Below, piece after piece: positions 1 through 36,662 of a DNA stretch of 36,662 bases. Below the pieces are notes generated by a model. That model did no database searches. It saw nothing but the letters and a program-made list of their open reading frames with translations, and was not told the DNA's origin. Source of the stretch: Paludibacteraceae bacterium (GTDB lineage: Bacteria > Bacteroidota > Bacteroidia > Bacteroidales > Paludibacteraceae). The stretch covers positions 1 through 36,662 of the forward strand of contig JAGBVI010000074.1 in assembly GCA_017630395.1 (NCBI GenBank). The letters run 5' to 3'. The position numbers were made by a program, and so were the translations under genes. Within the stretch, counting starts at the first letter, position 1. Each line of letters starts with the position of its first letter.

Positions 1-85
1 CATGTACCAACTCAAAATAATCGTATATTACACTTGGTAACAACAATTTTAACGGATCTTCTATCTTCTTTTTACGCTGTTCCAT
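1..85 (-). CDS. 5' fragment of a transposase-like ORF (ISAon1-type N-terminal region?), runs off the left edge
   Basis: A minus-strand frame opens with ATG at 85 and stays open for 28 codons to the window edge. The visible peptide begins MEQRKKKIEDPLKLLLPSVI and continues into YDYFEL. The pattern of charged residues, then LLLP, then YFE resembles the first ORF of ISAon1-type insertion sequences in Bacteroidales (family recalled from memory, not searched). On the minus strand, a TATCTTTG promoter-like box lies a few bases before the ATG. A short palindrome, CACCG with its complement about 8 bp apart, lies near 118-135 and may belong to the element's end. Only the N-terminus is present, so the identity is tentative. 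Confidence 0.45.
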   Translation of the reverse strand, partial: MEQRKKKIEDPLKLLLPSVIYDYFELVH

Positions 86-455
86 ACCACAAAGATAGTA
101 TATTTTCAAATCTTTCCCACCGAAATTTTACGGTGATCCCTAGTTTGAGTAGGTGAGTTTTGTAAATTTAAAAAATCTGCAAAATGAGTAGACAGAATTC
201 TTCTTTAGTGTTTATTTTTTGCGAGTTAAGGGAGTTCTGTTGTTTTTTTTCAATAATTCATAAATTCTTTTCTTTATAATAGTTCTATTTGAAAATAAAG
301 TGTACCTTTGTCAAGGTTATTTATATAAATTCCAATAAGTGGTAAGGTAATTGATTGGTAAGAACATGCTTAGAAAGAGAGTTGGAATCGAATTTAATTT
401 AATTTAATTTAATGAATTGTCTTTATGGAATAGAAAGAAAATTAATGTTTAGCGT
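86..455. other. Intergenic region between IS fragment and WYL regulator
   Basis: No convincing gene was found in these 370 bases. Near 150-170 there is a sequence, AGGTGAGTTTTGTAAATTT, resembling the AGGTGAGTTCTATAAATT ends seen elsewhere in the window (17131, 36538). A five-base unit AATTT is repeated four times at 391-410, just upstream of the regulator. A promoter-like TACCTTTG box lies at 303-310. Confidence 0.6.
303..310 (+). promoter_or_regulatory. Putative -7 box for the WYL regulator
   Basis: TACCTTTG fits the Bacteroidetes -7 consensus TAnnTTTG. No good TTTG lies 19-20 nt upstream, so support is partial. Transcription from here would give a leader of about 140 nt containing the AATTT tandem repeat. 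Confidence 0.35.
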
Positions 456-1370
456 ATGGATCAGCCTAAAATTGAGAGATTGTTGAGGATTGTAAAATTG
501 TTGCAAGATTCTGACGTTGATTATACAATTGAAGAAATAGCTCAACGTGTAAATGTTTCGTATCGTACCATTTATCGCTATTTAGATACCTTAGAGGCGG
601 TTGGTTTTGTAGTGATAAATAAGGGTCAGGGTGTTAAAAAACTTTGCGTAGAGAAGAGAAAAGCTTTTGATTTTTCTAAATTAATCCATTTTTCGGAGGA
701 GGAGGCTTTTGTAATAGACCAGTTGATTGAGGCTTTGGATGAGACCAATGTCTTGAAACAAAACTTAAGAAGAAAACTTGCCACGGTTTATGATTGTGCT
801 CCTATCATTCAATCTGTTGTGCAGGGGAGAAAGGCTGCCAATGTGAATCGTATTGTGGATGCAATTCGGAGGAAGAAGCAAGTGATCTTAAAAAATTACT
901 CATCGTCTTCTTCAAATACAATCAGAGATCGGTTGGTGGAACCTTTTGAGCTGTCACAAAACTATGTCCAAGTATGGTGTTATGAACCTGAGAGTGGAAA
1001 AAATAAATTGTTCAAGATGGCACGAATCGAAGAGACTGAGTTATTGAGTACAGGTTGGCAATTTGAGAGTGCTCATAAATCAAAGTCGGTAGATGTGTTT
1101 CGTTGTGCCATGGAGTCGCCGTGCAGAATTAAGTTGTTATTGGGTGTGAGAGCGCATAACCTGCTCATAGAAGAGTATCCGTTGGCGGAAAGAGATGTGA
1201 GTCGTTGCGCTGATGGAAGGTGGATGTTGGATACGGTTGTGCAAGGTTTTGCCGGAGTGGGCAGGTTTGTTTTGGGGCTTGCTCATGATATTGAAATTGT
1301 TGAATCGGATGAACTGAAAAATTATCTCAAAAAAGAGTTGCAAATTGCAGAGTGTAATTTGCTAAAGTAA
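456..1370 (+). CDS. WYL-domain transcriptional regulator with N-terminal HTH
   Basis: This 304-aa protein has the YafY/WYL family layout. A helix-turn-helix of the HTH_11 type lies at about residues 5-60 (IEEIAQRVNVSYRTIYRYLD). A WYL domain follows at about 130-200, with the RLVEP and WCYEPES segments and a K-x-F-K-M-A-R-I strand. A WCX-like C-terminal region covers about 215-295. The WYL triad itself reads VWC here. Proteins of this family are DNA-binding regulators, often sensing nucleic acid or nucleotide ligands and often near defence genes. The restriction locus begins 2.5 kb downstream, but nothing in the sequence directly links the two. The gene stands alone, with 826 bp of gene-poor DNA after it. 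Its target is unknown. Confidence 0.85.
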   Translation: MDQPKIERLLRIVKLLQDSDVDYTIEEIAQRVNVSYRTIYRYLDTLEAVGFVVINKGQGVKKLCVEKRKAFDFSKLIHFSEEEAFVIDQLIEALDETNVLKQNLRRKLATVYDCAPIIQSVVQGRKAANVNRIVDAIRRKKQVILKNYSSSSSNTIRDRLVEPFELSQNYVQVWCYEPESGKNKLFKMARIEETELLSTGWQFESAHKSKSVDVFRCAMESPCRIKLLLGVRAHNLLIEEYPLAERDVSRCADGRWMLDTVVQGFAGVGRFVLGLAHDIEIVESDELKNYLKKELQIAECNLLK

Positions 1371-1422
1371 AGTGTCCGGAGGAAGTAACAACTTCTAAAG
1401 TTCTATATTTTCCCGTGGTGCT

Positions 1423-1458
1423 AATCGCATTCGCCCTGTTTTGTATCCGCAGTATTTA
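1423..1458 (+). repeat. Dispersed repeat, copy 1 (AATCGCATTCGCCCTGTT...)
   Basis: This stretch matches 7906-7941, just after hsdS, with only a few differences. Both read AATCGCATTCGCCCTGTT, then a variable T/G/A stretch, then ATCCGCA and TATTTA. In the hsdS copy the first bases form a GGGCGAAT/ATTCGCCC hairpin. Here the left arm has decayed. Confidence 0.6.
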
Positions 1459-1692
1459 TCTTCGGTAGGGTAAAATGCGTTTTACAAGTTTAAGGTTTTA
1501 ATTGGCAGTATGTTTGAAACCTGAAACTTGAAACCTGAAACTAAATGTATGCCTTAAAAATTTCTTCCAACGGGTTAGTCTGCAAAATTTAAAAGAAAAA
1601 ATAATCTAAAATAGTGAAAAATTTTTTTAGCCATTGTCAAAAGTTGTCAAAACTACATTTTAACTTTGTCGGCACGTAATGATTTAAGGGAA

Positions 1693-1752
1693 GTTCTATA
1701 AATTAGGTTGTGAGGAGCATGAAAGGTAATCATAAGTCGTAATTTATAGAAC
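1693..1752. mobile_element. 60-bp hairpin element with perfect 13-bp inverted ends
   Basis: GTTCTATAAATTA at 1693-1705 is exactly inverted as TAATTTATAGAAC at 1740-1752, with 34 bp between. The same end sequence recurs near 17131, 23430, 25509 and 36538, so this looks like a very small deletion relic of a transposable element rather than a gene-specific hairpin. It has no coding capacity. Confidence 0.55.
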
Positions 1753-2196
1753 GGCTTTACATAAAAGATTATGTTTGTTTAGGTAATTTATAAAAGTTTT
1801 TTTAAGTCTCTCTGGTGTGATTTTTTTTGACAAAATAGGCTAAAAGGAGAGGTGTTGGGATAGGAATTTTGTCAATTTAGAGGTAGTACCATTTCAATCA
1901 GCCGAATGAACAGAACTAAATTTACTTTAGGAACGGTTTTGACGAGAAGTGGCGCATGAATGTGGATGTATAGTTTTGGAAAATCTGTTAGTTGTGGTTG
2001 CTGCGATAAAGTAATTAAGATGATTTTGAATGAGATTTGTTGAGTCTTTTTATACTTGAATCGGAGAAGGGTGTGGGGTGTAATTGGTTGAATATGAGCG
2101 ATGTATATAGAATAGTTCAAAATTATACGAGTGCAAAACGATAAAATTGGTACGTCTTGTAATTAATGTGTAACCTTTATCTAAAAATTAAGTAAT

Positions 2197-3759
2197 ATGA
2201 AAGCAAATAGAATTATTAGTAGGTTGGGTGTTGTCATTTTTTTTATGACATTAGTGGCTTGTTCATTGTTTGATGAGAGTCAGGAAAAGGTGGTAGAGGT
2301 GTTTTCTTCCGAAAAACCTTATACTTTAGAGATTTTGAAAGAGCGCAGTTATTATCAGGCAGACAAGGTGGTCAGTCGTTTATCCTCTAAGAATGTTGAT
2401 TCTTACATATTGAAGAGTGAGGATGAAGATGGAGATAGTTGGTATAGTGTTGTGAGCGGAGCGTTTGAGAATGATAGTTGTTTGGAGGCTTTTCGTCTCT
2501 ATTTGGATACAGCGTTGCAAATCAAGGCGGGTGATGTTTTTCTCTATTCGGAGATGGACTCGTTGGATAGAATTCCGGTTAAAGAAGAGGCCGTAAAGGA
2601 GCAAAAGCGCATTGATGCTAACAAGCCTGATGTGCCGAAAGATATTGCTTTGCTTATTTCTCAATATCCTAAAACGGATATTTTTTATCTGAAAAATGTG
2701 AGTCTTTTGTCTTTGACCGACAAGGGTATTAAGTCGGCAAAGGGGAAACATGTGGATATGCCTCGCGGTGTTACGTTGAAGAAGCTTAAAGAGTTGGGTT
2801 GTGTCTCTTTTGCCTCCGTGATTTATAAGGATAATTTATACAAAGATGAGGTTACTTTACAGGTGGCAAAGTTGAAAGATCGTCCGGTTGTAAATCAGGC
2901 TTCTGTTGTACCTCTTTTTAATCTGAACAATGAAGAGGCAGCAGAAATTTGTTCGCTTTTGGCGGATTTGGTTTTGGCAACAGGTAAGTATAACGAGGAG
3001 AAAAAAGAGGAGTTTCAACATCCTACCCAGAAAAGTATTGTCGGGTATAAAGTTTCTTTTCTAACCAAAGATGGGAATCTCAGAAAGTATTATTTTTTGA
3101 CCTCCGAAACGGGTGGGTTTGTCTATATGCTTCAAAGTACCAAGGAGGATGATGCCGAATTGATGGATTTTCTTGCTAATATTGGTAAATCGGATGGCGG
3201 TTTGGAAGAGTTTGATGAGTTTTATAATTCGTTCTATACGGTTGCCGACCAAATGGCCAATTTGGATGTTCTTATTGGCTACTATTCAGACAGGTTGGAT
3301 TATCGTTATGCAAAGGAGCGCGGCTATGCTAAATGGGCGAATCGCATGGTGGGGCATTGGTTCACCAACTTCTGTTTCTATAACGATGTTAAAGGTTCTT
3401 GGGAATACTCTATTTTTGATTTGTTGACCAAAAATAAGAGTCATCAGGTTTATAGAAAGTTCTATCGTCCAGAGCAGACAAAAGAGTCGGAACGAAAAAT
3501 CTATGGAACAGTGGGCACGGCGTTATATGGGATCAGAATCAACCTCATGCGTTGTTGGGAGCTTATCAAATATTTGGAAGAAGTTAGTTTTTCGTATGAC
3601 CGATATATTGTTGCCTGCTCGGGTGATTATGAGTTTTCTGAAGAGGAGTTGATTGAACGGGTAGAAAAACTGCAATTTGAAAAAGGCGGGTATGATAAGA
3701 CGGCCGGTCAGGCGGAGGCTGCTTCGGCTCAGGATAGTACAACTCAAAAGAGTGAGTGA
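2197..3759 (+). CDS. Lipoprotein with SPOR-like segment, function unknown
   Basis: This 520-aa protein begins with a lipoprotein signal peptide (basic start, hydrophobic core, lipobox LVAC with Cys22), so it is expected to be membrane-anchored on the periplasmic or outer side. Residues about 45-105 (Y-x-QADKVVSRL ... WYSVVSGAF ... CLEAFRLYL) resemble a SPOR domain, which binds denuded glycan of septal peptidoglycan. That match is by pattern only. The middle and C-terminal parts are not recognised. The C-terminus is rich in Ala, Gln and Ser and looks disordered. The gene is monocistronic, with an AT-rich upstream region, and stops 81 bp before hsdM. It is not obviously part of the restriction system. 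Confidence 0.7.
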   Translation: MKANRIISRLGVVIFFMTLVACSLFDESQEKVVEVFSSEKPYTLEILKERSYYQADKVVSRLSSKNVDSYILKSEDEDGDSWYSVVSGAFENDSCLEAFRLYLDTALQIKAGDVFLYSEMDSLDRIPVKEEAVKEQKRIDANKPDVPKDIALLISQYPKTDIFYLKNVSLLSLTDKGIKSAKGKHVDMPRGVTLKKLKELGCVSFASVIYKDNLYKDEVTLQVAKLKDRPVVNQASVVPLFNLNNEEAAEICSLLADLVLATGKYNEEKKEEFQHPTQKSIVGYKVSFLTKDGNLRKYYFLTSETGGFVYMLQSTKEDDAELMDFLANIGKSDGGLEEFDEFYNSFYTVADQMANLDVLIGYYSDRLDYRYAKERGYAKWANRMVGHWFTNFCFYNDVKGSWEYSIFDLLTKNKSHQVYRKFYRPEQTKESERKIYGTVGTALYGIRINLMRCWELIKYLEEVSFSYDRYIVACSGDYEFSEEELIERVEKLQFEKGGYDKTAGQAEAASAQDSTTQKSE

Positions 3760-3784
3760 TTGCCCCGAATTTCTAACCCGAAAT

Positions 3785-3815
3785 TTTGTGCTGCTGATGA
3801 AATAGTTTATATTTG
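3785..3815 (+). promoter_or_regulatory. Promoter of the hsdM operon (TTTG-N19-TATATTTG)
   Basis: TTTG at 3785-3788 and TATATTTG at 3808-3815 are separated by 19 nt. This is an exact fit to the Bacteroidetes sigma-A (sigma-ABfr) consensus. Transcription would begin near 3821, about 20 nt before the hsdM ATG at 3841. Confidence 0.75.
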
Positions 3816-3840
3816 TAGTAGAGTGTAAATTTAGTTGATT

Positions 3841-5613
3841 ATGTCTATAGAAGAACTTCAGTCGAGAACGACTGTTAATATACAGGAGAAGGCCAACCTT
3901 ATCTGGGCGATTGCCGACAAGTTGGTGGGCACTTACAAGCCTCATGAGTATGGTAACGTCATCCTGCCGATGTGCGTCATCAAGCGTTTTTCTGACACGC
4001 TTGCCGGTACCAAGGAGAGGGTGATTGCCAAGAACAAGGAGCTGGACAGTAAAAATATTCAGGTTAAGGATGGCTTCTTGCGTGCTGCATCGGGCTACGA
4101 CTTCTACAACGTGTCGCCCTTCACCTTCGAGGGACTTTTGTCTGATGCGGAAAACATCGCAGATAACTTCCGCAGTTATCTTAACCACTTCTCTGTCAAT
4201 GTGATAGATGTTATAGAGAAGTTTGAGTTTGACAAGGAGATTACCAAGTTGTCTAACAATGGTATCCTCTACAATGTGATCTCTGAGTTCTGCTCCAAAA
4301 AGGCGTATATGGGCGCGGACGAGATTTCTGCCGTCGATATGGGCTACATCTTCGAAGAGCTGGTGCGCAAATTCTCCGAAAGTTACGACGAGCACGCCGG
4401 AGCGCACTTCACGGCTCGTGACATCATCTATCTGATGGCGGAGGTTTTGGTTGCTCCCCAAAAGAACGATTTGCAAGAGGAGGGCATCACCGCCACAATG
4501 TATGACATGGCTATGGGAACTTCGCAGATGCTCGACTGCCTCTCCGAAAAACTGTTGCAGATTGATGCAGAGGCGCAGCTGACCGAGTTTGGGCAGGAGC
4601 TTAATGAGCAGACCTACGCCATAGCCAAGGCGAACATGCTCATCAAGGGCGGCGACGCTGATAACATGAAGCATGGCAACACCCTCTCTGACGACAAGTT
4701 TGATGGCTACAAGTTCGACTATATCATCTCCAACCCGCCATTCGGTATCGAGTGGAAGAACGAGAAAGCGGCGGTGGAAGCGGAGCACAAGAGAGGCGAG
4801 ATGGGACGCTTTGGAGCCGGACTGCCGGCTGTGGGCGACTCGCAGCAGCTCTTTATGCTCAACGGCGTGGCAAAACTGAAGGAGACCGGGCGAATGGCAA
4901 TTATCCAAAACGGCTCTCCGCTCTTCAAGGGCGACGCAGGCAGTGGCGAGAGCAACATACGCGGCTATCTCTTGGAGAACGACTGGCTGGAGGCTATCAT
5001 TCAGATACCCAACGATATGTTCTACAATACCGGCATTGCCACCTACATCTGGATTGTCTCTAAAGACAAATCGGCGGAGCGCGCAGGCAAGGTGCAGCTA
5101 ATAGACGCCTCAAAATGTTGCGTAAAACGCAGAAAGCCGCTCGGTAACAAGCGCAACGAGTTTACGGACGATTGCATAAAACTGATTACTGAGGCATACA
5201 ACGCCTTTGCAGACGGTGTTTACACCAACGAAGCAGGTCTTGAAGTGGAGGTGAAGATTAAGCAGAACGAAGATTTCAAGTACAGCAAGGTGACGGTAGA
5301 GCAGCCATTGTGCGACGACTCCGGCAAGCCGGTGCTGAAGAAGGGAAAGCCAACCGCCGACGCAAGCAAGCGCGACACCGAGAGCATACCGTGGAGCGAG
5401 CCGATAGAGGAGTATATGCAGAAGAACGTTTACCCCTACGCGCCTGATGCGTGGATAGATGAGAAGAAATCAAAGATTGGCTACGAAATACCATTCACTC
5501 GTGAGTTTTACAAATATGTTGCGCCGCGCAGCAGCGAAGAGATATTTGCCCACCTTCAAGAGTTGGAAAAGGCAGAAAGCGCGCTGATGGCTAAAATAAT
5601 GAAAGGGAACTGA
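3841..5613 (+). CDS. hsdM: Type I restriction-modification DNA methyltransferase subunit HsdM
   Basis: This 590-aa protein is the adenine-N6 methylase (M) subunit that pairs with HsdS to modify the target site. An HsdM N-terminal helical domain spans about 10-150 (LWAIADKL, GNVILPMCVIKRF). The methyltransferase domain follows, with GAHFTARDI at 187-195, SAM motif I at 222-231, and catalytic NPPF at 298-301 (ISNPPFGIEWK). Motif I reads DMAMGTSQML where most HsdM have DPACGTGGML, so the glycine pair is changed while NPPF is intact. I chose ATG 3841 over the upstream TTG 3835 because of the promoter at 3785-3815. The gene is noticeably GC-richer than its flanks, which suggests acquisition. fic follows 2 nt after the stop. 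Confidence 0.95.
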   Translation: MSIEELQSRTTVNIQEKANLIWAIADKLVGTYKPHEYGNVILPMCVIKRFSDTLAGTKERVIAKNKELDSKNIQVKDGFLRAASGYDFYNVSPFTFEGLLSDAENIADNFRSYLNHFSVNVIDVIEKFEFDKEITKLSNNGILYNVISEFCSKKAYMGADEISAVDMGYIFEELVRKFSESYDEHAGAHFTARDIIYLMAEVLVAPQKNDLQEEGITATMYDMAMGTSQMLDCLSEKLLQIDAEAQLTEFGQELNEQTYAIAKANMLIKGGDADNMKHGNTLSDDKFDGYKFDYIISNPPFGIEWKNEKAAVEAEHKRGEMGRFGAGLPAVGDSQQLFMLNGVAKLKETGRMAIIQNGSPLFKGDAGSGESNIRGYLLENDWLEAIIQIPNDMFYNTGIATYIWIVSKDKSAERAGKVQLIDASKCCVKRRKPLGNKRNEFTDDCIKLITEAYNAFADGVYTNEAGLEVEVKIKQNEDFKYSKVTVEQPLCDDSGKPVLKKGKPTADASKRDTESIPWSEPIEEYMQKNVYPYAPDAWIDEKKSKIGYEIPFTREFYKYVAPRSSEEIFAHLQELEKAESALMAKIMKGN

Positions 5614-5615
5614 GT

Positions 5616-6608
5616 ATGTACACTCCGCCATTTGTTATAACGTCTAAGGCTATAAATCTGATAGCAGAAATTTCGTCGCTCATTGAGCGATACGCGATTC
5701 GGCTGGAAATGCAAGACGGCTTGCGTTTGCGTAAGGCAAATCGTATAAAAACCATACATAGTTCGTTGGCGATTGAGGGAAATAACCTATCGGAAGCAGA
5801 GGTTGAAGACATCCTGAACGGAAAGCATATTGTAGCCCCTTTGCGAGAGATTCAAGAAGTGAAGAATGCAATCCGCACCTACGAATTGTATGAGACTCTC
5901 AATCCGTTTGACATAAACGACCTGCGTCGTGCGCATGGTGTGATGATGGAGGCGCTTACTGAAGATGCAGGAAACTTTAGGCGAGGAGGTGTGGGCGTGT
6001 ATTCCGAAAAAGGAGTTGTGCATATTGCTCCACCTGCAGAACGTGTGCCGACTCTGATGGCTGATTTATTTGAGTGGTTGCGCTCAACCGACGACCATTT
6101 GCTTATTCGCAGTTGCGTGTTTCACTACGAATTTGAATTTATCCATCCTTTTAGTGATGGAAACGGACGCATGGGGCGTTTGTGGCAGTCACTCATCTTA
6201 GGAGAGTTGCATCCGCTGTTTGCGCATTTACCTGTGGAGAATATGGTATATGCCAACCAGCAAAACTATTACGATGCTATTCAAGCAAGCACAAAAAACG
6301 GCGAGTCCGGACCGTTCATCGACTTTATGCTACAAGAAATTCTGAACACATTAAGTCGGTACAAAGGCGAAAATATTGAAGAAGTTCGGGATAAAGTTCG
6401 GGATAAAATTCGGGATAACTTCGGGATAACATCGGCACAAATAATAGAGTTTGTATTAACACAACCTGCCATCACGTTAGATGCCATTGCAGAAGAGATG
6501 CACTGCACGCGACGGACGGTAGAGAAACATGTGAAAGCGCTTCGCGAGGCAGGCGTATTGCAGCGTGTGGGAGGTAATAAAAACGGACATTGGGAGGTGA
6601 ATCTATGA
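5616..6608 (+). CDS. Fic-domain protein (AMP/NMP-transferase) with C-terminal winged helix
   Basis: This 330-aa Fic protein contains the full active motif HPFSDGNGRMGR at 177-188 (catalytic His177, Asp181, Arg185, Arg188), so it is predicted to transfer AMP or another nucleotide phosphate to a protein hydroxyl. The N-terminal helix carries a class II inhibitory motif, SLAIEG (Ser50-Gly55), which in this family blocks ATP orientation until relieved. A HTH/winged helix at about 270-325 (TLDAIAEEMHCTRRTVEKHV) suggests DNA binding. A charged VRDK/VRDK/IRDN linker at 257-268 is encoded by a 12-bp tandem repeat. The gene starts 2 nt after hsdM, and its stop overlaps the hsdS start (ATGA), so it is co-translated with the restriction genes. 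Fic genes inside type I loci are known, but their role there is not settled. Confidence 0.93.
   Translation: MYTPPFVITSKAINLIAEISSLIERYAIRLEMQDGLRLRKANRIKTIHSSLAIEGNNLSEAEVEDILNGKHIVAPLREIQEVKNAIRTYELYETLNPFDINDLRRAHGVMMEALTEDAGNFRRGGVGVYSEKGVVHIAPPAERVPTLMADLFEWLRSTDDHLLIRSCVFHYEFEFIHPFSDGNGRMGRLWQSLILGELHPLFAHLPVENMVYANQQNYYDAIQASTKNGESGPFIDFMLQEILNTLSRYKGENIEEVRDKVRDKIRDNFGITSAQIIEFVLTQPAITLDAIAEEMHCTRRTVEKHVKALREAGVLQRVGGNKNGHWEVNL
6384..6430 (+). repeat. 12-bp in-frame tandem repeat inside fic
   Basis: GTTCGGGATAAA occurs twice exactly (6384-6395, 6396-6407), then as ATTCGGGATAAC (6408-6419) and a partial TTCGGGATAAC (6420-6430). The unit is a multiple of three, so gain or loss of copies would change linker length between the Fic domain and the winged helix without a frameshift. 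Confidence 0.8.
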
Positions 6609-7900
6609 GCAGAACAATGAAAGATAGCGGCATCCCTTGGATTGGTGAGATTCCTGAAGGGTGGAGTATAGATACAATAGGTAATCTTTATGCACTGCGA
6701 AATGAAAAAGTGAGTGATAAGGACTATCCTCCATTATCAGTAACTAAGCAGGGTATTGTTCCGCAGTTGGAAACGGCTGCAAAAACAGATGATGGGGATA
6801 ATCGTAAACTTGTTAAAGTGGGAGATTTTGCTATTAATAGCCGTTCTGATAGGCGAGGCTCATGTGGAATATCGGCTTATGATGGTTCAGTATCGCTTAT
6901 CAATACGGTTATAACGCCAAGAGAGCAAATGAATCCGTGCTTTTATAATTGGCTTTTTCATTCAGAACTATTTGCAGATGAGTTCTATAAATGGGGACAC
7001 GGCATTGTTGATGATTTGTGGACAACACGATGGCAGGAGATGAAGCGTATAGGTATCATCACCCCCCCTCTCGCCGAGCAGCACCTTATAGCCACATTTC
7101 TCGACAAGAAGTGTTCCGAAATAGATTCGTTGATAGAGTTGCAAGAGCAGATGATAGAGGAACTCAAGGCATACAAACAATCTGTTATCACAGAGGCGGT
7201 TACAAAGGGTCTGAACCCTAATGTGCCAATGAAAGATAGCGGTATTGAGTGGATTGGCGACGTGCCGGAAGAGTGGGAGGTAAAGAAATTATCTAAATTA
7301 TTATCATTTAAAGGTGGTTTTGCCTTTAATAGTGATGATTTTATTAATAGTGGAGATAATCAAGTCATTAGAATAGGGAACGTTAGAAATGATTTATTGC
7401 GTCTCGAAGTATCTTCTGTATATATATCTGACGATATAGCAATACAAGCACAAAAATCTCAATTAGAGAAAGGGCAAATATTATTTACAATGACAGGGAC
7501 AAAAGGTAAAAGAGATTATTTTTATACATTACTGCTAAAAGAAGAAGATTTTAATGGTAAAAAGTTTTTTTTAAATCAAAGAGTTGGATGTTTTGTTCCC
7601 AAGAATGGAGTTTGTGCAAACTATTACAACTATTTACTAAAGGATAACCACATTCTTGATTTTATTTTTTTATACGAAACAGGAACTGCAAATCAAGGGA
7701 ATTTAGGCATTGAGTCCATTAATAAGACTATTCTACAATATCCTCCTCTCGCTGAGCAGCAAGCCATTGCCGACTACTTAGACAAGAAGTGTGGTGAGAT
7801 TGATGAGTTGATTACCATCAAGCAGCAGAAGATAGAGAGCCTCAAGGAATATAAGAAGTCGGTTATTTACGAATATGTGACAGGGAAACGTGAGGCGTAG
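6605..7900 (+). CDS. hsdS: Type I restriction-modification specificity subunit HsdS
   Basis: This 431-aa protein recognises the bipartite DNA target and bridges HsdM and HsdR. It has the usual two-fold layout. Each half starts with MKDSGI-x-WIG-x-x-P-x-x-W (residues 5-20 and about 209-224), then has a target-recognition domain, and ends in a conserved helix (PPLAEQ ... FLDKKCSEID ... LKAYKQSVI at about 153-200; PPLAEQQAIADYLDKKCGEID ... LKEYKKSVI at about 380-425). The start is ATG 6605, overlapping the fic stop as ATGA. An earlier TTG at 6590 is not needed. The second recognition domain (about 7290-7740) is far richer in A+T than the conserved parts, as expected for a swapped module. A GGGCGAAT hairpin lies immediately after the stop. 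Confidence 0.95.
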   Translation: MSRTMKDSGIPWIGEIPEGWSIDTIGNLYALRNEKVSDKDYPPLSVTKQGIVPQLETAAKTDDGDNRKLVKVGDFAINSRSDRRGSCGISAYDGSVSLINTVITPREQMNPCFYNWLFHSELFADEFYKWGHGIVDDLWTTRWQEMKRIGIITPPLAEQHLIATFLDKKCSEIDSLIELQEQMIEELKAYKQSVITEAVTKGLNPNVPMKDSGIEWIGDVPEEWEVKKLSKLLSFKGGFAFNSDDFINSGDNQVIRIGNVRNDLLRLEVSSVYISDDIAIQAQKSQLEKGQILFTMTGTKGKRDYFYTLLLKEEDFNGKKFFLNQRVGCFVPKNGVCANYYNYLLKDNHILDFIFLYETGTANQGNLGIESINKTILQYPPLAEQQAIADYLDKKCGEIDELITIKQQKIESLKEYKKSVIYEYVTGKREA

Positions 7901-7941
7901 GGGCGAATCGCATTCGCCCTGTTGTATATCCGCAATATTTA
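7901..7941 (+). repeat. Dispersed repeat copy 2 with hairpin, directly after hsdS
   Basis: GGGCGAAT (7901-7908), loop CGC, ATTCGCCC (7912-7919) form a strong 8-bp stem starting on the base after the hsdS stop codon. The following bases match 1441-1458. There is no T-run, so it is a poor classical terminator, but it may limit read-through or stabilise the mRNA end. Confidence 0.55.
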
Positions 7942-7964
7942 CCCATGTAAAAAACGCATCGTTC

Positions 7965-8057
7965 CAGTCGAAAAACCTGTCACACTGTGACACATTTTTC
8001 GATTAGGGAGCAAAGAATATCTGGCAGGGGGAAGTAGGTATTTGCAGAAAACTTGTA
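7965..8057 (+). repeat. 93-bp direct repeat, left copy, containing a 35-nt imperfect palindrome
   Basis: This copy and the one at 9386-9478 are both 93 bp long and differ at only about four positions. The first part (7968-8002) is a near-palindrome built on TCGAAAAACCTGTCACA and its complement. The rest (GCAAAGAATATCTGGCAGGG and onward to ACTTGTA) is unique sequence shared only by these two copies. The two copies bracket the ATPase gene exactly. Confidence 0.9.
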
Positions 8058-8101
8058 TATTTGTAATCGAAAAACCTGTCACAATGTGACATAAATTTCG
8101 A
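8056..8101 (+). promoter_or_regulatory. -7 box and operator-like palindrome at the ATPase start
   Basis: TATATTTG at 8056-8063 fits the -7 consensus. It is followed directly by a second palindromic unit at 8067-8101, starting TCGAAAAACCTGTCACA and ending in TTTCGA. The predicted transcription start falls inside this palindrome, and the ATG is only 5 nt after it. The placement suggests either an operator or a 5' hairpin that controls translation. No TTTG box is correctly spaced upstream. Confidence 0.5.
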
Positions 8102-8106
8102 ATAGA

Positions 8107-9363
8107 ATGAAAAGGATAGAAAGAGAAAAATATCTGAATGATTTGATTTCATTGATGGGAAATGGTATGATAAAAGTCATAACAGGAATGCGTAGATGTG
8201 GTAAATCGTATCTTTTGTTTGAGATTTTTTCATCATACTTGGAGAGCAATGGGGTGGCATCTGATCATATTATCAAGATTGATTTGGAAGATTACAAGAA
8301 CAAGTCTCTAAGAAATCCTGATAACATTTATAATTATGTGGAGAGCAGCATCACAGACAATGATACTTATTACATTCTTCTTGACGAAGTGCAAATGCTT
8401 GATGACTTTGTTGATGTTCTGAATGGATTCCTAAAAAAACAAAATGTGGATGTTTATGTGACAGGGAGCAATGCAAAGTTTTTGTCTAAGGATGTTATTA
8501 CAGAATTTAGAGGAAGAGGTTTTGAGGTGCGAGTATATCCGCTAAGTTTTAGCGAATATATGTCTGTGTATCAAGGCTCGTTGCAGTCCGGTATCAATGA
8601 GTACATGTTGTATTGAGGTCTTCCTCAAATCTTGTCATATAATACAGAAGAGCATAAGGCTTTATTCTTAAAGTCTTTGTTTGCAGAGACTTATATAAAA
8701 GATATAAAAGAACGTTACAACATAAAAAAGGATGACGATTTGGAAGAGTTGATAAACATAGTCGCTTCCGGAATAGGAACACTGACAAATCCGAATAAAT
8801 TATCCAATACATTCAAGAGTGAAAAGAGATCTTCTATATCGTATGATACGGTAAAGGATTACATAGAATACTTATGCGATTTTTTTATCGTTGAAAAGAC
8901 AGAACGCTACGATGTGAAAGGGAAGAACTATATCAATTCTCTTCATAAGTATTATTTCATGGATTTAGGGTTGCGCAATGCACGTCTAAACTTCAGGCAG
9001 TTTGAAAAGACACATTTGCTCGAAAATCTTATTTACAATGAGTTGAGAATGCGCGGATACAACATAGATGTCGGCGTAGTACCTTCTGTAATAAGGAACA
9101 AAGACGGAAACCAGCAGCGTGCCAATTATGAAATAGATTTTGTGTGCAATGCAGGCAGCAGACGCTATTATATACAATCGGCATATCGCATGGAGAGTGA
9201 TGATAAAATTAAGCAAGAAAAAACATCTCTGTTAAAAGTTGACGATTCATTTAAAAAGATTATCGTTGTTGGAGATGAGATGCCAATCACAAGAGATGAT
9301 AACGGTATTACGATAATTAATATTTATGATTTCTTATTGAAATCTAACTCTTTAGAATTGTAG
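8107..9363 (+). pseudogene. AAA_14/DUF4143 ATPase, interrupted by an in-frame TGA at codon 170
   Basis: Read through one TGA (8614-8616), this is a 418-codon gene of the AAA_14 plus DUF4143 family. It has Walker A GMRRCGKS (27-34), Walker B YILLDE (89-94), the RGRGFEVRVYPLSFSEYM segment, and a DUF4143 region that starts YMLY-stop-GLPQIL. Family members normally have YGGLP here, so one substitution (GGA to TGA) explains the stop. There is no frameshift on either side, and the downstream half (TYIKDIKERY ... YEIDFV with a nuclease-like core) is well preserved. There is no ATG near the second half. Members of the family are abundant, poorly understood ATPases. The gene is enclosed by 93-bp direct repeats, which points to a mobile or duplicated cassette placed between hsdS and hsdR. 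A recent pseudogene, stop read-through or a sequencing error are all possible. Confidence 0.85.
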
Positions 9364-9696
9364 CACTCTGCGATTTTATTTTATGCAGTCGAAAAACCTG
9401 TCACACTGTGACAGGTTTTTCGATTAGGAGGCAAAGAATATCTGGCAGGGGGAAGTAGGTATTTGCAGAAAACTTGTAAAAACTTGAAGATTTTTAAAGA
9501 ATCTACAAGAATTTACCTATTTTTACAGAAAATAGTTTAAAAAGTGTAAGAAACGTGACAAGTGCAGATGATTCTACATTGGTTTCAATTCTTCAACAAG
9601 TTGTTGATTATTTTTAATCGCAGTTCTACATTCTCAGAATATGCGACAGTCAAGCAAGTAGAATTCAACACTTTTGAGTCGTAAATTTAATACATC
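9364..9696. other. Intergenic region between ATPase and hsdR
   Basis: These 333 bases hold the right copy of the 93-bp repeat (9386-9478). The remaining 218 bp are AT-rich, with no gene. No good TAnnTTTG promoter for hsdR was found, so how hsdR is transcribed is unclear. Confidence 0.6.
9386..9478 (+). repeat. 93-bp direct repeat, right copy, containing a perfect 35-nt palindrome
   Basis: Positions 9389-9423 form a perfect inverted repeat: a 17-bp arm TCGAAAAACCTGTCACA, one central base, then the complementary arm. It is followed by the same 50-odd bp of unique sequence as in the left copy. A transcript would fold into a very stable hairpin ending in GGTTTTTCGA, which could also act as a terminator for the ATPase gene. 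Confidence 0.9.
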
Positions 9697-12600
9697 ATGG
9701 AAACCAAAGAAAAAAACTTCGAAAACGATATAGAGGCCTACTTGCTATCTCACGGATATGCAAAGGGCAGCCAGCAGACCTATGACAAGGCAAGGGCTAT
9801 TGATATGCCTCTGCTTATATCATTCATACAAGCCACGCAGCCTAAGATGTGGCAGCGTTACTGCAATGTCTATGGCGAAAAGGCGGAGAAGCAGCTCTAC
9901 ACCATCTTTCAGCAAAATGTGGAGCAGAACGGATTGGTGCATGTGTTGCGTTATGGCGTGAAGGACAGAGGCATGGAGATACGGTTTGCCTACTTTGCGC
10001 CGGCCTCCAACCTCAACATAGATTTGGTGGAGCGTTACAAGGCAAATATCCTCACCTGCACACGTCAGTTCGCCTACTCTGCGCAGAACCATAACACCAT
10101 TGATGTGGTTCTGTCTCTGAATGGAATACCGGTGGTGGCTCTGGAGCTGAAGAACCAACTCACCGGTCAGTCGGTGGCAAATGCCCAACATCAGTATATG
10201 TATGACCGCGACGAGAAGGAGTTCTGTTTCCGCTTCAACAACCGTTTCCTTGTCTATTTTGCCGTCGATCTATATGAGGTGGCAATGACAACACAGTTGC
10301 AGGGCGAAAAGACCTTCTTCCTGCCATTCAATCAAGGCTCCAATGGAGCAGGAAATGTGGGCGATGGCGGCAATCCTAAGTGCGAAAACGGCTATATCAC
10401 CTCCTACCTTTGGGAGTATGTTCTTAGCAAAGATATGCTACTCTCTATCCTCCAAAGGTACATCAGTAAGCAGGTTACCGAGACAATTTCGCTCGAAAAA
10501 GGGAAAAAAGTGACCCGAAAGCAGACACGACTGATATTCCCCCGTTATCATCAGTTGGATGTGGTAGAAAAATTGGTGGCAGATACCAAGAGTAGCAAAG
10601 GGGGGAGAAACTATTTGTTGCAACACTCGGCGGGTTCCGGAAAATCCAATGAAATAGCCTGGTTGACCTATCGATTGGCATCGTTGCATAACGAAGAGGA
10701 TCAAGAGATGTTCCAATCCGTATTTGTTATCACAGACAGAAGAGTGTTGAACAAGCAGTTGCAAAACACCATTCTCGGGTTTGAACATTACGAAGGACAG
10801 ATAGCCACCGTTACAGACAAAGATAACTCCTCTGTTTTGAGGGATGCCATCAATGACAAGAAGCGCATTATAATCACCACTTTGCACCGGTTTTCTTTGA
10901 TTTATAAAGAGTTGGACAATCATAAAGGCAAGCAGTTTGCCATCATTGTGGATGAAGCGCACAGTAGTCAGTCCGGCAAGAGTGCAGAGAAGTTGAAAGC
11001 AGCTTTGGCAGATACAGAAGAAGCCCTGAAAGAGTGGGCAGAAATAGAGGGCAAAGCCGTTTGTGAATTTGAGCAAGACGAGTTGGACAAAATAGCCAAC
11101 CTACTGACCCAAGGAAAACATAAGAATCAGTATTACTATGCATTCACAGCCACACCCAAGCCCAAGACGTTGAGTACCTTTGGCGAGTGGCGAGATGGGA
11201 AGTATGATGCCTTTCATCACTACTCCATGCGACAAGCCATCGACGAGGGATTTATTTTGGATGTTTTGAAATACTACACCACCATAGAGACCTCCTACAA
11301 GATAGCCAAGAAGATAACGGAGAATCCGGAATTTGTGGAGCCACCAGCGACAAGGGCAGTAAAGGCCTTTCACGACAATCATGAGTTTGTGATTGAGCAG
11401 ATGGTAGCATTGATGGTTGAGAAAATCAGAGAGGTAACACTTCATAAGATGGGAGGTAGAGCCAAAGCTATGGTTGTATCACCATCGAGAGCCCATGCGG
11501 TTCGATTTTTCTTCGCCATGAAGGAGTATTGTGCGAAGCAGGGTTACAAGAGAGTGAAGCCAATGGTGGCGTTCTCCGGCACTGTATTGTATAACGGACA
11601 GGAGTTCACAGAGCCACAGCTAAACAGTACAGAAGATTTAAAAATATCTGAGAGCTCACTGCCCATGTACTTTGCATCAGACCTATTCAATGTGTTGATT
11701 GTAGCCGACAAGTATCAAACAGGTTTTGATGAGCCACTGTTGCACACGATGTTTATAGCAAAACCCTTGAAGGGAGTGAAGGCAGTGCAGACACTCTCTC
11801 GCCTCAATAGAAGCTGCCAAGGCAAAGTGGACACCTATGTGCTCGATTTCTCGAATACTGCCGAGTCAATAAAGGATTCGTTCCAGCCATTCTATGAGGA
11901 GACATGGCTTGGAGATGATATAGATGTGAACATAGTTTATAAGTACCTGAACGAGCTAAAAGCGTACCATTTATGGAGCAACGATTTGGAGACGAAGGTT
12001 TTTGATACGTACACCACAACGCAAGAGATGGGTAAATTGACGGCACTGTACCTGCCGGTGTTGGCAGAATACGAGAAGTTGGAAATAGAAGAAAAGTTCA
12101 AGGTAAGACACTTAGTAAGAGTATTTAATCGTTTCTATTCCTATATGGCTCAGATTGTTCGCACATTTGATGTAGAACTCTACAAGACCTATATATTTAC
12201 CGAGATACTCTATAAGTTGATTCCTAAGACGCCGCACGAAACGGTGGATTTGACAGGAAAGTTGTCATTAGAGCATCATAAGTTTACCGAGGGGTTCTCG
12301 GGTTCTATTGTGCTTGCACCCACAGCAGAAGATAAGACTTTGGAGAGTGAGAAGGGAGGCTCCGGCAGTGTACCTACGGAGAAAAAAGATTTGCTTAGCA
12401 ACATTATTGAAAAGATTAACTTAATGTATCAGGGCAACTTCACCGAGGCCGACAGGGTAATCATTGAAACCATATATGATGCCATACAAAAGGAGAATAA
12501 GAAGCTTTCCAAGCAAGTGAAGAACTCGGATGTCAATATGTTCGCTCAAAACATCTTTCCTAAGATCTTTGAAAAGATAGCGCAGGAATGTTATGTTCAA

Positions 12601-12714
12601 CACATGGATTCTTTTGCAAAACTATTTGAAGAACCATCTTTCTATAAACGCGTAATGGAAGAGATGGGGAAGGGCATGTATTATAGGATAAAGGAAGAAT
12701 CAGGAGAGGAATAG
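9697..12714 (+). CDS. hsdR: Type I restriction endonuclease subunit HsdR
   Basis: This 1005-aa protein is the motor and nuclease subunit that translocates and cuts unmethylated DNA. The N-terminal nuclease core shows Asp136 (NTIDVVL) and Glu150-x-Lys152 (ALELKNQ), the D...ExK pattern. The helicase motor follows, with Walker A GSGKS (313-317), the TTLHRF motif near 395-399, DEAH (419-422) and FTATPKP (483-489). A second RecA-like half has YQTGFDEP and QTLSRLNRS. The length is normal for the family. All key residues are present, so the enzyme looks intact. It is separated from hsdS by the ATPase cassette and 1.8 kb, and shares the higher GC of hsdM. A secreted-protein gene begins 10 bp after its stop. 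Confidence 0.96.
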   Translation: METKEKNFENDIEAYLLSHGYAKGSQQTYDKARAIDMPLLISFIQATQPKMWQRYCNVYGEKAEKQLYTIFQQNVEQNGLVHVLRYGVKDRGMEIRFAYFAPASNLNIDLVERYKANILTCTRQFAYSAQNHNTIDVVLSLNGIPVVALELKNQLTGQSVANAQHQYMYDRDEKEFCFRFNNRFLVYFAVDLYEVAMTTQLQGEKTFFLPFNQGSNGAGNVGDGGNPKCENGYITSYLWEYVLSKDMLLSILQRYISKQVTETISLEKGKKVTRKQTRLIFPRYHQLDVVEKLVADTKSSKGGRNYLLQHSAGSGKSNEIAWLTYRLASLHNEEDQEMFQSVFVITDRRVLNKQLQNTILGFEHYEGQIATVTDKDNSSVLRDAINDKKRIIITTLHRFSLIYKELDNHKGKQFAIIVDEAHSSQSGKSAEKLKAALADTEEALKEWAEIEGKAVCEFEQDELDKIANLLTQGKHKNQYYYAFTATPKPKTLSTFGEWRDGKYDAFHHYSMRQAIDEGFILDVLKYYTTIETSYKIAKKITENPEFVEPPATRAVKAFHDNHEFVIEQMVALMVEKIREVTLHKMGGRAKAMVVSPSRAHAVRFFFAMKEYCAKQGYKRVKPMVAFSGTVLYNGQEFTEPQLNSTEDLKISESSLPMYFASDLFNVLIVADKYQTGFDEPLLHTMFIAKPLKGVKAVQTLSRLNRSCQGKVDTYVLDFSNTAESIKDSFQPFYEETWLGDDIDVNIVYKYLNELKAYHLWSNDLETKVFDTYTTTQEMGKLTALYLPVLAEYEKLEIEEKFKVRHLVRVFNRFYSYMAQIVRTFDVELYKTYIFTEILYKLIPKTPHETVDLTGKLSLEHHKFTEGFSGSIVLAPTAEDKTLESEKGGSGSVPTEKKDLLSNIIEKINLMYQGNFTEADRVIIETIYDAIQKENKKLSKQVKNSDVNMFAQNIFPKIFEKIAQECYVQHMDSFAKLFEEPSFYKRVMEEMGKGMYYRIKEESGEE

Positions 12715-12724
12715 GAGGGAAGAG

Positions 12725-14938
12725 ATGAAGAGAATTTGGATTGCATATATATGTTTGCTCGGAAGTTTAATCCATCCGCTGCAGATTGAGGCTGAAGAAG
12801 AGTTTGGAACTCCACTTTTACCTCCAAAAACAAAAAGAGCAGAACTTACAGAAGGCATTTGGCAAGATTATGTCAAAACAAAGCCGGAAGGATATGTAGA
12901 AGTTGGAGATACGATTTTTATTTACGATGAAGAGGCGTTTGCTTGGTTGTCTGCAAAGTGGCCTAATGGAGGTTTTGAAGGAAAATTCATAACATTAAAG
13001 ACTGATTTAGATTTAAGTGGAAAAGAGTTTTTTCCGTTAGCCAATGGACCTGCAGCCACTTTTCGCGGTGTATTTGATGGGAATATGCATACAATTAAGG
13101 GATTAACGATATCGGCAGAAGTTATTGACCGAATGAATAGTTATATAATAGCTTTATTTGGATATAATAGTGGAATAATAAAAAATTTAATCATAGAGGA
13201 TTATTACATTTACAGCAATGGAATGTGGTGTGCTGTTTTAGTAGGTATTAATCATGGTCTTGTAGAGAATTGCCATACAGATGGAATTATATGTAATTTT
13301 GGGAATTACTCATCAGGGATGGTCGGGCATGGATATTCATCAGAAATTAAAAATTGTACTACTTCAGGAAAAATTTCAGTGATAAAAAGAACTCCTTCAA
13401 TAGGATGGCAATGGGCAGCAGGATTTGCATCATACGGAGGCGTTAAAATTCAGAATAGTGCTAATTTTGCACGTATATATGGAGTAGGGAGAGGTGCAGG
13501 AATTTCCATTCATGGTTTATATACGGTTAATTGTGCCAATTATGGATATGTAACAGGAGAAAATGTTGGAGGCATTCAAGTTGAAACTCAAGAAAAATTT
13601 TACATAATCAATTGTTTTAATACAGGGAAAGTATCTGACTATGGTATTGTTGGGAATGGATTTAGACCAGGGTCTGTTTTTAATGTTTACAATGTTGGTA
13701 GTGAGTTATTTAACACTGTAAAGCGTCATACATTTCAGAATATATTTTGGAAAGGAATTGAGTCTACGTTTACTTATAATAAGGAAATAGGTTACTCCTC
13801 TTTTGAAGGTAAAGAGGAAAGCTGTAAGTTGGATAATTATGTTTTTTTGAATCTAAACGAGGAGGGAGATTCTGTATTTACAAATAATCTTATTGATGCT
13901 CTTAATGGTTGGTGCGAAAGAAATTCTGGATATTATACATGTTCTGATACAATAGATGAAAATATAGATTATACAGTACCATTGGCAAGGTGGATTCCCG
14001 ATACAAAATTGTTAAATAATGGTTATCCACTTATAAAAGGAGTTCCTTATCGTAAAGCTATTCCAAGAATTGTTACAAAAGATACGACAATAACAATCTG
14101 TGCGGGAGTAGAATATGGTGATCGAGTATATACAAATGAAGATCACGAGACGGTACAACAATTGAGGGTTGGGGATGTTATTTACCAAAAGGCAAAACTA
14201 TTAGTAAAATCTCCTTCTTTTGACAAAATAGGTTTTAATGGTCCTAAATTTTTATGTAAAGGACAGACTTTTGACTTTAATGCGCATGGAGGCGAAAGTT
14301 ATCAGTGGGTTGTTAATGATAGAGTACATTCTAATTCTGCTTATTGTGGAATAAATCCATCGATCTATCCATGTGCTCTGATTGAATTGGAAGTTATGAA
14401 AGATGGATGTCCACATACTATTTATGATACAATTCCTGTAGAAGTGGATACTTTTCTTGTTGAAATGAAAGGATGGGGTGATGTAATCGCTATTAATAAT
14501 AAAGATTCTTTGTGTCTCGCTTATCAATGGTATAGAGATGGAGAAATTTTAAAGGGTGAGGTGGGACAATATTACTATGAGGCTGGAGGTTTAACTCCGG
14601 GAAAATATACTGCTAAAATATTTTTGTCAGATAGTACTATGATTAATACTTGTCCATTGCAAGTTGAAGGGTTGGAAAAAACAAAATCTGCCGAAGTGTC
14701 TGTGAGAAGTTATCCGATTCCTGCATGTGCGGAAGAAGTGTTATCTGTAGAAGTGCAGAATGTTGATGATTTTTCATCTGGGACTTTGTTTATTTACGAT
14801 GAAAAAGGAAGACTTTTTTATAAAGAAGATAAGGTAAGAAAAATAAACAATTTTAAACTTCCAGAAGGTTGTTTTATTGTAGTTTTCAAACAAGGAGAAG
14901 TGGAAACTCGAGGTCATAAAATAATCGTCAAAAAGTAG
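12725..14938 (+). CDS. Secreted beta-helix-like (GLUG-type) protein with T9SS sorting domain
   Basis: This 737-aa protein has an N-terminal signal peptide (about 1-23). A long region of short, Gly- and Asn-rich repeats follows (IIKNLIIEDYYI, GLVENCHTDGII, SEIKNCTTSGKI), of the kind seen in GLUG/right-handed beta-helix surface proteins. The last ~75 residues (SYPIPACAEEVLSVEV ... LFIYDEKGRLFY ... LPEGCFIVVFKQG ... HKIIVKK) fit the type A T9SS sorting domain, so it should be exported and attached to the surface. A GGAGGGA ribosome-binding site lies just before ATG 12725. The gene starts 10 bp after hsdR but is clearly more AT-rich, so it probably belongs to the host chromosome or a separate transfer event. 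The ligand or role is unknown. Confidence 0.8.
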   Translation: MKRIWIAYICLLGSLIHPLQIEAEEEFGTPLLPPKTKRAELTEGIWQDYVKTKPEGYVEVGDTIFIYDEEAFAWLSAKWPNGGFEGKFITLKTDLDLSGKEFFPLANGPAATFRGVFDGNMHTIKGLTISAEVIDRMNSYIIALFGYNSGIIKNLIIEDYYIYSNGMWCAVLVGINHGLVENCHTDGIICNFGNYSSGMVGHGYSSEIKNCTTSGKISVIKRTPSIGWQWAAGFASYGGVKIQNSANFARIYGVGRGAGISIHGLYTVNCANYGYVTGENVGGIQVETQEKFYIINCFNTGKVSDYGIVGNGFRPGSVFNVYNVGSELFNTVKRHTFQNIFWKGIESTFTYNKEIGYSSFEGKEESCKLDNYVFLNLNEEGDSVFTNNLIDALNGWCERNSGYYTCSDTIDENIDYTVPLARWIPDTKLLNNGYPLIKGVPYRKAIPRIVTKDTTITICAGVEYGDRVYTNEDHETVQQLRVGDVIYQKAKLLVKSPSFDKIGFNGPKFLCKGQTFDFNAHGGESYQWVVNDRVHSNSAYCGINPSIYPCALIELEVMKDGCPHTIYDTIPVEVDTFLVEMKGWGDVIAINNKDSLCLAYQWYRDGEILKGEVGQYYYEAGGLTPGKYTAKIFLSDSTMINTCPLQVEGLEKTKSAEVSVRSYPIPACAEEVLSVEVQNVDDFSSGTLFIYDEKGRLFYKEDKVRKINNFKLPEGCFIVVFKQGEVETRGHKIIVKK

Positions 14939-15020
14939 TTAAAGGTAAAAGAATAAGTTTTTGTTGAAAACTTGGACTTTTAAAATATCTTAAGGAAGTT
15001 AAAATAAAGAATTAATTTAT

Positions 15021-15028
15021 TATTTTTG
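15021..15028 (+). promoter_or_regulatory. Putative -7 box for rubrerythrin
   Basis: TATTTTTG fits TAnnTTTG and lies 70 bp before the start codon, in an AT-rich intergenic region. No clear TTTG box sits 19-20 nt upstream. Confidence 0.4.
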
Positions 15029-15098
15029 TCATAAAGTAAGGAAAACAGAAAACAATTAACTAAAGAATTGTGTTATAACATTATAAATTTAAATAATT

Positions 15099-15677
15099 AT
15101 GGCTAAAAGTGTTAAAGGAACTCAAACAGAAAAGAATCTGTTGACATCGTTTGCTGGAGAATCTCAAGCGAGAATGCGTTACACTTATTTTGCAAGTGTA
15201 GCAAAAAAAGAGGGGTATGAACAAATTTCTGCTATTTTCATGGAGACTGCAGATCAAGAGAAAGAACATGCTAAAAGAATGTTTAAATGGTTGGAAGGTG
15301 GACCGGTTGAGATTACCGCAAAATATCCGGCAGGAATTATAGGGACTACTTTAGAAAACTTGAAGGCTGCTGCTGAAGGTGAAAAAGAAGAGTGGACTAT
15401 GGATTATCCGCATTTTGCTGATGTTGCAGAGCAAGAAGGTTTTGATGCTATTGCTGCTATGTACAGAAATATCGCTATTGCTGAAAAAGGTCATGAAGAG
15501 AGATATCGTGCTTTGTTAAACAATATCGAAAATGGAACTGTTTTCAAAAAATCGGAAGAGGTAATCTGGCAATGTAGAAATTGCGGTTACATCCACACCG
15601 GAACAGAAGCTCCTAAAGAGTGTCCGGCTTGTGCGCATGCTCAAGCTCACTTCGAAGTGAAGAAAAATAACTATTAA
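15099..15677 (+). CDS. rbr: Rubrerythrin
   Basis: This 192-aa non-haem di-iron protein reduces hydrogen peroxide in anaerobes. The four-helix domain carries the iron ligands Glu21 ([10 protein letters not shown]), Glu54-x-x-His57 (DQEKEH), Glu in GEKEEW (about 94-98), and Glu129-x-x-His132 (AEKGHEERY). The C-terminal rubredoxin-like domain has C159-x-x-C162 and C175-x-x-C178, which bind a single iron. The length and domain order are those of classical rubrerythrin. It is a single-gene unit with a good terminator 46 bp downstream. Its presence fits an anaerobic or microaerobic lifestyle. Confidence 0.97.
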
Positions 15678-15722
15678 TAGGCTTTCTCGAATTTTATTTG
15701 AGACCTTTTAAAAGAATTTAGA

Positions 15723-15766
15723 ACCTATTTAGGCTAATCAGAAATGATGCCTGAATAGGTTTTTTT
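15723..15766 (+). terminator. Intrinsic terminator of rubrerythrin
   Basis: ACCTATTTAGGC (15723-15734) pairs with GCCTGAATAGGT (15749-15760), giving a 12-bp stem with one G-T pair, followed by six Ts. Confidence 0.9.
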
Positions 15767-15903
15767 ATCTCCTGAAATTTTGCTCTAACCATCCGAATTT
15801 GATATAAAATAGCAACTTGATTATTGGATTGCAAGTCGTTTGTTTTTTTGCCCCGTTGGTCTCTATTTTAATGGTAAGTCAAACTTATTTCAGTAGCGCT
15901 TTT

Positions 15904-15963
15904 ATTAGTAATAACCCTATTAGTAATAATGTTATTAGTAATAATGTTGTTAGTAATAATAAT
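15904..15963 (+). repeat. 15-bp tandem repeat (four units) just upstream of a promoter
   Basis: The units are ATTAGTAATAACCCT, ATTAGTAATAATGTT, ATTAGTAATAATGTT and GTTAGTAATAATAAT, at 15904-15963. They share the core TTAGTAATAA. The last unit runs up to the -7 box at 15970 and covers the place of the -33 box. The array could bind a regulator several times, or change length by slippage. Confidence 0.9.
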
Positions 15964-15977
15964 ATTTCATATATTTG
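15947..15977 (+). promoter_or_regulatory. Promoter of the ATPase_2 gene
   Basis: TATATTTG at 15970-15977 is an exact -7 box. TTG at 15947-15949, within the tandem repeat, is a plausible -33 element at 20 nt spacing. Transcription would start about 20 nt before ATG 16002. Confidence 0.65.
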
Positions 15978-16001
15978 CATTCAACTTAACACTAAAAGAG
16001 C

Positions 16002-17132
16002 ATGGAGAGTAAACCTTTTATATTTGGGATAGCTACATCGGGCGATAATTTCACCGATCGCAAGAAAGATACAGAACGACTATTGCTAAATTTTAAGCAC
16101 GGAGTGAATACAGTGTTGATTTCACCTCGTCGTTGGGGTAAAACTTCGCTTGTTCAGAAAGTGTGTCATTTGGCACAATCTGATGAACTAAAAGTAGTTT
16201 ATTTGGATATATTCTCGTGTCGCAGTGACAAAGATTTCTATGATGCATTTGCAGCAGCAGTTCTTAAACAAACATCATCTAAATTGGATGAGTGGTTGGA
16301 AAATGTAAAATTATTTCTTTCTCGTGTCAGTCCGAAAATTTCGATAGGAACAGACCCAATGACAGATTTTTCCATTTCACTGGAGATGAATCCTAAGCGA
16401 GAAGATATTGAAGAAATTTTGCAACTTCCGGAAAAAATAGCTCAGAAGAAAGGTTTCAATATTGTAATTTGCATCGATGAGTTTCAGCAAATTGCAGAGT
16501 TCAAAGATTCCAAAACATTTCAGAAGCGACTACGAACCGTGTGGCAGTTGCAAAAATCGGTATCCTATTGTTTGTTTGGCAGTAAAAAGCATTTGATGAA
16601 TGAGTTATTTGAGAAAAAGAGTTTACCGTTCTATAAATTTGGAGATGCTATCTATTTATCAAAAATCGGGACAGCAGATTGGGTGGAGTATATATGCAGC
16701 CGTTTTATGGTTACCGGCAAAGTGATTACGAAAGAGTTGGCAGAAAGAATCTGTCGAATGGTGGATAATCACTCGTCGTATGTGCAACAATTGGCATGGT
16801 TGGTATGGATACGAACAGACCAGCTCGCTACCATAAATGATTTAGAGGCTGCATACCAAGATATTATCGAACAAAATACGCCGTTGTTTGAAAAACAGAC
16901 GGAGAGTCTTACTACCTATCAAATGAATTTCTTGCGAGCAATTATCGATGGTGTGCATAGCGAATTTACCACGCAAGAAACCTTAAATAAATATCAACTT
17001 GGTTCATCGGCAAATGTCGCTATCGTGAAAAAAGCTTTAGTGAAAAAAGAGTTGATTGAAGTGGAAAAAAGGCAAATCGTTATTTCAGATCCCCTGTTGG
17101 CAGTGTGGCTGAAAAAAGAGCTGAGATTCTAG
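16002..17132 (+). CDS. AAA ATPase of the archaeal ATPase_2 (PF01637-like) family
   Basis: This 376-aa STAND-like ATPase has Walker A SPRRWGKTS (41-49) and Walker B IVICIDE (154-160), followed by FQQIAEF, typical of the ATPase_2 family. The C-terminal ~80 residues (YQMNFLRAIIDG ... TQETLNKYQLGSSANVAIVKKALVKKELI) form a winged-helix region like that of DUF234-type members. No cellular role is established for most of these proteins. Some are near toxin or mobile elements. It is a single gene under a promoter with a 15-bp repeat array. Its TAG stop coincides with the first bases of a 70-bp inverted-repeat element, so the natural C-terminus may have been altered by insertion. Confidence 0.85.
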   Translation: MESKPFIFGIATSGDNFTDRKKDTERLLLNFKHGVNTVLISPRRWGKTSLVQKVCHLAQSDELKVVYLDIFSCRSDKDFYDAFAAAVLKQTSSKLDEWLENVKLFLSRVSPKISIGTDPMTDFSISLEMNPKREDIEEILQLPEKIAQKKGFNIVICIDEFQQIAEFKDSKTFQKRLRTVWQLQKSVSYCLFGSKKHLMNELFEKKSLPFYKFGDAIYLSKIGTADWVEYICSRFMVTGKVITKELAERICRMVDNHSSYVQQLAWLVWIRTDQLATINDLEAAYQDIIEQNTPLFEKQTESLTTYQMNFLRAIIDGVHSEFTTQETLNKYQLGSSANVAIVKKALVKKELIEVEKRQIVISDPLLAVWLKKELRF

Positions 17133-17200
17133 GTGAGTTCTATTAATTCAGACAAAGAAGTTGTTTTAATCTTATTTTTGAACATATTAAGAACTCCCCT
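17131..17200. mobile_element. 70-bp inverted-repeat element overlapping the ATPase stop codon
   Basis: AGGTGAGTTCTATTAAT (17131-17147) is inverted, imperfectly, as ATATTAAGAACTCCCCT (17184-17200). The ends match the AGTTCTATAAATT family seen at 1693 and 36538. The element has no coding capacity and looks like a MITE or an internally deleted IS. Confidence 0.55.
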
Positions 17201-17232
17201 AAAAACGTGCTTGAGATTTGTATATAGTCCGT

Positions 17233-18216
17233 TTATAATAGTAATAACACGATGTACCCTATATACAAAATTAGAGCAGTGGCACCCCAGATTCTTCCAA
17301 CTTCCCCCTCTTGTGCACTCCATAGTGCAGACACCTTGCCGGTTTCTCTCATAAGTCTAAAATTTCGAGTTACATTGAGCAACCCTATTAGGAGTAGGAT
17401 AGAGTACCCTATCATCCAAAGTGTATCCGTTAGAAATACGTTGAAATCAAATTGAATAGGTTGAATGATGGAAGAAATACCTAGAACAGCTCCAATGTTG
17501 AATATGTTGGAACCAATTAAATTTCCGATAGTTATGCCAACCTCTTTTTTTAGAACGGAGATGATAGAGGCGGTAAATTCCGGTAAACTTGTACCTACTG
17601 CAACGATGGTAACGGAGATAACTCTCTCAGATACACCTAAACTTGAGGCGATTGTGGAGGCTCCATCTACCATCAAATCGGACCCGAATGCCAATCCTGC
17701 CAAAGAGGCTATTAGAAGCGGAATATTAAGCCATAAACTCCTCTCCGGTTTTTCTATCTCATTTTCTTCCGATTCTCCTTTGGACATTCGTAGTAGAACT
17801 ATTGTGTATATGACTAAAATTAGAAACACAATGATACCTTCCCACCTGCTGAATTCTCCATCCATTGCTAATAAGGCAAAGAGCAGAGCCAAAAGTATCA
17901 TTACCTTTATATCAAGTGTAATAATCTTTTTGGTGACAAAAAAGGGTAGTAAAAGGGCAGTTAACCCGGCAATAAATCCAATATTAGCTATATTAGATCC
18001 TAAAACATTTCCCAATGCAATTTCGGGGTGACCTCCCAATGCGGCACTTGTACTGACCAATAACTCCGGAGCCGATGTTCCGAAAGCAACAATTGTTAAA
18101 CCAATTACCAATGAAGATAATTTTAGTCGTCTTGCAATGTCTGATGCCGTATTGACCAAAAAATTTCCTGATAAAATCAATAGAGCCAAGCCCCCTATTA
18201 ACATTAAATATTCCAT
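17233..18216 (-). CDS. Calcium/sodium antiporter of the CaCA family (YrbG-like)
   Basis: This 327-aa integral membrane protein has about ten hydrophobic segments. The two alpha-repeats that form the ion path are clear: GTSAPE at 46-51 with GNVLGSN at 69-75, and GTSLPE at 208-213 with GNLIGSN at 231-237. The conserved Glu in each PE motif is the usual ion ligand. The length fits bacterial CaCA proteins. It is expected to exchange Na+ (or H+) for Ca2+ across the inner membrane. It is convergent with the ATPase gene and has its own promoter at 18248-18279 on the minus strand. There is no obvious link to its neighbours. Confidence 0.95.
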   Translation of the reverse strand: MEYLMLIGGLALLILSGNFLVNTASDIARRLKLSSLVIGLTIVAFGTSAPELLVSTSAALGGHPEIALGNVLGSNIANIGFIAGLTALLLPFFVTKKIITLDIKVMILLALLFALLAMDGEFSRWEGIIVFLILVIYTIVLLRMSKGESEENEIEKPERSLWLNIPLLIASLAGLAFGSDLMVDGASTIASSLGVSERVISVTIVAVGTSLPEFTASIISVLKKEVGITIGNLIGSNIFNIGAVLGISSIIQPIQFDFNVFLTDTLWMIGYSILLLIGLLNVTRNFRLMRETGKVSALWSAQEGEVGRIWGATALILYIGYIVLLLL

Positions 18217-18247
18217 ACTATTTTATTTTCTCTTGTACTTTATGCTG

Positions 18248-18279
18248 CAAATTTAGAAAAATAAGAACAAATCACCAAA
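18248..18279 (-). promoter_or_regulatory. Promoter of the Ca2+/Na+ antiporter gene
   Basis: On the minus strand, TTTG (18279-18276) and TAAATTTG (18255-18248) are separated by 20 nt. The leader is about 25 nt before the ATG at 18216. Confidence 0.65.
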
Positions 18280-18325
18280 GCGAAAAGTTTAAACTCAAGC
18301 AGATACTTCTTCAACCTCTTTTAAA

Positions 18326-18667
18326 CTAATCGAACTGTCTCGATTTTAGATAGAATCTCCATGAAAATAGTTTTCTCTCCTTTAGATAATTAAAATTTTT
18401 TTGATTGAAGTAAGCCTCTCTTTCAAAAGAAATGTTCAAATAGGCAAGAGTCGCATTCCGATAGATACATAATCGGACAAGCCACTCAACCAAATACCAG
18501 ATGTAAAAAAAGATAAAGAGCATTTCAATCATTTGTTTCGTATGAATCATTTCGTGTAAAGCATCGGTAGGAGTGAACGTTAATCCCCTTCGAACAAAGA
18601 TGATTCCAAACAAATTGATGGCTTTGAATCCTTTTGTAGGCAATATTTTGTTATGTATAATTTTCAT
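18326..18667 (-). CDS. Small membrane protein with HExxH motif, function unknown
   Basis: This 113-aa protein contains HEMIH at about residues 38-42 (DALHEMIHTKQ), the zinc-binding motif of many metallopeptidases. A hydrophobic segment of aromatic and aliphatic residues follows (MLFIFFYIWYLVEWLV). Downstream residues ISFEREAY could provide a third ligand (Glu), as in small M48-like or M56-like proteins. Similar short HExxH proteins occur in Bacteroidota, but no function is known to me. It is monocistronic on the minus strand and diverges from umuD. Whether it is an active peptidase cannot be judged. Confidence 0.7.
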   Translation of the reverse strand: MKIIHNKILPTKGFKAINLFGIIFVRRGLTFTPTDALHEMIHTKQMIEMLFIFFYIWYLVEWLVRLCIYRNATLAYLNISFEREAYFNQKNFNYLKERKLFSWRFYLKSRQFD

Positions 18668-18775
18668 GAGCTACTTTCCAATCTTGGATGAGTTGTAATT
18701 ATCAATGGCTGCAAAGTTAATAATACTTTTTTTATTTGAAGCAACCTAAATTTACCTCCATTCGTAAAAAGAGAG

Positions 18776-18807
18776 TTTGTTTCTTCTCCTTATTTGAATT
18801 ACCTTTG
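18776..18807 (+). promoter_or_regulatory. Promoter of umuDC
   Basis: TTTG (18776-18779), a 20-nt spacer and TACCTTTG (18800-18807) match the Bacteroidetes consensus. I see no obvious palindromic LexA-type box around it. Confidence 0.7.
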
Positions 18808-18851
18808 TGAAAGTTGTTTGATAACTATCTATACATAAGAGAATTTTAGGT

Positions 18852-19298
18852 ATGGCATCAGAAGTGATAATACGAGAGATTGATTTTTCTACAACAGCAG
18901 AGCAACCCTATGTAGATGAAGGGGTTCGTGCCGGATTTCCGTCGCCGGGACAAGATTATTTGGAGCAAACATTGGATTTAAATCGCCGTCTGATAACTCA
19001 CCCGGAATCAACATTCTTTGCGAATGTTGTAGGAGATTCTATGATTGATGTGGGCATAGAGGAGGGAGATTTATTGGTGATAGATAGAAGCATTGAGCCA
19101 AGAGACGGACATATTGTTGTAGCATTTTTAGATGGAGAGTTTACATTGAAGTTTATACGCCTAGACAAACAAAATCCCAACCACCTCTATTTGGTTCCTG
19201 CCAATAGTGATTATCCTGAGATTTTGGTTACCTCTGAGCAACAATTTGTTGTGTGGGGAGTGGTAACTTATTCCATCAAAAATAGACTGAAACGGTAG
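18852..19298 (+). CDS. umuD: UmuD-like S24 autoprotease
   Basis: This 148-aa protein is the regulatory partner of the UmuC polymerase. It has the self-cleavage site Ala27-Gly28 (VRAGFPSP), catalytic Ser63 in VVGDSMID and Lys100 in GEFTLKFI, which form the Ser-Lys dyad of the LexA/UmuD family. It lacks a DNA-binding domain, so it is UmuD rather than LexA. Cleavage, stimulated by RecA filaments in the known system, would give the active UmuD' form. It is followed after 3 nt by umuC, forming a two-gene operon under the promoter at 18776-18807. Confidence 0.95.
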   Translation: MASEVIIREIDFSTTAEQPYVDEGVRAGFPSPGQDYLEQTLDLNRRLITHPESTFFANVVGDSMIDVGIEEGDLLVIDRSIEPRDGHIVVAFLDGEFTLKFIRLDKQNPNHLYLVPANSDYPEILVTSEQQFVVWGVVTYSIKNRLKR

Positions 19299-19301
19299 TT
19301 T

Positions 19302-20588
19302 ATGTATTTTTTGATTGATTGCAATAATTTTTTTGTTTCGTGCGAGCGAGTATTTCGTCCCGATTTAAATGGGAAACCAGTTGTTGTTTTGAGTAATAAC
19401 GATGGTTGTGTTGTTGCTCGCAGCAATGAAGCAAAGGCGATTGGCATTCCGATGGGAATACCTCTTTTCAAAATTAAGGAAGAGATAGCTTTGCATGATA
19501 TTCAGTTTTTTTCTTCTAACTACCCGTTGTATGCCGATTTGTCTTCCCGTATTATGTCTATTTTGCGAGAAGAGGTAGGAGTAGTGAATATCTATTCCAT
19601 TGATGAAGCCTTTTTTCAGATGGAACTATCCTCTGATGAAGCTCTTCGTTTTTCAAACTACCTGAAAGAGAAAATTTTAAAATGGGTTGGAGTACCGGTC
19701 TCGGTGGGAGTTGCTACATCCATGACATTAGCCAAGGTTGCCTCCTATTTTGCCAAGAGAGTAGCCGGTTATAAGGGTGTTTGCATGATTGACAATGAAG
19801 AGAAGAGAGTGAAAGCCTTAAATTTGATTCCCATTTCGGAAATTTGGGGCGTGGGCAGAAGATTGTCTGAGAAGATGAAATTTTCGGGAATAAAAACAGC
19901 ATACGATTTTACGCAACGAACAGAAGAGTGGGCGAGGAAGGTTGGCTCTATCTCGTTGGTGAGGACGCAAAATGAGTTGAGAGGAATCCCATCTGTCCGA
20001 ATTGATAGCTATGCAGATGTACAGTCGCTTTGTACTTCTCGTTCATTTGCTACTGTTGTTTCAGACTATGCGATGTTGAAAACATTTGTATCCAATTTTG
20101 CATCAAAAGTGGCAAAAAGATTAAGAGACCAAAATTTAGTAGCCTCGGTGCTAACCGTTTTTGTGCAAACCAATTTTTATAATGATCTTTCTCCGAAATA
20201 CTCCAATAGTACTCATATAGCATTAGCTACCCCCACTAATAATTCTCCGGAGTTGATAAAAGTGGCCTTACAAGCCCTTGCCAAAATCTACATAAAAGGT
20301 TATGAGTATAAAAAAGCAGGGGTAATTGCCTCCTCAATTGTTTCTCAACAGAATAGACAATATGCTCTCTTTGAAGAGAATTCAGAGCAACGGCGAAAAA
20401 TGGAGAAACTATCCGTTATAATGGATCAACTCAATAAGCAAAATGGTACTGATATTATACAAACAGCAGTACAACTCTTCCCTGCAACCAATTCATCGAA
20501 AAGCGTAGCTTTTAAAGATCAATTAAAACATGATTTTAGAAGCAATGCCTATACAACCAATTGGAATGAACTAATCGAAATAAAATAG
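19302..20588 (+). CDS. umuC: UmuC-like Y-family DNA polymerase V subunit
   Basis: This 428-aa translesion polymerase contains the palm-domain acids Asp6 (FLIDCNNFF) and Asp101-Glu102 (YSIDEAFF), the conserved [15 protein letters not shown] segment, and a thumb region near 180-215 ([15 protein letters not shown]). The C-terminal little-finger and UmuC-specific region is complete. The length matches UmuC (about 420 aa) rather than DinB (about 350 aa). With UmuD it should copy damaged DNA with low fidelity during stress. It is convergent with the small lipoprotein gene, 8 bp apart. Confidence 0.96.
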
Positions 20589-20596
20589 TGATAGAT

Positions 20597-20995
20597 CTAT
20601 TTTGCTTCGTTTTCGGCATATCCGATTATAGGTCCGGTGATGAGCGTGTCGCTCCAAATGTGTTCCCTTGCAATGTCAATCACTTTGCAGCAGTGGATAT
20701 TGTCAAAATTTCCTTTTTTCATGTCGTGTAGGAATGTTGCTGCTAAATGGTCTTGAGAGTGACTTTGTCCGCGACGAGATGGGTAGCCGATATAAACTGT
20801 ATCCTTGATGACGGCTGCATGTTCCATGTAATGCATGGCAGCCACATTTTTTATAAACATATCAGCCTCTTTTTCTACCGCAGTTTTGGAGTCTATAGCG
20901 AGGGTGTCTGAGTTTGTTTTATTGTCGTTTTTGGTAATAATAGTACATGAGGAAAGTATCGTTCCTAAACTTAGAATTAAAAATAGTTTTTTCAT
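20597..20995 (-). CDS. Small lipoprotein, function unknown
   Basis: This 132-aa protein has a lipoprotein signal peptide with lipobox LSSC (Cys17), preceded by MKKLFLILSLGTIL. The mature part is hydrophilic, with paired Cys (HCCK near 100) and several His residues. I do not recognise a family. A CAAATATA (TATATTTG on the minus strand) -7 box lies at 21014-21021, about 20 bp before the start, so it appears to be a single-gene unit. The stop faces the umuC stop 8 bp away, with no clear terminator between them. Confidence 0.7.
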   Translation of the reverse strand: MKKLFLILSLGTILSSCTIITKNDNKTNSDTLAIDSKTAVEKEADMFIKNVAAMHYMEHAAVIKDTVYIGYPSRRGQSHSQDHLAATFLHDMKKGNFDNIHCCKVIDIAREHIWSDTLITGPIIGYAENEAK

Positions 20996-21389
20996 GGTAT
21001 TTACAATTTTCTACAAATATATAAGAAATTATAATTTTACTACTTATTTTTTCTAAAAATATCAAATCTTTATCGCGAAGAAATTTTTTCAATAAAATTT
21101 AAACAGCTTCTTAGATTTATACCCATAACACTTTATTTTCAATGGGTTTGAAAATTAAATTGCTTGAATTTTTTTATAATTTGATTGGATTTTCCAACCC
21201 TAAATTTTCAAACAATCATAAATTTGCATCGGAAATTGTAAGTATGTGTTGATAGCAAGATGTGCTGTTTCATAAAAATAAAATCGATCTTGTTTTCAGG
21301 CAATGATAGATTGATGTAGCCATCTTCAATAGAGTAGAGCGGATTGAGAGAAAATAAAATGAACTAACAAATTAATACTAATACATCTT
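20996..21389. other. Intergenic region upstream of the xylanase
   Basis: The region holds the minus-strand promoter of the lipoprotein gene (-7 box 21014-21021), an isolated element end at 21091-21113, and a TAAATTTG box at 21219-21226 that may serve the xylanase gene with a leader of about 155 nt. No further gene was found. Confidence 0.6.
21091..21113 (+). repeat. Isolated inverted-repeat end of the TTTAAATTTTATT element
   Basis: AATAAAATTTAAACAGCTTC followed by TTA matches the right end of the complete element at 26520-26542 at all but about one position. No left half is nearby. Confidence 0.7.
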
Positions 21390-23348
21390 ATGAACAAGCA
21401 TTTTTTATTTGTGTTTGCTTTCTTGTCGATGTTGACTGTGGCAAATGCACAATTAAATCAAAATCCATGTAAGTTTTTAGGAAACATTACAACCTCCTAT
21501 AATTGGCAAGAACAGGCCGATGCAAAGGAGACGAATGAAAAGTACTATCAACTTTGGGATCAGATTACATCAGAGAACGGAAGTAAGTGGGGTTCTATTC
21601 ACACCGGCAGAGGCCAATTTAATTGGACCAATGCTGATAGAGCATACAATTATGCAAAAGAACATGGCTTCCCTTTTAAGTTTCACTGTTTGATTTGGGG
21701 AAGTCAGTACCCTAGTTGGATTAAAAATTTAAGTGTGTCAGAAACCTATGATGTTATCGTGGAGTGGATGGATGCAGTAAAGGCGCATTATCCGGATTTA
21801 GAGTTGATTGATGTGGTGAATGAAGCAATTTGTGTAAACGGACAATACCATTCGCCTTACAATGAAACAAAAATCATTGAAGCATTAGGTGGTACAGGAA
21901 GAACAGGTTATGACTGGATTATCAAGGCATTTCACATGGCACGCGAACGTTGGCCTAATGCAAAGTTGATCTATAACGACTACAATACATTCAGATGGCA
22001 AAAAAATGAGTTCATTGCTTTAGTAAAAGCATTGATTGATGGAGGAGCACCGATTGATGCTTATGGTGCACAATCGCACGATTTGACAGATATGGAATTT
22101 GATGAATTTAAACGTGCTATGGATGAGACTCAGCAAAAATTAGGTATTCCTATGTATATCACGGAGTATGATATCGGTACAGACAACGATGCTTTGCAAT
22201 TGCAACGTTATAAAGAGCAAATCCCATATATGTGGGAAGCTGATTATGTGGCTGGAGTTACGCTTTGGGGATGGATTTATGGTAAAACATGGACCACTAA
22301 TGGAAATTCTGGTATTGTAAATAAAAATGGTCAGGGTGAAGACCGTCCGGCTATGAAGTGGTTGCGCGAATATATGGCAACGGATGCAGCAAAGAATGCA
22401 AAAAGTCCGTTCTGCGGTGGAGGGTCTGCAACTATTCAATTATCTGCCAATACAATTCAATTAGGGGATTCAATCTCTATCACTGCAACTGCAAAGATGC
22501 AAGCAGAAATAGACCATATCGATTTCTTTGCTGGTGACGAATTGTTGGTGCATAAATATATTAGTCCGTATGTTTGGCACTATACTCCGCAAGAAACAGG
22601 TTCTCACATAATTACAATTGTAGCCTATGATAAACAAGGTAATGAGATAGAAGAGAGTGCCGAATTGTTTGTTTGTGCTGCCCGTGCCCCTTTTAATGGA
22701 AATCCGGCAGAAATTCCTGGCACAATAGAAGTGGAGGAGTTTGATAAAGGTTGCGATGGTATTGCATTCCATGATAGTGATAATAAAAATGAGGGGGATG
22801 CTAATATTCAAGAAGGTGGAGTAGATGTTGTTAGTGGTGGTGATAACTATGCTATTGGTTATACTGCAACTGATGAGTGGCTCGAATATACTGTTAATGT
22901 AACTCAATCCGGCGACTATGCGTTATCAGCATTTGCGGCTTCCGGTTTAGAAGGTTCCGGATTCCAATTGTATTGGGATGGAAAAGAGTTGGGTGATGAA
23001 ATTTCTGTTCCTCAAACCGGTGAAGAGAGTTGGGATGTTTATAAAGAAATTACGGCCGGCGAACTCTTTTTGCAAGAGGGTGTTCATACTCTTCGTTTGA
23101 CTATCACTAACCCTTATTGCAACATTGATAAGTTGGTTTTCGCTCCTGTTGGTACCGGTACTTCTTTGAATGATGCAATGTCCGACTTCACTGGCGTGTG
23201 CGATCTCTATACTCTATTGGGAGTTAAAGTTAAGAGTATTAACTTGGAGTATGAAGATCTCAATGATTGGAAGTCTGAGTTGAATGATGGTGTATATATG
23301 TTGAAAAATGAATCCGGTAAAATCAAAATGATTGTCATCGGAGAATAG
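21390..23348 (+). CDS. Secreted endo-1,4-beta-xylanase, GH10 with CBM6-like domain and C-terminal sorting-type tail
   Basis: This 652-aa enzyme has a signal peptide with cleavage after ANA (residue 20). The GH10 barrel spans about 25-335, with the acid/base Glu145 (DVVNEAI), the nucleophile Glu259 (ITEYDIG) and the FHCLIWGSQYPSW segment that holds substrate residues. An Ig-like domain (about 345-430) follows. A CBM6-like carbohydrate-binding domain (about 435-590, EVEEFDKGCDGIAFHD ... WLEYTVNV ... YCNIDKLVF) comes next. The last ~50 residues (LYTLLGVKVKS ... LNDGVYMLKNESGKIKMIVI) resemble a short T9SS sorting domain. It should cut xylan backbones outside the cell. It is a single gene, with a strong hairpin after it. 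A degraded relative lies 450 bp downstream. Confidence 0.92.
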   Translation: MNKHFLFVFAFLSMLTVANAQLNQNPCKFLGNITTSYNWQEQADAKETNEKYYQLWDQITSENGSKWGSIHTGRGQFNWTNADRAYNYAKEHGFPFKFHCLIWGSQYPSWIKNLSVSETYDVIVEWMDAVKAHYPDLELIDVVNEAICVNGQYHSPYNETKIIEALGGTGRTGYDWIIKAFHMARERWPNAKLIYNDYNTFRWQKNEFIALVKALIDGGAPIDAYGAQSHDLTDMEFDEFKRAMDETQQKLGIPMYITEYDIGTDNDALQLQRYKEQIPYMWEADYVAGVTLWGWIYGKTWTTNGNSGIVNKNGQGEDRPAMKWLREYMATDAAKNAKSPFCGGGSATIQLSANTIQLGDSISITATAKMQAEIDHIDFFAGDELLVHKYISPYVWHYTPQETGSHIITIVAYDKQGNEIEESAELFVCAARAPFNGNPAEIPGTIEVEEFDKGCDGIAFHDSDNKNEGDANIQEGGVDVVSGGDNYAIGYTATDEWLEYTVNVTQSGDYALSAFAASGLEGSGFQLYWDGKELGDEISVPQTGEESWDVYKEITAGELFLQEGVHTLRLTITNPYCNIDKLVFAPVGTGTSLNDAMSDFTGVCDLYTLLGVKVKSINLEYEDLNDWKSELNDGVYMLKNESGKIKMIVIGE

Positions 23349-23380
23349 TAGAAAGACCTAAAATTGTAAAATATGTTGAC

Positions 23381-23419
23381 GGAAGCTGTCTCGTAACAAT
23401 TGTTTATGAGACAGTTTCC
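23381..23419 (+). terminator. Hairpin, probable terminator of the xylanase gene
   Basis: GGAAGCTGTCTC (23381-23392) pairs with GAGACAGTTTCC (23408-23419) in a 12-bp stem with one G-T pair and a 15-nt loop. It lacks a clean T-run. Confidence 0.6.
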
Positions 23420-23420
23420 T

Positions 23421-23517
23421 ATTTATAGAACCCACCTAAAAGAATCTCAAAGATGCCGAAAATAAGAGAGTGAAACTCTAAAATAATTTTTAATAATAAA
23501 ATTTAAACAGCTTCTAA
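23421..23517 (+). mobile_element. Right half of the 199-bp element joined to an ATTTATAGAAC end
   Basis: From AAAGAATCTCAAAGATGCCG onward, this copies the right half of the element at 26344-26542, ending in AATAAAATTTAAACAGCTTC. On its left it joins ATTTATAGAACCCACCT, the complement of AGGTGGGTTCTATAAAT. This is the mirror image of the join at 36538, as though a second element had inserted in the middle of the first. Confidence 0.65.
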
Positions 23518-23802
23518 ACCTCTCTACAGACGAGAATGAATTTTTTCGATGGAAATGGAGTTTTTTTTATGAAAATAAGGTATTTGTTATTGTTTATTTT
23601 CGATTTTGCTAAATTTTTTCAATATTTTGACTAAATAATTCGATTATAACTTTTGCGCTTCGTCTAAATTTGCAATCAATGATGATTACGAATTGAAGTT
23701 TGTAATGTAACTGTGAAACAATACGATTTTAATAAATTTTACAATCTGATAATTAGTAAAGTCTGGAATTGATAGTTAATGACTAAAAATTTAATACATA
23801 TC

Positions 23803-24083
23803 ATGAAAAAACATTTTACATCCGTCATTGCAATGTTGTTTGTCTTTATGACAGCAAGTGCACAATTAGCAAAGGATAAATGCTTTGGGTGGAGATGGTT
23901 CAAGTGGGTATGACAGGATTGTGAAAGCGTTCCATGTCTCCGTTAGGATATTATCTTACTCAAATCAAGTGTGATGCAGGAGATTCATTAGACCAAATTT
24001 TATACAAAGTGGTGAAAGAACCGGGATTGTATGTTTTGGTGAATGTAGAAACGGGAGAATCAAGACCTTGTATTGCAAAATAG
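23803..24083 (+). pseudogene. Remnant of a second GH10 xylanase gene
   Basis: Three short fragments in different frames recall the upstream xylanase. The first is an intact signal peptide (MKKHFTSVIAMLFVFMTASA|QL, similar to the start at 21390). The second is a piece reading ALGGDGSSGYDRIVKAFHV, matching ALGGTGRTGYDWIIKAFHM (residues 165-183) of the intact enzyme. The third is a C-terminal piece (SPLGYYLTQIK ... PGLYVLVNVETGESRPCIAK) like its sorting-type tail. The catalytic barrel is missing. The first frame stops at TGA in the middle fragment. Large internal deletions best explain this. A good terminator follows at 24143-24182, which suggests it was once a normal transcription unit. Confidence 0.8.
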
Positions 24084-24142
24084 TAGTGTACGATAAATTT
24101 TTACCCTATTATATATGCTTGTAGTCTTCATGTGATAAATGG

Positions 24143-24182
24143 GTAGGAGGTGTGTTAAGTTAGCGCACCTCCTACTTTTTTT
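24143..24182 (+). terminator. Intrinsic terminator after the xylanase remnant
   Basis: GTAGGAGGTGTG (24143-24154) pairs with CGCACCTCCTAC (24164-24175) in a 12-bp stem with one mismatch or G-T pair, followed by seven Ts. Confidence 0.85.
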
Positions 24183-24313
24183 GAATTTTGATGTTAATGG
24201 TTTATTATTAGTGACTTATGATATAGTATGAATAACTTGAGTTTGGAGTTGTTCTTTTTTATTGTTAAAATTTTATAAAATCACAATTAGTTGTATTTGT
24301 TTTTTATAAAAGT

Positions 24314-24345
24314 ATTGCAAAAGACAAATATTGCATTTATCTTTG
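24314..24345 (+). promoter_or_regulatory. Orphan promoter, possibly for a small RNA
   Basis: TTG at 24315-24317, a 20-nt spacer and TATCTTTG at 24338-24345 fit the Bacteroidetes consensus. No open reading frame of reasonable length starts downstream before the terminator at 24403. Confidence 0.55.
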
Positions 24346-24351
24346 TCCACT

Positions 24352-24434
24352 AATACAAAACAATTAGATTTTTTCATAGTTAAGGTTTAGGTTAAATTGA
24401 TTAAGGGAGGTTGTGAAACCTCCCTTAGTTTTTT
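24352..24434 (+). ncRNA. Candidate small RNA of about 80 nt
   Basis: The predicted transcript would start about 7 nt after the orphan promoter and end at the intrinsic terminator AAGGGAGGTT-GTGA-AACCTCCCTT (24403-24426), followed by AGTTTTTT. The body is AT-rich and has no start codon with a useful frame. It could be a genuine small RNA, or the promoter and terminator of a gene whose coding part has been deleted, as in the xylanase remnant next door. Confidence 0.4.
24403..24434 (+). terminator. Intrinsic terminator of the candidate small RNA
   Basis: A perfect 10-bp stem (24403-24412 with 24417-24426) with a GTGA tetraloop is followed by AGTTTTTT. This is one of the best terminators in the window. 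Confidence 0.85.
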
Positions 24435-24479
24435 GTAGCGGGTGTAACAATATTCCATGGGGCATAACGATTTTTTTTC

Positions 24480-24502
24480 AATAAAATTTAAATAGCTTCT
24501 TA
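24480..24502 (+). repeat. Isolated inverted-repeat end of the TTTAAATTTTATT element, before panB
   Basis: AATAAAATTTAAATAGCTTC plus TTA is identical to the right end of the complete element at 26520-26542. It lies 43 bp upstream of the panB -7 box. Confidence 0.7.
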
Positions 24503-24544
24503 TAGAATTAATGAAAAAAATCCCAATTTTCCATAAAAAAGATA

Positions 24545-24552
24545 TAACTTTG
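24545..24552 (+). promoter_or_regulatory. -7 box of panB
   Basis: TAACTTTG, 23 nt before the panB ATG, fits TAnnTTTG. The -33 position is T-rich (TTTT at 24527-24530) but not an exact TTTG. Confidence 0.55.
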
Positions 24553-24575
24553 CATAGTTTTTAACGAAAATAGAA

Positions 24576-25391
24576 ATGTCAGTACATAGCGAAATTAAGA
24601 AGGTTACAACGAAAGTTCTAATCAACATGAAGTCACAAGGGGAGAAAATCTCTATGTTGACTGCCTATGACTTTTCGATGGCTTCTATCATCGATAAAGC
24701 CGGTATGGATATTATTTTAGTGGGTGATTCTGCTTCTAATGTTATGGCAGGTAACACCACAACGTTGCCAATGACGTTGGAGCAGATGATATATCATGCA
24801 CAGTGTGTGGTTAGAGGTGTTAAACGAGCTCATGTTGTGGTAGATATGCCATTTGGCAGTTATCAATCAGGGGAAGCTGATGCGTTGCATTCTGCTATTC
24901 GTATAATGAAGGAGACGGGTGCTGATTCTCTTAAAATTGAGGGTGGTGTAGAAGTTGTTCCTTCTATCAAAAAGATTATTGATGCAGGTATTCCGGTGAT
25001 GGGACATATTGGTTTGATGCCACAATCCATTAATAAATATGGAACTTATGCGCTTCGTGCCAATAATGAAGAGGAAGCACGCAAACTAAGAAGTGATGCA
25101 AAAGCATTGGAAGAGGCAGGATGTTATGCTATTGTTATTGAGAAAGTACCGGCTGTCTTAGCTGCAGAGGTGGCAAAATCAGTTTCTATTCCTATCATCG
25201 GTATCGGAGCAGGTTCTGGTGCTGATGGACAAGTGCTTGTAATGCATGATATGTTAGGAATTAATATGGATTTCTCTCCTAAATTCCTTCGTCGTTATGC
25301 CAACCTTAATCAGGTGATTTCTGAGGCTGTGGTAAATTATATCAATGATGTAAAATCGGGCGATTTCCCGAATGAGAATGAACAATATTAA
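24576..25391 (+). CDS. panB: 3-methyl-2-oxobutanoate hydroxymethyltransferase
   Basis: This 271-aa enzyme adds a hydroxymethyl group from methylene-tetrahydrofolate to alpha-ketoisovalerate, the first committed step of pantothenate (and so coenzyme A) synthesis. Family signatures are clear: [18 protein letters not shown], the Mg2+-binding Asp in [36 protein letters not shown], and [20 protein letters not shown] near the C-terminus. The length is typical. The gene stands alone. The other pantothenate genes are not in this window. Confidence 0.97.
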
Positions 25392-25434
25392 GAGTTTTTT
25401 TAGATTCCTGTAGCCTGGTTACAATCTATTGAGA

Positions 25435-25466
25435 GTCAGAATGTGTTTATACATGTTCTGACCTCT
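25435..25466 (+). terminator. Weak hairpin after panB
   Basis: GTCAGAATGTG (25435-25445) and CATGTTCTGAC (25452-25462) form a stem with a small internal mismatch, followed by CTCTTATT. The T-run is poor, so termination is uncertain. Confidence 0.35.
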
Positions 25467-25470
25467 TATT

Positions 25471-25528
25471 ATAAGTAGTTGTTTAATTTTATTGGTAATT
25501 TTAGTCAGGTTCTATAAGTTTGGTTGCG
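25471..25528 (+). repeat. Degenerate element ends between panB and mtgA
   Basis: ATAAGTAGTTGTTTAATTTT followed by ATT (25471-25493) resembles the left end of the 199-bp element. Fifteen bp later, GGTTCTATAAGTTTGGTTGC (25508-25527) resembles GTTCTATAAATTAGGTTGTG at 1693. The two element families again occur side by side. Confidence 0.4.
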
Positions 25529-25586
25529 ATAATTTTGAAAATATATTTTAAAGAATTTCTGATTCTCTCTCTCTAAATTTGATAAT

Positions 25587-26294
25587 ATGAAGAAAAAACA
25601 GAATAAATTATCTTCCCTTACTTTAAAAAATTTCGGTCGATGGTTTAGAAATCTTTTTTTAGCTCTTTTCGGCTTTTCGATTATTCTGGTGATTTTGGCT
25701 CGTTTTTTACCTATTCCTATTACTCCGTTGATGGTCATCAGAAATGTGGAAAGGATTAGTGAAGACAAACCTCTTCGCATGAAGAAAGAATGGGTGCCGA
25801 TAGAGGAAATTTCTCCTCATATAGTTAATGCGGTTATTGCCTCTGAAGATAATAAGTTTATGGAGCACTGGGGATTTGATTTCGATGCCATAAAAACAGC
25901 TGCAGAGAAAAATAAAAAGAGGAACAATACGGCTTTTGGTGCAAGTACAATCTCTCAGCAAACGGCTAAGAATTTGTTTTTATGGCCTAACCGATCTTGG
26001 CTTAGAAAGGGGTTGGAGGCCTATTTTACTCTTTTAATTGAACTATTCTGGAGCAAAGAGCGTATTATGGAGGTATATTTGAATATTATAGAAATGGGAG
26101 ATGGTATTTATGGCATAGAGCGAGCTGCCAATATTTACTATGATATTTCTGCTTCGGAACTTAATCGCTCACAGGCTGCGATTATTGCGGCTTCTTTGCC
26201 AAGTCCGCGTAAATATAATCCCAAAAACCCAACGGCCTACTTAAAGAAACGTCAATCTCAAATACTAAAAGTTATGCGACAAATGGGTAAATAA
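25587..26294 (+). CDS. mtgA: Monofunctional peptidoglycan transglycosylase
   Basis: This 235-aa GT51 enzyme polymerises lipid II into glycan strands. A single membrane helix lies at about residues 20-42. The GT51 domain shows the catalytic segment ASEDNKFMEHWGFD (with Glu acting as base), GASTISQQTAKNLFLWPNR, and ERIMEVYLNIIEMGDGIYGIE with the second conserved Glu. There is no transpeptidase domain, so it is MtgA rather than a class A PBP. It lies between panB and a glycan hydrolase gene, separated from the latter by the 199-bp element. Confidence 0.95.
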   Translation: MKKKQNKLSSLTLKNFGRWFRNLFLALFGFSIILVILARFLPIPITPLMVIRNVERISEDKPLRMKKEWVPIEEISPHIVNAVIASEDNKFMEHWGFDFDAIKTAAEKNKKRNNTAFGASTISQQTAKNLFLWPNRSWLRKGLEAYFTLLIELFWSKERIMEVYLNIIEMGDGIYGIERAANIYYDISASELNRSQAAIIAASLPSPRKYNPKNPTAYLKKRQSQILKVMRQMGK

Positions 26295-26343
26295 GAGGGT
26301 GTTGTTTTGATATCAAAATTATTTCTACCTTATGGAAATAGCC

Positions 26344-26542
26344 TAAGAAGTTGTTTAAATTTTATTTCGAGCATATTTGAGAGAGATTTTTAAGGTTATT
26401 TTTATTGTTTTTTTTTCCGTTAATAGTGGACTATTATCAAAAAAGAATAATAAAAATAGATTAAAAAGAATCTCAAAGATGCCGAAAATAAGAGAGTGAA
26501 ACTCTAAAGTATTTTTTTCAATAAAATTTAAATAGCTTCTTA
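26344..26542. mobile_element. Complete 199-bp MITE-like element
   Basis: The left end TAAGAAGTTGTTTAAATTTT (plus ATT, 26344-26366) and the complement of the right end (26520-26542) agree at 21 of 23 positions. Subterminal sequences also mirror each other (CATATTTGAGAGAGATTTTT on the left, AAAGAATCTCAAAGATGCCG on the right). It encodes no protein. Half copies occur at 23438-23517 and 36428-36537, and single ends at 21091 and 24480. The mobilising transposase is not recognised in this window. Confidence 0.75.
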
Positions 26543-26581
26543 ATTTTAAACTTAAAATCGTATCTTCTTCTGGAAAATTTT

Positions 26582-26589
26582 TATCTTTG
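26582..26589 (+). promoter_or_regulatory. -7 box of the glycan-hydrolase operon; decides the start codon
   Basis: TATCTTTG fits TAnnTTTG and overlaps the upstream in-frame GTG at 26589. Transcription would start near 26595, so translation must begin at the later ATG 26616. Confidence 0.55.
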
Positions 26590-26615
26590 TGAAAATTATT
26601 TCCAAAACATTGATA

Positions 26616-28151
26616 ATGAAGAATTTTGTAATATTTTTTTGTTCTTTTTTGCTAATTTTTTTATACGGAAGTTTCTCTATTGCTTCTGCAAACCCCGAAA
26701 AACGAGAATTCAGAGGTGCTTGGATTGCAACAGTTGCCAATATTGATTGGCCTTCCAATGTGAGTGCTACCTCTGAAGAGAAAAAGACAGAATTAATTCA
26801 AATTCTTGATTCGTTACGAAAATGCAAAATAAATGCAGTGATTTTTCAAATAAGGCCAACTGCAGATGCTCTTTATAAGTCGGACATTGAACCATGGTCT
26901 GAGTGGATTACCGGTGAGCAAGGTAGGGCTCCGGAGCCTTTTTTTGACCCATTGCAATTGGTTGTTGAAGAGGCTCATAAGAGATGTATGGAGGTGCATG
27001 CATGGATTAATCCCTACCGCGTTACCAATTTTCAAAACTATAAATTGGATGAAAATCATATCTATTTTAAGAAACCTCATTTGTTCAAGACTTACAGCGG
27101 ACGAATTTATTTTGATCCGGGATTGGAAGAAACAGGAGATTATTTGATTCGGGTGTTGCAAGATATTGTTTCTCGTTATGATATTGACGCATTGCATCTT
27201 GATGATTATTTTTATCCTTATCCCTCAGGAGGAGCTGATTTCCCCGACGAAGAGACTTTCCAAAATAATTCACGAGGATTTACTTCAAAGGCAGATTGGC
27301 GGAGGGATAATGTTAATAGAATCGTAAAGCGCATTCAAGACTCTGTTAAGCAAATTAAACCTTGGGTGGAGTTGGGTGTGAGTCCGTTTGGGGTTTGGCG
27401 GAATGCAAATAAAGATCCAAAGGGATCGGCAACGCAAGCAGGTGTAACCAATTATGATGATTTATATGCCGATGTGATTTTATGGGCGGATAGTGGTTGG
27501 GTAGATTATTTAGCTCCTCAACTCTATTGGGAATTGGGAAAGAAAGTGGCAGATTATGCAGTTTTGGCTCCTTGGTGGCAAGATAACGTTAAAAAGAGTA
27601 AGCTCTATTTTGGCCTGTATGCCTCCGGTTTGGAGGTGAATAAACCTAAAGCATGGAAAACACCTAACGAGTTGGTCAGACAATTGCGTTTCAATGAAGA
27701 GTGTATAAAGAATGATGGCGTGATTTTTTATAGTACTAAATATTTCTTGAAAAATATTCAGGGTTTGCAAGATAGTTTACAGACCGATTTTTACCGCCAT
27801 TACTCACTTCCGCCTCAATCTATTTGGAGCGAAAAGTCTGAGGCGCATTTCCCCGTGAATTTGCAATTGGATACAATGGATTGCTTGTCGTGGGATGCGG
27901 TTCTTGCTGATGAAGGAGAGGCAATTTCGTATTACGTAGTTTATGCTTTCCCGGATAGTTTGGAGTGCGATTTTGACGATCCTAACTTTATCCTGGAGAT
28001 TACTCCCAATACCAAAATTCAACTCTCCGATTATCCGCACTTGAATAATAGTATCTATTGTATCACGGTAACCGCAGTAAATCGTTTCAGAAAAGAGAGC
28101 GAGCCATACGAGTTTATTGTGAGAACAAAAAGATTAATGTCGGATAAGTAA
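26616..28151 (+). CDS. Secreted GHL10-family glycan hydrolase (DigH/YngK-like)
   Basis: This 511-aa protein starts at ATG 26616. The in-frame GTG at 26589 overlaps the promoter and would spoil the signal peptide. The signal peptide (MKNFVIFFCSFLLIFLYGSF ... ASA) leads into a GHL10 domain beginning EFRGAWIATVANIDWPSN, with INAVIFQIRPTADALY, WINPYR, DALHLDDYFYPYP (two acidic residues typical of the active site) and SPFGVWRN. A fibronectin type III-like domain closes the protein (about 415-505). In E. coli the relative DigH cleaves peptide-free peptidoglycan strands. The neighbouring mtgA gene fits a cell-wall role. It is the first gene of an apparent operon with the next two. Confidence 0.88.
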   Translation: MKNFVIFFCSFLLIFLYGSFSIASANPEKREFRGAWIATVANIDWPSNVSATSEEKKTELIQILDSLRKCKINAVIFQIRPTADALYKSDIEPWSEWITGEQGRAPEPFFDPLQLVVEEAHKRCMEVHAWINPYRVTNFQNYKLDENHIYFKKPHLFKTYSGRIYFDPGLEETGDYLIRVLQDIVSRYDIDALHLDDYFYPYPSGGADFPDEETFQNNSRGFTSKADWRRDNVNRIVKRIQDSVKQIKPWVELGVSPFGVWRNANKDPKGSATQAGVTNYDDLYADVILWADSGWVDYLAPQLYWELGKKVADYAVLAPWWQDNVKKSKLYFGLYASGLEVNKPKAWKTPNELVRQLRFNEECIKNDGVIFYSTKYFLKNIQGLQDSLQTDFYRHYSLPPQSIWSEKSEAHFPVNLQLDTMDCLSWDAVLADEGEAISYYVVYAFPDSLECDFDDPNFILEITPNTKIQLSDYPHLNNSIYCITVTAVNRFRKESEPYEFIVRTKRLMSDK

Positions 28152-28199
28152 AAAAATCCACGAAATGAATTTATAGAATCCTTTTTCAGAACAATTTGT

Positions 28200-29042
28200 A
28201 TGAAACCGATTGTAGCATTAGTATATGATTTTGACGGAACATTGTCTCCGTACAATATGCAAGAGTGTGGATTTATCCAATCTTTAGGAATGTCAGTTTC
28301 TGAATTTTGGACACATGCTAATCGTATGGCTGTTGATGAAGATGCCAGCAGCATATTATGTTATATGAAATATATGCTGGATTCAGCAAAAAAAGCCGGC
28401 TTCCCCGTAACAAAGGAGTTGTTGAGAAAGAGTGGAGAAGAGGTGAAACTTTATGATGGAGTGAAGGAGTGGTTTGCTTTGATTAATCAGTATGGAGAAA
28501 GTAAAGGAGTGCAAATAGAACATTATATCAACTCTTCCGGTTTAAAAGAAATGATAGACGGAACACCTATTGCGAATGAGTTTAAGAGAATTTACGCATG
28601 CTCCTACATATATAATGAAGTAGGAGAGGCTGTTTGGCCTGCTGTTGCTGTCGATTTTTCTACCAAAACTCAGTTCCTCTTTAAGATTAATAAAGGGATT
28701 AGAAGTGTTAGCGACAATGTTGAAGTCAATCGTTATACAAATGAAGAGGAGAGACCGATCCCATTTAAAAGGATGATTTATTTTGGAGATGGAGAGACAG
28801 ATATTCCGTGTATGAAGTTAGTCAAAAATCAAGGTGGCTACTCGATTGCCGTTTATCGTCCGGACTCTTCAAAATTGAGAGCCGCAAAGAAACTGATTTC
28901 AGACGGACGTGTGAATTTTGTTTGTGAGGCCGATTATCAAAAAGATGGAGAGATATTTGAAATCGTTAAAACGATTATTGATAAAATGAAGTCAGATTAT
29001 GATTTTGAAGTACTCCAAAGAAAACATCAAACCAAATTGTAG
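28200..29042 (+). CDS. HAD-superfamily phosphatase
   Basis: This 280-aa protein has motif I DFDGTLS (Asp10 nucleophile, Asp12 acid/base) at its start and a late motif YFGDGETDIPCMK (about 195-207), which supplies the metal-binding acidic residues. The 75-170 region, with an INSSGLKEMIDG segment, supplies motif II (Ser). This is the phosphoserine-phosphatase-like branch of the HAD family. The substrate cannot be inferred. It begins 48 bp after the glycan hydrolase stop and ends 5 bp before the next gene, so all three are probably co-transcribed. Confidence 0.85.
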   Translation: MKPIVALVYDFDGTLSPYNMQECGFIQSLGMSVSEFWTHANRMAVDEDASSILCYMKYMLDSAKKAGFPVTKELLRKSGEEVKLYDGVKEWFALINQYGESKGVQIEHYINSSGLKEMIDGTPIANEFKRIYACSYIYNEVGEAVWPAVAVDFSTKTQFLFKINKGIRSVSDNVEVNRYTNEEERPIPFKRMIYFGDGETDIPCMKLVKNQGGYSIAVYRPDSSKLRAAKKLISDGRVNFVCEADYQKDGEIFEIVKTIIDKMKSDYDFEVLQRKHQTKL

Positions 29043-29047
29043 AAAGT

Positions 29048-30145
29048 ATGGAAAGTAAATACACATCTAATTATTCTCGATTTCAATTTTATAATTTGCC
29101 CTTTACACCCAATTATGAAGAAGTGATTTATGTGGAGGAAGAATATGATGAACGAACCAATCAACTGATAAAAGAAAATTATGATTTTATCAAAGAGGCA
29201 TTTGCAAAAAGAGGCAAACGATTTGTCTATCTTCCCTATTTAACTCAAGAGTTACTATCGTCCGATGAAGTGTGGAGGTATAGAAGTCCGGGAACGACTC
29301 TTTCTGTGGATGAATTACCGGTTTTGGAAAGTAATTTCATGGTGAGGTATAGCAGGTTTAGCGATAGAATTAAATTTAAAAAACCTGCATTTTTTATCGC
29401 AACTCCCTATCTTGATATTTGGTTCAATAATGAACCCCCACTTTTTTATGATGCTCTGGCTATAGATGTCAGCGAAATGGATAACGCAGAAGCCTATTGG
29501 GATTACATGGTGGAGCAGATAGCTAATTTTTCACCCACTTGGGTGGAGTACAGACGTATCATAAATTCAGGGGATACAGGAGGAATACGATTTAGGGAAA
29601 TAACAGATCCCGATTACCTCTTCGAAGATGACGTTAATAAAATGTTGGAGGATGTTCGTTTAAAAGTTGACCAATTACGAAGAAGTGGGATTAGTGATGT
29701 GATATTGTCTCAGATTATTTTTCCGAAAGCACCCTTAAGTACGTTAAGAATAACCAAGGATTATAGAATCTTTTTGTCGGAGTATAACGATGTGGAAATA
29801 CACATGACTCCAATCGTAAAGGCAGTATATTTCCTTTTTCTTAGACATCCCGAAGGAATTTTATTTAAAGAGTTGATAGATTATCGGGATGAGTTGGATA
29901 TGATTTATAGAAGCGTAAAAGAGAAAAAAAAGATGAAAGATGAGCCATGGACCTTTTTTGATTATGCGCAAGTACAACGAATTTGCGACCCCACAGATAA
30001 CTCCATTAATGAAAAGTGTGCTAGAATAAAAGAGGCATTCTTGTTACATATTCATGAGGATATAGCCCAAGAGTACATAGTAACAGGAAAGAGGGGAGAA
30101 CCCAAACGAATAAAATTGTCGGCAGATAAAATTATTTGGGAATAA
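29048..30145 (+). CDS. Conserved-looking Bacteroidales protein of unknown function
   Basis: I cannot assign this 365-aa protein to a characterised family. It is hydrophilic and has no signal peptide or membrane segment, so it is probably cytoplasmic. The N-terminal half is rich in aromatic residues (YSRFQFYNLPFTPNYEEVIY, YLDIWFNNEPPLFYDALAID). The C-terminal part (AVYFLFLRHPEGILFKELIDYRDELDMIY) looks like a small helical or winged-helix module that I recall from other Bacteroidales proteins of unknown function. It starts 5 bp after the HAD gene and may act with it. Confidence 0.75.
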   Translation: MESKYTSNYSRFQFYNLPFTPNYEEVIYVEEEYDERTNQLIKENYDFIKEAFAKRGKRFVYLPYLTQELLSSDEVWRYRSPGTTLSVDELPVLESNFMVRYSRFSDRIKFKKPAFFIATPYLDIWFNNEPPLFYDALAIDVSEMDNAEAYWDYMVEQIANFSPTWVEYRRIINSGDTGGIRFREITDPDYLFEDDVNKMLEDVRLKVDQLRRSGISDVILSQIIFPKAPLSTLRITKDYRIFLSEYNDVEIHMTPIVKAVYFLFLRHPEGILFKELIDYRDELDMIYRSVKEKKKMKDEPWTFFDYAQVQRICDPTDNSINEKCARIKEAFLLHIHEDIAQEYIVTGKRGEPKRIKLSADKIIWE

Positions 30146-30181
30146 ATTTAATTTGTAGGGCTATTTTATTTAAAAAATTAT

Positions 30182-30229
30182 TACCTTTGCGTGTTTTTAA
30201 TAATTGAAGGAGACGTTTGTTGGTCTCTT
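30182..30229 (+). promoter_or_regulatory. thrS -7 box and leader hairpin
   Basis: TACCTTTG (30182-30189) fits the -7 box. In the short leader, GGAGAC (30209-30214) pairs with GTCTCT (30223-30228) around the loop GTTTGTTG. The loop contains UGU, which is the anticodon of one tRNA-Thr. A ribosome-binding site, AAAGGA, follows at 30232-30237. The link to ThrRS feedback is only a suggestion. Confidence 0.45.
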
Positions 30230-30243
30230 ATAAAGGATTAGAT

Positions 30244-32184
30244 ATGATAAAGATTACATTTCCGGACGCTTCAGTTCGCGAATTTGAGGCAGGAGTAACA
30301 GGATTACAGATTGCAGAGAGCATTAGTTCGAGATTGGCTCAAGATGTGTTGGCCATAAGTGTTAATGGTGAGATTAGAGATTTGAATCGCCCAATCACGG
30401 AAGATGCTTCTATTGTATTACATAAGTTTGAGGATGCAGAGGGAAAACATGCTTTTTGGCATACCTCAGCCCATTTGATGGCACAAGCTGTTCAGATGCT
30501 TTATCCAAATGCGAAATTTGGAATCGGTCCGGCCATCGAGAATGGATTTTACTACGATATAGATTTTGGTGATGTAGTTTTGAAAGAGGCGGATTTCGCA
30601 GCTATTGAGAAAAAAATGGCTGAAATAGTTGCCACAAAACAAACTTTGACTCGTGTGGATATCTCTAAAGCAGATGCAATGAAGATGTTCGATGAGCGTG
30701 GTGAAATTTATAAAACAGAGTTGATTAGTGAATTGGAGGATGGTACAATTACTTTGTACGAGCAAGGGTCATTTACCGACCTTTGTCGTGGTCCGCACTT
30801 GGCGGATGTTTCTCCAATCAAAGCTATAAAAGTACTTACTTTGGCCGGAGCTTATTGGCGAGGAGATGAAAAGAGAAAACAATTGACTCGACTATATGCA
30901 ATCACTTTCCCAAAGAAGAAAATGTTGGATGAACATCTTGCTTTGTTGGAAGAGGCTAAGAAGAGAGACCATAGAAAAATTGGTAAGGAGTTAGGTCTAT
31001 TCATGTTTACAGACATGGTTGGAAAGGGATTGCCAATGTGGTTGCCTCGTGGTACTGCTCTCCGCTTGAGATTGGAAGATTTTTTGAAAAGAATTCAAAA
31101 GAAATTTGGTTACCAACAGGTGATTACTCCGCATATCGGAAATAAAGAGTTATATGTAACATCTGGTCACTGGGATCATTATGGTTCTGATAGTTTTCAG
31201 CCAATCACCACTCCGGAAGAGGGAGAAATGTATTTGTTGAAGCCGATGAATTGTCCTCATCATTGTATGATCTATAGATGGCAGCCACGTTCTTACCGCG
31301 ATTTGCCTTTACGTTTGGCAGAGTTTGGTACTGTGTATCGTTACGAACAAAGTGGAGAGTTGCATGGGTTGACTCGTGTGCGCTCATTTACGCAAGATGA
31401 TGCTCATATCTATTGTCGTCCGGATCAGGTGAAAGATGAGTTTATCCGTGTTATGGATATTATATCGATTATCTTTAAGGCATTGAATTTTGATAATTTT
31501 GAAGCTCAAATTTCCTTGAGGGATCCTAATAATAAAACAAAGTATGTAGGTACTGATGAGAATTGGGCAAAAGCAGAGGCTTCTATTATAGAGGCTTGTA
31601 AAGAGAAAAATATGCCGGCAAGAGTAGAATATGGAGAGGCTGCATTCTACGGACCAAAGTTAGACTTTATGGTGAAAGATGCTTTGGGAAGAAGATGGCA
31701 ATTGGGTACTATTCAAGTTGATTATAACCTTCCAGAACGTTTCGAGTTGGAGTATGTTGGTGAGGATAATCAAAAGCATCGTCCCGTAATGATTCACCGT
31801 GCTCCGTTTGGTTCTATGGAACGCTTCGTGGCAGTGCTGATTGAACATACAGGAGGAAAATTCCCGTTATGGTTGACACCGGATCAGGTGGTGGTGCTTC
31901 CAATTAGTGAAAAATATAACGATTATGCTCAAAAAGTTGCGGATATTTTGGATTCATACGATATTCGTGCAATAGTTGATGACAGAAACGAGAAAATAGG
32001 TAGGAAAATTAGAGATAATGAGGTGAAAAGAATCCCTTATATGCTTATAGTTGGCGAAAAAGAAGCAGAAAATGATGAAGTTTCTGTAAGAAAACAGGGC
32101 GAAGGTGATAAAGGTTCCGTAAAAATTACTACCTTTGCATCCGAATTGAAAAAAGAAGTTGAGGAGATGATGAATGCATGGTGA
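30244..32184 (+). CDS. thrS: Threonyl-tRNA synthetase
   Basis: This 646-aa class II synthetase attaches threonine to tRNA-Thr. The start is ATG 30244 (after AAAGGATTAGAT), not the upstream TTG, giving the normal TGS domain (residues 1-60). The editing domain ([12 protein letters not shown], with the zinc-like HxxxH) and the catalytic core ([54 protein letters not shown]) follow. The anticodon-binding domain ends the protein. The length is normal. It leads the thrS-infC-rpmI-rplT cluster, the standard bacterial order. Confidence 0.98.
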
Positions 32185-32230
32185 TTCTTTTTGTTGATAA
32201 ATAGTTAATAATTAATATTTTACTTAAATT

Positions 32231-32245
32231 AAGGAGGATAAAATT
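32231..32245 (+). promoter_or_regulatory. Strong ribosome-binding site with ATT start of infC
   Basis: AAGGAGG (32231-32237), then ATAAA, then ATT at 32243-32245. Such a complete Shine-Dalgarno is unusual in this genome, where most genes lack one, and it supports the ATT start. Confidence 0.85.
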
Positions 32246-32809
32246 ATCGCAACCAAGACATTTGTTAAGAGACCGGATACCAAGGGTGGTAACAATGCCA
32301 AAGATGCTTATCGCATCAATGATCGTATCCGAGAGAAAGAAGTTCGTTTAGTTGGAGAGAACGTGGAGCAGGGGGTTTATTCCATCGAGGAGGCTCTTCG
32401 TATTGCAGACGAGTTAGATGCAGATTTAATTGAAATCTCACCAAATGCTGTACCTCCGGTTTGTCGTGTAGCGGATTATCAAAAGTTCCTTTATCAGCAA
32501 AAGAAGAAGGAGAAAGAGATGAAAGCGAAAGCAACGAAGGTCGTGGTTAAGGAGATTCGTTTCGGACCGCAAACGGATGATCATGACTATAATTTTAAGT
32601 TGAAGCATGCTATCGGATTTTTACAAGAGGGTGCAAAACTTAAAGCTTACGTTTTCTTTAAAGGGCGTTCAATCTTATTTAAAGAACAAGGTGAAGTGTT
32701 GTTGCTTCGTTTTGCGAACGACTTAGAGGAGTATGCTAAGGTGGATCAATTGCCTCAATTGGAAGGTAAGAGAATGATTATCCTACTTTCTCCTAAGAAA
32801 AAGAAATGA
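32243..32809 (+). CDS. infC: Translation initiation factor IF-3, with an ATT start codon
   Basis: Translation most likely begins at ATT 32243, 5 nt after a strong AAGGAGG (32231-32237). Read from there (188 aa), the protein starts with the usual basic stretch ([19 protein letters not shown]) and then [14 protein letters not shown], the conserved IF-3 N-domain opening, which would be lost from later starts. The linker region is rich in Lys ([14 protein letters not shown]). The C-domain contains [23 protein letters not shown]-3 discriminates against non-ATG starts, so an AUU start lets it limit its own synthesis, as known in E. coli. It lies between thrS and rpmI. Confidence 0.95.
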
Positions 32810-32842
32810 TCTATTTTTATTATAATTTTAAAATTTAAAAAA

Positions 32843-33040
32843 ATGCCAAAAGTAAAGACTAATTCCGGTGCCAAAAAGAGGTTCGCCCTTACCGGATCAG
32901 GAAAAATTAAAAGAAAGCATGCTTTTAAACGTCACATCTTGACGAAAAAAACTAAGAAGCAAAAATTAGGTTTAACTCATTCTGCATTGGTATCAGGTGC
33001 TGATACTAAGAATGTTAAGAGTTTGCTTTGTATTCGTTAA
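32843..33040 (+). CDS. rpmI: 50S ribosomal protein L35
   Basis: This 65-aa, strongly basic protein matches L35: [20 protein letters not shown], then [20 protein letters not shown]. It lies 33 bp after infC and 74 bp before rplT, the standard arrangement. The length is normal. Confidence 0.98.
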
Positions 33041-33114
33041 AATAAGTATTAATCGATTGTTTAGCACAAAGTTCTCGTTTTATGAGGCGCTAACAGTCAC
33101 AAATTTTAAAGAAA

Positions 33115-33465
33115 ATGCCTAGATCAGTAAATCATGTTGCTTCAAGAGCAAAGAGAAAGAAAATTTTGAAACTCACCAGAGGGTATTATGGTGCTAGAAA
33201 AAATGTTTGGACAGTTGCAAAGAATACTTGGGAAAAGGGTCTTTTGTATGCTTACCGTGACCGTAAGAACAAAAAACGTAATTTCCGTGCTTTGTGGATT
33301 CAACGTATCAATGCTGCTGCTCGCTTAGAGGGTATGTCTTACTCTCAATTGATGGGTGCTATCCATAAGTCTGGTGTTGAAATAAATCGCAAAGTTTTGG
33401 CAGACTTGGCTATGAATCAACCAGATGCTTTCAAAGCTATCGTTGATAAAGTTAAGAATGCTTAA
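33115..33465 (+). CDS. rplT: 50S ribosomal protein L20
   Basis: This 116-aa basic protein matches L20: [35 protein letters not shown], and [21 protein letters not shown]20 binds 23S rRNA early in large-subunit assembly and represses its own operon in some bacteria by binding the mRNA. The 74-nt gap before it may hold such a site, but I could not recognise a pseudoknot. A terminator follows at 33484. Confidence 0.98.
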
Positions 33466-33483
33466 TATCTTATGATATGATTA

Positions 33484-33529
33484 AAAGATTGGTTGAAATG
33501 TGAAGCCTTTTTGACCAATCTTTTTTTTT
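33484..33529 (+). terminator. Intrinsic terminator of the thrS-infC-rpmI-rplT operon
   Basis: AAAGATTGGT (33484-33493) pairs with ACCAATCTTT (33514-33523), the latter running into a run of Ts (33521-33529). Confidence 0.88.
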
Positions 33530-33586
33530 ATTGTCTTGTTTGCACTCTTTATTATATTTATTTTTGAAAATTACCTTCCTAATACT

Positions 33587-33617
33587 TTTGTATCCTATTT
33601 TTTTATCATTAACTTTG
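33587..33617 (+). promoter_or_regulatory. Promoter of surE (TTTG-N19-TAACTTTG)
   Basis: TTTG (33587-33590) and TAACTTTG (33610-33617) are 19 nt apart, an exact consensus. The surE ATG at 33625 is only 7 nt after the -7 box, so the mRNA would have almost no leader. Confidence 0.7.
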
Positions 33618-33624
33618 TCTTGTT

Positions 33625-34401
33625 ATGATAGAAAAAATTAAATTTAAACAGAATAAACCTATCATCTTTATTACAAATGACGATAGTGTTCACTCTAAGG
33701 GTATTGCAGAGTTAATTAACTCTGTTGCTCATTTGGGACAAGTGGTTGTGGTGGCTCCCGATGTGATACGTTCGGGTAGCTCTTCTGCAATTACTCATGG
33801 AGTTGGTTTAGAGCTAAAGTTGCTCTCTAGTCATGATGATTTGTATATCTTCTCTTGCTCCGGTACTCCCGTTGATTGCGTGAAACTGGCTTTTTTTACC
33901 TTGTTTGACAAACAATTGCCTCACATCGTTTTGTCCGGTATCAATCATGGCTCTAATGCCTCTGTCAATTCGCTTTATTCGGCTACTGTTGGTGCAGCTA
34001 TGGAGGGATGCGTAAATAATATCTCTTCTATCGCATTCTCTCTTTGTGACCATGCGGATAATGCTGATTTTTCTAACTCTTTACCTCATGTTGTTGATTT
34101 GGTTGAGAAGGTCTTGAATAATCCTCTTCCTAATGGTACATTCTTGAATGTGAATTTCCCTAAAGGTCTTGTTAATGGGCTCAAATTTGTTAGACAGGCT
34201 GATGCTCGTTGGAGTGAAGAGTATGATAAAACCTCTAAGAACGGAACAACTCAATATTGGTTGGCCGGTTATTTCGATAACAGAGAGCCTGATGCAGTGG
34301 ATACAGATGAGTGGGCATTAGGTGGAGGATGGGGTTCTGTAGTGCCGGTGAAAATTGATATGACTGACTATAAATGGTTGGAAAATAATTGTTTAAAGTG
34401 A
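33625..34401 (+). CDS. surE: 5'/3'-nucleotidase SurE
   Basis: This 258-aa metal-dependent phosphatase removes phosphate from nucleoside monophosphates and is linked to stationary-phase survival. The signature IFITNDDSVHSKGI (Asp19, Asp20) differs from the usual NDDG by a Ser at position 21. Other conserved parts are VVVVAPDVIRSGSSSAITH, SGTPVDCVKLA, and LSGINHGSNASVNSLYSATVGAAMEG with the metal-binding Asn. The length is typical. The promoter is immediately upstream. The following small membrane protein and lpxB lie on the same strand and may be co-transcribed. Confidence 0.96.
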   Translation: MIEKIKFKQNKPIIFITNDDSVHSKGIAELINSVAHLGQVVVVAPDVIRSGSSSAITHGVGLELKLLSSHDDLYIFSCSGTPVDCVKLAFFTLFDKQLPHIVLSGINHGSNASVNSLYSATVGAAMEGCVNNISSIAFSLCDHADNADFSNSLPHVVDLVEKVLNNPLPNGTFLNVNFPKGLVNGLKFVRQADARWSEEYDKTSKNGTTQYWLAGYFDNREPDAVDTDEWALGGGWGSVVPVKIDMTDYKWLENNCLK

Positions 34402-34500
34402 GTTGTAGAGTAACCTTAATTTTTGTGGCATTATCCCAAATAATAAAATCCGTTCTATTGCTATCTTACACAGTTTTTAATTAATTAACTTGCTCTTTTT

Positions 34501-34821
34501 ATGAATGAAGATATGTATTTTGATGATTCGTCGAAACCTAAAAATTCTTTTGATAATTTCTTTATCGGATTGTTGGGTTCTTTTGCGATGACTGCAATTA
34601 TGGTATATTTGGTTTCTAAAGGGTACCTAAAAGAGGATATAGGTATCAAAGAAACTTTCAAGATAGTTTTTCATAGTATGGAGTTTTCAAGTATTATGAT
34701 TGCTTCGTTGATACCAAGTTTAATTCTATTTTTTGTATTTTATAAGACAGAGCGTTGGCAATCTGCATACGGATTGATAGTGGCTGTTTTATTGTCTATG
34801 GCTCTGGTGTTTTGTAGGTAA
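34501..34821 (+). CDS. Small membrane protein, function unknown
   Basis: This 106-aa protein has three predicted membrane helices (about 20-42, 60-82 and 87-105) and a short acidic N-terminus (MNEDMYFDDSSKPKN). No family is recognised. It is 5 bp upstream of lpxB and 99 bp after surE, an arrangement suggesting co-expression with lpxB and an envelope role. The sequence gives no further clue. Confidence 0.7.
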   Translation: MNEDMYFDDSSKPKNSFDNFFIGLLGSFAMTAIMVYLVSKGYLKEDIGIKETFKIVFHSMEFSSIMIASLIPSLILFFVFYKTERWQSAYGLIVAVLLSMALVFCR

Positions 34822-34826
34822 TTGAT

Positions 34827-35975
34827 ATGAAATATTTTATCATAGCCGGAGAAGCCTCCGGAGATTTGCATGCGTCTAATTTGATTAAATCTTTGAAAAA
34901 AGAGGATAGTCAAGCTTCCTTTTGTGGCTTAGGTGGCGACTTGATGGCGGCAGAAGGTGTTCGTCTGGTAAGGCATTATCGGGATATGGCATTTATGGGC
35001 TTTATTCCGGTATTGATGCATGCAAAGACCGTTTTAGGTAATATTAAATCGTGTAAAGAGGCGGTTACAGATTTTGCTCCGGATGTTTTAATCTTGGTGG
35101 ATTACCCTAGTTTTAATCTGAAGATTGCACAGTTTGTCAAAGAGAATATGCCAAACGTGGCTGTTTATTACTATATTTCTCCTAAATTGTGGGCTTGGAA
35201 AGAGTATCGCTTAAAAAGCATGAAACGATACATTGATAAAGTCTTCTCGATATTACCTTTTGAAGTTAAGTGGTTTAGCGAGAGAGGTTTGGAGGTGGAG
35301 TATGTGGGGAATCCATGTGTGGACGCAATTGAAAACAGACCTCATAAGGGAGAGAGTAGAGCCGAGTTTGAAGCAAGAACCGGAGTTGATAATCGTCCTA
35401 TCCTCGCTCTTTTGGCCGGAAGCAGGGTTCAAGAGATTAAAGGCTCTTTGCCTATCATGCTTGAATCTGCTATTCAGTATAAGGATTACCAAATTGTAAT
35501 AGCCGGCGTGAAAAGCATCGATTCTTCTCTCTATCAGCAGATAACGAAAAATTACGAAGCGAAGGTGATTTACAACGAAACGTATGAGTTGTTGCAACAG
35601 GCTGACTTAGCGGTAGTTACTTCCGGAACGGCTACATTGGAAACAGCATTAATGAGAGTGCCGGAGGTGGTGGTTTATAAAATGTCGGGCGGATGGTTGT
35701 TTCATCGTTTCTTGCAATTTTTTATTCGAGTACCTTATATCTCATTGGTGAACCTGATTGCGAATAAGTGGCTCGTGCAAGAGTTGGTGATTGAGGAGTT
35801 TACTGTAGATCGTCTTTCTAAAGAAATTGATAAATTGAGAGACGCTGAGTGTAGAAAAGAGATGTTGAAGGGGTATGATGAGTTGATAGAGTTATTGGGC
35901 AAAGAATCTGTTTCTGATAGAGCGGCACATGCAATGTTATCTCAGTATAACCAATCAAAAAACTCATCGATTTAA
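34827..35975 (+). CDS. lpxB: Lipid-A-disaccharide synthase
   Basis: This 382-aa GT19 enzyme joins UDP-2,3-diacylglucosamine and lipid X to form the lipid A disaccharide at the inner face of the inner membrane. Signatures are IIAGEASGDLHASNLIKSLK at the N-terminus, LGGDLMAAEGV, ILVDYPSFNLKIA, YYISPKLWAWKEYR, LLAGSRVQEIKGSLP, and VTSGTATLETALMRVPEVVVYKM. The length is normal. Its presence shows a lipopolysaccharide-containing outer membrane, in agreement with the Bacteroidota assignment. Confidence 0.97.
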   Translation: MKYFIIAGEASGDLHASNLIKSLKKEDSQASFCGLGGDLMAAEGVRLVRHYRDMAFMGFIPVLMHAKTVLGNIKSCKEAVTDFAPDVLILVDYPSFNLKIAQFVKENMPNVAVYYYISPKLWAWKEYRLKSMKRYIDKVFSILPFEVKWFSERGLEVEYVGNPCVDAIENRPHKGESRAEFEARTGVDNRPILALLAGSRVQEIKGSLPIMLESAIQYKDYQIVIAGVKSIDSSLYQQITKNYEAKVIYNETYELLQQADLAVVTSGTATLETALMRVPEVVVYKMSGGWLFHRFLQFFIRVPYISLVNLIANKWLVQELVIEEFTVDRLSKEIDKLRDAECRKEMLKGYDELIELLGKESVSDRAAHAMLSQYNQSKNSSI

Positions 35976-36044
35976 AACCCTATAGAATTTTTTGTAGAAT
36001 AATTGAGACTTATTTTAATATATTATAACCTAAAATTAAACGTT

Positions 36045-36422
36045 ATGAAGAAGAATAATGGGAAAGAAAAATGTGAAGCTTTAAAGGCTGTCCGAAAAGA
36101 AATTGCGTCTCTTCATGGGATAACTTACCATTCCGAGGAGTGTTGTTTTGATGGTGAATGCAAGGGAACATGTCCAAAATGTGAAAGTGAAGTTCGTTAT
36201 TTGGAGAATGAGCTACAGAAAAAAGGGGTTTTAAAAAAATCTTTGTTGGTGGCTTGTGCATTGCCGATATTGGCTGCGTGTAGTGAACCTGAAATGGGGG
36301 ATATTTATATAGAACCGTCTTCGCAGGATGATTACCGAGATTCTGTAAAATATGAACAAAATGATACCATTTCAGAAATGGATAATTTAGGAATCCATAC
36401 AGATTTGGTTGACAAGGTTTAG
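36045..36422 (+). CDS. Cysteine-rich protein with lipobox-like motif, function unknown
   Basis: The start is ATG 36045. An upstream in-frame TTG at 36003 lies in AT-rich non-coding DNA. The 125-aa protein has an N-terminal part with CEALKAVRKEIA, then a Cys-rich block (ECCFDGECKGTCPKCESEV) holding four or five cysteines spaced like a metal-binding ribbon. A hydrophobic stretch ending LPILAAC (lipobox-like, about residues 65-79) follows, then an acidic, Asp/Ser-rich tail. I recall similar Bacteroidales proteins with a GECKGTCPKCE-type block, but no function. The unusual order (Cys block before a lipobox) leaves topology unclear. The stop TAG overlaps the start of an element half copy, so the tail may have been altered. 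Confidence 0.7.
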   Translation: MKKNNGKEKCEALKAVRKEIASLHGITYHSEECCFDGECKGTCPKCESEVRYLENELQKKGVLKKSLLVACALPILAACSEPEMGDIYIEPSSQDDYRDSVKYEQNDTISEMDNLGIHTDLVDKV

Positions 36423-36427
36423 AATCT

Positions 36428-36537
36428 TTTAAATTTTATTTCGAGCATATTTGAGAGAGATTTTTAAGATTATTTTTATTATTTTTTTGCCATTAATAGT
36501 GGACTTTTATCAAGAAAGAATAATAAAAATAGGTTTA
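36428..36537 (+). mobile_element. Left half of the 199-bp element, ending at an AGGTGAGTTCTATAAATT junction
   Basis: TTTAAATTTTATTTCGAGCA (from 36429) and the following ~100 bp match 26354-26461 closely. At about 36537 the match breaks and AGGTGAGTTCTATAAATT (36537-36554) begins. The rest runs off the window, so it may lead into a larger IS. Confidence 0.65.
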
Positions 36538-36662
36538 AGGTGAGTTCTATAAATTCACCGTTTAAAATTTAAAAAGTGTAAATCGAAGATTGATAAACTT
36601 TTCGGTACTTTTTGATTTATTTTGGCAAATTGCTGCTTGTCAGTCGGTCACAGTGCTTGCAC
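36538..36662. other. Right edge: start of an unidentified element
   Basis: GGTGAGTTCTATAAATTCAC continues with CGTTTAAAATTTAAAAAGTG and then GC-richer DNA up to the window end. A short minus-strand frame is open from the right edge to TAA near 36619 (peptide CKHCDRLTSSNLPK), too short to identify. It may be the tail of a transposase gene, but this is only a guess. Confidence 0.3.

Follow-up and report, generated by a model that had tools for sequence, protein, structure and literature searches.

The window, by which we mean the whole 36,662-nt stretch of DNA analysed here, carries an ATPase gene that is preceded by hsdM, a Fic gene and hsdS and followed by hsdR, as assigned with Pfam (Table 1). 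A sequence-only reading of this DNA had placed an AAA_14/DUF4143 gene between hsdS and hsdR, bracketed by two 93-bp copies with about four differences, each opening on a 35-nt palindrome that was perfect in the right copy, and had seen a third palindrome abutting the start codon. This anatomy was borne out throughout. The two direct copies (93 nt, 96% identity) differ by 4 mismatches; the palindrome P1 that opens the left copy is imperfect and its counterpart P3 is perfect; and 5 nt separate the third palindrome, P2, from the ATG. The centres of P1 and P2 are 99 bp apart, as measured on a closely similar locus in a Paludibacteraceae MAG from yak caecum (L007) and likewise found in the window. 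Between them, TATATTTG fits the pattern TAnnTTTG, which we take to be the -7 promoter element of Bacteroidota.

Table 1. Coordinates of the features at the ATPase locus, in positions of the window.
Feature	Position	Strand	Basis
hsdS, left neighbour	6590..7900	+	Pfam
Left 93-bp copy (P1 + 58-bp tail)	7965..8057	+	aligned to right copy and L006 single copy
P1, imperfect 35-nt palindrome, upstream of promoter	7968..8002	strandless	sequence
TAnnTTTG match between P1 and P2	8056..8063	+	sequence
P2, palindrome between promoter box and start codon	8067..8101	strandless	sequence
AAA_14-DUF4143 ATPase gene (PDC-S01 type), interrupted	8107..9363	+	Pfam; PDC-S01 via intact L007 copy
Right 93-bp copy (P3 + 58-bp tail)	9386..9478	+	repeat comparison
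P3, perfect 35-nt palindrome	9389..9423	strandless	17-bp arms, 1-nt centre
hsdR, right neighbour	9697..12714	+	Pfam

With up to 3 mismatches allowed, the palindrome core yielded 5 strand-matches across the window; none of 100 shuffles contained it. A slightly longer palindrome pattern, scanned over the whole 3.57-Mb genome to which the window belongs (G000), occurred at the same 3 sites only, and a dispersed repeat or REP element was rejected because the genome holds no further copies. The 89-bp tail had no other match below E 0.04. Elsewhere in the same DNA we noted a second ATPase gene (16002-17132, ATPase_2/AAA_22-like by Pfam) and, behind hsdR, a 737-aa ORF (12725-14938) with no Pfam match at E<=0.001; the genome as a whole has 13 DUF4143 matches, four of them within ~7 kb on contig C108.

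The ATPase frame of the window is broken by an in-frame TGA at 8614-8616, on which the sequence-only reading was silent. Pfam recognised one domain on each of the two halves into which the stop splits the gene (AAA_14, 2.6e-34; DUF4143, 2.5e-20). The L007 copy, ~99% identical, is open throughout, and its protein matches the PDC-S01 model of PADLOC with E 1.9e-121. PDC-S01 models, which stand for proteins that combine AAA_14 and DUF4143, are also matched by 25/25 members of our alignment A1; what the window carries is a PDC-S01 ATPase gene broken by a stop. In the relative L057, the stop is the terminal one and the gene is unbroken. Walker A and B motifs (GK[ST] and DE[VIP]Q) are present in 72 of 73 aligned proteins, the exception being the truncated L069. 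The DUF4143 part we take to be DNA-binding and a relative of the PD-(D/E)XK nucleases. At the catalytic stretch of that motif E-x-K is expected; 72 of the 73 proteins read Q-x-[AST] at this place, with Q for E and A, S or T for K, and one is without the stretch, so the nuclease residues are absent. A search for a solved structure by sequence similarity returned only matches at E above 0.2.

Relatives of this protein were collected from 101 neighbourhood genomes (51 with a match at E<=1e-40), from 393 genomes of the order (25 with a match at E<=1e-95), and from plasmid records, phage records and viral contigs, and their flanks were examined for a subset. Our close set comprised 55 relatives with a valid start, at least 43% identity to L007 and less than 88% identity to each other; it leaves out L206, whose locus starts inside the gene, the truncated L069, and L202, which has little upstream DNA. 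Controls were the ORFs of 20 chosen 20-kb stretches of first-sample genomes, none of them from plasmids or viral contigs. A P1-P2 pair with a score of at least 14 was found before 28 of the 55 close relatives, compared with 7 of 71 control genes that have their own promoter (p=3e-7; kinship was handled solely by removing proteins at least 88% identical, and p values otherwise ignore phylogeny) and with 9 of all 199 control ORFs. The other 27 close relatives lack a pair at this score. At a score of 12 the counts were 33/55 and 9/71, and at a score of 10 the difference was small (40/55 against 31/71). Behind the gene, a further copy of the operator zone was found in 14/55 relatives and 1/71 controls at a score of 14, and in 20/55 and 13/71 at a score of 12. 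A frequent oriented order in relatives is P1, promoter box, P2, ATG, with palindromes that differ, and it is also found round the promoter of relatives that have no flanking repeats. Two dyads bracketing a promoter at a fixed spacing thus occur in about half of the close relatives; the relatives on Proteobacterial and Lactobacillus plasmids (L252-L255) show no clear P1/P2 pair. With low counts in control genes, none in shuffles and none elsewhere in the genome, and with nothing in its favour, we regard it as refuted that the palindromes are a chance or generic genomic repeat. One relative with P1/P2 (L165, NZ_CP133466.1) is a 2,630-bp circular Prevotella nigrescens record with nothing but a DUF4143 ATPase and a TaqI-like methyltransferase fragment; either an excised circle or a by-product of assembly would explain it.

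The distance between the two palindromes is strikingly uniform. Centre spacing was 73-78 bp in 21 of the 28 pairs and 75-76 bp in 16, the independent events being fewer than the rows counted. A promoter box could be found by pattern in 23 of these 28 relatives, and in 15 of them it was TAnnTTTG, 47-54 nt before the ATG. The spacing persists despite very different palindromes and differing boxes, which are either TAnnTTTG or TATAAT-like. The TATAAT-like boxes come mostly from viral contigs of unstated host, and L257, from Vescimonas (named Bacillota), has the operator of L211. Outliers are L007 and the window (99 bp), L205 (95), L066 (104) and L055 (56). In more distant relatives with a pair (<43% identity), the spacing was 37-44 bp in 9 of 16. 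This geometry bears on whether the palindromes could insulate the gene as RNA hairpins or terminators, a role that their RNA fold scores (z -4.5 to -7.6) and the terminator-like matches at P1 and P2 (4 in the region against 1.0 in shuffles) would allow. Since P1 lies upstream of the promoter box it is outside the transcript, yet it has the sequence of P2 at a fixed spacing from it; moreover, the palindrome cores of many lineages are short and AT-rich, and there was no Rfam match. We therefore hold a role as RNA structures to be very unlikely.

Start-proximal palindromes were also scored in a sample of DUF4143 genes that had not been selected by similarity to L007. DUF4143 matches in 41 genomes across the phylum, the window's own included, fell at 58 places in 30 loci and gave 25 usable starts, 2 of which lie in the window's own genome. 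A palindrome with z>=2 relative to shuffles lay within 75 nt of the start in 16 of the 25, compared with 5 of 71 controls, and one with a score of at least 10 in 15 of the 25, compared with 2 of 71. In L259, for example, TTTTATGTAATTTGGAAATTGAACTTCCAAATTGCATAAAA stands immediately before the ATG. Where an internal direct repeat scored at least 12 in this sample, its offset was 32-34 bp in 7 of 8. Among distant relatives of L007 the z>=2 count was 28/52. The close clade (L069 included) was weakly separated by this measure (15/57, median z 0.51, p=6e-3), because its cores are short and its A-tracts lie in like orientation; the pair test is the stronger one there. Many members of this abundant family thus appear to come with a DNA target of their own, placed ahead of the gene.

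The palindromes differ between lineages, and they do so together with the protein. L178-L180 share the operator GCGTATATACGC, L192, L195 and L189 share GTGTAAATACAC, L052 and L054 share TGCCAATAnTGGCA, and L207, L208 and L210 share TTGCGGATGCCGCAA; the window, L167, L171 and L168 have operators of a GTCAC/GTGAC type, and TGCCAATATTGGCA as well as GCGTATATACGC are among those of other lineages. We compared 1596 pairs from the close set (L069 included) by the best ungapped match between windows of 55 nt. In the last 55 nt before the ATG, a score of at least 12 was reached by a fraction of 0.89 of the 18 pairs with 70-88% protein identity and by 0.38 of the 66 pairs with 60-70% identity. In the 55 nt far upstream or after the stop, that fraction was 0-0.06, which means that the neighbouring DNA that stays with the gene is the operator zone. 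Operators that are variants of the window's stand before the genes of proteins with 77, 77, 75 and 52% identity (L167, L171, L172 and L168), and L173 has such a variant too; neither hsdS nor hsdR was found in the examined DNA of these five loci. The sequence-only reading had suggested a link between the palindrome and these ATPases; the link holds, and relatives elsewhere have linked palindromes of their own, different ones. A dif/Xer module was dropped as a candidate because the palindromes differ between lineages.

If the protein binds its own palindrome, then tracking of this kind would be predicted, and a promoter travelling with its gene would also keep the resemblance for a while. Because the palindrome changes with the protein by lineage and no other gene was seen to travel along, the ATPase is the likeliest binder. 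The operators could instead be real and be bound by another regulator, such as a Fic protein bearing an HTH or a repressor of the host. Neighbouring Fic proteins do have HTH matches, and in L252, too, a Fic gene adjoins the relative. Other relatives stand beside unrelated genes (rpsA, a sortase gene, TerL, the gene of ribosomal protein L19), and they do so on chromosomes, plasmids and viral contigs with differing palindromes, all of which a single external regulator could hardly fit; we accordingly give a foreign binder only a small probability. Our prediction, made with moderate confidence, is that the palindromes are operator pairs of the ATPase gene and are most likely bound by the ATPase itself.

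The history of the hsdS-hsdR locus could be followed in an exact scan for the 25-mer TCGAAAAACCTGTCACANTGTGACA over genome contigs, in which 84,980 species are represented by a single genome each. Only two records contained it, L007 and L006, the latter from a genome of the window's genus (G006). In L006, hsdS is followed by one palindrome with its tail and then by hsdR, with no ATPase between. This single copy is 91% identical to the window's left copy (7893-8057), and from 9389 on the agreement with the window's right copy and hsdR is 93%. A single repeat copy at a locus lacking the ATPase is what the sequence-only reading had anticipated, and L006 has exactly one; nor is the palindrome widespread away from the gene, its exact form being found, in the genome and in the scan of 84,980 species, solely beside this ATPase or at the L006 site. 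The palindrome core is absent from L092, another hsdS-hsdR locus, and from L091, which has hsdR with a different left neighbour, and no viral contig contains the exact palindrome, though 54 loci there hold relatives of the protein. Relatives at other sites have P1 and P2 as parts of the gene, so the single L006 palindrome is most simply a scar, and we think it better read as a remnant left by gene loss than as a naive target; less probably, it may have attracted the gene. L007 and the window are 98.4% identical over 7056-9514, which covers the latter half of hsdS and everything up to and including the right repeat, while hsdR is 76% identical. This contrast between genera indicates that the segment moved across them recently, whatever the route. 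In L007 (3575-5078), a Fic-HTH gene lies between the ATPase and hsdR, and direct copies of ~55 bp from the tail of the ATPase repeat flank this gene in turn. Different single genes thus appear to enter the hsdS-hsdR spot in a similar way, and with a Fic gene bracketed as well, the ATPase need not be the only gene to undergo the process.

Bracketing repeats were not confined to this locus. We searched 800 bp on each side of the gene for direct repeats of at least 30 bp and found them round 15 of the 54 close relatives and 7 of the 51 distant ones (the distant set not being redundancy-filtered), that is 22 of 105, as against 1 of 199 control genes. The repeats were 30-318 bp long; 12 of the 22 include a clear operator copy, one a partial copy (L086), and nine have no operator match (score <=9: L058, L059, L065, L071, L072, L082, L175, L184, L237). 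In some of the operator-free cases, what is repeated is the 3' terminus of the gene ahead, which lies on the same strand. The repeat comprises 88 bp with the end of the ribosomal protein L19 gene and a terminator-like hairpin in L184, 110 bp from the end of a tyrosine integrase gene in L175, 168 bp from the end of an unidentified ORF in L071, and 51 bp from the end of the upstream ORF in L058, whose C-terminus resembles that of an AraC regulator. In L237 (3712-5396, a viral contig), the ATPase gene lies directly behind the gene of the terminase large subunit, and the 106-bp end of that gene is repeated behind the ATPase.

Sites without the gene were found for two of these cassettes. The L19 gene end of L184 occurs in 82 of 99 genomes of the G702 genus, and among the best 19 of those loci, 18 show a single copy without the ATPase, and the remaining one carries the same cassette and two copies. 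For L071, the congeners G180, G137, G121, G160 and G102 of its genome (G034) have single copies with differing 3' ends and no ATPase in the examined DNA, and in G034 itself a G160-type end stands on one side of the gene and a G180-type end on the other, each allele being present in a gene-less congener. Two end alleles require two events or the integration of a circle; they rule out a simple duplication, and the pattern would suit homology-driven integration of a circle and, equally, an insertion with later exchange. Transposase-type target duplication as the sole cause of the repeats was ruled out by their variable lengths, and L142 (in G000) was discarded as a clean empty site for L057, its flank being rearranged. 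Two further arrangements were recorded. L062 and L063 (1263-4400) contain nested cassettes, in which a second AAA_14-like gene, in reverse orientation and preceded by CACTTTTTCGGGCGACTT repeats, is enclosed by 110-bp repeats next to the first, and the right-hand palindromes of the two strains diverge from the centre outwards. L117 (G001:C35, 1490-1540) has a perfect long palindrome near a 30-aa DUF4143 remnant and is apparently a relic after gene loss.

The sequence-only reading had seen in all this a gene that carries its own repeat and can be gained or lost, and had noted that the structure is not that of a normal IS. The latter stands: the ATPase frame is alone between the window's direct repeats by ORF list and Pfam, which show no transposase or recombinase there, and the marks of an insertion sequence or transposon (a transposase, terminal inverted repeats, a short constant duplication) are absent. 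As to the former, gain and loss of the gene are real, and the excess of bracketing repeats and the single-copy empty site support this part, but the palindrome should not be taken simply for the terminus of a mobile element: P1 and P2 sit round the promoter in relatives with no flanking repeats as well, and nine of the 22 repeats are operator-free. The original observation is right, its mobility reading is half right, and its useful part is larger than was stated. Mobility driven by the palindromes, with these as recombination or insertion sites and the ATPase gene as a minimal mobile element that they delimit and on which it acts, would account for the operator-like copies behind the gene, for the bracketing repeats, of which 12 include a clear operator copy, for the gene-less single-copy sites of the window, L071 and L184, and for the near-identity of the segment in another genus. 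The operator-free repeats of widely varying length, the altered PD-(D/E)XK residues, the lack of a transposase or recombinase between the window's repeats, and the position of P1 and P2 on the promoter with or without flanking repeats all speak against it, and we consider it unlikely. A wider proposal is that AAA_14-DUF4143 genes in general are minimal mobile elements free of a recombinase, in which the ATPase, assembling on its own paired palindromes, would silence itself, promote insertion behind genes with duplication of 50-320 bp of the target's 3' end, and be lost through the copies; we offer this as a long shot.

The operator reading that we prefer suggests the following course of events. 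A pair of palindromes that the gene owns and keeps at a fixed distance is probably both a switch and a binding site of the encoded protein. P1 lies upstream of the promoter and P2 near the expected transcription start, so that the pair brackets the promoter; one protein complex bridging the two copies could turn it off by looping in the manner of lac and gal, and the ATPase would thereby repress its own promoter. Gene and operators would come and go together. At hsdS-hsdR, P1 and its tail recur behind the gene as P3 and its tail, and recombination between these direct copies could delete the gene, with one copy staying behind, which is the state of L006. On this account, P3 and the direct copies would be secondary and offer a way to lose the gene.

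PDC-S01 is a candidate anti-phage defence. As far as the available excerpts of two 2026 surveys go, it ranks fourth in frequency among the defences of all prokaryotes, most candidates of this kind still awaiting experimental validation (PMC12988326), and is the individual locus that a rumen survey found most often, with 10,358 occurrences in rumen genomes (PMC13356809). These excerpts give its abundance and domains and no operator, spacing or DNA target (PMC12988326, PMC13356809). Judged by titles, the literature we searched held nothing on operators of PDC-S01 or DUF4143 genes, and DUF4143 appeared in it, in the parts available, as a single table-row mention. A palindrome pair specific to each gene means that every gene names its own likely DNA target, and the palindromes of neighbouring lineages are ready non-cognate controls, so that the contacts of these proteins could be tested concretely and cheaply. 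A separate question, namely how such solitary genes spread, is raised by the 3' ends of L19, terminase and integrase genes that recur behind the cassettes.

Three known systems invite comparison. Paired dyad operators that act through DNA looping are familiar from lac and gal, where, as here, a dyad site occurs twice and flanks a promoter tens of bp apart, sometimes with a further copy beyond; the supposed binder here is an ATPase instead of a LacI-type repressor, and looping is putative. RAYT/REP systems consist of a Y1 transposase gene and palindromes dispersed through the genome. They share with our cassettes the single gene, the palindromes on both sides and the differences between lineages, but no transposase domain is found here, and the palindrome occupies three sites at one locus. 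Integrative elements, finally, sit at the 3' ends of genes, and several of our cassettes likewise lie behind a gene whose 3' end recurs beyond them (L19, TerL, integrase and others); they differ in that no integrase lies between the repeats, that the repeat measures 51-168 bp in these cases, and that the site varies.
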